Assembly: GCA_034231615.1 (NCBI GenBank)
Contig: CM067316.1
Span: 62,395,353-62,459,352 of the forward strand
DNA length: 64,000 nt
Direction: 5' to 3'
From: Meghimatium bilineatum
Lineage: Eukaryota; Mollusca; Gastropoda; Stylommatophora; Philomycidae
Shown: in pieces, positions 1 to 64,000 of the stretch
Numbering within the stretch: the first letter of the stretch is position 1
Layout of the letters: every line of letters begins with the position of its first letter
The notes under the pieces: generated by a model
What the model saw: only the letters and a program-made list of their open reading frames with translations
Database searches by the model: none
Told to the model about the DNA's origin: nothing
Position numbers and translations under genes: made by a program

Positions 1-355
1 AGCATGCCATTTCAGCTGTCAGAAATTTACGTTCGTCTTGTGCTGTCGGTGTCCATGTTTGGCTTTGCCGCAAAGCGTTGGCATAATAATTGTTTTGAAT
101 AGTGTTATTTTGGTGTTTAAATCTACAATTTTGTTTCTGAATTTGATGTAATTTGCCCTAGGGCCTGATATACTTTACTACATCTAGTGTGTATTTCTTT
201 TCTGCTCTTGCCGTCTGTTGTTATATTGCTTCCTAGGTATGTGAATTCTGTCACTTGTTTAAGTCTGTTGTTTCCAATATATATATATTGGATTTTCTTT
301 CTGGTCTTCCTATCTTCATTACTTCAGTCTTTTCTATATTTATCTTCATGTTAAA
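1..355 (-). mobile_element. LINE ORF2 relic (late RT region), antisense
   Basis: Read on the minus strand, the sequence encodes fragments of the region after the reverse transcriptase palm of a non-LTR retrotransposon. An early MKINIEKTEVMKIG block (the K-T-x-x-M motif after the YADD loop) is followed, after a frameshift, by TEFTYLGSNITTDGKS and then EIHTRCSKVYQALGQI. These are the classic YLGS-I-x-x-DG and RI-x-x-A blocks. Frameshifts and stops show it is dead. It runs off the left edge of the window, so its 3' end is not seen. The family is inferred only from these motifs. Confidence 0.75.
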
Positions 356-359
356 GGTT

Positions 360-420
360 TATATAATAATAATAGTAATATGAATAGTAATAATAATAAT
401 AATAATAATTGCAATAACAA
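360..420. repeat. AT-rich (AAT/TAA)n microsatellite
   Basis: A degenerate AAT/TAA trinucleotide tract with interruptions. It abuts the LINE relic at the left edge. Confidence 0.8.
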
Positions 421-894
421 TAATAATTAATTACAACACTTTATTCCACTAAACCTCTCTCTTTATTTCGCTCTCACAAACATGCATACACTTAACACAG
501 TGACACTCACGCACACAGAGAGAGTCGGAGAGTACCTGGATGATTACATAAGACATGTATTGGGAAATCATCAATAACAGAGTTCAAGACGTTACAATCA
601 TTCCTTTATTGGTAGGTAATCGATCAAGTGTGCACATCTGCAACGTCATCAAAAAACGTGGATGACGCAACACATCACGTTACCGGTTGCAACACTAGAA
701 ATGGCGGCGACTTCTTGTAAGAAACATGTAGCAAAAGTAATAGGATATCGTGGGTCTGTTAAGAATTTAATAGATTTATATTATTTACACTTTTAATTTT
801 GCAAAATAGGGTGATTTAGCAGATAACGACTCTGTTATAATTAACAGGCTCTACTTGTGAGGAGATAGAGCAGGCACTTTAAGGGGTAGGACGA

Positions 895-985
895 GGAAAA
901 AATGCGTAACTAATGGCTAAAGGTTAGAACGTTGGTCTCACAACCGTGAGGTCTATTGTACGACTGCCGGTAAGGTGTTTGTTTC
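895..985 (+). repeat. tRNA-like (SINE-style) sequence
   Basis: The stretch contains TGGCTAAAGGTTAGAACG, which resembles a pol III box A and D-arm, then an anticodon-arm-like GGTCTCACAACCGTGAGG and a weak box B. The cloverleaf is not intact. It is best read as a tRNA-derived SINE head or a tRNA pseudogene, and no functional tRNA is claimed. Confidence 0.35.
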
Positions 986-1223
986 TGTTGGAGGTTAAAT
1001 TATAAAACTCTTCTTCTACAAGACGAGTACAGTAGCATGGTTGATAGTGAGCATGCCGGGTTACCGCGTGCCTAGTTCGAAACCGTGTCAGTGCATAAAC
1101 AAAAATTGTCCAGGTGGTGTCTTGCCGGACACGACCGCTGCTCTAGTTGACACACCTGTAAATTGGTACCTGCCGCATGAGTTGGGGGAGGTAAAAATAG
1201 CATGGAAGGGAACTGGACACATA

Positions 1224-1290
1224 CCTAATTGTTGCTGCGGCTTAGCGACTTAGTACATGACAAATAATCTGCATCACCGACGGCAGGCTG
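1224..1290 (-). repeat. Short interspersed repeat shared with 10985-11048
   Basis: The reverse complement contains GATGCAGAT, CATGTACTAAG, GCCGCAGCAAC and ATTAGGT in the same order as the plus-strand sequence at 10985-11048. This is a two-copy dispersed repeat of unknown class. Confidence 0.6.
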
Positions 1291-2197
1291 TTGCCACATG
1301 TGACCTACCTTTACTCGTACATGACCTGTGGACATGGGTATGACCCCTTTATCACACAAGCTCCACTCACCCTCTCTGCAACCCCTTACGGAATACATGC
1401 AGTATTAACTTCTTTTTTTTTTAACAGACGAAGAAGAAAGATTTACAATTAACAGACTCCATAAACTATCTACAGCCCTGGACATCGTACAGGAAGACAT
1501 ACATATCCATGGCGCCATTGGCTGAAAGACACGGAATTCCCACGGAAATGACTGTGGTGTACAGCCTCCAGTTCTGATAATCACAAATTACTGAAAGGTT
1601 CTGGGTTCAAGCCCTGTGGTAACCAACATGTAGATGATTCTCTAAGTTGCGGAGTGTAAATAGGGCAATGCAGTATGTGGACATTTGAGGCGTAGGTTTA
1701 TTTCTGTGATAAGTTGTTCGTCCGTGGGAGTTACTGATGACCATTCAACTAGGGTGAGGATGGAAATGATGTCTGCAGTATGTCCGTCTGTATCTGAGTT
1801 ACATGTGTGTTTGGAATGTTCTAATGCACTCTGATCATTCGTGGATGGGGGGGGGGGTCTATGGGAAATTCTTACCTTTTTCCTAGCAGGTTTTTGTTAC
1901 TCAAAACCGTGTTTGAGATTTGCTGCAGCACTATTGATTCTGCGTTGTGTCAGAGTTCCCCGTGAATTTGTGTATATGGTTATATGAATCAGTGTTGGTT
2001 TAAGAATTTCTTTAAAACACTTCTTCTGTCCTCCAGCATTGTACAAGCCAGTCTGAAGTTCTCCATATAACATTGTACAATCCAGTCTAAAATTGTCCAT
2101 ATAACAACTACTTTTACAAATGGAGATCTTTAATGCGAAGCATGTGTCATGCCCAGCGTTTCTGCGCCTTCATCAACATTGTATGTATGCTAACAGA

Positions 2198-2640
2198 CAT
2201 ATATTTCATCCAGTACTTCACGGTCTGGTATAGATTTCATCTATAGATTTAACTAGCATGGTTCGGACATGTATGCAGGCACGATTCCTTGTCAAAAACA
2301 ATACTGCAGGGAACTGTCGAGGGTGGAAGAAGCAGAGGAGGACAAATAAAGACATGGACAGACAATATCAAGGAATGGACAGGGCTAGATATTTCCACAC
2401 TCATCCGCATCGCTGAGGATAGAATTCGCTGGAGGACTCTGTGTGCTGAAGCATCCAATGTGGTACCCCTACGACCCTGAAGGGTTATGGGTTTATTGAT
2501 TGATTGATAGATTTCATCCAGTACTTCACGGTCTGGTATATATTTCATCCAGTACTTCACGGTCTGGTATATATTTCATCCAGTACTTCACGGTCTGGTA
2601 TATATTTCATCCAGTACTTCACGGTCTGGTATATATTTCC
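2198..2640 (+). repeat. 31-bp minisatellite split by a LINE insertion
   Basis: The unit is ATATATTTCATCCAGTACTT plus ACGGTCTGG-type sequence, 31 bp long. One full copy and a partial lie at 2198-2241; about four more run from 2507 to 2640. The LINE fragment at 2242-2506 interrupts one unit exactly and is bordered by a 12-bp duplication of array sequence, so the array is older than the insertion. Confidence 0.95.
2242..2506 (+). mobile_element. 5'-truncated LINE ORF2 tail with TSD
   Basis: An open frame (stop at 2478-2480) encodes the far C-terminus of a LINE ORF2: FGHVCRHDSLSKTILQGTVE, then GGQIKTWTDNIKEWTGLD, then IRIAEDRIRWRTL, ending PLRP. The element ends in (TTGA)n-like TTTATTGATTGATTG. 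The flanks carry a perfect 12-bp direct repeat ATAGATTTCATC at 2230-2241 and 2507-2518, the target-site duplication of target-primed reverse transcription. Related tails of the same group lie at 25490-29815 and 61988-62435. Confidence 0.9.
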
Positions 2641-2795
2641 ACAAATGGATGTTGAGCATCTTACGAAGGCAGCTTAGGTGGAAGTGGTTGACTCTTCTAG
2701 TGTGTCTCGTGTATTTTCACTGACCATGTTTCGCAGGCGCACAGAAGTGATACTGTTACTGAAGTTCGGTAAAACTGTGATTTTGGTGGTACTGG

Positions 2796-3183
2796 TTATT
2801 CCCATGTGAAGTAGAACCAACTTCACGCGTCTTTTATTCCCATGTGAAGTAGAACCAACTTCACGCTTCTTTTATTCCCATGTGAAGTAGAACCCACTTT
2901 ACGCTTCTTTTATTCCCATGTGAAGTAGGACCAACTTTACGCTTCTTTTATTCCCATGTGAAGTAGAACCAACTTCACGCTTCTTTTATTCCGTTGTGAA
3001 GTAGAACCCATTTTACGCTTCTTTTATTCCCATGTGAAGTAGGACCCACTTTACGCTTCTTTTATTCCCATGTGAAGTAGAACCAACTTTACGCTTCTTT
3101 TATTCCCATGTGAAGTAGAACCCACTTTACGCTTCTTTTATTCCCATGTGAAGTAGAACCCACTTTACGCTTCTTTTATTCTA
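2796..3183 (+). repeat. 38-bp minisatellite, about 10 copies
   Basis: The unit begins TTATTCCCATGTGAAGTAGA and ends ACGCTTCTT. Copies differ mainly by AACCAACTTCAC versus AACCCACTTTAC. No mobile element was recognised at its edges. Confidence 0.95.
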
Positions 3184-3189
3184 TGCTCT

Positions 3190-4250
3190 TATTTTGAGGA
3201 CAGTAAATTGATCTTACATAACGTAATGGACATCTCTAGTGATGTCACTCCTCCAGTATAGGCACTCCCAGGAAAAGATACCGTTGTTACAACGATCGAA
3301 CTGTAAGAAAGAAACGACTAGAATCTTGAAATACTAGCATCGATAACCAGCATCATCATCTCCTGTGCCCGTTCTCATGCTGACTCATATCATTGCTTCT
3401 AATATCTTCATTTATCAGCGTAACAACACAACAACTGTGTAGGCCTACTACATACATTTGTTGAGCATTATAATCACCTACTTAAGCCGCCTCGTCATAG
3501 CATACTACTGTTATCTGAAGCATCTACAATTCGGTTACTACCGCTATCAGCAACTACATTCTTTAGTCCATATTTACAATCTAATGATTATTTGTAATGT
3601 GTCTATTACGCAACAATCTGTACGTTGAATTTTTTTTTTTAAACAACAATAATATGTTTTTCGTATCTTTGCTTATCTGGCATCTTAACAATTAAGTTGT
3701 ATGTGGATTTACTAAAATACGATTGTCACGTGATACATAAGTAGTGTCCAAGAACTATATCAAATGTTTGGTAATATTTATTAATTAACAATTACAATAA
3801 CATTCTTTTAAAATATTCAATCAGTGGCCAGAAGATTGGACAAAAGCGGGACACATTCCCGACCTAAGTGGGACAATAGGAAATCTGGATAACATTGTTA
3901 ATGTGTGTCCAAATTTTGCAGCGCTATTGTTTTCTGAGATTTGCGACCAGAAATAATGGTTGGAACTCAACAATGAATTGTGAACGAACAATAGTATCTT
4001 GATAGCAAACAATAGGCATGCGGACTTCATTGTTGATGTTAACGGTTATGTTATGGTTATGTTACTGGGACCAGTAGACAAGTTCTGTCTCGGCTTTTTG
4101 GGTAATCATTTCGGGGCTTTATGTGCTGGGATAGGCGATCATGATTCTGGAAAAACGTTTCTCGTCATTACTTGATCAGTTGTGATAATTCGGTTTTTTT
4201 GTGATTCTTTTTAAACTAGAAACAAGACCGTATATTAGGGGATAACAATC
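3190..4250. other. Unassigned unique-looking sequence
   Basis: I see no gene or recognised repeat here. It is AT-rich, with the palindromic GTAGGCCTAC at about 3439 that is common in marine invertebrate DNA. A 69-residue minus-strand reading frame near 3821-4030 has no recognisable features. Confidence 0.4.
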
Positions 4251-4351
4251 ATAAACAGGAAATTGGTTGCCAAAATGAACAAAAACAGATATACATGTTA
4301 CCGAAATGAGTCGATAAAACAATATAACAACGAGACACAGTGACAGACGAT

Positions 4352-4376
4352 GTTTCGACTAAAAAGCCCTCATCAG
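4352..4376 (-). ncRNA. Hammerhead-ribozyme-like core
   Basis: On the minus strand CTGATGA is followed by G-GGCT-TTTT-AGTC and then GAAAC, the conserved hammerhead core order. Stem II can pair GGCT with AGTC (one G-U) around a TTTT loop with one bulged G. Both invariant strands are intact in this copy, making it the best of eight similar sites. Downstream ATCGTCTGTCACTGTGTC is shared with the copy at 21511-21545. Hammerheads of this short type are known from Penelope-like elements and retrozymes; activity is not shown. Confidence 0.6.
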
Positions 4377-4564
4377 GACAAACAAGGGCAACCGTAAACT
4401 AATCTTACATAGAGACACACATGGTCGTGAAAAAAAAGAGGGAGCGTATCCTATTCAGGACGTAGTAATTAACCCATCATTTTTTTTGCTGTAGAGATTA
4501 TCTAGGCAATATAAATAGGTTCAGTAGCTTGCCATTGCTTTCTGAACGGTACGGATGCACAATT

Positions 4565-4640
4565 GCCTGTGGCGAGGATTGAACTCGGTACTCTGACCGT
4601 CACAGACGCGTTCTGTATCACTCTACCACAGAGACACACA
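4565..4640 (-). repeat. tRNA-like SINE head
   Basis: The minus strand has TGGTAGAGTG (box A-like) and GAGTTCAATCCTCG (box B and T-arm, with CGAG/CTCG pairing), about 45 bases apart, then CCACAGGC as an imperfect acceptor strand. The anticodon arm is decayed. It is a tRNA-derived SINE head or tRNA pseudogene. Confidence 0.5.
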
Positions 4641-6290
4641 TGATGGTGATAGGAAGGAGTGGGAAGACGGACAGTAGTGAGGAGACGACGGAGGTTGCAA
4701 AGATAGCACAGCATGATAGGGGAAAAGAAAGTGTGATAGGAAGATGAAAGTAATAAGTATGTGCACAGAAAAAGTGGAAATAGATCAGATATAATGCAAA
4801 TAAACAAAAATGAAAATGGTGATCTCGATAGTAGTTGGCGGTAAAAAGGGAGTGAGGACTAGAGAACCGAGTTAAATAGCAAATTGTGGCTTACCACCCG
4901 TTCAAGGACGCAGAGGCGAGAAAGACCATTCGCGGGCTGTAAGAGGCAATAAAACAGGAGTGGACACAGGCCCGATGAATCACAGACAAGGAGCATAGAG
5001 AATGCGCTGCAAACAAGAACCTAAGCGTAAGGCAGGAACGAAGTCGCCAAAAAGTTTAGGCATCCAGAAACATAGCTCGAATAACAGATAAAAAGATAGA
5101 AAGGGGGTTAAGAGAAGGAAGGAAAACGAAAGGGGGTAAATAAAGAGGCGAAAGAGAAGAGAATTGAAAGTGGCAGATCGACGTGGCCCCCAAACTAAAA
5201 TAGAGGTACGTCACACAGGGAAGAAATGCGGAGGTGGGAGGGTGCCCAGAGGACGCAGGGACTGCAGAGCTGAAGAGGAGGGGAGCCATAGCGTAAAAGT
5301 GCATCATAGGAAGGTATCAGAAAGAAGGCTGATATAGGAAGACTTTGGTAGAAGGTGTGGGACACTAGTAAAGTTGGAGAATAAAGGAATAGGAGAAGAA
5401 GGCAATGGCAAAAGGAGGCAGACCAGGAACTACAACCAAGGTATGTGAAATATATAGTGTGGCGCAAAGGGGGAGGGCGAGTTGTCGTAGGTGACAAGTA
5501 GGTGTTAAGTGACCTCATTGTCGTGGTCAGTGGAGGTCGGTGTGGTAGAAGTCCCGATGAAATATAACGGAAGCTGGCCCAAAGAATGTGACCGGACGCA
5601 TAAACCGAAGATGATATCTGGATGAGCCAGCTGCACCTCGCAGCCCATAAGTGGATACTGCTCGCACTGTACGCTGGCTTATCTATAAGGAACAACGATC
5701 AACGGACAGAACCTCAAACCACCAATACACGATTCCTTAGTGCGGACCATGTACCGTGGGGTAGAAAATGTCAGATGAAGCGAGGATCATGTCTGTGTGA
5801 GGCCAAACGTACGTCGTAACCAATTTGTAGGCTTTTCTCGTACTGAACGATGACTCCGAAGAAAGACATATATGGGACCAGCACCTCCGAGCTATCCTAG
5901 TCGTATGTAGCAGGCTGCCTGCTGGCTCTGCAGCCTTAACATAGTCGTAAGAAGAGGGTGGGGAGGGGGAATAAGTCAGTCATACAGTCTTTGTATGCTC
6001 GGTTCCTGTAGGGGTAGCCGACCCAACAAGACCAAGTAAGACAAACACGAAAGTAGCCCAGAGCAATGATGGGTCCAAAAGTGAAAGTGTGGCTAGAAGG
6101 GGCGCTCACGGATCACTGTGAGTAGCAAAGAGGAAATACCAGGGACAGATATGGGTGATGAGATCAGACAAAGTAGAGAAAGTAGGACGGGGAATCGGAT
6201 GGAGAAGAGATGAGGGAGGCATGGATGGAGAAGAGATGAGGGAGGCTTGGATGGATCTACCCATAGGAAGAGAGTGAATGAGTATGATGG
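4640..6290. other. Purine-rich stretch, unassigned
   Basis: The plus strand is strongly G+A rich for much of 4640-5470, 6100-6260 and again 6830-6950, which leaves long stop-poor minus-strand frames (for example 5195-5695) of Ser/Leu/Pro-rich composition. I see no domain in them and do not call a gene. A 29-bp duplication lies at 6196-6254. The stretch directly follows the hammerhead-like and tRNA-like sequences and may belong to a retroelement. Confidence 0.35.
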
Positions 6291-6298
6291 CGAGGGAT

Positions 6299-6686
6299 GC
6301 AGATGAATCAACCAAACGACGCACCAAATCTCTGCAGATGAATCAACCAAACGACGCACCAAATCTCAGCAGATGAATCAACCAAACGACGCACCAAATC
6401 TCAACAGATGAATCAACCAAACGACGCACCAAATCTCAACAGATGAATCAACCAAACGACGCACCAAATCTCAACAGATGAATCAACCAAACGACGCACC
6501 AAATCTCAACAGATGAATCAACCAAACGACGCACCAAATCTCAACAGATGAACCAACTTAACGACGCACCAAATCTCAACAGATGAACCAACCAAACGAC
6601 GCACCAAATCTCAACAGATCAACCAACTTAACGACGCACCAAATCTCAACAGATGAATCAACCAAACGACGCACCAAATCTCAACA
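6299..6686 (+). repeat. 35-bp minisatellite, about 11 copies
   Basis: The unit is AGATGAATCAACCAAACGAC plus GCACCAAATCTCAAC, with a few copies carrying AACCAACTTAACG. It is preceded by a 29-bp GATGGAGAAGAGATGAGGG-type duplication at 6196-6254. Confidence 0.95.
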
Positions 6687-7109
6687 GGCGCACACCGGAA
6701 TCAACCACGCCCCGCAAAAGCCCCAAGGTGTGAGGAGCACACACCAGTACACCAAACACATGTGGCGGATCGTCGTAACCCCAGCTCCTTAGTGACGACC
6801 CAGGCCGAACTGCTACAATGGAGTGCAACAGTATATAGGAAAGGGACGAGAAGAAAGATGAATAGGGGAAGGGCAATACGAAGGAATAGAGGAGCAACAG
6901 AGAAGAAGAAGAGCAGGTGGAAGAAAGGAGGTAGGAGATTATTGAAAATATAGTTTATCGTTGATACCACGGGGCTTAAGAGTACCGAGATTAAGAATCA
7001 ATCGATTCTCTAACGAGAAACGCTGCGGATCATCGGAGTGACAGGGGACTAAGCCAGTGACATGAATGTCCTATGCACCTATGTGAGAGTTACTGTTAAA
7101 GTGGCGGGC

Positions 7110-7199
7110 CACTTGTTGTAACAGTGATTGTTGTAAGAGTGAGTGATGTAACTGTGAATGTTGTAACTGTGAATGTTGTAACTGTGAATGTTGTAACTG
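7110..7199 (+). repeat. 15-bp minisatellite
   Basis: Tandem copies of a GTAACTGTGAATGTT-type unit, more diverged at the left end. Confidence 0.85.
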
Positions 7200-7359
7200 G
7201 AAGAAATAGATGTCTTGTATGTGGAGATATTGTTTTTGAGTGAAATATCTTAGTTTGAGCGAAATACGAAAGTTGGTTGCTCTTAATAATCGGTTCAAAC
7301 TCAAGAGGAAGTAAAACAGCCATCTAAGCATCTCTCTGCTACTGCTAAATTGCCTCAAT

Positions 7360-7930
7360 TTCTTAATTTGTAATTTTGTCTTCTCTCAAATGGTCACGAA
7401 GGATGATGGAGAGATGCAAGGATGATGGAGAGATGCAAGGATGATGGAGAGATGCAATGATGATGGACTGTGTAAGGATGATGGAGAGATGCAAGGATGA
7501 TGGAGAGATGCAAGGATGATGGAGAGATGCAAGGATGATGTAGAGATGCAAGGATGATGGAGAGATGCAAGGATGATGGAGAGATACAAGGATGATGGAG
7601 GGAAGTAAGGATGATGGAGAGATGCAAGGATGATGGAGAGATGCAAGGATGATGGAGGGAAGTAAGGATGATGGAGAGATGCATGCCAGTGTACATTGCA
7701 TCTTTGTTCTTGTGTGTTAGACTTCTTGTTAGCTGAGAATGCTAAGTGTGATATCACTGCAGATGTGTCAACAGATCTGACGGAGGAATCATAAACAGGT
7801 TGGCCCAAACGTATATGCTGCAGTCGTGACAGGAGGCAGTGATTCAGGGATACAGCCACACTGATATGCCTCCTTTCCGGGAAAAACCATGCATCCATAA
7901 ACCCCTGCCCCCCCCCCCAACACAATGTGT
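7360..7930. mobile_element. Family D interspersed element, copy 1, with internal array
   Basis: This shares an ordered set of blocks with 11330-12445 and 58380-58810: TTTTGTCTTCTCTCAAAT, GGATGAT..AGATGCA, GTACATTGCA, TATCACTGC-GATGTGTCAACA, CATAAACC and AGTGTCACC-CAGT. The GGATGAT..AGATGCA block has expanded into the 19-bp array at 7399-7682, while the sequence on both sides follows the other copies. The minus strand encodes DTSAVI-type fragments in all three copies, but no protein family is recognised. Class unknown. Confidence 0.6.
7399..7682 (+). repeat. 19-bp minisatellite, 15 copies, inside family D
   Basis: The unit is AAGGATGATGGAGAGATGC. The array occupies the position where the family D copy at 58680-58710 has a single GGATGATAAAGATATGCA, followed in both by GTACATTGCA. 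It is therefore a local expansion of element sequence. Confidence 0.95.
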
Positions 7931-8062
7931 TTAGTGTCACCCCAGTCACTAACTGAGCAGGAAAAATGCATTTGTAAAAAAACTTTCAACTGTTAAGAGC
8001 CACAAGTTCACAGATAAAGGAATCATTTCAATATTATCATCGTATCTGCTGCCATTATTGTT

Positions 8063-8190
8063 GTTACATTCTCCTAAAGTTACATTCTCCTAAAGTTACA
8101 TTCTCCTAATGTTACATTCTCCTAAAGTTACTTTCTCTTAACGTTACATTCTCTTAACGTTACATCCTCCTAAAGTTACATTATCCTAAC
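8063..8190 (+). repeat. 16-bp minisatellite, about 8 copies
   Basis: Diverged tandem copies of GTTACATTCTCCTAAA. Confidence 0.85.
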
Positions 8191-8867
8191 TTCGTTACAA
8201 CCTCCTATTGGCTCTCGCATCTCCACCGTCATTAGCCCGATGCGCTGCCCCTTTCCAGTATATACATACCACACCTACACAATAGGGGGGGGGACTACAT
8301 GTCTTCACTTTTTACATCGCCGAAATATCGTGATATTCATACTCAACTCGGAATATCATATCAGGGAATCGACCTCCGGCTATAGCATTCATCTAAACAC
8401 CTTTACAACTAATGACTTTCAGTACCAGAAACTTATAAAAAAAGTGGGTAGTACCCCCCCTCACACCCCTCCCCCCCCATCTATATCTACCCATAAATGA
8501 CTTTCTGCAAATCAGTATGAACATCTAATGAAGAATATTTAATTGCAATTTCAATGTGCGAATGACATTTTCTTTTCGACAGCCATTCTTTCCCTCCCTT
8601 GCTGGAGACGTGTATACACTCCTGAAACTAATACAGTCCTTCTCAAACTGTTTGATGCTGAGGACCATTAATTTGTTTCCAAATCTGCTAGCTAAGGACT
8701 GGCGTAGTTGCTGAGGGTCAAAGTCTGAAACTTGCACAGTTTACCCGTGTCCATTATTATTTGTAATGTGCCAAGATTTATCTTCGCTATTGCGCAACCG
8801 AATAACCTTTTCTGTTACCATGGAAACGAGAACGGTACTGTACAACTTTCATCATGACAACAAGTAG

Positions 8868-9477
8868 GATACTTGCTGGTATTAACTTACCTGGAGGTAA
8901 CCAAGATATTAATCCTTACCTGCTGGTATCAATTAACCCGAAGGTAACCAAGATAGTGATCCTTACCTGCTGGTATCAACTCACCTGGAGGTAACCAAGA
9001 TATTGATCTTTACTTGTTGGTATCAACTCACCTGGAGGTAATCAAGATAGTGATCCTTACCTGCTGGTATCAATTAACCTGAAGGTAACCAAGATATTGA
9101 TCCTTACATGCTTGTATCAACTCACCTGGAGGTAACCAAGGTATTGATCCTTACTTGCTGGTATCAACTCACCTGGAGGTAGCCAAGATAGTTATCTTTA
9201 CCTGCTGGTATCAATTAACCTAAAGGTAACCAAGATATTGATCCTTACCTGCTGGTATCAACTCACCTAGAGGTAATCAAGATATTGATCCTTACCTGCT
9301 GGTATTAGTTCACCTGGAGGTAACCAAAAAAGTGATCTATGCTTGTTGGTATCATCTCACCCGGAGGTAACCAAGATATTGATTCTCACCTTTTGATATT
9401 AACTCACCTGGAGGTAATCAAGATAATGATCCTTACCTGCTGGTGTTTACTTACCTGAAGGTAACCAAGATAGTGAT
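8868..9477 (+). repeat. 47-bp minisatellite, 13 copies, two subtypes
   Basis: The unit contains CCTTACCTGCTGGTATCAA and GGTAACCAAGATA. Two subtypes, CTCACCTGGAGG and TTAACCTGAAGG, are interspersed, which hints at a higher-order repeat. Copies are more diverged from each other than in the other arrays, so it is likely old. Confidence 0.95.
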
Positions 9478-9580
9478 TATAACCGATCCTAAATCTGTCA
9501 CACAAATTAGGAACGCAACCACAATATACCTATACGCCTTAAAATCACTAGTAAACAACCAAGTATCAACAAGACAACGA

Positions 9581-9697
9581 GTGGTTACAAGTATGACATA
9601 GACAAAGTGGTTACAAGTATGACATAGACAAAGTGGTTACAAGTATGACATAGACAAAGTGGTTACAAGTATGACATAGACAAAGTGGTTACAAGTA
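9581..9697 (+). repeat. 26-bp minisatellite, 4.5 copies
   Basis: The unit is GTGGTTACAAGTATGACATA plus GACAAA. Looser related motifs (ACAACGAGT-TGGTTACAA) continue to about 9800. Confidence 0.9.
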
Positions 9698-9894
9698 CCT
9701 CCATGACAACGTGCATAGTTATCTGTCACAATGACAACGAATATGGTTACAAACTGTCACCATGACAACGAGTATGTTTAAATCACCATGGCAACGAGTG
9801 TGGTACTGTTCACAGTGCAGATCTGATTGTTCTTTTGAATTAGTGTTAAACGGTAGTTTTTATAACGAAGTTCTGTGGTTGTTCATAACCAACA

Positions 9895-9995
9895 CTGGGG
9901 GGGGGGGGGGGGGGTGAAACATTTTGATAGTTGTTGATAATGATGAGGGAGGGGTTTGACAAAAGTTGACGTCAATAAAACGATTTTTAGGTTTT
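9895..9995 (-). repeat. Family J interspersed repeat with poly-G
   Basis: The minus strand reads GACGTCAACTTTTGTCAAAC, CCCTCCC, then ATCAACAACTATCAAAATGTT. The same order of blocks occurs at 14862-14958, 22003-22105, 38185-38300 and 50872-51000. An uninterrupted G tract of about 18 begins near 9897. Class unknown. Confidence 0.5.
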
Positions 9996-10150
9996 TGTAC
10001 ACTAATTAAACTGGGTGAATTTTAAAAGTAAAAATTTGAAGAAAAAATTATGTCGTTTTTTTTGTTACACTTTTTCTGCTATGCTAAAAGATGGCTTAGA
10101 AATGGTAACAAACATTTTTACATAATTTAGTAGGTAGTGGGAGGGGGGGG

Positions 10151-10287
10151 GTCTCTGTATTATTGACATGTTGTTGACAAGAAATGTCTCTGAATTATTG
10201 ACATGTTGTTGACAAGAGGTATCTCTGAATTATTGACATGTTGTTGACAAGAAATGTCTCTGAATTATTGACAAGTTGTTGACAAGA
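10151..10287 (+). repeat. 35-bp minisatellite, 4 copies
   Basis: The unit is GTCTCTGAATTATTGACATG plus TTGTTGACAAGAAAT. The TTGTTGACA motif resembles family J just upstream, so it may be another element-derived expansion. Confidence 0.92.
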
Positions 10288-10299
10288 GAGAGAGGGGTT

Positions 10300-10980
10300 A
10301 AAATTGACAAAAAAAGTGTCGACGTAATATATCAACATCCGTTCACTGATTGCTTGCGGGCCTGCACCGGTCCACTTTGGGAAGCGTTGGTCTGGTGCAT
10401 TAGAGCAGTAGATTTGACATCTGTGCCAGTGCCAAGCAACGCCTTGGTGAATGGTCAGAGGTCGTTACGATCTTAGAAAAAAAATAGAATTCATAGTTCA
10501 AGGCATCCAGGTACAAATACCTGTCAATCAAGCACTACGCGAACTCTAGATCCCACGTGTCTATTCATAAAATAGACATTCACGCCCAAATACATAATTG
10601 CGGCATATGCTAATTTCCCCGCAGCGAAGACACACACACAAAAATAATACGAAATCTTCAATTTTTTAAGCTGAAAATTCGCTACTAAGTTCTGAGTACG
10701 AGAGGCTAAGTAGCGTATTTACTTGTCACAGTTTCTCAACCTAGATGTTTTTATTCGGACAGAGTGAAGCAATGTAAGATGGACAAATGTCTTTTGCTAA
10801 TGATACATTGTTTTTATGAAGTATACTGTTTATTTTGATCTAAAAAAAATTACCAGAAAAATATTTTGTATTCTTGTTCCTAATTGGAAGGTTCTTTTGA
10901 TGTCAACAGATAAAGCTAGAAACATTGTATCGAAGTTTTGATAATCACTGGAAGGTAATAGTAAAGGCAAGTCTCATGGC
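10300..10980. other. Unassigned sequence
   Basis: I find no gene here. A 66-residue frame at 10276-10476 has no recognisable domain. Confidence 0.35.
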
Positions 10981-10984
10981 ACTA

Positions 10985-11048
10985 ACCTGTATTCGCGGAT
11001 GCAGATAACTCTTCATGTACTAAGCCGCAGCAACTATTAGGTGTTCGA
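10985..11048 (+). repeat. Short interspersed repeat shared with 1224-1290
   Basis: GCGGATGCAGATAA, CATGTACTAAG, GCCGCAGCAAC and ATTAGGTGT match the minus strand of 1224-1290 in the same order. Confidence 0.6.
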
Positions 11049-11329
11049 TATGTTGATATTATGTAAATTTTTCTCAATGAAGTCTGAATCAACAACAAAA
11101 ATATTTAAATTGTATCACTACTAACTACGTCTAATCACTGGAAACACATGAAGCACAAAAGAATTATCCTGTTCCTAGGCTTCGCCTATTTTATTTCAGT
11201 TTTGCTGCAGTCAGTACATATTACCGATCGGTTTGCTTGTGTTAAAGGGTATGAGTCCATGGACCGCTGGATCAGCAACCAACCAACCAATCATTTTATT
11301 TCATACCTAGAAATATACCCGTGTGGCAA

Positions 11330-12445
11330 CTGGAATCTGGACTTCTATCTAGTTCAAGGTGCAAAGAATAAAACAACTGCATTCTTTCTAGGCATGTCGT
11401 AGGAGGCAACTAAGTAGATTGGGGAAAGGGGGGGGGGGGTAGGCTGACAGCCTGTGGGAAAATCATTGTCATGACGTCGTCTCAATGTCTTACTTTTTGT
11501 CTTCTATCAAATAATCTCAATGTCTTACTTTTTGTCTTCTATAACATAATCGCTATGGGTGACACGAAGAGGTGTAGAACAAAAGACAATGGAACCTTTA
11601 ACCTTTCTGTGAAAGACTTCTAGATGACATGGAATGCTAGATATGCCATCACTGCGGATGTGTCAACAAATCGATAGAAGAATGATGAAATAATTGACCA
11701 GAGGTGCATGCTGTGCTCCTGGCAGGACGAGGAATCCTGCCATTGAATACTGGCACACGGGAATGTATCCCTTTGAGGACTCAACATGCACTCATAAACC
11801 TTCATTACATAACCATGTCTTTTATGATAACCTTACGTGAGTCATAGTGTCACCTCAGTTACACAACAAAGATAACGTACATGACTCTGGGTGACACTTC
11901 AGTTACACAAATGAAAAAACTTACATGACTCTGGGTGACACTTCAGTTACACAAATGAAAAAAAACTTACATGACTCTGGGTGACACTTCAGTTACACAA
12001 ATGAAAAAAAACTTACATGACTCTGGGTGACACTTCAGTTACACAAATGAAAAAACTTACATGACTCTGGGTGACACTTCAGTTACACAAATGAAAAAAA
12101 ACTTACATGACTCTGGGTGACACTTCAGTTACACAATTGAAAAAACTTAAATGACTCTGGGTGACACTTCAGTTACACAAATGACAAAAACTTACATGAC
12201 TCTGGGTGACACTTCAGTTACACAATTGAAAAAAAACTTAAATGACTCTGGGTGACACCTCAGTTACACAAATGAAAAAACTTATATGTCTCTGGGTGTC
12301 ACCTCAGTTACACAACTGAAAAAACTTACATGACTCTGTGTGACACCTCAGTTACGCAACTAAAAAAACTTACATGACTGGATGACACCTCAGTTACGCA
12401 ACTAAAAACACATGACTCTGGGTGGCATCTCAGTTACACAACTGG
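11330..12445. mobile_element. Family D interspersed element, copy 2, with two tandem regions
   Basis: The order of blocks matches 58380-58810 from GGTGCAAAGAATA and GCATGTCGTAGGAGGCAACT (a module also found at the end of family A) through TTTGTCTTCTAT, CTTCTAGATGAC, CACTGCGGATGTGTCAA, CATAAACC and AGTGTCACCTCAGTTACACA. Two segments are tandemly repeated in this copy: TCAATGTCTTACTTTTTGTC (two copies, 11490-11555) and the GTGACACTTCAGTTACACA segment (array 11849-12445). Confidence 0.6.
11849..12445 (+). repeat. 44-46-bp minisatellite, about 13 copies, at family D end
   Basis: The unit is ACATGACTCTGGGTGACACT, TCAGTTACACAA and a variable A-run ending ACTT. Length variation is confined to the A-run. 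The first copy, AGTGTCACCTCAGTTACACA, matches the single-copy end of family D at 7930-7950, so this is an expansion of that segment. Confidence 0.93.
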
Positions 12446-12600
12446 AAAAGAAACAAGTGGTTTTGTTTGAAAGATTATGGGCTGTCAAGTGCTACCTGCT
12501 GACAGCAACGGGAATTATTTCATCATCATCATGTGTCAAGTGCTACCTGCTCACAGCTAATGGGATTATTTCATCCTCATCAACATTCATTAAGTCTTCA

Positions 12601-12780
12601 TGTGGGCACCAGACGAGAAAAAAGGGAAGACCAAAAACAACGCTTAGAAGAACATTTATGATTGAATTAAATCAACAGGCATAAATGTACAAGACATGCA
12701 ATCCCTAGCAACTGACCGACAGGCATGGGGAACTATGACATCCGCCCTATGTGCCAAACTTGGCAAAAGAGGAACTGACT
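12601..12780 (+). mobile_element. LINE ORF2 C-terminal tail
   Basis: Conceptual reading, with one frameshift near 12680, gives KKGRPKTTLRRTF, then INVQDMQSLATDRQAWGTM and SALCAKLGKRGTD before a stop. This is the typical end of a LINE ORF2 (GRPK-x-T-x-RRT, then A-x-x-R-x-W). The immediately upstream sequence (12489-12590) carries a short duplication around TCAAGTGCTACCTGCT. Same tail type as 13946-14345 on the other strand. Confidence 0.7.
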
Positions 12781-12949
12781 GACATCAACATTCCTGGCAG
12801 ACTCCAAATCTCAGCGCTGTATAATGTTTTGAAACAAAGTGTACGATTCAGAGAGAGTAACAACTTGAGTAGATGAAATCATGTGGGAATTCAACGAGAG
12901 GAAAGCTTTGCTATATATTTATACCATCCATATAAATGTACCATCTATA

Positions 12950-13404
12950 TGTATAAAATCTACATAGGTATGACATCTATATAGGTATGACATCTATATA
13001 GGTATGACATCTATATAGGTATGACATCTATATAGGTATGACATGTATATAGGTATTTCATGTATATTGTGTGTATATAGGTATGCCATCTATATAGGTA
13101 TGACATGTATATAAGTATGGCATCTATATAGGTATGACATGTATATAGGTATGACATCTATATAGGTATGACATCTATATAGGTATGACATCTATATAGG
13201 TATGACATGTATATTGTGTGTATATAGGTATGATATCTATATAGGTATGACATTTATATAGGTATGACATGTATATAGGTATGCCATCTATATAGGTATG
13301 GCATCTATATAGGTATGACATCTATATAGGTATGACATCTATATAGGTATGACATCTATATAGGTATGACATCTATATAGGTATAATATCTATATAGGTA
13401 TGAC
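12950..13404 (+). repeat. 17-bp minisatellite, about 26 copies
   Basis: The unit is ATCTATATAGGTATGAC. ATGTATAT variants and two longer ATTGTGTGTATATAGG copies (13064 and 13210) mark sub-blocks. Confidence 0.95.
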
Positions 13405-13779
13405 GTCGATATGACACAGATGAGTGGTCAAACGAGAGCGCCGACATTATAGAAGACCTTCCAACATAATTAATTAGGACCCCATTCTTGACGTTTTTGA
13501 TTATTGTTGGCCTTTCTGTTGGTGACCATTTCAATACTTGTCGCCTTGGCTATTTTTGGCATGCGATTCCAAGTATGTAAATATTGACCAACCAAAATCT
13601 TAACAATAATTTTTGTAAAGTCACGAACAGGGTTCTAATTAATATTCTGTTATTATGTCTTTATTGGAGACGGCACAACATTGCCCAAAAATGAGTCAAA
13701 ATAAACATTGTGGAAGTATTAAAGGAGGAGAAAAAACAATTATTATATACATTTCCATCAATTGTGATGCAAGTATTTC

Positions 13780-13781
<2 letters not shown>

Positions 13782-13861
<80 letters not shown>
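13782..13861 (+). repeat. (TTA)n microsatellite, about 26 copies
   Basis: A perfect ATT/TTA tract of about 80 bases. On the minus strand it lies about 85 bases beyond the LINE stop near 13948, with a (GACA)n tract in between, so it may belong to the LINE 3' tail. Confidence 0.97.
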
Positions 13862-13904
13862 GTGTAATATTGTATTTTACTGGTATATAATATTGTATTA
13901 TTGT

Positions 13905-13951
13905 ACCTGTCTGTCTGTCTGTCTGGTCTGTCTGTCTGTCTGTCTGTCTAT
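13905..13951 (+). repeat. (GTCT)n microsatellite
   Basis: Two short runs of GTCT separated by GGTCTG. The tract lies at the 3' end of the minus-strand LINE relic. Confidence 0.92.
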
Positions 13952-14345
13952 GTTCCATCAGTGCCGAATAAGGTGCATAGGTCAGTAACCAGAGCTCTGC
14001 AGTTCGAGCGATGTGATGCTGCTGTTTTTAATTCTTGTATTTTGTTGAGACCCATAGTTATACCCTCTGTGATGGTTGTTCTACTCACTTTGCTTCCTTT
14101 GTTTCTTGCACCATCTGTTGCCCATTTTAATGCTTGTAGTGGCAATCTGTTTTCATTGATTCTAAGAACATGTCCGATTAAGTCCAACTTTTATTTTTTA
14201 CTTATTGTTGTAGAAACATACTGATGTTTGGTGCCTTCTCTTACTTGCTTGTTTGAATGGAATTCTTTCCAACCAACATTTAAGAGTTTTCTAAAACATT
14301 TATTTTTAATGAATTTAATGTCGTTTTCAGTGCTTGTGTTATTCT
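13946..14345 (-). mobile_element. LINE ORF2 C-terminal tail, minus strand
   Basis: Reading the minus strand from about 14345 down gives KNKCFRKLLNVGWKEFHSNK, then a stop near 14190, then LDLIGHVLRINENRLPLQAL and NKGSKVSRTTITEG, ending LCTLFGTDGT before a stop. The CFRKLL, IGHVLR and RTT blocks in this order are diagnostic of LINE ORF2 C-termini. (GACA)n and (TAA)n tracts follow the stop. Confidence 0.75.
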
Positions 14346-14861
14346 TCAACTTGTGCAACCCTATGTTAATACGGATATATTTCCTTCGAATTGTCAGCAG
14401 TAAACAAAACATTATCGCATTATTATTGAATAAACAGGTAGAAAAAGATGTACACATCTCAGCATTGTACCATAATAAATAATATAATTGTACCAAGTAC
14501 CAATTAGAACTTCGATTGGACAGAAGAGTATTCAGAACCCCACTTTTAGCAAAAATAGATATATAATGATGTTGTCCTGAGGGAGTCAAGCAAACGTCGA
14601 TTATTAGGTTATTCTAGACAGCAGAAACGATACACGGAATATTTATTTTACTTCGTTTATTTCTAAAATTATCATAGCGTTCAGCGGACAAGCAGGACCG
14701 TAGGTTCGACTTTCTAGAGGGTGTGGGGGTGCATTTTAAGAATATCTGTTAACTTCAGTTTCGGTAGACCGTTTTTATAAATACAATGTTTCCTGCAGTT
14801 TTATTGTTAAAAGAAAAAATATGAAAAATCGGGGTTGATTTACAGTTTTTTCTAATATGCA

Positions 14862-14958
14862 CTGATTCAGTCATTACGTTACCGATTATGGGGAGGAGGG
14901 TTCTGAAAATTTTGAGTTTTTGGCATGCGGGAGGGTGGGAGTTTGTCGAAAAGTTGAC
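14862..14958 (-). repeat. Family J interspersed repeat
   Basis: The minus strand has GTCAACTTTTCGACAAACTC, CCACCCTCCC, then CCTCCTCCCCATAATCGG and AACGTAATGACTGAATCAG, matching the order at 50872-51000. Confidence 0.5.
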
Positions 14959-14959
14959 A

Positions 14960-15485
14960 GCACTGAAACTACTGAGCAATGAAACTATTGAGCACTGAAA
15001 CTATTGATCAATGAAACTACTGAGCAATGAAACTATTGAGCACTGAAACTACTGAGCAATGAAACTACTGAGCAATGAAACTACTGAGCACTGAAACTAC
15101 TGAGCAATGAAACTATTGAGCACTGAAACTACTGAGCACTGAAACTACTGAGCACTGAAACTATTGAGCACCGAAACTACTGAGCACGGAAAATATTGAG
15201 CACTGAAACTACTGAGCACTCACACTACAGAGCACTGAAACTACTGGAAACTACTGAGCACTGAAACTACTGAGCACTGAAACTACTGAGCAATGAAACT
15301 ACTGAGCACTGAAACTACTGAGCACTGAAACTATTGAGCACTGAAACTACTGAGCACTGAAACTATTAAGCACTGAAACTATTGAGCACTGAAACTATTG
15401 AGCACTGAAACTACTGAACACTGAAACTACTGAGCACTGAAACTACTGAGCGCTGAAACTACTGAGCACTGAAACTATTGAGCAC
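14960..15485 (+). repeat. 16-bp minisatellite, about 32 copies
   Basis: The unit is GAAACTACTGAGCACT, with AATG/CACT and ACTAC/ACTATT variants. It starts directly after family J. Confidence 0.95.
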
Positions 15486-15940
15486 ATGAGATAATTCTGA
15501 ACAATTACGCTAGTAGACATCGAGCATCTATCTGAAGCGGTTTAAGTATATAGACACCTTTACCATATTATATTATTTTTATATTAGATCATGAATTCTT
15601 TTCTTCGGATTACACTGTAAATCTTCAGGAGTTTGAAAATGAATGAACGCAGAAGAAGATCTTGCATGTGTTGTCATGGCTAAGAAGGGAAGCATAATGA
15701 TGGTGCATACGTATCGGCAGGAACAGGTCACAAATCTTGGTTTGAGGAAAGTTCGAACAGACTAAACAAACACATGCACGTGATGCGAGACTTGCGGAAC
15801 AGATGAACAAACATCTGAACATATTCTGCTACACTTTTGCTAGTATGAACACTTGAGAGACACGTATTGATCCAATGTCGCAACCTCATAAGCAAAGATA
15901 AGTGGAACCAACTTCAGACAACGGGGGAGCTCATCTATAA

Positions 15941-16147
15941 GACTTGTCAAACATCAAGTAGTGAACATAAGACTTGTCAAACATCAAGTAGTGAACATAA
16001 GACTTGTCAAACATCAAGTAGTGAACATAAGAGTTGTCAAACATCAAGTAGTGAACATAAGACTTGTCAAACATCAAGTAGTGAACATAAGACTTGTCAA
16101 ACATCAAGTAGTGAACATAAGACTTGTCAAACATCAAGTAGTGAACA
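15941..16147 (+). repeat. 30-bp minisatellite, 7 copies, open on both strands
   Basis: The unit is GACTTGTCAAACATCAAGTA plus GTGAACATAA. Because 30 is a multiple of three and no stop occurs in some frames, it yields spurious repeat proteins (a KTCQTSSSEH repeat on the plus strand). There is no sign of real coding beyond the array. Confidence 0.96.
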
Positions 16148-16261
16148 AAGGAAAGAAAGAACGAATGTGAACATAGTAACTTACCATGTATGTCGGAAGA
16201 AATGATGTAGAAGGATCGGGCATTTGGTTAGCTACAGCATCCTTTGATTGTCAGTGACCAT

Positions 16262-16395
16262 ACAATTATGAAGAGGCGCAGATATCGCAGAAATGTAAGC
16301 TGCAAACCATAGCACAGAACATGCGTTGTCTATACACAGAAAATACATCTTGTGAAATGGTAGAAGGTTCAGAACCAGTACAGAAGAAGAAGATG
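16262..16395 (-). mobile_element. Family A interspersed repeat (fragment)
   Basis: GGCGCAGATATCGCAG, CTGCAAACCATAGCACA and AGAAGAAGAAG follow family A order in reverse. The middle is diverged. Confidence 0.6.
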
Positions 16396-16540
16396 ATGAA
16401 TATTATGATGTTGTCGACGATGATAATAATGATGATTGTGCTGATGAGGATGAGGTTGAGGATGAGGAGAAGGAAAGACAAAGAGGACCGTGAAACGTAA
16501 GAGAGTTGTTAAGAAGATGAAATAAAGTTTGTTGTTGTAT

Positions 16541-16680
16541 GATTTTAACCGATACTCACTGCCTGCGAGGCTGCAGATCGATACTGTGATTTAAACCGAT
16601 ACTCACTGCCTGCGAGGCTGCAGATCGATACTGTGATTTAAACCGATACTCACTGCCTGCGAGGCTGCAGATCGATACTG
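16541..16680 (+). repeat. 47-bp minisatellite, 3 copies
   Basis: The unit starts GATTTAAACCGATACTCACT and contains GCGAGGCTGCAGATCGATAC. The copies are almost identical, which suggests recent duplication. Confidence 0.95.
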
Positions 16681-16879
16681 AAGAATCAATCAGCTGGAGC
16701 TCTGACGTCAATGGCTGACAACAACATAACAGCTTGTCGCTAGACTTGGTGCAACAGTCCCTGGCAAGGGTCACTCGTTATGGCGATTAGTAATATGAGA
16801 CGGGAGAGCAGATTTGTTGGGGAATAAAAGTACATGTGGGGAGGGGAAGAGAGGGGGTGCTGTTTTCTGGTAGCGGTGG

Positions 16880-16965
16880 TTAACAAAAGTGAGGGCGTAG
16901 TGGTTCAATCATTTACTTTGTGCCCAAGAGACTTCGGGTTCGCATCCAGTTCGAGACTTCTCGTT
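16880..16965 (+). repeat. tRNA-like SINE head
   Basis: GGGCGTAGTGGTTCAATCAT (box A-like) is followed about 40 bases later by TTCGGGTTCGCATCCAG (box B-like). The anticodon arm does not fold cleanly. It is a tRNA-derived element or a pseudogene. Confidence 0.5.
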
Positions 16966-17131
16966 TATAAAGTCAAAATTTTGGAGATCCCTTCTGATTA
17001 TTGTTTGAAGCTATGGGGTAATTTTAGGAGTGAATCTTTTGGCAGACGGCATGCCGCTTCAGTGAGAGAGATGGCATACAGAAAAGTTTATCCTCTACGT
17101 CTCTTAAGCCCTTTTCAATAAAAGTAAAAAC

Positions 17132-17642
17132 AGGATGGTTTGTAGGTAAAAGAGGGTTTGTAGGTAAAAGATGGTTTGTAGGTAAAAGAGGGTTCGTATG
17201 CAAAAGATGGTTTGTAGGTAAAAGAGGGTTCGTATGCAAAAGATGGTTTGTAGGTAAAAGAGGGTTCGTATGTAAAAGATGGTTTGTAGATAAATTATAA
17301 TTTGTATGTAAAAGATGGTGTGTAGGTAAAAGAGGGTTCGTATGTAAAAGATGGTTTTTGTGTAAAAGATGGTTTGTATGTAAAAGAGGGTTCGTATGTA
17401 AAAGATGGTTTTTGTGTAAAATATGGTTTGTAGGTAAAAGAGGGTTCGTATGTAAAAGATGGTTTGTAGATAAATTATAGTTTGTATGTAAAAGATGGTT
17501 TGTAGATAAATTATAGTTTGTATGTAAAAGATGGTTCGTATGTAAAAGATGGTTTGTAGGTAAAAGATGGTTCGTATGTAAAAGATGGTTTGTAGGTAAA
17601 AGGTGGTTTGTATGTAAAAGATGGTTTGTAGGTAAAAGAAAT
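17132..17642 (+). repeat. 18-bp minisatellite, about 28 copies
   Basis: The unit is GGTTTGTAGGTAAAAGAT, with GGTTCGTATGTAAAAGAT and TAGATAAATTATA variants in a semi-regular pattern. It is open on the minus strand (a TNHLLHTNP-type repeat), an artefact of a period divisible by three. Confidence 0.95.
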
Positions 17643-17644
17643 GT

Positions 17645-18095
17645 ACGTTTTATGAACCAGTAGACTATGCCATGAAGGAATAAAGGCACAAAATAAGATC
17701 ACTGAGGCAGTTCTAGAAGTCAGAAGAGCCAGGAGGTGGAGATCGGGCCTAGATGAATTAATCACAAATTGGAGATGAAGGGTATCCATACCTTTGCAGG
17801 AGGTCATTAAGGTAAGGAATTATATTTTTATTGTTTATATTTTTTGTCGTTCTTTCGAGAAATTTTGATACAATTGTCACTATTACGCTCATAATTTGTT
17901 TCAAATATTAACTGATATTGATGAAATGTTGCATGCATATTTCTTACATAGCTTCCTATAGAACAAACATACTAGGAATATTGATGTCTATGTATATTTA
18001 CTATTTTTTACAGCCACTCACATGTGAAATTTTCCGCCGAAAAGTGGGTGAATTTTGAAGCCGCATGTGCGAAAAGTTTGAAAATTTATTCTAAT
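17645..18095. other. Unassigned AT-rich sequence
   Basis: I see no gene or recognised repeat between the 18-bp array and the next LINE relic. Confidence 0.35.
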
Positions 18096-18099
18096 ATCC

Positions 18100-18690
18100 C
18101 TGTATATACCATAAATTCAAATACTTAGGAGCAGGCATCAACCAATGGTGCAGGAGACTGCATGGCAGAGATAAGGAAGAGATTAACAATTGCATATTGT
18201 AAAATAACACGGTTGAAAAACATGGGGAAAAAATAGAAGCGACACTGCTAATGCTAAGAACTTTTATTTTTCCGGTTGCAAACATACGGTTGTGAAACAT
18301 GGTCCATAAGTATAACAGCGGCAAAGAAGATCAGCGCCTTCGAGCTGAAATGCTACAGGAAGATACTTAGAATATCATGGAAGGAAAAAAAGAGAAACTC
18401 AGATATTATAAACACATTGAATATTCCAGAGTGTTAGTTACTAAACACAATAACAAAAAGAAAACTACGCTTGTTTGGTCATATAAAGAGATATAACTGT
18501 TTAGAAAGACAAATAATGGAGGGCAGAGCCCCTGGAATAGGAAAGGCAGACCAAGAAGACGATGGACTGACGACATTAAAGATAACATGAAAATATTAGA
18601 AAATTCAAGCCGCATCGCCCTAGACAGAGGGGTTCAAGGAGTTCATTGGGAAGACAACGTTCTGGAGAGAATCCGTCACATGACATGACA
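18100..18690 (+). mobile_element. Decayed LINE ORF2 C-terminal region
   Basis: Several frames together show FKYLGAGIN near the start, then LRAEMLQEDT and an ISWKE-like block, LVWSYKEI (for FGHI-K), RKGRPRRRWTDDIKDN and VLERIRHMT at the end. The block order is that of a LINE ORF2 after the RT domain. Many frameshifts and stops are present. The RIRHMT ending is shared with the relic at 57115-57745. Confidence 0.75.
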
Positions 18691-19004
18691 TACGCTATAG
18701 CTATTCCATTTGTATGCATGCATTTTTAATTATAATCTATTTGTACTTAATATCTTCTCAACACTTTTACAAAACTGACCTAACAATTTTGAATATGAAA
18801 ATTTAACATTTTTGTTTGAGACCAAATAATGTCTATTTACTTCTATACAGAAAGAAACATTGTATCTTATAATTATAATGTATTCATTCAAGTATCTACT
18901 CTACAAGTTGCAGAAATGTAACTTAACCGTTTTTTAAAATACGTTCTTTTTTGTAACCCTACGTTTCTTTACGTTCCTTATTTCTGTTGAACCCAATTCT
19001 CTAT

Positions 19005-19612
19005 GTAGTATTAAAACAGGTCCACCAATTCAAATATCTAGGTACAATTATAACAGCAGATGGAAGAAGTTCAACAGATATAAGATGCAGAATAGGACAG
19101 GCAAAAACAACATTCAGAAAAATTAAAAATATACTGCGTAATATGACCTTGTCATTAGAGGTGAGAAAGAGAGTTCTGCAGTGCTATATAACCCCTATAC
19201 TAACACATGGGTGCGAGTCTTGGACAATAAACAAACTGGAAAGTGGGAAATTGGAGGCAACAGAGATGTAGTTCTACAGAAGAATGCTGAGAATACCATG
19301 GACTGCCAGAAAAACTAATGTAGAGGTGTTAAAAGAGTTAAATGCGAAACGGACCTTAATCAACAATATAAGAAAAAGGCAATCTTCTTTTTTTGGCCAC
19401 TTCATGAGACAGGCAGGTTTAGAGAACATAATCACAACATGCAAGATTGAAGGCACCAGAGACAGAGGGCGACAACGTGAGAAAATATTAGACAGTTTGA
19501 CAACCTGACACAGCAAGTAAACAACAACGACTTTGATACATAATAGTGTGGACAGAAAGCTGTGGAGAGCCATGACCGCCTACGCCACCCGGCATGGCAC
19601 CTGATGATGATG
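19005..19612 (+). mobile_element. LINE ORF2 C-terminal tail, sister of 48605-49135
   Basis: Blocks in order: QFKYLGTIITADGRSSTD, RCRIGQAKTTF, HGCESWTINKLES, FYRRMLRIPWTARKTNVEVL, FGHFMRQAGLENII, GTRDRGRQREKILD and LWRAMTAYATRHGT, then stop and a GATGATGATGATGA tail. One in-frame stop (EATEM-stop) and another late (LTT-stop) break it. It differs from 48605-49135 by only a few percent over the shared 520 bases, so both copies are young. Confidence 0.88.
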
Positions 19613-19829
19613 ATGACGTTTCTTAGGTGTACACCCCCCCCCTCCTCTTTAATGTAATGTCTATTGAAAGAGCCTTCTACTCAGTGGTGGTCAGGTACAT
19701 GCCACGAGACCAGCTGATAGTTTACCTGGGTCATCCATTGTGTATTATTCTTCCGACGAGGGTCTTCACAGCCAGCGAGCTATTCCTCGTGTAGGATGAT
19801 TATTCCATTACAAGCCTTCGTGTCCCTAG

Positions 19830-20990
19830 GTCCCAGACCTAATTTCTTCTGTATGAGTTGTGTTGGGCAAAGGCGACAATCGAATTACATGTATAGACTC
19901 GTGGTCGATACACCTTCCTTGACATGATACCGCTTTGCCAAACACGTCTGGAATTTGACTTGTGCATTTCTCACGCAATTGTTTCGTCCGTCTGTGGTGG
20001 CCTTCCAATCTATCGCGTGACGCTGCCTGTGTTTTTTATACTCCTCGCCATTGCACACATCACCCAAAGAAATATATAGATTGCGCCTATCTCGTACGAT
20101 GAGCTTCGCAGTGGGCCCTTAGGTACTGAACCCAATTCTCTCTGTATGAGCCCCATGCTGGGCAACGCAACAGTCGAGTTGGACTAGTGTGCAGTATTCT
20201 CAACTACAAGGACTTGCGCACACTCCTCCCCCCTCTCCTTCTACGTCGCCCATAGCGTCCATAGTCCAAATCTCAACACTGCTTCGGTCGTAAATTTGAA
20301 CAATGAGCTCCCCGAAATTTGTTCAATGCATGTCCTGTGTGCAATGGCGAGCTGAATTCAATGCTTTCTTTTCCCATATCCAGGAGTGCATGTTCAAGAT
20401 GGCGTTTCCAATACCTGAGTCATGACTCCTACTTTGAATGGGGTCAATTGTGATGGAACATGTTGGCTTTTGTGTGTTCTCAAGCATGAACAGCACTTCC
20501 GCCACTCGGTCTCGTGATGGACAGCCGTAGTTTTGATGCCACTATATCCATTCACATACACAGTTAAGCTCTCTAGCGCGTTTTGCCTTTTCCAGATTCA
20601 ATGTGTACTCATAGAATCACCATATCTTAGCGGAATCTACCCATATTGGGACATCGACATTGGTTGCACCACAAATGTTTCTGCATTCTTGGCTGGTCGA
20701 GACGGAATGCACAGATGCATTACGTCACTGTGTGCCGACAGTCCTGCTGGGTGTGTTGGCATAGAGGTCTCGGAGATATTGCTTGTCTCTTTCATGTAAT
20801 TATCATTCCATCTATAGCCTCCAAATCTAAGGGCACGAGCCTAAAAGTGTTGGCCAGAAAAACAATAAGAGCAGCTGTCTTTCCGTTTCCAGAGTGCACC
20901 ATGGGAAGGTACTTTTAGGAGATTGGTTATCTGCTAACCCTGAGTCCGCCGAGCACCTCTGCAACATTTGGCAATGCGGAACCCTTTGCA
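19830..20990 (-). pseudogene. Decayed protein-coding relic, unidentified
   Basis: Reading the minus strand from about 20990 down, several stop-free stretches of protein-like composition follow each other with frameshifts: KYLPMVHSGNGKTAALIVF (GNGKT resembles a P-loop), MPTHPAGLSAHSDVMHLC, AETFVVQPMSMSQYG, RVAEVLFMLENTQKPTCSIT, and QSRSHDSGIGNAILNMHSWI near 20380. I do not recognise the family. It could be a decayed transposon protein or a host pseudogene. A TTCTSTGTATGAG block is duplicated at about 19846 and 20138. Confidence 0.3.
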
Positions 20991-20994
20991 CCCA

Positions 20995-21180
20995 AATTCA
21001 GTACGTCATGTTTTACAGGTATGCTGCGACATTTACGCCTTTCGACCTGTCAAATCCTACTTCAACATGACTCTTAACCCACTTAGGCCACTTAACCCTA
21101 TATGGGGATGGACAGCCAACTCTATCACATAACCTCATTAGTCTTCTATTACCACATGCATGGAAGACAAGACACATAGC
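20995..21180 (+). mobile_element. Family A interspersed repeat (diverged)
   Basis: ACGCCTTTCGACCTGTCAAA, CCTATATGGGGATGGACAGC, CATAACCTCATTAGTC and ACATGCATGGAAGAC are in family A order on the plus strand. Confidence 0.7.
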
Positions 21181-21510
21181 CGTTATTCAACAACTGTTCA
21201 ATTTTTTGACACTGCTAATAAATACAATATATCATATTCCAGGGAATTTAGACGATTTACTATCGATCCTTCAGCAAGATCGATCGATTTGTATTTGTCA
21301 TAGAATTCTACAAGTCGTATCTCTAGGGAATGTAGGCGATTTACTACCGACACACCAGCAAGGTCGACCGAATTTTATTTGTGATGTTGTCGGTGTCAAG
21401 AAACAACCCGTTACTGGATATGCGAGGGCTAGGGCAACATAAGGCAAAGGAAGAAATAAACGGAAATAGGTACAAGTGTTACCAATATTTGTAAACAAAA
21501 TAAACCAGCA

Positions 21511-21545
21511 ACGAGACACAGTGACAGACGACGTTTCGACTATTA
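21511..21545 (-). repeat. Hammerhead-flank remnant (retroelement end)
   Basis: The minus strand has AGTCGAAACGTCGTCTGTCA and CTGTGTCTCGT, matching the flank of the hammerhead-like site at 4331-4376. The CTGATGA strand is not recognisable. Further similarity to 4250-4330 (TGTTACC, AACAAAATAAA) extends left to about 21430. Confidence 0.55.
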
Positions 21546-21589
21546 ACCTTTACTATGCAAGTAAATATTTCCTCTAATACGTACGTTCT

Positions 21590-21805
21590 CAAACTCCTGC
21601 GAATTATCAGGATATAGTCCATAGAATGGAAAGTGTTATGTCACGGTTTACAGCTTTGCAGCGATTTTTGCGCCATTCTGCAGGCAAACCCGTCTTCAAC
21701 ATAGCTTTTTGGTTACTTTGACCAAAAAAGGATGTGACAGCGAACTCCACCTCATAAACCTCCTTATTCGTTTCTTATGAGATTCATGGTAAGTAAACAG
21801 TGATA
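21590..21805 (+). mobile_element. Family A interspersed repeat (diverged)
   Basis: GTTCTCAAACTCCTGCGAAT, ATCAGGATATAGTCC, GTCACGGTTTACAGC, CATAAACCTCCTTA and GGTAAGTAAACAGTG follow family A order. Confidence 0.75.
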
Positions 21806-22002
21806 ACTCAGGACACCCCTCAGTGTCCTATTAAACTCTGTTTAGGTATGTTGGAACAATGGTATCCCCCCTCCCCCGTTCTCCCCCTCCCCGAATTTTT
21901 AAGAAAATAAATAACTAAAAAAGTACCTGTTATATTTAGAAATATTTTTAGAAAATTGTTTAAATTCAAGTAATTTAATTGGTCTATACGAAATTATTAT
22001 TG

Positions 22003-22105
22003 TTTGTGTCAACATTTGTCAACCTCTCCTCCAACCTTATCAACAGCTGTCAACAACTGTCAAACATTTCTAGAGCCCTGATCACCTCGTGCCTCCCTCC
22101 CTCCT
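22003..22105 (+). repeat. Family J interspersed repeat
   Basis: GTGTCAACATTTGTCAACCT, CTCCTCCAACC and TGTCAACAACTGTCAAACAT follow family J order. Confidence 0.5.
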
Positions 22106-22207
22106 CCCACCCTCTATTGTGGTCGTAGTTTATGGATATTCCCATTGTCAATGTGCGCCAGGCATATTCAATGGATGTTGTAAGAACAGATACAGTAAAG
22201 TTCTACC

Positions 22208-22444
22208 ATAACATGAATTAATGCCGTAGGGGTGTGAGATGTTAGCGATCTCACATAACATGAATTAATGCCGTAGGGGTGTGAGATGTTAGCGATCTCA
22301 CATAACATGAATTAATGCCGTAGGGGTGTGAGATGTTAGCGATCTCACATAACATGAATTAATGCCGTAGGGGTGTGAGATGTTAGCGATCTCACATAAC
22401 ATGAATTAATGCCGTAGGGGTGTGAGATGTTAGCGATCTCACAT
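22208..22444 (+). repeat. 47-bp minisatellite, 5 copies, with a hairpin per unit
   Basis: The unit is ATAACATGAATTAATGCCGT, AGGGGTGTGAGATGTTAGCG and ATCTCAC. Each unit holds the inverted repeat GTGAGAT-GTTAGCG-ATCTCAC. The five copies are essentially identical. Confidence 0.96.
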
Positions 22445-22579
22445 TTCAGTGGCTCTGCTATATGAGGGCGGTAGCCATTTTCTATTCTCTCGCAGTCTTT
22501 ACTTCCTGGAATAAACCAGAACCCATTTGAGGCTGGGTCGACCCGGGAGCTGTTGCGATCTTCCACCTCAACTGGGGAA

Positions 22580-22581
<2 letters not shown>

Positions 22582-22645
<64 letters not shown>
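22582..22645. repeat. (AT)n microsatellite, about 32 copies
   Basis: A perfect AT dinucleotide tract. Confidence 0.97.
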
Positions 22646-22647
<2 letters not shown>

Positions 22648-22677
22648 GTATGTATTCTGTAGAAGAGCTTGCATCGA

Positions 22678-22774
22678 ATTATCGTATATAAATAAATATA
22701 TACATAAATTATCATATATAAATAAGTATATACATAAATTATCATATATAAATCAGTAAATACATAAAACAACG
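22678..22774 (+). repeat. 30-bp AT-rich minisatellite, 3 copies
   Basis: The unit is ATTATCATATATAAATAAGT plus ATATACATAA. Confidence 0.9.
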
Positions 22775-23088
22775 ATTGATGCATTGGCCAAAGCTCGGAC
22801 ATTTATCACGTAAGACGGAAATCAAGCATAATTCGACATGAGAAAACTGGAAACATAGTTTGAATACAGTTTTATTAATTAATCCTGATGTGTTCTTTCA
22901 ATTTTCTGTTTGTTTCGTTTCACAGCATCTCATCATTTCGCTACATTCTTTTTTTTTATATTTCCATCTTTCTTGTGCATTTTTCTCTTTATTTAATATC
23001 GTGACTTGATCATATGTTGTGTCATCCGTATATCGACATTACTACTGTCGATCGGTCTCGTGCCATCCCTTATTCATAGTGTGTATTC

Positions 23089-23114
23089 TTGATAAAAGGC
23101 TGTGTGGTCGAAAC
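23089..23114 (+). ncRNA. Hammerhead-like core remnant
   Basis: TTGATAA, then AAGGCTGTGTGGTC, then GAAAC. The first strand departs from CTGATGA at two positions, so it is probably inactive. The spacing and the GGTC-GAAAC arm match the other seven sites. Confidence 0.45.
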
Positions 23115-23384
23115 CTTGATACTAACTTATTTGTAAAACTTAATTTAAATCATTCTTTCCTAGTTTATTTTCATTTCATTTACCATATTTGATATCTTGC
23201 GCAATCACAGTGATTCTCAAAACTCTATTACCCCGTGTTACCAAAATTCGCCTACAGATCATAGTCTAAGGTGAAAAAGGGCTGAAAAGTCGTAAGGATT
23301 GACTTTACTGTACTCATAGCACGTAACTCCGTAGCTTTAAATGATAATCCACAGGGATATCAGAAAAAAATCCACATTGTACAC

Positions 23385-23455
23385 TAGACAACACGAGCAA
23401 GATTCGAACTCACAAGGCGAACAGCGTAACTACTACTTTAGTGAGATCATAGTCT
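23385..23455 (-). repeat. tRNA-like SINE head
   Basis: The minus strand has AGTAGTAGTTACGCTG (box A-like) and GTGAGTTCGAATCTTGC (box B-like), then CTCGTGTTGTCTAGTG. It borders the 34-bp array directly. Confidence 0.5.
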
Positions 23456-23456
23456 A

Positions 23457-23939
23457 CACAATCACTAGAAAGCAGTGTAATACAACCAATCACAATCACT
23501 AGAAAGCAATATAATACAACCAATCACAATCACTAGAAAGCAGTGTAACACAACCAATCACAATCACTAGAAAGCAATGTAATACAACCAATCACAATCA
23601 CTAGAAAGCAGTGTAATACAACCAATCACAATCACTAGAAAGCAGTGTAATACAACCAATCACAATCACTAGAAAGCAGTGTAATACAACCAATCACAAT
23701 CACTAGAAAGCAGTGTAATACAACCAATCACAATCACTAGAAAGCAGTGTAATACAACCAATCACAATCACTAGAAAGCAGTGTAATACAACCAATCACA
23801 ATCACTAGAAAGCAGTGTAATACAACCAATCACAATCACTAGAAAGCAGTGTAATACAACCAATCACAATCACTAGAAAGCAGTGTAATACAACCAATCA
23901 CAATCACTAGAAAGCAGTGTAATACAACCAATCACAATC
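23457..23939 (+). repeat. 34-bp minisatellite, 14 copies
   Basis: The unit is TCACAATCACTAGAAAGCAG plus TGTAATACAACCAA. Copies are near identical, with a few AATATAATAC/AATGTAATAC variants at the left. Confidence 0.97.
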
Positions 23940-24011
23940 GGTTAATTCACACACAAAAACTTAAGAATTCATTTCATCATCGTTGTCAAGTCGTCACGAC
24001 AGTGTGACAAT

Positions 24012-24203
24012 CGGAGCCTAGACTTCTAGCTCGGGGTGCAAAGCGGAGTCTAGAATTCTAGCTCGGGGTGCAAATGGAACCTAGACCTCTAGCTCGGGGT
24101 GCAAAGCGGAGTCTAGAATTCTAGCTCGGGGTGCAAAGCAGAGCCTAGACCTCTAGCTCGGGGTGCAACACGGAGCCTAGACCTCTATCTCGGTGTGCAA
24201 AGA
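24012..24203 (+). repeat. 32-bp minisatellite, 6 copies
   Basis: The unit is CGGAGCCTAGACCTCTAGCT plus CGGGGTGCAAAG. GTCTAGAATTCTAG and CCTAGACCTCTAG subtypes alternate. Confidence 0.94.
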
Positions 24204-24204
24204 A

Positions 24205-24685
24205 TAGGACTACCGTCTTCTAAATGTTTTCTTAAAGTTAATGTCCGTATCTTTGTGACTGTAACGGGAAATAACCAAATCACACTTCACGACATGCTAG
24301 TGTACCGTGTCGCAAAAATTGAGAACCGCTAAAGGTACAACGTTGTGCGTCGTATACCTTGACTTAATTCTGCAACTTTCTTTCATTACTGCACGTTGTC
24401 TATGGGTTACCGATTCAGCAATATTCAGCCCAAATTGTATCACCACGCGATACACACATTCACAAAATGCTGCCATTTTGGTGCTTCACATGCGGATCTG
24501 GCGGTTTTGAAGTTCTCTGGGCCGAAATTTAGTGCGTTCTAGTGTTTTTATGCATGATACTAATGCTTTTTACGGAAACTATTTGGCAACACAGGTTACG
24601 ACATACTGACCTAGTTGTGATGTGAGCTCGAGCGAGCAGATATATTTACTACCGGATATTTACAGGGTTTTTTTTTTATATTTTC
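24205..24685. other. Unassigned sequence
   Basis: No gene or recognised repeat. A 67-residue frame at 24307-24510 has no recognisable features. Confidence 0.35.
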
Positions 24686-24802
24686 AATCAACGACGCACT
24701 GGGACCGTCGGTCAACGTGTAATGGCGGATACACTCAAGGAGAGATCTGAGCACCTATGGACTTGTCCGGGGTGCAATGACGATGATACAACGACCAACT
24801 AA
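24686..24802 (+). mobile_element. Family C element: ORF tail ending in a CPxC motif
   Basis: Open frame NQRRTGTVGQRVMADTLKER then SEHLWTCPGCNDDD and a stop, followed by (CTAA)n. It is one of four copies sharing NQ-x-x-TGT, a basic R-S/A-EHLW and a terminal C-P-x-C close to the stop (others: 42054-42173, 56871-56990 minus, 62129-62350). The CPxC pair may be half of a zinc site. Function and family are unknown. Confidence 0.6.
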
Positions 24803-25065
24803 CTAACTGCCGGATATGATTTAAATATCTGCCCCTATCTTTATTTTGATCCCCAGGATTTAGATTTTGATATAGACATGACCATCTGGGAAGTGATACG
24901 TATTAGCTAACTGGAAATCTTAAAGTCGTCTACTTTGTTAATTTGAAACATGTCTACAACTGTAGCTTTTTAATGATTAATTTGAATGTTTCCTTGATTT
25001 CCATTAACTGCCATACAAATTATAACCATATTGACCAATGAAAATCACGAGAATGGTCAAATGGG

Positions 25066-25345
25066 TCTTCTTCTTCTGCTGCGTTCGTTTTCAAACTCCT
25101 GCAGATTAACAGGATGTAGTCCAGAGAACGGAATGCGTTATGTCATGGTTTACAACATTGCTGCAATATCTGCGCCTTTCGGCATGACACATCCGACTTC
25201 AGCATATCTTTGGGTCACTGACCCTACATGGGATGGGACAGCCAACTCCATCCCATAACCTCCTTAGTCCACTCTTACGACATGCATGGAAGGTAAACAG
25301 TGTTACTATTCTTTGCTCCCCTTTCGGGTCTCGGCAACACACTGG
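25066..25345 (+). mobile_element. Family A interspersed repeat, near full length
   Basis: It begins TTCTTCTTCTGCTGCGTTCG, continues through AACTCCTGCAGATTAACAGG, ATGTAGTCC, GAACGGAATGCGTT, TCATGGTTTACA, GCGCCTTTCGGC and GGGACAGCCAACTCCATCCC, and ends CATGCATGGAAGGTAAACAG-TTTGCTCCCCTTTCGGG. It is about 280 bp with no coding capacity, so non-autonomous. Confidence 0.85.
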
Positions 25346-25489
25346 CGGTCAAATGGGTCATTAAAATGGATGAATTTCCAAATAATGTCTGAAAATGACA
25401 GTTGAGTGGACGTGTTTTAATACTTTTGTGTACGATTTCTCCCTGAAACTCCAGCAATGAAATAGCCATAGAAAACAACATAAGACTTA

Positions 25490-28400
25490 GAAATTATTAA
25501 TAGAAAAAAATGTATTAGCGGATCATAAAGAACAACTGTTAGCAGCTCGTAAACCCCGGTGTTGTGGGCACGTGATGGGACATTCCTCAACGATAAATGA
25601 TGTACTTCACGGTACTATGCAGGGTTTTTAAATGTAGGTGGTCAGATGAAGATATGCTTGGATAATATTAAGAACTGACATGGTATACAGATTCGATACT
25701 CATCAGGATGTTAGAGGGTAGAGATACATGGATGTTTTACTGAACCTAATGTCTCTATATCAGGATGTTAGTGGGTAGAGATACATGGATGTTTTACTGA
25801 ACCTAATGTCTCTATATCAGGATGTTAGAGGGTAGAGATACATGGATGTTTTACTGAACCTAATGTCTCTATATCAGGATGTTAGAGGGTAGAGATACAT
25901 GGATGTTTTACTGAACCTAATGTCTCTATATCAGGATGTTAGTGGGTAGAGATACATGGATGTTTTACTGAACCTAATGTCTCTATATCAGGATGTTAGA
26001 GGGTAGAGATACATGGATGTTTTACTGAACCTAATGTCTCTATATCAGGATGTTAGAGGGTAGAGATACATGGATGTTTTACTGAACCTAATGTCTCTAT
26101 ATCAGGATGTTAGAGGGTAGAGATTTATGGATGTTTTACTGAACCTAATGTCTCTATATCAGGATGTTAGAGGGTAGAGATACATGGATGTTTTACTGAA
26201 CCTAATGTCTCTATATCAGGATGTTAGAGGGTAGAGATACATGGATGTTTTACTGAACCTAATGTCTCTATATCAGGATGTTAGAGGGTAGAGATACATG
26301 GATGTTTTACTGAACCTAATGTCTCTATATCAGGATGTTAGAGGGTAGAGATTTATGGATGTTTTACTGAACCTAATGTCTCTATATCAGGATGTTAGAG
26401 GGTAGAGATACATGGATGTTTTACTGAACCTAATGTCTCTATATCAGGATGTTAGAGGGTAGAGATACATGGATGTTTTACTGAACCTAATGTCTCTATA
26501 TCAGGATGTTAGAGGGTAGAGATACATGGATGTTTTACTGAACCTAATGTCTCTATATCAGGATGTTAGAGGGTAGAGATTTATGGATGTTTTACTGAAC
26601 CTAATGTCTCTATATCAGGATGTTAGAGGGTAGAGATTTATGGATGTTTTACTGAACCTAATGTCTCTATATCAGGATGTTAGAGGGTAGAGATACATGG
26701 ATGTTTTACTGAACCTAATGTCTCTATATCAGGATGTTAGAGGGTAGAGATTTATGGATGTTTTACTGAACCTAATGTCTCTATATCAGGATGTTAGAGG
26801 GTAGAGATACATGGATGTTTTACTGAACCTAATGTCTCTATATCAGGATGTTAGAGGGTGGAGATACATGGATGTTTTACTGAACCTAATGTCTCTATAT
26901 CAGGATGTTAGAGGGTGGAGATACATGGATGTTTTACTGAACCTAATGTCTCTATATCAGGATGTTAGAGGGTAGAGATACATGGATGTTTTACTGAACC
27001 TAATGTCTCTATATCAGGATGTTAGAGGGTAGAGATTTATGGATGTTTTACTGAACCTAATGTCTCTATATCAGGATGTTAGAGGGTAGAGATACATGGA
27101 TGTTTTACTGAACCTAATGTCTCTATATCAGGATGTTAGAGGGTGGAGATACATGGATGTTTTACTGAACCTAATGTCTCTATATCAGGATGTTAGAGGG
27201 TGGAGATACATGGATGTTTTACTGAACCTAATGTCTCTATATCAGGATGTTAGAGGGTGGAGATACATGGATGTTTTACTGAACCTAATGTCTCTATATC
27301 AGGATGTTAGAGGGTAGAGATTTATGGATGTTTTACTGAACCTAATGTCTCTATATCAGGATGTTAGAGGGTAGAGATTTATGGATGTTTTACTGAACCT
27401 AATGTCTCTATATCAGGATGTTAGAGGGTAGAGATTTATGGATGTTTTACTGAACCTAATGTCTCTATATCAGGATGTTAGAGGGTAGAGATTTATGGAT
27501 GTCTTTCTGAACCTAATGTCTCTATATCAGGATGTTAGAGGGTAGAGATTTATGGATGTCTTACTGAACCTAATGTCTCTATATCAGGATGTTAGAGGGT
27601 AGAGATTTATGGATGTTTTACTGAACCTAATGTCTCTATATCAGGATGTTAGAGGGTAGAGATTTATGGATGTTTTACTGAACCTAATGTCTCTATATCA
27701 GGATGTTAGAGGGTAGAGATACATGGATGTTTTACTGAACCTAATGTCTCTATATCAGGATGTTAGAGGGTAGAGATACATGGATGTTTTACTGAACCTA
27801 ATGTCTCTATATCAGGATGTTAGAGGGTAGAGATACATGGATGTTTTACTGAACCTAATGTCTCTATATCAGGATGTTAGAGGGTAGAGATTTATGGATG
27901 TTTTACTGAACCTAATGTCTCTATATCAGGATGTTAGAGGGTAGAGATTTATGGATGTTTTACTGAACCTAATGTCTCTATATCAGGATGTTAGAGGGTA
28001 GAGATTTATGGATGTTTTACTGAACCTAATGTCTCTATATCAGGATGTTAGAGGGTAGAGATTTATGGATGTCTTACTGAACCTAATGTCTCTATATCAG
28101 GATGTTAGAGGGTAGAGATTTATGGATGTCTTACTGAACCTAATGTCTCTATATCAGGATGTTAGAGGGTAGAGATTTATGGATGTCTTACTGAACCTAA
28201 TGTCTCTATATCAGGATGTTAGAGGGTAGAGATTTATGGATGTTTTACTGAACCTAATGTCTCTATATCAGGATGTTAGAGGGTAGAGATACATGGATGT
28301 TTTACTGAACCTAATGTCTCTATATCAGGATGTTAGAGGGTAGAGATACATGGATGTTTTACTGAACCTAATGTCTCTATATCAGGATGTTAGAGGGTAG

Positions 28401-29815
28401 AGATACATGGATGTTTTACTGAACCTAATGTCTCTATATCAGGATGTTAGAGGGTAGAGATACATGGATGTTTTACTGAACCTAATGTCTCTATATCAGG
28501 ATGTTAGAGGGTAGAGATACATGGATGTTTTACTGAACCTAATGTCTCTATATCAGGATGTTAGAGGGTAGAGATTTATGGATGTTTTACTGAACCTAAT
28601 GTCTCTATATCAGGATGTTAGAGGGTAGAGATACATGGATGTTTTACTGAACCTAATGTCTCTATATCAGGATGTTAGAGGGTAGAGATACATGGATGTT
28701 TTACTGAACCTAATGTCTCTATATCAGGATGTTAGAGGGTAGAGATACATGGATGTTTTACTGAACCTAATGTCTCTATATCAGGATGTTAGAGGGTAGA
28801 GATACATGGATGTTTTACTGAACCTAATGTCTCTATATCAGGATGTTAGAGGGTAGAGATACATGGATGTTTTACTGAACCTAATGTCTCTATATCAGGA
28901 TGTTAGAGGGTAGAGATACATGGATGTTTTACTGAACCTAATGTCTCTATATCAGGATGTTAGAGGGTAGAGATACATGGATGTTTTACTGAACCTAATG
29001 TCTCTATATCAGGATGTTAGAGGGTAGAGATACATGGATGTTTTACTGAACCTAATGTCTCTATATCAGGATGTTAGAGGGTAGAGATACATGGATGTTT
29101 TACTGAACCTAATGTCTCTATATCAGGATGTTAGAGGGTAGAGATACATGGATGTTTTACTGAACCTAATGTCTCTATATCAGGATGTTAGAGGGTAGAG
29201 ATTTATGGATGTTTTACTGAACCTAATGTCTCTATATCAGGATGTTAGAGGGTAGAGATACATGGATGTTTTACTGAACCTAATGTCTCTATATCAGGAT
29301 GTTAGAGGGTAGAGATTTATGGATGTTTTACTGAACCTAATGTCTCTATATCAGGATGTTAGAGGGTGGAGATACATGGATGTTTTACTGAACCTAATGT
29401 CTCTATATCAGGATGTTAGAGGGTAGAGATTTATGGATGTTTTACTGAACCTAATGTCTCTATATCAGGATGTTAGAGGGTAGAGATACATGGATGTTTT
29501 ACTGAACCTAATGTCTCTATATCAGGATGTTAGAGGGTAGAGATTTATGGATGTTTTACTGAACCTAATGTCTCTATATCAGGATGTTAGAGGGTAGAGA
29601 TTTATGGATGTTTTACTGAACCTAATGTCTCTATATCAGGATGTTAGAGGGTAGAGATTTATGGATGTTTTACTGAACCTAATGTCTCTATATCAGGATG
29701 TTAGAGGGTAGAGATTTATGGATGTTTTACTGAACCTAATGTCTCTATATCAGGATGTTAGAGAATATACCCCTACGAGTCTACCCCTTGCGGCTCTGAC
29801 AGGTTATTGGCTTTA
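25490..29815 (+). mobile_element. LINE ORF2 tail split by an internal 57-bp array
   Basis: Left of the array the sequence encodes KEQLLAARKPRCCGHVMGHS, INDVLHGT and GGQMKICLDNIKN. These align with GHV-x-x-H, KTILQGT and GGQIKTWTDNIKE of the LINE tail at 2242-2506. The array starts at the codons for LIR. To the right of the array, ATACCCCTACGA...GGTTATTGGCTTTATT resembles GTACCCCTACGA...GGTTATGGGTTTATT at the 3' end of the 2242-2506 tail. So the array lies inside one LINE copy, within the last coding segment. Confidence 0.7.
25702..29763 (+). repeat. 57-bp minisatellite, 71 exact units, born inside a LINE
   Basis: The unit is ATCAGGATGTTAGAGGGTAG, AGATACATGGATGTTTTACT and GAACCTAATGTCTCTAT. 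Length accounting gives 71 units plus 15 bases with no net indel. Substitution variants (GATACATGG/GATTTATGG, AGAGGG/AGTGGG, GGTAG/GGTGG) come in runs. One frame reads RMLEGRDTWMFY, which parallels RIAEDRIRWRTL of the LINE ORF2 end. Units with GGTGG lack a stop in another frame and give a spurious 73-residue frame at 27096-27317. Confidence 0.98.
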
Positions 29816-29834
29816 TTACTATTTCCAATTAGCC

Positions 29835-29989
29835 GGTATCTCTTATAATGTAGAGTGTAGACAGTATCTCTTATAATGTAGAGTGTAGACAGTATCTCTT
29901 ATATTGTAGAGTGTAGACAGTATCTCTTATATTGTAGAGTGTAGACAGTATCTCTTATATTGTAGAGTGTAGACAGTATCTGTTATATT
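29835..29989 (+). repeat. 28-bp minisatellite, 5.5 copies
   Basis: The unit is GTATCTCTTATATTGTAGAG plus TGTAGACA. It lies about 20 bases after the LINE 3' end. Confidence 0.95.
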
Positions 29990-30030
29990 TTCTTTTTCCT
30001 ATAGGTAAAAAACTTTCACGCATTCAAGTT

Positions 30031-30232
30031 CCTGCACAATCCGTACAATCATATTCTCCAGAGAGGACTGGCTATAACTTACTTGACCTGCACAATCCGT
30101 ACAGTCCTGTTCTCCAGAGAGGACTGGCTATAACTTACTTGACCTGCACAATCCGTACAGTCCTGTTCTCCAGAGAGGACTGGCTATAACTTACTTGACC
30201 TGCACAAGCCGGACAGTCCTGTTCTCCAGATA
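30031..30232 (+). repeat. 56-bp minisatellite, 3.6 copies
   Basis: The unit is CCTGCACAATCCGTACAGTC, CTGTTCTCCAGAGAGGACTG and GCTATAACTTACTTGA. Confidence 0.95.
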
Positions 30233-30367
30233 ATCCTGGTCTCGAGGAACGTCGAAGATAAAAATAAAATAATTATATTAAACAAATAAATTATGTGCTA
30301 CAAATGCCTACCACAATAAGATGATGAAACAAAGTATAAGAAAAGATTAAGTACGAATAAAGTTGAC

Positions 30368-30392
30368 GTTTCGATCATAAGATATTTGTCTG
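30368..30392 (-). ncRNA. Hammerhead-like core remnant
   Basis: The minus strand reads CAGACAA, ATATCTTATGATC, GAAAC and GTCAAC. The CTGATGA strand is decayed, but the GATC-GAAAC-GTC arm and the spacing are kept. Confidence 0.35.
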
Positions 30393-30534
30393 AACTGTTA
30401 TATAATACTATAACAGAAAATAATGCAGAAAAATATTAATTTCAAAACATTTCTAAGAAAACAATAAAAACAATCATGTAATAGTCGGAAAATGAAGGAA
30501 GACAGAATAAAGATAAAATTGTTTATTCTATCCA

Positions 30535-30695
30535 AAGACTGATGTGTCGCGACTTTGGCGCAAATAAAAGGGGACACAACGCATTTTCATTATTTTGACT
30601 ACATCCTGCTGAAAATCTAACAGGAGCATTATCTTGCTACTAGAAATATCTAGCGGGAGTTGGAGAATGAACACTGAAGAAGATGAAGAAGAATC
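30535..30695 (-). mobile_element. Family A interspersed repeat, subtype with TTGTAGCAGGACA
   Basis: The minus strand has CTTCTTCAGTGTTCATTCTC, CAACTCCCGCTAGATATTTC, TAGCAAGATAATG-TCC and CAGCAGGATGTAGTC. This subtype has an extra block compared with the copy at 25066. Confidence 0.75.
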
Positions 30696-30877
30696 CCATC
30701 AGTCAAGGGATGCGTCTGCGCGTGATTTCCCCCCAGATTTTTCTACAATTAATTTTTAATTCAGAAACTTTAATTGGTATATAACAATTAACCCCCCCCC
30801 CTCTCCTCCTCCTTCTCCTCCTCTTCCTCATTATCAAGAAATATGAGCACACTGAAGATAATCAAAATTCTCAGAAA

Positions 30878-31443
30878 TTCCACGAGGAACAATCGTCTGC
30901 CATGTTTTAATTCCACGAGGAACAATCGTCTGCTATGTTTTAATTCCACGAGGAACAATCGTCTGCCATGTTTTAATTCCACGAGGAACAATCGTCTGCC
31001 ATGTTTTCATTCCACGAGGAACAATCGTCTGCCATGTTTTAATTCCACGAGGAACAATCGTCTGCCATGTTTTAATTCCACGAGGAACAATCGTCTGCCA
31101 TGTTTTAATTCCACGAGGAACAACCGTCTGCCATGTTTTAATTCCATGAGGAACAACCGTCTGTCATGTTTTAATTCCATGAGGAACAATCGTCTGCCAT
31201 GTTTTAATTCCATTAGGAACAATCGTCTGCCATCTTTTAATTCCATGAGGAACAATCGTCTGTCATGTTTTAATTCCATGAGGAACAATCGTCTGCCATG
31301 TTTTAATTCCATGAGGAACAATCGTCTGCCATCTTTTAATTCCATGAGGAACAATCGTCTGCCATCTTTTAATTCCATGAGGAACAATCGTCTGCCATGT
31401 TTTAATTCCTTGAGAACAATCGTCTGCCATGTTTTAATTCCTT
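30878..31443 (+). repeat. 33-bp minisatellite, 17 copies, open on both strands
   Basis: The unit is TTCCACGAGGAACAATCGTC plus TGCCATGTTTTAA. The period is a multiple of three and stop-free in two frames, giving a 201-residue plus-strand frame (NNRLPCFNSTR repeat) and a 126-residue minus-strand frame. I see no non-repeat coding sequence attached, so neither is called a gene. Confidence 0.97.
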
Positions 31444-31449
31444 GGTGAT

Positions 31450-32500
31450 AGAGAAGAAACTATTAAGTGCCCTTCTATCAGAATCAACATTTATTGACAG
31501 GGTACTGAACATTGTCGTAGAAAAGAAGAACATTCGCCTAGAGCTGATTTACAAAATTAGATAACGGTAATGTTTTATAACCTAGTTAATATTTTATATA
31601 GGGATGTATACGTTCTCCTGGTGGGGGGGGATGTGGGAGAGCTACCTACCTACTTAAAAAAGGTCAATCATTCCCCGCTCTAAAAATTCACGCCACACCG
31701 CTGATTCTTAAATTTTAAAGTATCTACATTCTGCCAATCACTTCCCTGTTTAACAAAACATAATAACTATCATGCATATACTCGTCTGCTCCATTATGAT
31801 TTACGCAACATACCTCCAATTTCCCGGCTAACATCACTCATGGCCTCTTGACATTTGATTTCACGTCTGCTGAACTGTCGTTCTTTCCTATCTGTGTCTC
31901 TGACCTTTTTAAAGTACTCTTGCTAGTTCCGCCTAGAAGGGTCAATCTCAGAAGTGCTCACGCTAATGAAAAGGATAAAATTGCTAATGAAGAGCAGTTG
32001 GGAACTGGCCCACAGGGACTCCGGTAAAAATCTTATTGGTCCACGGGGTCCCTTCTGAATTACAATAATATCCAGTCAAATCATTTAACATGTACCATTG
32101 TGGTGCGGAGCTTTCAACATTGGACGTGTACCCTTGTGGTGAGAAGCGTTCAACTCACACGTGAATGTGAGTCCAATTTGGATATATCAAAATTGTTTGA
32201 CCATCATAAAGAATGGAGAATGTGGTTCAGGTAATCATGTCATCATGACTTCGGTGTTATATTGATTACAATAATATTAGTAAATGAAACCAATCAAACA
32301 AGGAAAAGAAGGTGTGTCAAAAACTGAATTAGGTACCTAGATGGTTGGTGGGGGGGGGGGTTTCCTACCACCTACCCCTTCTTAAGCAAATTGCAACATG
32401 ACATTTATTACGAACGGATACACACTCTTCCGGTTTGTATCCATATTTAGCTCTGTCATGTGATCGTGTACAATGCATTCTTACACTTCGTCTATTATGT
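31450..32500. other. Unassigned sequence with a G tract
   Basis: No gene recognised. It holds short G tracts (about 31621 and 32347) and an imperfect palindrome at about 31990-32055 (ACAGGGACTCC ... GGTCCACGGGGTCCC). Confidence 0.35.
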
Positions 32501-32513
32501 TGTCAGTGTATTA

Positions 32514-32538
32514 TTGATAAGGGCCGTGTGGTCGAAAC
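32514..32538 (+). ncRNA. Hammerhead-like core
   Basis: TTGATAA, then GGGCC-GTGT-GGTC, then GAAACG. Stem II pairs GGCC with GGTC around a GTGT loop, but the first catalytic strand differs from CTGATGA at two positions. Confidence 0.5.
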
Positions 32539-32778
32539 GTAGATTTTCGTGTGTGTATGTTTGTGTATCCGGTGAGTATCCTGTGTGCTTTTGAGGATCG
32601 CATGTGGAGCAAAGAATAGCGACATTATTACTTGCCTAGCATGTCGTAAGAAGCGACTTGGGATGTTTGGAGCATGAAATTTGCTGAAATCATCATCAGC
32701 ACTACATCCAAATCCTTTATGTACACTATTTTCACGTGCATCAGATATAATGTAGGACAGATCCCCATCTAAAACAAT

Positions 32779-33117
32779 TACTCCACCATCATGAGATGAA
32801 GAAAGTAATGAGATGTGGACTTATTCCACCATCATGAGATGAAGAAAGTAATGAAATGTGGACTTACTCCACCATCATGAGATGAAGAAAGGAATGAAAT
32901 GTGGACTTACTCCACCATCATGAGATGAAGAAAGGAATGAGAAGTGGACTTACTCCACCATCATGAGATGAAGAAAGGAATGAGAAGTGGACTTACTCCA
33001 CCATCATGAGATGAAGAAATGAGAAGTAGACTTACTCCACCATCATGAGATGAAGAAAGTAATGAAATGTGGACATACTCCACCATCATGAGATGAAGAG
33101 ATGAATGCGAAGTGGAC
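32779..33117 (+). repeat. 43-bp minisatellite, about 8 copies, seeded in LINE ORF2
   Basis: The unit is ATCATGAGATGAAGAAAGGA, ATGAGAAGTGGACTTACTCC and ACC. In one frame it reads HEMKKGMRSG, and the last copy runs straight into GQKQLYNNLLKISLKDFGIN of a LINE. This is the GEL-x-KG-x-RS-x-GGQK site that is also amplified at 50159-50440. Confidence 0.95.
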
Positions 33118-33420
33118 AAAAGCAACTTTACAATAACTTGTTAAAGATCTCACTGAAAGACTTTGGCATAAACCACAACACATGAGAAGATGATACAGAA
33201 AACAGATTTACATACAGCTCTACAATAAACAAGGCGCATATAATGTGTGATATAGGGGAAAATGGAACTAACAGCTCAACAGCGAAGAATAGACAGTTAA
33301 AACCAGATCAAACACCATCAAAAGTGGTCATCCCATGTTCAAACTGTTCAAGGACATTTAGGTCACCACAGGGCTTATCAGTCACCTGCTAACTCATAGA
33401 CAAGAATATGCCTAACTGAA
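33095..33420 (+). mobile_element. LINE ORF2 C-terminal tail with zinc-finger end
   Basis: The reading gives GQKQLYNNLLKISLKDFGIN, a stop, NRFTYSSTINKAH, then VVIPCSNCSRTFRSPQGL and, after a one-base shift, ISHLLTHRQEY. This is the end of a LINE ORF2 that finishes with a C-x2-C...H zinc knuckle. Same group as 40895-41075 and 50159-50720. Confidence 0.8.
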
Positions 33421-33429
33421 TTTCTCTCT

Positions 33430-33715
33430 CTTCTTGTTTCTTCTGCGTTCGTTCTCAAACTCCTGCAGATTAGCAGGATGTAGTCCGTAGAACGGAATGC
33501 GTTGTGTCATGGTTTACAGCATTGATGCGATATCTGCGTCTTTCGGCCTGACACATCTGACTTAGCATGGCTTTGGGTCACTGACCCTATATGATATGGG
33601 ACAGCCAACTCCATCCCATAACCTCCTTAGTCGCCTTTTACGACATGCATGGAAGGTAAACAGTGTTGCTATTTTTTGCTCCCCTTTCGGGCCCTGGCAA
33701 CACACAGGCGAACTC
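33430..33715 (+). mobile_element. Family A interspersed repeat, near full length
   Basis: It begins TTCTTCTGCGTTCGTTCTCA and follows the copy at 25066 to CATGCATGGAAGGTAAACAG, TTTGCTCCCCTTTCGGGCC and AACACACAGGCG. It is placed about ten bases after a LINE tail. Confidence 0.88.
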
Positions 33716-33851
33716 AATTTCATAAAGTGGATGTTACAAATTGCAATCAGCATCATGTGATGGAGAAACCAAACCGGTAGCTTATTCACTGAATTCTATA
33801 ATTTAGAAGTGGTTCTGTATATACTGAAGAACTGTCTGTCTTCTATAGAGA

Positions 33852-34052
33852 ACAATACGGTAAAATCCTGTTATAACAACTTGGCCTGTACCTCTGTACC
33901 GATGAAATATATATGTAATAACAGATATTTGGTGTAGACAATACAACATAATAAAGAATAAATATAATTGGGAATTTTGAAAAGTGTTGTTGAATAGGGA
34001 AATATGTTATAAAAGGATGCGTTATAGAGGGATTCGGTAATATTTCAACATT
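33852..34052. mobile_element. pogo/Tigger-like MITE candidate
   Basis: The left end GGTAAAATCCTGTTATAACA and the inverted right end (ACCGAATCCCTCTATAACGC when reverse complemented) are imperfect terminal inverted repeats in the style of pogo/Tigger elements, which often carry AATCC-TATAAC ends. About 200 bp, AT-rich, non-coding. Confidence 0.4.
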
Positions 34053-34909
34053 AACTTGTTGGAGCTTGCCGTTGCTTGTTCTGAAAATGTTTGACAAGTA
34101 AAAATTCAACCTTGCCCACGTGATCATGTGTTCAAATGTCGATGTTCAAGATTACGTGGGACGAAAGTAACAACGAGGTGAACCACTAATAGTCTGGCGA
34201 CCAGGCAGCTGCACATTAGTGATAAATGTCATGAAAATATTACTTTTGCAAGCTGGACTTAGTGTCAAGAGGCAGGTGGTCACAACGAAAACAAATGTCA
34301 GGCCTGGACATTTTTTTGGGTTGAATCGTAGTTTGGCTAACTGACCTGACCTATTAGCTCATTTTTTTACCTCTCTCTCTCTCTGGCCTGTTGACTGTTG
34401 GTTACATTACTTTTAGTTTTATTGACTATTGATTAACTTTTTTCTTAGATTTTTGGACTATTGATAATTTTTTTTTCTTCTTTGTTTTGTTGACATTTGA
34501 TAAAAAATGTTCTGTTTAAATTTCAGGTCTGCATTTTGATAAAATTTGATGACCTTTTTTCGCAAAAATTCCCCAAGGGATGGTATTTTTTGGTTTTTCA
34601 TCCACCTTTTGGTCAAGTTCCTAGTACTGAAAGTCATGTTCCGATTTGTTAGGAAAGGGGAAGGGGTGGGGAGGGTTGTTGAAGATATTCTGAAATGGAT
34701 GCTTTCAGAAATGGAAGATTGCCTCCCAGCAAAGGCATGGAAAATGGATGCTTTCAGAAAGGGAAGATTGCCTCCCAGCAAAGGCCAGGCATGGGAAATG
34801 GATGCTTTCTGAAAGGGAAGATTACCTCCCACCAAGAGCTAGCCATGGGTATTCAACAGTTTTATTAGATCGGTGACATTAGTGATAACTCCACGGTGAA
34901 TTGTCAGAG

Positions 34910-35182
34910 ACCAAATGGGGGACAAAGAATAACTGCACTGCTACCTGCCAAATTTGTCATAACAAGGGACTACAAAGATCTTGAGGTGGAACTTGCTGTT
35001 TAATCCAAAAGAGTTACAAATAATTACCCAGAAACAATGCAGAAGTTGGATGTCAGACTGAAAGGCGCAGATATCGCAGGTAAATTGTAAATCATGGCAC
35101 AGCTTCTTCCGTTTTCTGGCCTACATCCCGCTAAGAATTTTAATCTGCAAGAGTCTGAGAATGAACGCAGAAGAAGATATAT
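34910..35182 (-). mobile_element. Family A interspersed repeat
   Basis: The plus strand shows the family backwards: GACAAAGAATAACTG, GAAAGGCGCAGATATCGCAG, AATCATGGCACAG, CCGTTTTCTGG, GAGTCTGAGAATGAACGCAG and AAGAAG. Confidence 0.75.
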
Positions 35183-35469
35183 AAAATCCCTATGTCAGCC
35201 CCCATGTTCTCCCGTGACAACACCAATCGCGGTGACCATGTTATCATTCTTTTCTCCTCTTTGTGAACCTCTTTAACTTAAGTCAAAAAGTGGGGAGGGG
35301 GGGGGGTTTAAATCGCGGTATAAAGGGGGGGGGATTTGCGTAAGGTCTTTACAAAATGTTCAAGCCGGGAAACGGGAATAGTTTTGGAAATATTAATCTA
35401 GAACAAAATAAATGTGCTCAATCAATCACTCAATCGATTGTTCAATCATTCAATAAATCAATGAAGTGT

Positions 35470-35690
35470 CATGACGAATGGCGTAGACGGTCATGTTTCT
35501 CCACAACTCTCTGCTTCTGGTATTATTAATAAGTTCAGTTGGTGACATCCTTTTTTTTTTACCACAGTGACAACCAATGCAAAAATTCACATCTTTGTTT
35601 TTATCTGGCTCTTCTCCCATTGATCGTTCCTATAGTTACTAAACGTTTAAGTTTTGCTTTTCTCATTACATGTCCTAAAAATCTAGACTA
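35470..35690 (-). mobile_element. LINE ORF2 C-terminal tail, minus strand
   Basis: The minus strand reads LGHVMRKAKLKRLVTIGTIN then, after decay, RELWRNMTVYAIRHDT. These are the GHVMR block and the terminal RELWR-x-M-x-x-x-x-RHG/DT block also found at 19005-19612, 48605-49135 and 60560-60775. Confidence 0.65.
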
Positions 35691-36114
35691 TCTAAAAATA
35701 AATAAGTTATAAATCAATTATTTACATTTCGGTACGGAGACGACACTCCAAATGATCTCCAACAATTCTAGATTGTTGTCACTTCCTTCTCTCCCTGTCT
35801 TCTCTTTCTCCTACCCCCTCAATTACTTGTCAGAAATAATACATAAACTCAACACCAATTTGCCTCCTTGTTAAATAAAACTTACACGATATCACCAGCA
35901 ATAAACAAATCAATAACGCTAAGCATGTATCTCATCCGCTGTCATACCACACACAGAAATAAAACCATAAACCCTTGGAATACGATCCAGGAAGTACATT
36001 TCGTATAAAAAGGTCACATAATACTATCGGATTTTCTACCTCTTACTGTCTTCACAATATGTGTTTTTATTGTTATTCTATCTATTGCCTTTTCTCTGCT
36101 TTTTATCTCAATAA

Positions 36115-36470
36115 AGGATGATATATTGAACCAATCCTTCTTTATGGAAGAAAAGCAAGGAGAGTAAACAAAAGTGCCCAAGATACGATGGAGGCAAATG
36201 AGGTGTTATTTTTAAGAAGAAGTTAAAAATTGAATGGACAGCCAAGAGAACTAATGTAGAAGTTCTCAGAGATGTTGTAGTAAAACTAATGTAGAAGTTC
36301 TCAGAGATGCTGGAGTAAAACTAATGTAGAAGTTCTCAGAGATGCTGGAGTAAAACTAATGTAGAAGTTCTCAGAGATGCTGGAGTAAAACTAATGTAGA
36401 AGTTCTCACAGATGTTGGAGTAAAACTAATGTAGAAGTTGGAGTAAAACGACCAATTATACATCCAGTCC
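36115..36470 (+). mobile_element. LINE ORF2 relic carrying a 35-bp array
   Basis: YIEPILLYGRK (for the Y-x-x-PILLYGCE block), then VNKSAQDTMEANEVLFLRRS, then after a frameshift EWTAKRTNVEVLRD, which continues into the array at 36259-36448. It is the same block order as in 19005-19612 (ILTHGCES, FYRRML, PWTARKTNVEVL). Confidence 0.72.
36259..36448 (+). repeat. 35-bp minisatellite, 5 copies, seeded in LINE ORF2
   Basis: The unit is GTAAAACTAATGTAGAAGTT plus CTCAGAGATGCTGGA. The first copy encodes RTNVEVLRD in frame with the upstream LINE block WTAK, so the array is an amplified piece of ORF2. Confidence 0.94.
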
Positions 36471-36934
36471 TCATTAGATACGTTGCAACGGTTAAGATTA
36501 AATATTGAAAGAGATTATTACATTATCTTTTCTGATATTGCATTTTATAGACCATTTTTGTATGTTTGTTAAGTTGATTGTTCTTTCCTCCGTGTGGTTT
36601 CAGTTTTATGTCTGATAGTAGAGAGCAGACGATCGCGCCGCAGATGTCCGCCAAGACGTGAACCTAGAAGGAGACGGCTCCTCAAACCTATCCACACAAA
36701 AACTCAGGCTAACAATTTCAGACATATAAAAAGACACAATGGTTTAGAATTATGAATCAAGGAGGGAAATGTTCCAGGAAAGAGAACATAAGGCAGACAT
36801 AGACTACAATGAACACAGAATATCACAGAACTTCTGAACATGTCACTGGACGCTGGGTAGCTTGCACAAAACCGAGAGGTTTATAGAGTGGCAGTGAGGG
36901 AAACATTTTGTAAAGGACACGTGTCATAGATAGA

Positions 36935-36992
36935 CAGATAGACAGACAGACAGACGGTCGGACGTACGGATGAATGGATGGATGGATGGATA
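36935..36992 (+). repeat. (GACA)n and (GGAT)n microsatellites
   Basis: GATAGACAGACAGACAGACA then GATGGATGGATGGA, separated by a short CG-containing linker. Confidence 0.9.
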
Positions 36993-37280
36993 CACAGTAA
37001 AGTGATTTCGAGAAATCTCAAAATTGCAAAGACAAGCATAGAAATCTGAGATGCAGAAATGATAGCTAACAGGTGAATGTCCATAAATGAAAGCATCAAT
37101 TTTTTTCAACATTTCTACCTCTACTCCCACCCCCCTCCCAATGCTTGCCAACCACTGACAAGAATTCATGGACACCATTCTCTCTTTCTCTGCTTAATTA
37201 TGTCCAATAAATTAAGCCGCCCCTTATACCGCCAACACACCCCCACTCCCCATACTTTTTATCAGACAAAGTGCGAAAAA

Positions 37281-37632
37281 TTACGCGTAGAAAGAAAACT
37301 AAACGAAACCCTTGGCATACAATCCAAGAAAGAAAACTAAATGAAACCCTTGGCATACAATCCAAGAAAGAAAACTAAATGAAACCCTTGGCATACAACC
37401 CAAGAAAGAAAACTAAATGAAACCCTTGACATACAATCCAGGAAAGAAAACTAAATGAAACCCTTGACATACAATCCAAGAAAGAAAACTAAATGAAACC
37501 CTTGGCATACAATCCAAGAAAGAAAACTAAATGAAACCCTTGGCATACAATCCAAGAAAGAAAACTAAATGAAACCCTTGACATACAATCCAAGAAAGAA
37601 AACTAAATGAAACCCTTGGCATACAATCCAAA
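37281..37632 (+). repeat. 38-bp minisatellite, 9 copies
   Basis: The unit is AAGAAAGAAAACTAAATGAA plus ACCCTTGGCATACAATCC. A single diverged relative, ATAAACCCTTGGAATACGATC-CAGGAAG, occurs at about 35967-36000, so the unit may come from a dispersed element. Confidence 0.96.
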
Positions 37633-37767
37633 CAATTTGATCTGATATATATTTTTTTTAAATAACAGCATACTAACATGATTTGGTTTTGTTTGTGATT
37701 TTTTATTTGGTTTTGTTTTGTATTTTAAGAAGAAAATAATTATAATTCAAACAATTTAATTGCTGCA

Positions 37768-38175
37768 TCTTCTTCTCTTCATCGTTCATTCTCAAACTCC
37801 CATTGGATATTTCTTGTAGTAGGACACATTCTCAAACTCCTATTGGATATTTCTTGTAGCAGGACACATTCTCAAACTCCTATTGGATATTTCTTGTAGC
37901 AGGACACATTCTCAAACTCCCATTGGATATTTCTTGTAGCAGGACACATTCTCAAACTCCCATTGGATATTTCTTGTAGTAGGACACATTCTCAAACTCC
38001 TATTGGATATTTCTTGTAGCAGGACACATTCTCAAACTCCCATTGGATATTTCTTGTAGAAGGACAATGGTCATACTAGATTTCCAGAAGGATGTAGTCC
38101 AGAAAATGGAAATGCGTTGTGTCGCCGTTTTACTTATGTCAATGCTCCGATACATCCGACTTCGGCGGTTAATTA
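37768..38175 (+). mobile_element. Family A element with an internal array
   Basis: It starts CTTCTTCTCTTCATCGTTCA and ends with AGGATGTAGTCC, GAAATGCGTTGTGTC and ACATCCGACTTCGG, as in other copies. Between these, one block is amplified (37786-38066). Other copies of this subtype (30535-30695, 39285-39425, 49932-50020) have that block once. Confidence 0.82.
37786..38066 (+). repeat. 40-bp minisatellite, 7 copies, inside family A
   Basis: The unit is CATTCTCAAACTCCCATTGG plus ATATTTCTTGTAGCAGGACA, which is the single-copy TCTCAAACTCC...TTGTAGCAGGACA block of family A. Confidence 0.95.
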
Positions 38176-38184
38176 GTGTATAAA

Positions 38185-38300
38185 ACAGTTTTGTTTACGT
38201 CAACTTTTGTCACACAAACGCCTCCCCTGTTCGTTATGTAACTGTCAATTGTTTCTAGCTCATCCCTCCTTATTGTTGACATCATGTATGGACTCCGATG
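38185..38300 (+). repeat. Family J interspersed repeat
   Basis: TTACGTCAACTTTTGTCACA, CGCCTCCCCT, AACTGTCAATTGTTTC and TATTGTTGACATCATGTATG follow family J order; it directly follows the family A element. Confidence 0.55.
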
Positions 38301-38679
38301 TATACTGGTGATGAAATTATCAGAACAGATTGGTCTGGCCAGATGACTTCAACATCTATAATCTTATTAAACCAAGTCCGTGTCCAAATATAAGTGCTGT
38401 CAACGAGTTGCATACATCGTCACTCATCTTGGCTGATACTGCCGTTCATTGACTTGATACACAAAGTTATCAAATGATAATCGCGGAAATCTTGTATCAA
38501 GAGTGTACGTATATATCTATCATATTGTCCCACTCTTGAATCTGTGGTGCCACCGTGTGTTGACGGGCATGAAAGGGGATCTAAATATCTAGTGTCTGTT
38601 CTCTGCTTGTGCTGTAAGGTGCAGCAGGATTGAATTTCTCTGCTTGTGCTGTAAGGTGCAGCAGGATTGAATGACGATC

Positions 38680-38885
38680 GATTTTCAGTCTATAGCAAGT
38701 TTAATCTGCTTGATATGCAGTAATAGTGTGCCTTCTCAGAATGTAGGTAACTTCTTCAATCCATCTTTTTCTTGTTCTTTCTATTGCTCCTACTGCTTCC
38801 ATTTTCATGTTGTATGCTCTTGCCCCTGAACAATTAGGATTCATTCTCAGTAAGTGCCCGAACCATTTTAGTCTACTATTTTTCC
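38680..38885 (-). mobile_element. LINE ORF2 C-terminal tail, minus strand
   Basis: The minus strand reads RLKWFGHLLRMNPNCSGAR, MKMEAVGAIERTRKRWIEEV and LRRHTITAYQAD, a WFGHLLRMNP block followed by R-x-RKRWIE. Same tail type as 59868-60045. Confidence 0.75.
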
Positions 38886-39284
38886 ATTATAATTAACCAC
38901 AGACGTTGTTCCAACAGATATGTGACCCCCAAATTTCAAAATATTTATCCGATCCCCAATCCTTTGCAAGTTTCCGCCCCCCCCCCCCTTCCTGTGAAAG
39001 GGGCACATTGCCTACGTTAGAACCACTGGTGTAGATAAACCTGGACACAAGAACGTGACATACATCGGTGTTGGAGAAATGTCGGCAATGACGTCATAAG
39101 TCTGCAAACAAAGATATCGAATTCTGGTTGAACAAATTTCCGAGAAATATGTTACAGCAACTTTCCGACGATATCTTGCCGCCAGTGTAAGATTGTATCG
39201 CGTATTTAAATGTGCATAAGTACTCATATCACCAAAGTGGACTACCGTTTATGAGTCAAATTTTTATCATTCAAAGAAGACGGA

Positions 39285-39425
39285 TGCATCGGACTATTGA
39301 CGCAAATAAAATCGCGACACAACGCATGTCCATTGTCTGGACTACATCCTGCTGGTAATCTAATAGGACCATTGTCCTGCTACAAGAGAGGTCCTGCGGG
39401 AGTTTGAGAATGAGAGCTGAAGAAG
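39285..39425 (-). mobile_element. Family A interspersed repeat, subtype with TTGTAGCAGGACA
   Basis: The minus strand has TCTTCAGCTCTCATTCTCAA, ACTCCCGCAGGACCTCTCTT, GTAGCAGGACAATGG, AGCAGGATGTAGTCCAG and GCGTTGTGTCGCGA. Confidence 0.8.
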
Positions 39426-39702
39426 ATTATAAGTAATCTCTTTTATCTCCTCCATTGTCGAACATCAAAATATGGTGAAGTGCACAGTCTCCAGAATTCT
39501 ATTTCGTTCTGACCACTGTTTCAGCTAACAACAACAACAAAGGTTGACGTACCAATTTCTCCTTCTCATGTTTGTGCTTTTTACTCGCTGTTTCTAATAC
39601 AACAAGTAAATAGTATCAACAAGTAATTATGCATTACATAATACTAACAAAAATATAACATGAACAGTTATAGTTAAAAGAAGAAGAATAAAAACGATTG
39701 AC

Positions 39703-39727
39703 GTTTCTACCTATAATCTTTGTTAGA
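39703..39727 (-). ncRNA. Hammerhead-like core remnant
   Basis: The minus strand has TCTAACA, AAGATTATAGGTA, GAAAC and GTC. The first strand is lost; spacing and the GAAAC-GTC arm are kept. It faces the site at 40598. Confidence 0.3.
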
Positions 39728-39989
39728 ACAAATACAAAGAATATAAAGAAAGAAATGCTAGAATAATACGGAAAATTTTAAAATATGTAGTCGGTGAAAC
39801 TGCCAAGTAAATGACTGATCAATAAGGTCGTATTACACAAAATTAGTGTAATACGTTCAGAAACAAAAAAGTACGCACTAGAAGGAATTACAAAACATGG
39901 CAAAATGTACAAGCAATAAATTCGAGAAAATTTAATAAAACTGGTACTGGAATAATGGAATAGGACGAGTATAAAAAAATATGACAAGA

Positions 39990-40110
39990 CCAGGGCACAC
40001 TATACTAGATACTACGGTATCTAGTATAAAATATATTTAGTCTAGTATATAAAATATATCTAGTATATAATATTACAAGACCAGGGCACACTATACTAGA
40101 TACTACGATG
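39990..40110 (+). repeat. Duplicated 31-bp block
   Basis: AAGACCAGGGCACACTATAC and TAGATACTACG occur twice (from about 39987 and 40078), separated by TCTAGTAT-rich sequence. Confidence 0.85.
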
Positions 40111-40597
40111 CATTTTACAATTTTTTAAAACTGTTTGTCCTACTCTATTGTCTTGAATTTTTAATATGTGTTAGAATTATTGTATGGTATTTGGCATTAT
40201 TGCTAGTTATTTGTATGATTATGTCCTGTGCACTGTCATTTGTGTGTGTTTACGTTAGCACCCGAAGAGTGATGATAGTCTGTTAGCTGTCGTCCATTAA
40301 GATAACATTACCTGTGTTACACGTAAGTGCTAATATGTGTTATACTGGTTTCCCCATTCTATAATCCCAGTATCGTTTTTTCTAATATTTTATTTCTAGT
40401 ACATTTCTTCTTGCTGTGCATTTTTCCCCGGTGCGCACTGTTGTATTCCTAAAAGCATTGCACCAGTTGTCACCAGTTGTGGATGACATGTCACAATCTA
40501 CCAATTCTTTACGTGGCTCGCTACTTATATTTTAAACAATTTTGTTGTCACGTTTCCCCTTATTATACGTTTCTCCTTTTTATTATTACATTTCTTT

Positions 40598-40621
40598 CTG
40601 ACGAAGAGCTTTGATCGATAC
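40598..40621 (+). ncRNA. Hammerhead-like core remnant
   Basis: CTGACGA, AGAGC-TTT-GATC, GATAC and GTC. It has one change in each catalytic strand relative to CTGATGA and GAAAC, and a weak stem II. Confidence 0.4.
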
Positions 40622-40894
40622 GTCAATCCTCGTCTTCCTTATTCTTTTTATTATAATTCTTTCTGTTATCTTTTGATTAATAGTAGTAGATTTTTGTAAC
40701 ATATATTTACTTATTTACAATATTTACTTTCGTCTCTGTGTTACCACGGCCCACACTAGATCGACTGATTTTCTCTGGTTTAAAATATATATATATATAT
40801 ACATCAAAATGCTGTTCCCGTCATTTTCATTTGCTATTGACACAAAGTTTACGAAAACTGGCCAATGAAAACTACTTATACATCTAAAATGTTA

Positions 40895-41075
40895 TAGCTA
40901 AATCAAACTCCATCTGCAGTGGTCATCCCATGGCTGAATTGTCCAATGACCTTTGCAGCCATCAAGTGCCGTCTCCGCAACGAATGTTGGCTGCCACAGA
41001 CCTCCAACATCGCCTGTCTCTTCCTTGGTGGTGCACTCTGCTGAACTGTAACCTGTCCATCTCGTGATGTTACTC
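40895..41075 (+). mobile_element. LINE ORF2 zinc-finger end
   Basis: SAVVIPWLNCPMTFAAIKCR corresponds to VVIPC-x-x-C-x-R-x-F-x-x-x-IG in the LINE ends at 33095-33420 and 50159-50720. The first cysteine is changed to W. Confidence 0.65.
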
Positions 41076-41441
41076 TGCCAATTGGTATCTCTACCAACTT
41101 CTTGCTTGTCTCTGTCGACTCTACCCTCAAATAAGGTACAAGGTGTACTTTATTTATTTGATCTTTATTTACGTTAATAGTTATTTTTTTCCATACGAAG
41201 TGTTGTTAGAACCTCTTTATTTGTTTTCTTCTCTTCCCATTATATTCTCCCTAGTCTCCTATATGTCCACATCTTAAAGACATTAATTCTCATTTTAATT
41301 TGTTTGTAATCTTTTTAGATGTCAATATTTCCTGTCACTTAAAGTAATATTAGCAATTCCTATTTGTCCTTTTAACGTGTGTTTCACATCAATCAACAAT
41401 TGTACAAGATGTTGTCAATGATCTACTTGTAGTTTTATTGT

Positions 41442-41552
41442 TTAACACCTGATGTGTGATTTTTATGTTTAGTACCTGATCTTCTGTGATTTTTATGTTT
41501 AGTACCTGATCTTCTGTGATTTTTATGTTTAGTACCTGATCTTCTGTGATTT
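41442..41552 (+). repeat. 30-bp minisatellite, 3.7 copies
   Basis: The unit is TGTGATTTTTATGTTTAGTA plus CCTGATCTTC. Confidence 0.94.
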
Positions 41553-41666
41553 TATTACTTATTTTGTGAATGATCTTTTTTTTTTTTTTTTTTAATGTTT
41601 ATAATCAAAAATAATCAATGGGGCATAACTCTAACTGTTGTTCCTAAAGTCAATGTGAAGAATTGT

Positions 41667-41691
41667 CATCATCATCATCATCATCATCATG
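41667..41691 (+). repeat. (ATC)n microsatellite
   Basis: About eight copies of ATC/CAT. Confidence 0.95.
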
Positions 41692-42053
41692 TGATGGAGA
41701 AACAACAATAGCATAGATAACATGTCGAGCCGAGTCTAAGCTCTGGTAGGGGAGGTGGGTGGTGTGGGGGGGGGGGGGGTTGGTGATCCCAGTATTAATA
41801 AGTGAATTCAAGAAATGCATATGTTGATCATGTAACACAGGCGAAGTGTACGTATCAGTGTGTTCTGACTTTAAGCTCGTAGATCAGGGGGAGGTGGGGG
41901 ATTGGGGTTTCAACCTATCCCTTAATAAAGATCATGAGACATTAAAGCGTGGCCGTGCTACGGAGCTTGGTGCACTTGGCCGAGATCCGCATATATTTTT
42001 TTCCCCATGATACTTTCAGCTGATATGAAGGTTGATTCCAAAAAAGAGCAGTG

Positions 42054-42173
42054 AACCAACATAGAACCGGAACCATCAGCCGTTATAAACTGAGATATTT
42101 ACTGCAGCGGAGATCTGAGCACCTATGGAAGTGCCCGGTGTGCGAAGAGGATATCAACAGACCTAATACCTAA
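42054..42173 (+). mobile_element. Family C element: ORF tail ending in a CPxC motif
   Basis: Open frame NQHRTGTISRYKLRYLLQRR then SEHLWKCPVCEEDI and PNT before the stop; KRAV precedes it. Intact relative to the copy at 62129-62350. A CCTAATACCTAAA tail follows, as in that copy. Confidence 0.65.
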
Positions 42174-42174
42174 A

Positions 42175-42830
42175 CAAATGAGAACACGACTCGTAATACT
42201 TGCAACTTAACCACAACGTGGGCTTAACGCCCGAACCCTTACCCCCTCGCGCGATTTTCAACAAAACGGCTATCAACAAATTTTTATACCACAATAATCT
42301 GACACATAAAAACACACGAATGACCGACTTTTTATTTTTAAGGTAAACTCAATCTAACACCCCCCCCCCCCCCCCAAAAAAAAATCATTATAAAGTAATA
42401 TGCACCGCCCTGTCAGACTGACATCGCAATTAAATATGTTTATTAAATAAACATTAATAAGCTCAAAAATACGCCAAAAGACAAGACTACACGATCAGAC
42501 AAGAATTAACAAATAAACATTTCGATTTCATGGGAAAGTAAACAAAGATTCCTGAAAATAAATGTATGCCCATGATGTTATTGACTGATTCAAAATGATC
42601 GTGAATTTATATCAAATATTTCTTTGTTCGTGGACATATATAGGCCTATTTAGCTTTTACTAAATTAATGAAGTATTTCTTTGTTCTGATATATGTTTCT
42701 TTGTTCGGACAGAATTTCTGTGATATTTGTTTGTCTGCACATTTCCTAACGAATTACCTTGTATTTGTTTGATGTTGAGATGAAATATTTTATATAACGG
42801 GAAAATATTTATTCACTAAAACGCGGAGTT
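42175..42830. other. Sequence upstream of the host gene; unassigned
   Basis: AT-rich with a C tract at about 42360 and a TAGGCCTA palindrome near 42642. I see no coding sequence. Confidence 0.35.
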
Positions 42831-42904
42831 ATAGTAACGTGTGTTATTAGTCCCCAGCCTGTTCGGTCTTCCCTGAGTGATTTAGTAACCAAGGCTTGAG
42901 GCTT

Positions 42905-43050
42905 GGCTGTCTGCGTCACGTCACTGCACGCTCTCATTGAGAAATCTCAGTTATACGCCGCGCGTCACGTGGCCTGACTACCCCTCACTCAAAGTAGGGT
43001 TAGTCCCACGACCTTTAACTCGGTCACAAGCTCTGACACGGTATAAAAAC
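42905..43050 (+). promoter_or_regulatory. Core promoter: CRE-like half-sites, E-box, TATA box
   Basis: Two abutting CGTCA half-sites (42914-42923, CGTCACGTCA) resemble cAMP-response half-elements. An E-box CACGTG lies at 42966-42971 in a locally CpG-rich stretch. TATAAAA at 43042-43048 would place transcription start near 43070-43080, about 85 bases before the chosen ATG. Midnolin in mammals is an immediate-early gene, and CRE-type sites would fit that, but this link is inference. Confidence 0.5.
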
Positions 43051-43158
43051 ATTGTAGGTCGCTTGTGTGTGCCGACTATTCCTACAAATCTGACAATTCA
43101 AAGTTGTGATAATTTCTCACTGGAATTGAACATTATATTTCTTATTTTCTTACAAAAT

Positions 43159-43376
43159 ATGGAAAGAAAGTTTAACGTTTCAAACAGGAAACCTACATCA
43201 AGAATACGCTCTACTAGAAGACGACCTGGCTGCATACGTCTCTTTGTCTGTCCTACAACTGGGGGACGGTTAGAGATCTCTGTTTCCCCACGGGAGACCG
43301 TCCTCGGACTTAAGGCTGCCCTGGCTAGAAAACTACGAGTTGTACCAGCCAAGATTACCCTCATTTACAAAGACAA
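43159..43376 (+). CDS. Midnolin/Stuxnet-like protein, first coding exon (ubiquitin-like domain start)
   Basis: The exon encodes 72 codons plus two bases. Residues 1-24 are basic. Residues 25-73 match the first two-thirds of a ubiquitin fold: CIRLFVCPTTGGRLEISV (beta hairpin with the TTG turn), SPRETVLGLKAALARKL (helix) and VPAKITLIYKDK (third strand). ETV-x-GL, the K/RL-x-V spacing and L-x-x-KD resemble midnolin more than ubiquitin itself. The ATG has A at -3 and G at +4 and sits downstream of the TATA box. An upstream in-frame ATG at 42937 lies before the TATA box and is rejected. The exon ends at donor CAA/GTAAGT (43377). Midnolin captures nuclear regulators for proteasomal degradation without ubiquitination; the fly relative Stuxnet acts on Polycomb. 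Other ubiquitin-like proteins remain possible. Later exons were not found. Confidence 0.6.
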
Positions 43377-43382
43377 GTAAGT
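43377..43382 (+). other. Splice donor of the midnolin-like exon
   Basis: GTAAGT follows CAA, close to the MAG/GTRAGT consensus. It interrupts a lysine codon after its second base, and the frame would stop two codons further on if unspliced. Confidence 0.65.
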
Positions 43383-43879
43383 TGACATTGTTTTCGAATT
43401 AACTTCAGGTTTTTTTTTCCTAACCAGGACAAATCTTAAATTTCAAAATTTATACTTTTTGGCATTTATTTGTTTTAATGCTGACCAGCTAACGCCCACT
43501 CTACTTTGACTAACTTTTCTCTTCCTTGACGTGATGGTGTCACTTAAGGACACTTATCCGTATGGGTTACTCGAGTATCCTTTTTTTTAACGGCGCATAA
43601 TTTGACAATAGTTCTAGTTAACAAGTGAAACACTAAAAAAAAAACCCGATGGTCTGCCTTCGTGCAACAGAAGGGCGTATGTCATATAACCCTGTCGTTA
43701 AATGTAGGTTCTGACTACTGGGTTAATCAAAGTTTGATTAATCTGGAACAAAAGCAACCAAAATGTTCCCCTACGTAATGCCTTCTGATCGTATTAGTAA
43801 TTTAAGATATATGATCAACTCGGAGTTCCCGTGTGAATGTTTCGTGTACAAGTTTCGTATGGGAAGCTTTCGTAAAACG

Positions 43880-44003
43880 TCGGTGTATAGCAGTCAAAAA
43901 CAGTTTCCAAAGTCACCGTATAGTCAAAAACAGAGTTTCTAAAGTCGCTGTATAGTCAAAAAACATAATTCTTAAACGTCGGTGTATAGTCAACAAATAA
44001 AAT
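43880..44003 (+). repeat. About 35-bp diverged minisatellite, 3-4 copies
   Basis: Copies of a GTCGGTGTATAGTCAAAAAC-type unit with AGTTTCTAAA. It lies in the putative first intron of the midnolin-like gene. Confidence 0.8.
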
Positions 44004-44097
44004 GTATATTGCTGATTGAATTGAATAATGCATAGTCCAACGGTTAAAACCGTCAACAACAGACTGATAGAAAGTGGGGACGAGGGGGACGGTGTTT

Positions 44098-44388
44098 ATG
44101 AACTGCTGCAGGTAGAGCCTATATATATCCAGATTTCATGATTGCTGCAGGTAGAGCCTATATCTATCCAGGTTTTCATGAACTGCTGCAGGTAGAGCCT
44201 ATATCTATCCATGTTTTCATGAACTGCTGCAGGTAGAGCCTATATCTATCCAGGTTTTCATGAACTGCTGCAGGTAGAGCCTATATCTATCCAGGTTTTC
44301 ATGAACTGCTGCAGGTAGAGCCTATATCTATCCAGGTTTTCATGAACTGCTGCAGGTAGAGCCTATATCTATCCAGGTTTTCATGAAG
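44098..44388 (+). repeat. 41-bp minisatellite, 7 copies
   Basis: The unit is GAACTGCTGCAGGTAGAGCC plus TATATCTATCCAGGTTTTCAT. Near identical copies. Confidence 0.96.
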
Positions 44389-44530
44389 AGATCGAATCAT
44401 TGTAAAGCTACAAAGATCTATATTTCCTGATCCTAAGAAATTACAAACAACCGAGCTTTTGTATGTCTGCATTTTTTGTGTTAAGTTTGGGGGAGGGGGT
44501 AAGAGTGATTTTCATTGCCTAACAACAAAA

Positions 44531-44708
44531 TGTCGATATCAATTTTGCAATGAATTCTAATTAAAGTGTCGATATGAATTTTGCAATGAATTCTAATTAA
44601 AGTGTTGATATTGATTTTGCAATGAATTCTAATTAAAGTGTTGATATTGATTTTGCAATGAATTCTAATTAAAGTGTCGATAACGATTTTGCAATGAATT
44701 CTAATTAG
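44531..44708 (+). repeat. 36-bp minisatellite, 5 copies
   Basis: The unit is TGTCGATATCAATTTTGCAA plus TGAATTCTAATTAAAG. Confidence 0.96.
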
Positions 44709-44929
44709 AGTAAGATTATTTTCCGTAAAACGATGCCTCCAAGTATGACTGGAGAAAGTTCTGACGAAAGTTGTGGTTTAATTGATTGATTAAATCCTGT
44801 TATACATCACACTTTCAACCATATTCGTGTAGTCAAGTTTGATTGTATGAACGCATATGGTTACTGTTGCTTCATATGTTGGACGACACGACTAGATTTG
44901 AGAAAATAGTGTATGCAGTATACAACCAT

Positions 44930-45237
44930 AACTACACCTGTATTGCCGGAACCCAATAGGGGAGCACATAATAGTAACACTGTTACCTTCAATGTATGTT
45001 GTAAAAGATGATTAAGGAGGTTTAGGGGGGCTGGCTGCCCCATCCCATATATAGTGAAAGTTACCCTATTTATGATATATAAAGTGTTATTTATACCCGG
45101 AAGTCTTGCTGAAGTTGGATGTGTCAGGTCGAAGAGCACATATATCTCAGTAAAGCTGTAAACCATGACACAGTGCATTCCGCTCTGTGGATATATCCTG
45201 ATCATCTGCAGGAGTTTGAGAACGAACGAAGACAAAG
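44930..45237 (-). mobile_element. Family A interspersed repeat, near full length
   Basis: On the plus strand it reads backwards: GGAACCCAATAGGGGAGCAC, ACCTTCAATGTATGTTGTAA, CCCATCCCATATA, GATGTGTCAGGTCGAAGAGC, AAACCATGACACAGTGCATT and GCAGGAGTTTGAGAACGAAC. Confidence 0.82.
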
Positions 45238-45593
45238 AAATTTAGCGAGATTTGCGATACATCTTTGTTTATTAGTTGTTTGTGCTCTGTGAAAAGTGAA
45301 TGAAACACTTAAGCCAACATACATGAGGCGTGATACATACATACAACATACATACAGGTGACCACCGATTCAATGTTCCTTGATTTTCAACGTTAGTTAG
45401 AAATTCGGTTACCCAGTTTCTCAAAGAAATAGCACACAAGTCAGCTGTTTGCTGTTTCCTGTTACGCCCTCTGAACTTGTGGTTTGACCTTATCTACACA
45501 TCGATTTTTATTTCTCGCTACAAATTCTGTTGGTTGAGAGTGTACTTGATGTGTTATATCTGTGCTTTCAAACGCATTATTCTTCTAATCATA

Positions 45594-45832
45594 TTTGTAG
45601 ATTGTTTTGTAACATTACCATCTTTGTACAGGATGTGTAGATTGTTTTGTAAAATAACCATCTTTGTACAGGAAGCGTAGGTTGTTTTGTAAAATGACCA
45701 TTTTTGTACAAGATGTTTATATTGTTTTGTAACATGACCATCTTTGTACAGGATGTGTAGATTGTTTTGTAAAATGACCATCTTTGTACAGGATGTGTAG
45801 ATTGTTTTGTAAAATAACCATCTTTGTACATG
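45594..45832 (+). repeat. 40-bp minisatellite, 6 copies
   Basis: The unit is TGTAGATTGTTTTGTAAAAT plus GACCATCTTTGTACAGGATG. It abuts a tRNA-like sequence on its right. Minus-strand frames through it are artefacts. Confidence 0.96.
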
Positions 45833-45844
45833 ATTATAGTACCT

Positions 45845-45915
45845 CATATAATGACGGAAGATTTGAACCCACGCCTTCTGAAAAATTAATTGCAAATCTG
45901 ACACACAACTTCACC
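45845..45915 (-). repeat. tRNA-like SINE head
   Basis: The minus strand has CAGATGGTGAAGTTGTGTGT (box A-like) and GCGTGGGTTCAAATCTTCCG (box B-like), 40-45 bases apart. Unpaired anticodon arm. Confidence 0.55.
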
Positions 45916-45950
45916 ATCTGACTTCAGTCTAATAAATTGGGAGCACTTTA

Positions 45951-46231
45951 TACTCTGTTCACTTTAAGAATCAAGTGGGTCAAAACACATCCCAAATTAC
46001 TCCGCGACATTTGTGACAAAAGCTCGTGATTTTTAAACAGCTGATGACATGTAAAAACAATATTATTTAAAGGCAAATAAAAACAATATTTAAACATTTT
46101 TAAAAAACATTTAAAAACGAAATGTAAGAACACAGTTAAGAAATTGGGCACTTAAAAATCAACTAATGTGATCTGCGTCCAGCAACCAATCAGAAGCACT
46201 GACCTACTTTATTCTTAGAGTGAACAGAGTA
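45951..46231. mobile_element. MITE with 36-bp inverted repeats and TA target site
   Basis: The left end TACTCTGTTCACTTTAAGAA-TCAAGTGGGTCA and the reverse complement of the right end TACTCTGTTCACTCTAAGAA-TAAAGTAGGTCA agree at nearly every position. Both ends are flanked by TA (45949-45950 and 46232-46233). The 281-bp element is AT-rich and non-coding. TA duplication suggests a Tc1/mariner-type source. Confidence 0.75.
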
Positions 46232-46234
46232 TAA

Positions 46235-46712
46235 GACTTATATTTGAGATTGCGTTATCACCGTTGTCGCTACTTGACTTTTTTCGCGGAACTGGGCTTT
46301 TTCGACCACATTTGGGAATTTGGGGTTATTTTTCAACGAGCTATCTAGGCCTTTTTGTCTAGTCTTTTTAACGAGAACGTTAGTTATCACTATTTTATTA
46401 ATTGTTAGTAATTGTTTCACAAGCTTACAGCATAATGCAGGTCAAATTCATGAAGATTAATGTCTACACAACCGCTCTAAAGTTTGTTAATGTGTGTGAC
46501 TATTTTACTAAGGCTATATCTATTCGCTAAACCCTTTTATTGCTTGTCAAGGGTAGAAGAGTTCTCTGGAGATGGCCCCCCCCCCTCCGTGTGTGCGGAA
46601 AGACGATTATTTACTAAGGCAATTATTTGTATTAGGCTCTTAGTCTAAGCTTCAAAGTATGAACGGAATTGATATGAATTATGACATCTATAGTTCATTT
46701 CAATTTCATGTT
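46235..46712. other. Unassigned sequence
   Basis: No gene or recognised repeat. A C tract lies near 46577. Confidence 0.35.
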
Positions 46713-46713
46713 C

Positions 46714-47603
46714 AACGGATGTATTGATATACATACATGTGAAGTAACGGATGTATTGATATACATACATGTGAAGTAATGGATGTATTGATATACATAC
46801 ATGTGAAGTAACGGATGTATTGATATACATGCATGTGAAGTAACGGATGTATTGATATACATACATGTGAAGTAATGGATGTATTGATATACATACATGT
46901 GAAGTAATGGATGTATTGATATACATACATGTGAAGTAACGGATGTATTGATATACATACATGTGAAGTAATGGATGTATTGATATACATACATGTGAAG
47001 TAATGGATGTATTGATATACATACATGTGAAGTAACGGATGTATTGATATACATACATGTGAAGTAATGGATGTATTGATATACATACATGTGAAGTAAT
47101 GGATGTATTGATATACATACATGTGAAGTAACGGATGTATTGATATACATACATGTGAAGTAATGGATGTATTGATATACGTACATGTGAAGTAACGGAT
47201 GTATTGATATACATACATGTGAAGTAATGGATGTATTGATATACATACATGTGAAGTAATGGATGTATTGATATACATACATGTGAAGTAACGGATGTAT
47301 TGATATACATACATGTGAAGTAACGGATGTATTGATATACATACATGTGAAGTAACGGATGTATTGATATACATACATGTGAAGTAACGGATGTATTGAT
47401 ATACATACATGTGAAGTAATGGATGTATTGATATACGTACATGTGAAGTAATGGATGTATTGATATACATACATGTGAAGTAATGGATGTATTGATATAC
47501 GTACATGTGAAGTAATGGATGTATTGATATACATACATGTGAAGTAACGGATGTATTGATATACATACATGTGAAGTAACGGATGTATTGATATACATGA
47601 ATG
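46714..47603 (+). repeat. 32-bp minisatellite, about 28 copies, open in three minus-strand frames
   Basis: The unit is GGATGTATTGATATACATAC plus ATGTGAAGTAAC/T. Because 32 is not a multiple of three and the minus strand lacks stops in any register, three overlapping frames of about 300 residues arise. They read the same H-V-C-I-S-I-H-P-L-L pattern in different phases and are not genes. Each unit carries the inverted repeat ATGTAT-TGAT-ATACAT. Confidence 0.97.
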
Positions 47604-47857
47604 TGAGATAATTTTAAAACAGATTGACCTTCATCTATAGACATGTTGTTAGCAGTAGGAACGGAAGATGCGCTGAAGCTGCCTCATTAGTGCAAACTGG
47701 AGACTGACACAATGATTACAACGACTAGACAGCGATTAGTGAAACCCCATATTAAATGTGACACTATGAACAAAAAAATGTGACACTATGAACAAAAAAA
47801 TGTTCACTTACTGTGCAGAATTAAGATGATGTGCCCGTTTTTTACAGAGTATGAAAG

Positions 47858-48112
47858 GGTAGCAAAGAATAACACTGTTTACCTTCCATGTATGTCGTAA
47901 GAGGCATCTAAGTAGGTCGTGAGGTGCAGTTTGAAGTTCCATCCCATATAGAATCAAAGTCACCAAGAAGCCATTTTCAATCCAGATGTGTCAGGCCGAA
48001 AGGTACAGACATCGCAGCAAAATGTAATCTATGATGTAATGCCTTCCGTTCTCAAATTAATTTCTGTTAATCTGTAGGAGTTTGAAAATGAACGCAGAAG
48101 AAGAAGAAGAGG
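47858..48112 (-). mobile_element. Family A interspersed repeat, near full length
   Basis: Plus-strand reading in reverse order: AGCAAAGAATAACACTGTTT, ACCTTCCATGTATGTCGTAA, CCATCCCATATAG, GATGTGTCAGGCCGAAAGG, CAGACATCGCAGC and GAGTTTGAAAATGAACGCAG with AAGAAGAAGAAGA. Confidence 0.82.
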
Positions 48113-48114
48113 GA

Positions 48115-48481
48115 TGTATAGAATCATTGGGCTACAGCAGCTGTACGTGCGCATATTTCTTACATCTGCTGGGAAATACATCATCTGTGGATCTACCCAG
48201 AATACAATAATTTTGACTCACAACTTATAACTAATTGTTTCATAATAACTTGTGTGAACTATTTGTCTTGTTCATTTCGTTACTTTCGTGTAATTGTTTA
48301 ATAATAACTTGTGTGAACTATTTGTTTTGTTCATTTCGTTAATTTAGTCTAATTTCGTAATTTGTATTTGCCTTCATACTTCATATTTTCGTATCTGAGA
48401 GTAAACTGTACAATTTGCGGAATAAATGGAAATTGTTGCCAAATTCAAGAGCCTCTTGGAAACATTATAAGAATTTAGCTG
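48115..48481. other. Unassigned AT-rich sequence
   Basis: It holds a loose duplication of AATAACTTGTGTGAACTATT (48244 and 48302). No gene seen. Confidence 0.4.
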
Positions 48482-49248
48482 CACGATTTATAGTTCAAAT
48501 ATTGTGTAAACACATCAAGAATGATTACTACTAACTACACGCTTTATAGTTCAAATATTGTGTAAATACATCAAGAATGATTACTACCAACTACACGCTT
48601 TATATAAGATGCAGAATAGGACAGGCAAAAACAACATTCAGAAAAATGAAAAATATACTGTGTAATAAGACCTTGTCATTAGAGGTGAGAAAGAGAGTTC
48701 TGCAGTGCTATATAACCCCTATACTAACATATGGGTGCGAGTCTTGGACAATAAACAAACTAGAAAGTGGGAAATTGGAGGCAACGGAGATGTGGTTCTA
48801 CAGAAGAATGCTGAGAATACATGGACTGCCAGAAAAACTAATGTAGAGGTGTTGAAAGAGTCAAATGCGAAACGGACCTTAATCAACAATATAAGAAAAA
48901 TGCAACCTTATTTTTTTGGCCACTTCATGAGACAGGCAGGTTTAGAGAACATAATCACAACAGGCAAGATTGAAGGCACCAGAGACAGAGGGCGACAACG
49001 TAAGAAAATATTAGACAGTTTGACAACCTGGCACGGCAGGGAAACAACAACGACTTTGATACATAATACTGTGGACAGAGAGCTGTGGAGAGCCATGACC
49101 GCCTACTCCACCCGCCATGGCACCTGATGATGATGACACGCTTTATAGTTCAAATATCGTGTAAACACATCAAGAATGATTACTACCAGCTACACGCTTT
49201 ATAGTTCAAATATTGTGTAAATACATCAAGAATGATTACTACAAAAAG
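48482..49248 (+). repeat. 56-bp minisatellite split by a LINE
   Basis: The unit is CTACACGCTTTATAGTTCAA, ATATTGTGTAAATACATCAA and GAATGATTACTACCAA. About two copies lie left (48482-48604) and two right (49136-49248) of the LINE, which interrupts one unit and duplicates 12 bases of it. Confidence 0.94.
48605..49135 (+). mobile_element. 5'-truncated LINE with 12-bp TSD inside a minisatellite
   Basis: It encodes RCRIGQAKTTFRK, YGCESWTINKLESGK, EMWFYRRMLRI, then after a one-base deletion ARKTNVEVLKESN, FGHFMRQAGLENIITTGKIE, GTRDRGRQRKKIL and DRELWRAMTAYSTRHGT with a stop. Target-site duplication ACACGCTTTATA lies at 48593-48604 and 49136-49147. The 3' tail is GATGATGATG. Sister of 19005-19612. 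Confidence 0.92.
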
Positions 49249-49249
49249 C

Positions 49250-49930
49250 AGAAGATTATATTGTTTTCATTATTTTTTTTGCGTAGCATATTAGCATTGT
49301 CACAATTACAATAATGTAATATATTTTAACACATAATTACGGGGAAGGAAGTACAAATAAAATACCCAGTGCTGGTGTAACAAACAGATCATTGACAAAA
49401 CAAACCATACCTTGAACATATCTTTACACGTATCACACCGTTGAATGTTCTAACCCAATGCTGGTTTAACAAGTAGATCATTGACAAAACAAACCATATA
49501 TAGAACTTATATTTATATGTATCATAGCTGAATGTTTTATGATATATATGTACGGAGCTGGAGTTGTTTCTTTGTTTTGGTTGGGGTTTTTTTGAGCTAG
49601 TTTTTTTTTTCCAAAGTGTTAAATGGTAACTATGGCCGTGATTATATTTGAAGAGGACATAGATGGTAAAAGCAGGAAGATTTTTGGAATTTGCATTCAT
49701 TGGTACACATTCACAATGTCCTGAATAGAAGCATGAGAAAAATGTGTGTAGGTGGACCAGAGATGACTTCTACCAGGTAATGGAAATCTACATTCTAAAG
49801 AATGTTTTCATGCTTTACCTGGAACTATACATACATATTTTTTTTACCTGCACCATAGTTGCCAAATTTGTATTGTGTATGTTGTTTTACTGTGAAAATC
49901 TAATGTCCTGTTTGGTTATTGTTTGTCTAA
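49250..49930. other. Unassigned sequence with a degenerate duplication
   Basis: GATCATTGACAAAACAAACC occurs twice (49388 and 49472) with related flanks (CCCAGTGCTGG-GTAACAA, CCCAATGCTGG-TTAACAA), an old roughly 85-bp duplication. No gene recognised. Confidence 0.5.
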
Positions 49931-49931
49931 A

Positions 49932-50020
49932 AGCGTACCTTTTCAAACTCCCACTGGATCCCTCTTGTAGCAAGACAATGGTTCTGAGATTTCAAGCAAG
50001 ATGTAGTCCTGTTGGTATGT
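49932..50020 (+). mobile_element. Family A interspersed repeat fragment
   Basis: TTTTCAAACTCCCACTGGAT, CCCTCTTGTAGCAAGACAAT, GGTTCTGAGATTTCAAGCAA and GATGTAGTCC: the subtype with a single TTGTAGCAGGACA block. Confidence 0.75.
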
Positions 50021-50158
50021 CATCTATTTGCTAAACAGTATTCAATGAAGACTTTTGTGTCATGTATTCCATTATTCACGTGCATTTCGTTGGTGGGCGT
50101 TGTCGGGCAACACACATTATATAATTAGTGATCTATGTCAGAGAATCTCCTGCCAAAT

Positions 50159-50440
50159 ATACTTCTCTATGGTAGCTGGAGAAGGGTACACTATACTTCT
50201 CTATGGTGAGCTGGAGAAGGGTACACTATACTTCTCTATGGTGAGCTGGAGAAGGGTACACTTTACTTCTCTATGGTGAGCTGGAGAAGGGTACACGATA
50301 CTTCTCTATGGTGAGCTGGAGAAGGGTACACGATACTTCTCTATGGTGAGCTGGAGAAAGGTACACTATACTTCTCTATGATGAGCTGGAGAAGGGTACA
50401 CGATACTTCTCTATGGTGAGCTGGAGAAGGGTACACGATC
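50159..50440 (+). repeat. 35-bp minisatellite, 8 copies, seeded in LINE ORF2
   Basis: The unit is TACTTCTCTATGGTGAGCTG plus GAGAAGGGTACACGA. In one frame it reads ILLYGELEKGTR; the last copy continues in frame into SQGGQKTHYKNSFKTSLKAF of a LINE. Confidence 0.96.
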
Positions 50441-50720
50441 TCAAGGTGGACAAAAGACGCACTACAAGAACTCATTTAAGACTTCACTGAAAGCCTTTGA
50501 AATAAACCAAAAACATGGGAAGAACATGCACAAAATAGATCTACATGGCGCTCTACAGTCAGAAAGAGCGCATTATATTGTGAAAAGAGGAGAAAGGCAG
50601 AAGATCAACAGCGGAGAGTAGCTAGAAAGTTACGGATGGTCTACAGTGGTCATTCCATGCCTGAACTGTCCAAGAATATTTGCTGCTCGAATTGGCCATC
50701 TACAAATATTAGGTTGAACA
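50159..50720 (+). mobile_element. LINE ORF2 C-terminal tail with zinc-finger end, carrying an array
   Basis: After the array: GGQKTHYKNSFKTSLKAFEI, then, in a shifted frame, NKPKTWEEHAQNRSTWRSTV, KSALYCEKRRKAEDQQRRVA, and STVVIPCLNCPRIFAARIGH. This is a typical ORF2 end: GEL-x-x-G...GGQK-x-x-YK, A-x-NR-x-x-WRS, KR-x-AE-x-Q, then a C-x2-C finger. Same group as 33095-33420 and 40895-41075. Confidence 0.85.
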
Positions 50721-50871
50721 TAGTTTTAAGTGAATTTTCAAAAGTGGATGAAACCGAATGCATCATGTGATGGACGAATGGTGACCAGCGAAACTGAACA
50801 AAAATAAGTAAAAGTGTTAACTAAATGAAACACACAGCAACCTAACAACGGTCTATAAAAAAAATGTTCAT

Positions 50872-51000
50872 GGTGTCAACTTTTGTCAAACACTTCTTCT
50901 CCCCCCCTCCCCCTAATTATTAGCAACTGCCAGTCAAGCTAACACTACTTTCCCCTAATTGTTGACGTAATGACAACCCCCACAGAGACAATTGTATGTT
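50872..51000 (+). repeat. Family J interspersed repeat
   Basis: GGTGTCAACTTTTGTCAAAC, CCCCCCCTCCCC, TAATTATTAGCAACTGCC, then CCCCTAATTGTTGACGTAAT and GACAACCCCC. Confidence 0.6.
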
Positions 51001-51104
51001 TATTAGCGACCTGGGTGCATAACTAACATATGCACGCGATGCAAAGCCACTAAAAACTACATAAAACATTTCAACCACATTAAAGCCTTGTCATGTCTTC
51101 AACA

Positions 51105-51180
51105 GACTCGAACTTACGCCCACGATGTTATCAAATGTAGGTCTACCATTTGTTCGCTAGTCAGGACAGGAGAGCCTATT
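51105..51180 (-). repeat. tRNA-like SINE head
   Basis: The minus strand has TGACTAGCGAACAAATGG (box A-like) and GCGTAAGTTCGAGTCTGTTG (box B-like). Confidence 0.5.
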
Positions 51181-51325
51181 TTTAGCACCGCGTGCTGCAA
51201 TGTAAACAAACAATTTGGCAAGTAACCTGTCTTCAAGATGGCGGTGTCCTATTTTAGTGGCAACGAAGATCCGGGTCGTGTCCTAATCATTTCCAGAAAT
51301 ATTTGTACACGTGTGGATTATGTGT
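51177..51325 (+). repeat. Family G interspersed repeat with YY1-like motif
   Basis: TTTTAGCACCGCGTGCTGCA, AAACAAACAATTTGGCAA, CTGTCTTCAAGATGGCGG, CCTATTTTAGTGGCAACGAA, GATCCGGGTCGTGTCCTAAT and CACGTG. It is about 85-90 percent identical by eye to 55351-55500. CAAGATGGCGG matches the YY1 consensus. Confidence 0.75.
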
Positions 51326-51838
51326 CACGCCGAAACATGTTGCTTTCAACACGATGTTGGATGTGCAGTCACAAATAGATTACCTTTGATATCAACGTTC
51401 TTCTGCTCAACATATGTTCAAGATCATATTTGTTACGAAATATGCACCGCTTATGATAAGGTACCAATTTTCAATCGTGGATGTTTGTCCAATTTCATTT
51501 ATCGGAGCTTTACAAACATCAAACAATAGTGGACGCCGCGGTTCTCATAATCCAGTTACAATGACTTCCAGGAAACGCGGTTCTTCTCTTTCTCAGATTG
51601 TTTAGTTTCTTGTGCCCAGTCTTCGGCTAACGGGTGAATTTTATCCTAACATAAAAGGACATTTCAACGTTTGTGTGCGTGTTTCTAGCGTTTTTTAATA
51701 ATTTTTGTGTGATCTTGTATGGATAAATGAATAATAGGCTATAATATAGAAGATAATAGGCTATAATATAGAAGCATCGAGGATTTATTAATAAAGAAAA
51801 ATAATAATGTGGTAAACGGGATTTTAATCAGGTCCGTT
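51326..51838. other. Unassigned sequence
   Basis: Short frames at 51311-51605 have no recognisable domain. A 20-base block ATAATAGGCTATAATATAGA is duplicated at about 51729-51770. Confidence 0.4.
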
Positions 51839-51841
51839 CAA

Positions 51842-52402
51842 ATGTCACCTACTCATGGAAGTGTAGGTGACAACAACTGGAATGTCACCTACTCATGGAA
51901 GTGTAGGTGACAACAACTGGAATGTCACCTACTCATGGAAGTGTAGGTGACAACAACTGGAATGTCACCTACTCATGGAAGTGTAGGTGACAACAACTGG
52001 AATGTCACCTACTCATGGACATGTAGGTGACAACAACTGGAATGTCACCTACTCATGGAAGTGTAGGTGACAACAACTGGAATGTCACCTACTCATGGAC
52101 GTGTAGGTGACAACAACTGGAATGTCACCTACTCATGGAAGTGTAGGTGACAACAACTGGAATGTCACCTACTCATGGACGTGTAGGTGACAACAACTGG
52201 AATGTCACCTACTCATGGAAGTGTAGGTGACAACAACTGGAATGTCACCTACTCATGGACGTGTAGGTGACAACAACTGGAATGTCACCTACTCATGGAA
52301 GTGTAGGTGACAACAACTGGAATGTCACCTACTCATGGAAGTGTAGGTGACAACAACTGGAATGTCACCTACTCATGGAAGTGTAGGTGACAACAACTGG
52401 AA
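51842..52402 (+). repeat. 40-bp minisatellite, 14 copies, strong hairpin in every unit
   Basis: The unit is GTGTAGGTGACAACAACTGG plus AATGTCACCTACTCATGGAA. GTAGGTGACA and TGTCACCTAC are perfect 10-base inverted repeats in every unit, separated by about ten bases on either side, so the array can fold as a chain of hairpins in two registers. A GAA/GAC variant affects only the loop. Confidence 0.97.
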
Positions 52403-52493
52403 TCAATAATTTTTCGTCTATGATCACACACTTTCACTTGACTCAAGTTGCAAGTCGAGTAGGTTGACAGTTTTGAGGGGAAAGCAATTATGG

Positions 52494-52744
52494 GGAAGTG
52501 GCACGGAGGGATGTGGGTTACCCACGTTTTGTCTTCCTCGCTGGGAAGTGGCACGGAGGGATGTGGGTTACCCACGTTTTGTCTTCCTCGCTGGGAAGTG
52601 GCACGGAGGGATGTGGGTTACCCACGTTTTGTCTTCCTCACTGGGAAGTGGCACAGAGGGATGTGGGTTACCCACGTTTTGTCTTCCTCGCTGGGAAGTG
52701 GCACAGAGGGATGTGGGTTACCCACGTTTTGTCTTCCTCGCTAG
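52494..52744 (+). repeat. 50-bp minisatellite, 5 copies, abutting a LINE RT
   Basis: The unit is GGGAAGTGGCACGGAGGGAT, GTGGGTTACCCACGTTTTGT and CTTCCTCGCT. It has the 13-base near-palindrome GTGGGTTACCCAC. It joins the RT fragment with no gap, and one frame reads through. I could not match the unit to LINE coding sequence. Confidence 0.96.
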
Positions 52745-53745
52745 TACTACATGAAATGTTTAGATTTGTGGGGGAGGACAAAGGAACCAGAGAAGCTGTA
52801 CAGAGTATCCGGCTTTTGATAGATAAATATATAGAAGTTCAAAACATGATCTATATTTGCTTCATAGACTACAGCAAGGCCTTTGACAGAGTCCAACATG
52901 AAAAAATGAATCAAATGTCTTCAAGAAATAGGCATAGATAGACAAGACATCAGACTGATTAGAAATATATATTGGGAACAGACTGCATCAATAAGGTGTC
53001 AAAACAGCTACTCTCCATACATAGAAATAAGAAGAGGGGTAAGACAAGGATGCATTTTATCACCAAGCCTATTTAATATCTACACAGAGAATATTTTTAA
53101 AAATATAGAAGAAATGTCAGGACTCAATATCAATGGGAAAATAATAAACAACCTTAGATATGCAGATGACACTGTTCTTTTAGCAGAAAGTGAACATGAA
53201 CTACAAAGACTAATAGATCAAGTCAATAAATCAAGTAATGAATATGGACTGGATATAAATATTCAAAACACAAAAACCATGATAATCAGCAAAGACACAG
53301 AAGAACAGGAGGTAAACATAAACATACAGGGAGAGAAACTACAACAAGTAAAACATTATCAATATCTTGGACACATAGTCACAAATGATGGCAGATGTGA
53401 AACAGAAGTTAAAAGGAGAATAGTAATGGCTAAAAGTACCTTCAATGACATGAGGAAATTATTAATATCTAAACAAATTACAAACAAGTTAAAAATGAGA
53501 ATTATAAAATGCTACATCTATTCTATATTAATGTATGGCTCAGAAACATGGACACTAAATAAATAATTAGAAGACAAAATTGATGCCTTTGAGATGTGGG
53601 TATATAGAAGAATATGGAGAACATCATGGAAAGAGAAGAAAACAAATAAAGAGGTGCTAAAAACACGTAATATGAAGAAAGAATTACTAAGAGAAATAAA
53701 TATCAGACAAATACAATATTTTGGACATTAAAAGACCTGACACCT
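52745..53745 (+). mobile_element. LINE reverse transcriptase fragment with YADD
   Basis: This is the best preserved RT in the window. Blocks: FRFVGEDKGTREAV, then FIDYSKAFDRVQH (catalytic D), a one-base frameshift near 52905, IEIRRGVRQGCILSPSLFNI, LRYADDTVLLAESEHEL (YADD at 53159-53170), NTKTMIIS, HYQYLGHIVTNDGR, KRRIVMAKSTFNDM, MYGSETWTLNK with a stop at 53564-53566, EMWVYRRIWRTSWKEKKTNK and YFGH. The 450-base frame 53114-53566 is intact. The 5' part (endonuclease and RT0-2) is absent, replaced by the 50-bp array; the 3' end runs into a 24-bp array. Confidence 0.93.
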
Positions 53746-53756
53746 TATTGAAGACA

Positions 53757-53980
53757 TTACTTAATAGGTAGACAGATATACAGCTCAGAGAGAGCCCAGA
53801 TATACAGCCCAGGTATACAGCCTAGAGAGAGCCTAGATATACATCCCAGAGAGAGCCTAGTTATACTGCCCAGAGAGAGCCTAGATATACAGCTCAGAGA
53901 GAGCCTAGATATACATCCCAGAGAGAGCCTAGATATACAGCCCAGAGAGAGCCTAGATATACAGCCCAGAGAGAGCCTAG
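53757..53980 (+). repeat. 24-bp minisatellite, about 9 copies
   Basis: The unit is AGATATACAGCCCAGAGAGA plus GCCT. It begins immediately after the LINE FGH block, so the LINE tail has either been lost or turned into the array. Confidence 0.94.
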
Positions 53981-54022
53981 AAGGTGTATGAGCTTGTCAA
54001 TCTTGTTCCCAGTGCTGATCTA

Positions 54023-54363
54023 TAGAGATTGACTGTCACCTCAAGATTGCCAGCTAGTCTATAGAGATTGGCTGTCACCTCAAGATGTCCAGCTAGTCTA
54101 TAGAGATTGGCTGTCACCTCAAGATGTCCAGCTAGTCTATAGAGATTGGCTGTCACCTCCAGATGGCCAGCTAGTCTATAGAGATTGGCTGTCACCTCCA
54201 GATGGCCAGCTAGTCTATAGAGATTGGCTGTCACCTCCAGATGGCCAGCTAGTCTATAGAGATTGGCTGTCACCTCCAGATGGCCAGCTAGTCTATAGAG
54301 ATTGGCTGTCACCTCCAGATGGCCAGCTAGTCCATAGAGATTGGCTGTCACCTCCAGATTGCC
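54023..54363 (+). repeat. 39-bp minisatellite, 9 copies, open on the minus strand
   Basis: The unit is GGCTGTCACCTCCAGATGGC plus CAGCTAGTCTATAGAGATT. The period is a multiple of three and gives a 13-residue repeat (GHLEVTANLYRLA) on the minus strand, which I do not call a gene. Confidence 0.97.
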
Positions 54364-54553
54364 AGACTGGTGTTTCTCTGGCAATCTTTTTTTTTTTCAA
54401 TTGCAAGTTTTTCCAGAACGTATGCTGTCATAGATGATCGTTTGACTCACTCTGACCCGCGACAAACCGCCAAATTACACTTAACAGCAAAATAACAACA
54501 AAAGTAACCCGTATGCCTTAAGTTCTCACTCGTCATTTGTGCATGCATATATT

Positions 54554-54579
54554 GTTGATACAGGCCTTTACGTCGAAAC
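54554..54579 (+). ncRNA. Hammerhead-like core remnant
   Basis: TTGATAC, AGGCCTTTACGTC, GAAAC. The first strand differs from CTGATGA at two positions; it faces the site at 55130-55155 on the other strand. Confidence 0.4.
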
Positions 54580-54819
54580 TTCGATTTGTGTGTGTTATAT
54601 GTGTTGCCAGTGATTAGTAAAACTAAAACACCCTGTTCCAAGTATCGCTTATATTTTGTAGTAAGGTAAAGGTAGGTTCTATGGCAACAGACTGCCGTCG
54701 GGGATTCTAAAGTAGGTTAGGAATAAAATCACAAATCTACTTACTAACAACTAGGGCAAACCTCAGCTAAAACTTTTCCCAGTTTCCAAATTGACATCAA
54801 AGCTGCAACAGAATAATGC

Positions 54820-54966
54820 TGAATGTAACCACCAACGCTAATTCCGAGCATTTCTCCACCCACTCGCTTACACAGCGCTAGCGCGTGACGAGTGAGTCAT
54901 GATTAGCGAAATGTGGGTCACGTTTGCATTCAGGTGTGACGAACGTCAGTTTGCAAACTAGCACAG
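54820..54966 (+). promoter_or_regulatory. CpG-containing stretch with AP-1 site and splice-donor-like end (candidate 5' exon)
   Basis: Non-repetitive DNA with GCGCTAGCGCGTGACGAG, a perfect TGAGTCA AP-1 site at about 54892-54898, and CACAG/GTGAGT at 54962-54972, which would be a strong donor. There is no clear open frame. It could be an untranslated exon or an old promoter; the evidence is weak. Confidence 0.2.
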
Positions 54967-55129
54967 GTGAGTAGACTTAATAATATTAACAAGGATGGGA
55001 ACTGATGGGAAAATGTTTTAGGGATTGCTCATTTGGATCCTAGCCCATATATTAAAAGTGGTAAGTACATAAATGTAAAAACAAAATTGTTGAATATCAG
55101 TTTTACGTGCAACAATACACAGAATCGAC

Positions 55130-55155
55130 GTTTCGACCAAAAAGGTGTTCATCAA
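55130..55155 (-). ncRNA. Hammerhead-like core
   Basis: The minus strand reads TTGATGA, ACACC-TTTTT-GGTC, GAAAC and GTCG. Only the first base departs from CTGATGA. Stem II pairs ACC with GGT around a T loop. Confidence 0.5.
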
Positions 55156-55350
55156 GATAAGAACAGACAAATACAGAATAGGAACCACAAATTCCACCGG
55201 CGACTACATGTCATCCACGTGGGAGCTGACAGACCAGGAATGCAAGGACTAGTGGCGAGAACGATGGGAATGTCAATGTGAGTGGTTACATGTAGAAAAA
55301 ATATATAGTCTGATTATAAAATCAATCAACAAATGATCTTAAAGTAAAAT

Positions 55351-55500
55351 AATTTTAGCACCGCGTGCTACAACGTAAGCAAACAATTTGACAATTAACC
55401 TGTCTTCAAGATGGCGGGGGCCTATTTTAGTAGCAACGAAGATCCGGGTCGCGTCCTAATCATCTCCAGAAATATGTGGACACGTGCATATTGCGTAACC
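55351..55500 (+). repeat. Family G interspersed repeat with YY1-like motif
   Basis: Second copy of the repeat at 51177-51325, in the same orientation, including CAAGATGGCGG, GAAGATCCGGGTCG and CACGTG. It lacks the tRNA-like neighbour of the first copy. Confidence 0.75.
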
Positions 55501-55504
55501 AATT

Positions 55505-55960
55505 TTTTTTAAACCAAAAATTTCCCTTAGCACATGTTGAACTGCAAAATATTTATTTTCTTAAAGTAACATTTCTTAAAATAAAATTATGTTGGGGTCT
55601 GGTGTCACCACAAACTTCTAGGAAGTCCAAACATGACATTGAGTACTAGAAATAAATCCATAAAATGTGGGCCATCTCTTCCATTTTGTCCCCAGACCTC
55701 AGAAGTAAAGACCTCTGTACAGAAAGTAAACAAGACTTCATTCGTTAAGTTGTTTTTTTTAAAATTATTATTTGTAACTATTTATATACTTGTAGTCGCA
55801 GGTCAAAAAAGCCAAGACCGAACAACAAAATGCACGGAAATCATCAAAATCAGATTTCAGATCATGTTTTAATTTCTGTACACTTGTCTTTATACCGGAT
55901 ATTCTTCATGGTTTATGACTAGGCGTAATTTGGGGGAAAAATAATGAAGTTTTGCTTATC
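55505..55960. other. Unassigned AT-rich sequence
   Basis: A 79-residue frame at 55633-55872 has no recognisable domain. Confidence 0.35.
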
Positions 55961-55966
55961 GTTGTT

Positions 55967-56224
55967 TGTTCGTATCATTGGATGCTCGTATCATTGGATG
56001 TTCGTATCATTGGATGTTCGTATCATTGGATGCTCGTATCATTGGATGTTCGTATCATTGGATGTTCGTATCATTGGATGTTCGTATCATTGGATGTTCG
56101 TATCATTGGATGCTCGTATCATTGGATGCTCGTATCATTGGATGCTCGTATCATTGGATGCTCGTATCATTGGATGTTCGTATCATTGGATGCTCGTATC
56201 ATTGGATGCTCGTATCATTGGTTG
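55967..56224 (+). repeat. 16-bp minisatellite, 16 copies, open in three frames
   Basis: The unit is GTATCATTGGATGCTC/TTC. With a period not divisible by three and no stops, all plus-strand frames are open across it. These are not genes. Confidence 0.96.
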
Positions 56225-56464
56225 TTGTTGGGATTATCTCCTACTTCCTATGTACAATGCGGGGGGTGGGGGTGATGAGGGTGCGTCATCGAGAGCTTTA
56301 TTTCATCACAAAAGACTAACGTGTCAACGGTCGTGTTTGGGTTAGGCATAGAGTAGTAGTATTAGCTACAGGTACTATTCTTTGATCTCATGACCAATGT
56401 TGTCTCTTATTTATATGAAAGTACTCTACATTTACATGAAAGCACACTACATGTATGTGTCTGT

Positions 56465-56540
56465 ATCTCTCTCGCATAGTGGTTAGGCCGTTTGCCTTGT
56501 GCTCAAAAGGTCGAGGATTCCAATCCTTTCGCGGCGGAAT
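56465..56540 (+). repeat. tRNA-like SINE head
   Basis: TCGCATAGTGGTTAGGCCGT (box A-like) and GTCGAGGATTCCAATCCTTT (box B-like) are about 45 bases apart; GCGGCGGAATTG follows. It is the best tRNA-like candidate in the window, but acceptor pairing is poor. Confidence 0.55.
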
Positions 56541-56870
56541 TGTGAGATTTTTGAAGATCCTCGCTGAATACGGAGTGCCGTGTCGTTGAAAATAATGGTG
56601 TACTTATGCTGTAACCTAAGTACAATGAAAGTCAATCCTCCACGCCTTTTCATCGTCCTCCTAGTATGCAAGAGTTTCAACGCTGTAGAAAGAGGAAGTT
56701 GTACCCGTGCTGTTTTATTCCGTACGTTATTCTAGTATTCCTCATCCTTACACATAAATTATAATACAAAACATGGGTGTCCTACGAGAGCTGTCCAGGA
56801 CGCAAGGGCCTGTGCACTTATATGTAATCAAGTATTGTATGATTAACAGTGCAGGGGAGATTATTCTTGA

Positions 56871-56990
56871 TTAGAAACTGGCTTCACAGCATGCGGGACA
56901 TTCCCATAAGTGCTCCGCCCTCCGCTCCAGCAGCCATCCCAGTGTATGTAGACTCATAGTTCCGGTCAGGTGTTGATTGTGTGATCTTCG
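56871..56990 (-). mobile_element. Family C element: ORF tail ending in a CPxC motif
   Basis: The minus-strand frame ends NQHLTGTMSLHTLGWLLERR, AEHLWECPACCEASF, stop. It matches the three other copies across NQ-x-x-TGT and R-x-EHLW-x-CP-x-C. The frame is open upstream to 57278, but the part beyond about 57110 is antisense to a LINE. Confidence 0.6.
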
Positions 56991-57114
56991 GGACTTTCCA
57001 AAAAATTTATTTTTCCTCCCCTCACCTCTAGATACTCCCATTTCTAACATTCTCTGTATGTGTACGTTCTCAACCTCATTGACATCATCTGTATCTTGAA
57101 ATGAATTTATTACT

Positions 57115-57745
57115 GCCTTCATTAAATAGTGCAGTGCAGTCGAGATCAGGAGGAGAACAGCAATAGAGATGTCCAAATTAAAACAACTGAAAAAACTGGC
57201 ACGAGACAAACACGGGAGATAAGGTATGTTTGTTACGTACAAGTGTGTTCTCAGTGGCGACCTACGGCTGTGAAACATGGAAAATAAATAAAATCAAGAG
57301 AATAGAGGCTTTCGAAATGAAGTGATATAGAAGAGTCCTGAGAAATGAAGTGCTATAGAAGAGTCCTGAGAAATGAAGTGCTATAGAAGAGTCCTGAGAA
57401 ATGAAGTGCTATAGAAGAGTCCTGAGAATACCATGGACAACAAGAAATACCAACCAGGACGTGCTAAGCAAAATCAACATTCAAGAAGGTTGGTTTATAA
57501 ACAACATATTAACAAGGAAGTTAGGGTTTTTCTGTCATATGGAGAGATACATTGGCATGGGAAAAGTGTGTTGTAGTGGCGCTAGAAGACAGTAGAGGCA
57601 GAAGCCGACCTAGACGTCGCTGGGCAAGAGATATTCATGAATACATGCTCATGTTGCTAGAGGAAAAGGGACAACTTGCCAGAAACCGCGGGGATTTTAG
57701 GAGATTCATAAGGTAGACTGCGTTCTGGGAAGAATACGTCACATG
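57115..57745 (+). mobile_element. LINE ORF2 relic with an internal 28-bp array
   Basis: EIRRRTAIEMSKLKQLKKLA, CVLSVATYGCETWKINK, RIEAFEMK, then the array, CYRRVLRIPWTTRNTNQDVL, GRSRPRRRWARDIHEY and, at the end, GRIRHMT. The order is standard ORF2 after the RT domain. Stops and frameshifts are present. Confidence 0.82.
57318..57427 (+). repeat. 28-bp minisatellite, 4 copies, seeded in LINE ORF2
   Basis: The unit is AAATGAAGTGCTATAGAAGA plus GTCCTGAG, encoding EMKCYRRVLR, the F-E-M-W-x-YRR-ML block of ORF2. In-frame LINE sequence lies on both sides. Confidence 0.95.
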
Positions 57746-57749
57746 ACAC

Positions 57750-58380
57750 ATCATATTATTAACAGATCTGACATTGACAAGAAACACAATTCTCGTTCTA
57801 AACAAATAAATCTGCACTCCCTATTTGAATGACAACATTTAATCAAATTTAATGTCAGAATTAACACAAATCAAAAGTTCAGCAATAGGACATTTTTGAT
57901 TATAATGTTTGTCCGGACAATAGAACTTTGCACAAAATTGAAGCTAAATTCAACCGTCTCATCAAACATAAAGTACACACTAAATGATTACGTCATTGTG
58001 GAAATATTTTAAAACGTCAAATACTTTTTAATGGAACATGTTATAATAACAACGCTTAAAGTATATTCTGATTATTTTTAGTTAATCATGAAAGCTTATA
58101 TCATTGTCATTAACAACCGTGAATTTCGCAAGACTTGACAGATCTTAAGTCAAGCTACCCGTTGTTCTGGAGCCTTTTGACATGACACTGCGAAAATTAG
58201 ATAAATTGAACTGACGTGAATTCTCTATAAATTAAGGTATTTTTAGTTATCGCGTCCCAGTTAAAATATAGATTCTGCTAATTGAATAATTCATTTCAGA
58301 GCATCGATTCTCGTAACTGTATGATTCGGTTTGTGCTTGCAGTAATAGAACTGGAAGAACCGATCATTTCTGTGAATCTT
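57750..58380. other. Unassigned AT-rich sequence
   Basis: No gene or recognised repeat. Confidence 0.35.
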
Positions 58381-58810
58381 CCAACAGTGGCTTGGGCGTC
58401 TAGTCAGGGTGCAAATAATATGGTCACTGCCTTCTTTCCAGATATGTCGTAGAATGCGAATAAGGAAAGTTAAGGAGAGTAGGACAACCTGTTACTTATG
58501 AAAAATTCTTTATTGTCACATCTTGTCTTCTAAATTTCATACGTTTGTCTTCTTTCATATAATCTCTTCTAAATTTCATACGTTTGTCTTCTTTCATATA
58601 ATCTCTTCTAAATTTCATACGTTTGTCTTCTTTCATATAATCTCTTCTAAATTTCATACGTTTGTCTTCTTTCATATAATCCACGTGGATGATAAAGATA
58701 TGCAGACAAGCGTACATTGCACATTTGTCCTTTTGGGGCAAACTTCTAGATGACGGGGATTGCTATAAAATGTGTTATCACTGCGGATGTGTCAAGAAAT
58801 CTGAAGAATC
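58380..58810. mobile_element. Family D interspersed element, copy 3, with internal array
   Basis: TCTAGTCAGGGTGCAAATAA, CTTTCCAGATATGTCGTAGA, TTTGTCTTCTTTCATATAAT, GGATGATAAAGATATGCA, GTACATTGCACA, CTTCTAGATGAC and TATCACTGCGGATGTGTCAA follow the order of copies 1 and 2. The TTTGTCTTCT block is amplified at 58522-58682; the GGATGAT block, amplified in copy 1, is single here. Confidence 0.62.
58522..58682 (+). repeat. 39-bp minisatellite, 4 copies, inside family D
   Basis: The unit is TCTTCTAAATTTCATACGTT plus TGTCTTCTTTCATATAATC. The same element segment is duplicated, independently, at 11490-11555. Confidence 0.96.
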
Positions 58811-59865
58811 GTTAGCTAGTTAGCCGAGACTCTTGCCGAGGTAGTTGCAACATGAAGTAACACCTCTACGCCCGGTGAGCACTGTTGAGCTGCCTTAGGA
58901 AATGGAAGTCCCAGAAACCATTGGAGGACGGCAGTAGTGAACGCAACCGTCATCCTCACACGGATAAATTCAGTCGTTCACCCTTTGTAGTTAAAGACAA
59001 ACCAAACACTTGCCACATTAACCCCAATCAAATTTCTGACTGGGCGTACCATATTTTGCAAATTTTTAAATGCTGGGCCCTATGTGTCGTAATATAACCA
59101 ACTCGCACTCACGTCTACAGTTAAAGAGCTCTTCTGGTAATGATGAGAGTAATCTCCTACTTAATCCAATCAGCATACGCGCAGAACAATCACGTGATCA
59201 CAATTACATCATCCTCTGCAGTGTTCTCAGATATCAATTGATTAGTTTCATACAGGCTCACGATGATGTTTCTTAGGTCGATATGATATTTTGATTAATA
59301 TTATTGTGTCCTTGTCTCACGAAAAAGTTCTACTCATTTCCCGATTGTTTCCCCCACAATTCATTGTCTAGGCCAGGGTAAAACATTATCGACGTGGAAT
59401 CCTCGATGTGTTTCCAGCACGCAAGACGTTGCGACACACCCAGCTTAGCAAACAGTGAGGTCTGATAACAACACCAATGCGTCTTGTACATTTATACAGC
59501 ATCAACAAACTCCCTTTTAAGTCCAGGTCGGTGTCTACACCTATTGATCACTTCCGATGTTTATCCAAAAATCCATTATTTAATTTTTGCTGTAACGCCC
59601 ACCACTTCGCCTACTGTAAAACCAATGTTTCTCAAAGTGGGACATACATAATCATCTGGGGGACATCGGAGACTTGAAGGATGCCATGGAGAGAATTTTT
59701 GAAATGGGAAAGGGGGGGGGTGTCCCTTACACACATTCGTCCAAAAGACGGCAGCCACTTGAACGATAAACAATAATTGTAGCTATTGTCTATCCCCATG
59801 TGAATAATGGTTGATCGTATCCACACTTGCTGTTAATCGTAGGGGTGGGACTTTAAGCTGTCGTT
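58811..59865. other. Unassigned sequence
   Basis: Short frames only. At about 59618 a TGTTTCTCAAAGTGGGACA motif recalls hAT-type ends, but no matching partner was confirmed. Confidence 0.35.
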
Positions 59866-59867
59866 TC

Positions 59868-60045
59868 AAGGCCAGATGTGTCGCTGTGGTGCATTTAGTC
59901 CATGTTTGTTCAAGGTTATCCTGTTTTTTATCCACCGTTTTCTTGTCTACCTTTGTCTCTACGCCCGGATATTCTTTCTTTATATGTTCTTACTAGTATT
60001 TGGTTTGGGTTCATTTTCATTAGGTGATTGAACCATTTTCATAAT
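59868..60045 (-). mobile_element. LINE ORF2 C-terminal tail, minus strand
   Basis: The minus strand reads KWFNHLMKMNPNQILVRTYK then ERISGRRDKGRQE, the WF-x-HLM-x-MNP and GRRDKGRQ blocks of ORF2. Same tail type as 38680-38885. Confidence 0.78.
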
Positions 60046-60559
60046 AATAATAGTATCTATAAAACTTAAAAATCCCTCTTCTGCTTTCAGCATCTGCGGT
60101 CATGTTATATTGTCAGGTCAGCCGTCAGGGCGAAGTCCACTGTCTTCCCCAGGTCAGAGCGGCTGCCCCGTAGCATTTGTCTCAAATCTGTATCCTCTGA
60201 CCAGGTCCGCTTTCTCTTTGTATATTTTTAAAAGCCGTGGCTTTGGCAACATGTGCAGAGAGTCAATGGTCCTTTCTATTCATCAAGGGTCTATGGAAGA
60301 AATATTGACACAAAAGTTGACCACAGGTAAAAAGGTTGAGGATCACTGATGTAGACATAACCACTGACATAATGAAAGATAATTCTATTAAAAGATAATC
60401 CAGTAATTTGTGCAGTGTATGAGACTGCGCCCTGACAGAAGGCTCCAAGAATGTCGTACAGGCGTGTCCACTGACAGCAGATGGTGAACATGTTAAAGAA
60501 ATTATCAGATAACATCTGCAATCAATCAAGTATCAGGTGACATCTTCAATCAATCAAGT

Positions 60560-60775
60560 GCCATGTCGATTGACGGAGGAGATCATGTTTCTCCACAACT
60601 CTCTGTCTCTTATTAATATGCTCAGTTGGTGACATTCTCTCGTGCCATAGTGACAACCCATCCAGCAACTTCTCTCGTGCCACAGTGACAACCCATCCTC
60701 TCGTGGGTTACATGGGTTCTCTCGTGCCACAGGGACAAGAGAGCAACTTCTCTCTTCCTCTATCCCTTGATCTTT
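60560..60775 (-). mobile_element. LINE ORF2 C-terminal tail, minus strand, with tandem block
   Basis: The minus strand has LLDGLSLWHERMSPTEHI, then in another frame IRDRELWRNMISSVNRHGT. The RELWR-x-M...RHGT end matches 48605-49135. The TCTCTCGTGCCACAGTGACA segment is repeated three to four times with irregular spacing (60630-60770). Confidence 0.72.
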
Positions 60776-60789
60776 CCGCTGTTTACTAA

Positions 60790-60940
60790 ATGTTCAGGGG
60801 ACGACCCAGACGAAGACGGATAGATTACATCATAGAAATACTAGAACTCCAAGGCTGCACTATGGCAGCAGCATCACAACTAGCCAAAGAAAAAAGATCT
60901 CGGCTGCCCATGACGCCTAGCGGCACACATGTATAAGACA
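60790..60940 (+). mobile_element. LINE ORF2 C-terminal tail
   Basis: FRGRPRRRRIDYIIEILELQ, then TMAAASQLAKEKRSRLP and a stop: the GRPR-x-RW-x-D...A-x-x-LA-x-x-R pattern of LINE ORF2 ends. Confidence 0.65.
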
Positions 60941-61007
60941 AGACAAGATAAGACTAAATGTTCAAGATATTGTCATCAACTGCCCTAAACAACTTGTCTG
61001 TCTGCTT

Positions 61008-61262
61008 CTTTTCCTTATACATTCGTTCTCAAACTCCTGCAGATTAAGAGGATGTAGTCCGGAGAACAAAATGCTTTGTGTCATTGGTGGCAACTGTGCT
61101 GTGATATCTCCGCCTTTGTGCCTGACACGTCCGACTTCAGGCATGATGTCTGGGTCACTATGAAGTTACACGGGTTGGCGCAGTCAATTCTACCCCATAA
61201 CCTCTTTAGTCACCTTTTGCAACATGCATGAAAGTCAGTGTTGATATCCCCCCCCCCTCCTT
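61008..61262 (+). mobile_element. Family A interspersed repeat, near full length
   Basis: CATTCGTTCTCAAACTCCTG, CAGATTAAGAGGATGTAGTC, GTGATATCTCCGCC, CTGACACGTCCGACTTCAGG and ACCTCTTTAGTCACCTTTTG-CAACATGCATG follow the family on the plus strand. Confidence 0.82.
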
Positions 61263-61264
61263 TT

Positions 61265-61985
61265 TCAGGCCCCATCAAAATAGAACAAGCCTGCATATAA
61301 GTTTTGTTATAATGTGTCTTTTTAGATATGCTAAACGTGTCATCTTAGCGGATGTTTCAAACTAAAACATCATCAACAAACCCATAGCCCTTCAGAGCCG
61401 TAGTGATGTCACTTTGGAAACAACACAAACATTTCGCCATGCCTCTTTGTTATCAGTTCCTTGTTTGAGTGTGAAGAATCTTACCCCTGTTCAGTCTTTA
61501 ATATTATCAATCCATACTTTTCTCAAACATCAGAACTATCTTAATGTAGTTGTGATGGCCTTTCCATCCATGTTTGTGAGAGATGGATCCACCCGAGTCA
61601 TTGTGAATATTTGAAACAAAGTAAATGACAAGAAATTTGGTTAGAGTATTGCAAAAGTAGACATAAAACAATAAACATAAAATTGAGAGCGAAACTGCAC
61701 GTGCGATGATGCAACATATATCTAAAAATATCTGCACGTGAAGCGACCTTTGCCAATGGCGTCATTATACGTCTATTTTGGGATATAAATAAAATGGAAG
61801 AACGTGTGTCTGTCAGTTTTACAGATGCATAAAAATGGATACTGCAACATCTGTAAGATTAAAGTAATAAATGTGTTTGCTATCATTGGATGCCGTGCTG
61901 GTGAAAGCTAGCATGGATCTTTTTTCACAAAACATGGAATTTCAGAAGTGACTATCTATCTATCCACCTTTGATGTTTTCTTTCA
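61265..61985. other. Unassigned sequence
   Basis: No gene or recognised repeat. Confidence 0.35.
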
Positions 61986-61987
61986 GT

Positions 61988-62435
61988 AAAACAATACTGC
62001 AGGGAACTGTTGAAGATGAAAGAGGCAGGGGACGACAAATTAAAAGTATGGATAGCCAACATCAAGGACTGGGATGACAAGATATTTTCCTTACTCGTCC
62101 ACATCGTTGACGATATAAATCGCTGAAGGGATTGAACGAATGAGCGTGAGTCAATAACGGGAATTGGGGGTGAGGACGGATGTGGTCCGTAGAGAACACC
62201 TGACAAAGATTTCAAAAAGAGCAATGAACCAACATAGAACCGGAACCATGAGCCGTTATACCCTGAGAGATTTACTGAAGCGGAGATCTGAGCACCTATG
62301 GACGTGTCCGGTGTGTGAAGAGGATAATCAAAATACCTAATACCTAATCTCTGAAGAATTATGTATGTTGCTGCATCCAATGCCTACCCCTACGTCCCTG
62401 ACGGGTTACGGGTTTACAGATAGCTAGATCTATCC
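61988..62435 (+). mobile_element. LINE ORF2 tail interrupted by a family C insertion
   Basis: AAAACAATACTGCAGGGAAC, GACAAATTAAAAGTATGGAT and CATCAAGGACTGGGATGAC match the LINE tail at 2242-2506 (KTILQGT, GRQIK, NIK-x-W). The match resumes after 62350 with GCATCCAATGCCTACCCCTACG and GACGGGTTACGGGTTTA. The gap is filled by family C. Confidence 0.8.
62129..62350 (+). mobile_element. Family C element with target-site duplication
   Basis: It is inserted into a LINE tail with CTGAAG at both junctions (62123-62128 and 62351-62356). The open frame at its end reads LTKISKRAMNQHRTGTMSRY, LRDLLKRRSEHLWTCPVCEE and NT-stop, followed by CTAATACCTAATCT. The clean insertion shows family C is mobile; the A/T-rich tail suggests retroposition. 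Confidence 0.7.
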
Positions 62436-62479
62436 CCGTATACTGAGTTGTGCATGACACCAAGTTATAATTGAATCAG

Positions 62480-62580
62480 CTATGAAATACGCGGATATTG
62501 CAGCCACGCTGTAAATAGCGACAATGCATTCCGTTTTCATGAAAACAGCCTGCTAGCACGCAGGAGCTTGAGAAAGAAGA
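62480..62580 (-). mobile_element. Family A interspersed repeat fragment
   Basis: GCGGATATTGCAGC, GCTGTAAATAGCGACAATGC, ATTCCGTTTTC and CAGGAGCTTGAGAAAGAAGA are in reverse family A order. Confidence 0.6.
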
Positions 62581-62605
62581 TCCCAGTGATATGGCTTCCT
62601 AGTCA

Positions 62606-62690
62606 GATAGTCCAGTGCGGTTTATTCGCGTCAGATAGTCCAGTGCGGTTTATGCGTGTCAGATAGCCCAGTGCGGTTTATGCGCATGTG
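62606..62690 (+). repeat. 28-bp minisatellite, 3 copies
   Basis: The unit is CAGATAGTCCAGTGCGGTTT plus ATGCGTGT. Confidence 0.93.
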
Positions 62691-63845
62691 GCCCAACACA
62701 TCCAATTTTAACGTGGAATTTTTGAAGTGCTTCGAAATTTTAGGATTGAATTTATTGTACTTGAATTTTTCCATCCCTCTGTCAACAACTGGAAAAGTCT
62801 TTATATTTATATTCAGTGTCAGACTGACCAGTGTCCTAGATTTCCGGATGGTGAGCGCGCGTTCTTGTTCTGTGAAGTTAACCGCGATCAGCATAGAGTA
62901 CAATATAAATGTTATGTATTTTAACTTTCGTTGTTTGACCCATGTTAATAATTAAAGACCAGCTCTAACTTCAAAAAACGAGCTAGATTTGTTCCAGTAG
63001 ATATTCAACGCTGGTGCTTCAAATATTACATATATAAAAGATATTATACTCTGGTGCATGGAATTAATATATATAATCAATTTTTCTGGATGTTGTATTC
63101 CACGCCTACTGCTTACATTTGGGGACTTCCCGTAGAATGGGAGATAATTATGTCTTCTTGTTCACCATCCCCCTGCTACAATTTGGGAACTTCCAATAAA
63201 CTAAATAGGCGCGTGCATTACGTGTGGGAAATGAGTATACCTTTGTGCGGGCGAAGAGTTCACGAACCCACACAATGCCGGCTTTTTTTAATTTTTCGTT
63301 TTTTTTTATCGCGTGCCATTAGGTTGAAGGTTTGGAAGTGGAACTAGGTCACAAGGTCAAAGTTGAGTTCTTATGTCTGCATTTTTTCCTTGTTACCTTT
63401 CCAAAGCTGAGAGGAGCCGTAACATTATCACTTCAATTCCCTGTGGTGCACAGGTATGTCGGTTATACTTTACCTTATGTGCTTTTTTTATATGTACTCA
63501 TTGAGTTTATTAGTTCAGCACAGATCAGACCCGTGGTTAACGAGGGGAGGAAGTTTGAGGTGTTTAACTAACCCCAGTCCCCCTTAGCACATCAGAACAT
63601 GACTTACAGTGACGTGATATCCCCATTATAACAATTTGGTCCGGACACAAGTTCATATAATATTATTATATTCATATTATAAATATGACAATTCATATTT
63701 GTATATATAAATTTTCAAATGTATAATTTTACTCTCGTAATAAGGAAAATGGTTGCTTCAAAGAAATACACACTGCCAAGATGCAGTATTAACATGAATA
63801 GTGCAAACTCAAATCTAGTGAAACATTTCTTGACATCATTATAGC
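62691..63845. other. Unassigned sequence
   Basis: Several overlapping short frames (62631-62955, 63054-63571) show no domain. GGGGACTTCCCGTAGAATGG and ACAATTTGGGAACTTCCAAT hint at a weak duplication near 63120 and 63180. Confidence 0.35.
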
Positions 63846-63847
63846 AT

Positions 63848-64000
63848 CAGGTAACCAGTGCTCTAATGAGATTAAGAGCAGGGTAGCAACCAGTGCTCCA
63901 ATAAAATTAAGCGCAGGATAGCACAAGCCAAATCAACATTTCAACGTTGGAATACATTCTGTGCAATGAAGTGATATCAATGCAAGTTCAAGTGTTAGGA
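63848..64000 (+). mobile_element. LINE ORF2 fragment at right edge, with a two-copy tandem
   Basis: KIKRRIAQAKSTFQRWNTFC matches EVKRRIVMAKSTFNDM of the LINE at 52745-53745. The segment just before it, AACCAGTGCTCTAATGAGAT and TAAGAGCAGGGTAGC, is present twice (about 39 bp each), again at an ORF2 position. It runs off the window. Confidence 0.65.

Follow-up and report, generated by a model that had tools for sequence, protein, structure and literature searches.

A 57-bp minisatellite within a 5′-truncated LINE copy of the slug Meghimatium bilineatum

A 64,000-nucleotide stretch of the Meghimatium bilineatum genome (GenBank assembly GCA_034231615.1, contig CM067316.1, positions 62,395,353–62,459,352, forward strand), here called the window, contains a long tandem array of 57-bp units inside a decayed LINE copy. 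Features of the array, its host copy, and three related LINE tails are listed in Table 1. The assembly is reported to comprise 25 chromosomes plus 7 scaffolds, with 34.08% LINE sequence and 19.46% TRF repeats (PMC10770140). Genome searches covered 1,612,235,226 bases in 32 contigs.

Table 1. Array, host LINE copy, and related LINE tails in the window
Feature	Position	Strand	Evidence or remark
Left part of decayed 5′-truncated LINE copy (ORF2 end)	25502..25701	+	Score 502 against tail consensus
71 full tandem 57-bp units	25702..29748	+	TRF, unit list, consensus alignment, junction search
15-bp start of last unit	29749..29763	+	Unit list, alignment to tail consensus
3′ end of the host LINE copy (ACCCCTACGA..GGTTATTGGCTTTATTACTATT), with small local duplication of ~15 bp	29764..29831	+	
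Copy A, related LINE tail without array at the corresponding position	2242..2506	+	73% identical to consensus
Copy B, related, more diverged LINE tail	61360..61560	-	Alignment
Copy C, related LINE tail	61986..62425	+	Split by ~214 bp of other sequence at ~62130-62343

TRF placed the array at 25702–29763, with a period of 57, 71.3 copies, 98% matches, and 0% indels. Cut from 25702, it yields 71 full units and 15 bp of a further one, and its GC content is ~36.5%. The earlier note on this DNA described 71 exact units; the register is perfect and free of indels, but exactness does not hold, as 35 of the 71 units have the consensus state. The others fall into five variant states: A25T+C26T (23 units), A19G (6), A14T (2), A25T+C26T+T35C (4), and the same triple with A38T (1). 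These states are strictly nested, and neither A19G nor A14T is combined with A25T/C26T in any unit of the array. Six columns are variable, one of them a singleton. Units differ from each other by a mean of 2.4%, and neighbours by 1.6%. Like variants cluster along the array, with 35 of 70 neighbours alike versus 24.6 expected, a value reached in 0.24% of 5000 shuffles. In the variant map, the longest repeated word is within chance length (45% of shuffles) and so does not point to block duplications.

Both flanks and the unit match a single LINE tail consensus, whose construction is given below. The left flank (25500–25701) scored 502 against it (best of 300 shuffles, 233), with the alignment starting at 25502 and 113 of 151 letters identical (~25% different). 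The right flank (29764–29835) scored 142 (best of 1000 shuffles, 111), with the alignment ending at 29831, and the unit alone scored 204 (best of 1000 shuffles, 104). The earlier note was therefore right to place the array inside one LINE tail and to see the LINE 3′ end resume after it, past the 15-bp partial unit. The ORF2 peptide blocks that it read left of the array and in the unit (GHVMG, GGQMKICLDNIKN, and RMLEGRDTW) are present but broken; they lie in three different frames of 25502–25760, each with stops, and the window copy is thus a relic. The unit is derived from the end of ORF2, with the consensus peptide RMVEDRDTW. The last unit passes after its 15 bp into LINE letters, and the rest of it appears to have been lost, probably by internal deletion.

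A four-unit stretch of the array was used as a probe and gave at least 44 matches in the genome, of which 23 fall in this array and 21 at other places. Twenty of the 21 outside places were fetched and compared. Single-unit LINE copies at other loci, which the earlier note proposed looking for, were found at 14 of these 20 places, with LINE letters on both sides of the unit. The remaining places are interrupted within the unit (L011), stop inside the tail (L019), or have other tandem repeats (L012, L009 [extended as L029], L016, and L023). A tail consensus of 324 bp was built from the 14 single-unit tails, which differ from it by 10.6–25.2%; because the window unit served as the probe, this set leans toward it. 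The consensus translates as LRWYRHVMRHSSMTKDVLQGTVEG..WLDNIKDWTGCEVSKLIRMVEDRDTWRSFCTKCLNVTPLRP*, and the DNA continues to GGGTTATGGGTTTTATTATT. It covers only the last ~100 codons of the reading frame, with the end ..DWTGCEVSKLIRMVEDRDTWRSFCTKCLNVTPLRP*, and we take it to be the end of a LINE ORF2 from knowledge of such proteins rather than from a family search. Alignment starts vary among tail copies, consistent with 5′ truncation at varying points, and L011, L019, L028, L069, and L077 have common sequence further upstream. Within the aligned stretch, 13 of the 14 single-unit rows have the common 3′ end TTATTATT. Variable 5′ truncation and a common 3′ end are thus combined, as in a LINE. No longer copy of this LINE family was seen in seven upstream stretches.

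The tail consensus contains the 57-bp unit exactly once and in the same phase as the array, so the consensus comparison proposed at the outset came out in favour of a LINE origin. Window flanks joined by one unit scored 833 against the consensus, compared with 607 for the flanks alone and 785 for the flanks with two units. Neither the 1000 shuffled units (maximum, 734) nor 1000 other 57-mers from the window (maximum, 704) included one that reached 833. The true phase was best among the 57 rotations of the unit, the next scoring 830.

The related tails within the window carry less information. Copy A is 73% identical to the tail consensus over 191 columns (2304–2494). The joined window site aligned to 2256–2510 with a score of 351 (best of 500 shuffles, 235), and for each flank separately 0 of 500 shuffles scored as high. 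Against copy A, the unit alone was not distinct (73 of 500 shuffles as high), and with the unit set between the flanks 4 of 1000 shuffles were as high. Against copies B and C, neither the unit set between the flanks (162 and 147 of 1000 shuffles as high) nor the left flank (82 and 144 of 500) was significant. Taken from the window copies alone, the case for a LINE origin of the unit is weak and only suggestive.

A genome-wide search for the 57-bp junction (≤3 mismatches) returned 71 matches, all 71 inside this array (control, 0). The array is therefore a single-place minisatellite, and the 57-bp unit does not form arrays at many places as a satellite family would. A second junction, CCCTAC|ATCAGG, joins units of 70 bp and gave 145 matches (control, 0). 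Among the matches listed it occupies at least 21 places, and all 21 were compared. TRF copy numbers in this class are 2.0 (L012 and L065), 2.8 (L072), 3.8 (L075), 3.9 (L070), 6.0 (L066 and L069), 14 (L063), and 45.9 (L029). Shorter units are found at other places with the junction, measuring 63 bp (L077 and L078), 60 bp (L074), 51 bp (L071), 37 bp (L076), 28 bp (L067), and 24 bp (L064). L060, L061, L062, L068, and L073 have a single junction with no such array called; in L061, which lies outside the 80-copy sample described below, the second unit is cut off. L077 and L078 are 96.8% identical over 1,411 columns of 3′ flank and 91.5% identical in the 5′ flank, and their arrays are 1,109 and 1,473 bp; with flanks in common and arrays unequal, array lengths evidently change. 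A spacing search of the genome gave 32 matches at 5 places and was less clean than the junction and boundary searches (control, 0), since its reversed control gave 11 matches. On contig C17 at 21.79 Mb, match spacing alone indicates an array with units 57–61 bp apart and a different junction before ATCAGG. Unit numbers at this tail are one at 14 of the first 20 places and elsewhere about 2, 3, 4, 6, 14, 46, and 71.

The left boundary of the tail (29 letters, ≤3 mismatches) has 2,735 matches in the genome (control, 0). A sample of 80 newly fetched copies was taken from 100 listed, in listing order and from contigs C1 to C9, with 19 listed copies left out. The sample favours well-kept copies, because these are exact matches to the 29-letter boundary, and its members are not all independent, because L121, L122, and L123 share one flank. 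TRF rows were obtained for 10 of the 80 copies; two with TTA-tail microsatellites (L090 and L106) and one whose repeat starts at the tail end and extends into the flank (L134) were set aside. Internal arrays within the tail are present in seven (L086, L087, L135, L140, L144, L145, and L164), with units of 25–53 bp. Three pairs have a common junction (L087 and L144, L135 and L140, and L145 and L164), each in just 2 of the 80 copies, and the L087/L144 junction is also present in L023. Seven arrays in 80 stretches of ~112 bp give a density of about one in 1,280 bp. Non-overlapping arrays of period ≥10 number 63 in the window and cover 27.2% of it, and 44 of them have ≥3 copies; relative to the sequence outside arrays, this is one array every 739 bp, and one every 1,058 bp if only those with ≥3 copies are counted. 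The density in the tail is near that of the window, so this LINE tail is not especially prone to arrays, in a comparison that is rough because a TRF score of 30 was used in the census and 50 in the window. When the 44 window arrays were compared with a 172-kb base, relatives of the arrays at 7399, 37787, and 58526 had alignments spanning one unit together with ≥20 bp on either side.

The 57-bp array is very probably a minisatellite that grew in place inside one 5′-truncated LINE copy by the copying of whole units. As in other minisatellites derived from transposable elements, the unit is homologous to the element consensus in the right place and single-unit copies lie elsewhere; with the one-unit consensus and the private junction, these findings bear out the original proposal of internal amplification of a mobile element. 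In a truncated LINE copy, now about a quarter of its letters away from the family consensus, one segment of the last ORF2 codons would have been duplicated in tandem. The duplicate would then have expanded in place to 71 units through repeated copying of whole neighbouring units, by a process that may have been slippage or unequal exchange. The first duplication may have been a direct 57-bp event ending at CTCAAT; alternatively, 70 bp may have been duplicated, as in other copies, and 13 bp lost afterwards. Judged by their letters, the two routes fit about equally; the second is hinted at because the left breakpoint is identical in the 57-bp and 70-bp classes. Either birth model requires an extra internal deletion in the last unit, and this counts against the explanation. 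Divergence among the array units is far below that between the host LINE and its kin. The match of 113 of 151 letters in the flank, set against the 2.4% difference among units, suggests that the spread of the present units was recent relative to the LINE copy or that the units have been kept alike. No function is proposed for the array, which is most probably of no use to the slug.

Other readings of the array differ in what they leave to chance, to assembly, to later homogenisation, or to inheritance. An ordinary satellite lying between two unrelated elements, with its LINE likeness due to chance, would be in keeping with a unit that is not significant against copies B and C; it is refuted by the consensus scoring (0 of 1000 controls), stands against 14 contiguous single-unit copies and a single genomic place, and retains next to no probability. 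An assembly artefact or collapsed repeat is very unlikely. The array is known here from assembled sequence, and its length may be off by some units, but the assembly is reported to have begun from PacBio HiFi reads (PMC10770140), the map of variant units is ordered, and the flanks belong to one LINE. That the units were kept alike by homogenisation rather than by recent expansion is rather unlikely. Arrays do turn over, as seen in the different lengths of the segmental copies L077 and L078, and 98% identity without indels is what homogenisation would leave; however, the small number of variable columns and the lack of mosaic units suit a recent expansion just as well. The lack of net indels had been taken as a sign of homogenisation by recombination, and this does not stand up. 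Zero indels are usual in the window, where 36 of 44 arrays with ≥3 copies also have 0%, and with six variable columns few indels are expected whatever the mechanism; the argument was dropped as uninformative. Alike units can also come from long homogenisation.

A roughly 70-bp dimer could instead have been inherited from a LINE master copy and spread by retrotransposition, with single places, including the window, merely lengthening the array. We consider this doubtful. In a 28-letter search allowing ≤3 mismatches, the 70-bp junction recurs at at least 21 places, where copy numbers range from 2 to 46, and the first letter of the window unit coincides with that of the 70-bp unit, from which it differs by a loss of 13 bp and scattered changes. 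Against this, the 57-bp junction is private to the window array, and places with the 70-bp junction among the matches listed amount to ~1–2% of the 2,735 boundary matches. A flank tree was built from 36 rows, 18 duplicated (the window and 17 of the 21 places) and 18 single, with the first 60 columns removed; L070, L074, and L076 were omitted, and L029 was dropped for short overlap. Rows termed single are those without the 70-bp junction and include L016 and L023 (other tandem repeats), L011, and L019. Duplicated copies are scattered on this tree, which is nearly a star, with 13 changes against a shuffled mean of 12.4 (377 of 500 shuffles as low), yet an AU test does not reject their grouping in a single clade (p 0.16). 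Mean flank distances are 0.349 between duplicated rows, 0.312 between single rows, and 0.332 for mixed pairs. Units were compared at 17 of the 21 places, with L064, L067, L071, and L076 left out as strongly altered and L074, L077, and L078 kept though altered. The nearest unit is its own partner at 7 of the 17, which clearly favours neither inheritance nor repeated births. Between places there is no clear excess of first–first likeness (first–first, 0.837; last–last, 0.811; first–last, 0.819), and by eye, units within a place often share letters absent from other rows (L065, L066, L068, L069, and L073). Evidence on an inherited seed versus repeated births is mixed.

A further idea is tentative. 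Separate LINE-tail copies may have become minisatellites, each after its own insertion and at the same junctions, through preferred tandem-duplication breakpoints; this has less than an even chance. The left point CTC|ATCAGG is common to the 57-bp window array and the 70-bp class, and apparently also to the 57–61-bp array on C17, and the three pairs of sampled arrays have their common junctions on different contigs. Slippage at a strong direct repeat was considered and rejected, as the two breakpoints are no more homologous to each other than other parts of the tail are. Junction overlap was judged at a few places and is 3 letters at L140 and one less than a whole unit (about none) at L145, L164, and L086; judged by array length, it is 1 or 2 letters at L063, L065, L066, and L069. 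The tail consensus has a predicted hairpin, one arm of which falls at the left breakpoint (z −2.0; 6 of 200 shuffles fold as well). Decayed copies contain no compensatory changes for it, and the hairpin is only a lead.

Minisatellites derived from transposable elements are already known, and this array is a further case. In humans, 7,276 of 31,472 minisatellites are reported to come from mobile elements, with hotspots within elements and with starts mostly unexplained by known mechanisms (Ahmed and Liang 2012, PMC3389668). As described there, a stretch of an element is turned into a tandem array in place, the units are closest to each other, and some element regions are hotspots, all of which resembles the slug array. 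The human Alu classes average 2.30 to 2.42 copies, whereas the slug LINE has 71 units, and the slug array (~36.5% GC) falls below the 40% GC filter of that study. LINE ORF2 and 3′ ends are among the listed sources of satellites (PMC9659126). PROsat, the common cetacean satellite, and chicken HinfI from CR1 are alike in having a unit from a LINE ORF2 or 3′ end, but are described as satellite DNAs (PMC9659126), whereas the slug 57-bp array lies at a single place. LTR12 and L1PA (PMC3389668) and the central repeats of DINE/Helitron elements (PMC9659126) offer another likeness, with many copies bearing an internal tandem repeat at one place. By analogy, this may apply to the 70-bp class. The slug tails differ from these elements in being single-unit at 14 of 20 places and in having several units and junctions in the same tail. 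Among the papers that the literature searches listed, none was named as dealing with this array or with the LINE tail as a minisatellite source.

With its single-copy ancestor lost, the beginning of a minisatellite is usually difficult to trace. In this slug, the LINE serves as a ruler for array births, and its ~2,700 parallel tail copies would allow births, breakpoints, and copy-number steps to be measured in a fixed sequence. If breakpoints are indeed preferred, these copies would be a natural replicate experiment showing how often minisatellites are born, where their junctions fall, and what their first steps are. Arrays in the tail, at about the density of the window, may also bear on the reported 19.46% share of TRF repeats in the genome (PMC10770140).

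Searches of viral contigs found no relative, and Rfam and tRNA searches of the window found nothing. Pfam searches of nine window frames identified RVT_1 at 52910–53563. A weak ubiquitin-like match was found at 42889–43377, and a sub-threshold GCFC match (E 0.048) at 48550–48843.

Tandem arrays (n=63, period at least 10) make up 27.2% of window 1-64000. This share exceeds the genome-wide 19.46% found using TRF, as given for the published Meghimatium bilineatum genome (PMC10770140).

LINE-tail sequence was also found elsewhere in the genome, and some of these places are local segmental duplicates: L077 and L078 on contig C17, and L121, L122, and L123 on contig C3. Array length is unequal between L077 and L078. 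The 47-bp array (Table) may be another LINE-tail array, because the minus strand of its unit contains CACCCCTACGGC, which resembles the LINE tail. The unit and its flanks (16 bp left, 99 bp right) are matched by positions 1516-1677 of L065, a further place with LINE-tail sequence. A 31-bp motif borders LINE copy A, the related tail lacking the 57-bp array, at either end (window 2199-2639), with a single copy to its left and 4.3 copies to its right. Copy A may have inserted into an array, or an array may have grown from a target-site duplication.

A dispersed family of ~300 bp is a candidate SINE or MITE. One member adjoins the 57-bp minisatellite-bearing LINE copy on its left side. At L019 and L028, LINE letters are followed by sequence resembling this family. 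Two other sets of dispersed repeats carry internal arrays; within each set, array position is similar between copies and the units differ.

Nine window frames were searched against Pfam. Further arrays adjoin the reverse transcriptase fragment. The weak ubiquitin-like match is perhaps a real exon.

Table. Repeats and protein-domain matches in the window.
Feature	Window positions	Details
47-bp array	22207-22444	5.1 copies, identical
Dispersed ~300-bp family	25066-25383, 33429-33741, 61005-61247, 21569-21805, 47833-48110, 44939-45239, 34896-35177	..CAAACTCCTGCAGATTA..
Dispersed-repeat copies with internal arrays	7399-7903, 11348-11800, 58399-58849	units 19, 35 and 39 bp
Dispersed-repeat copies with internal arrays	32778-33359, 50158-50681	units 43 and 35 bp
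Reverse transcriptase fragment	52910-53563	RVT_1, E 9.6e-20
Ubiquitin-like match, weak	42889-43377	E 3.8e-4, under curated cut-off
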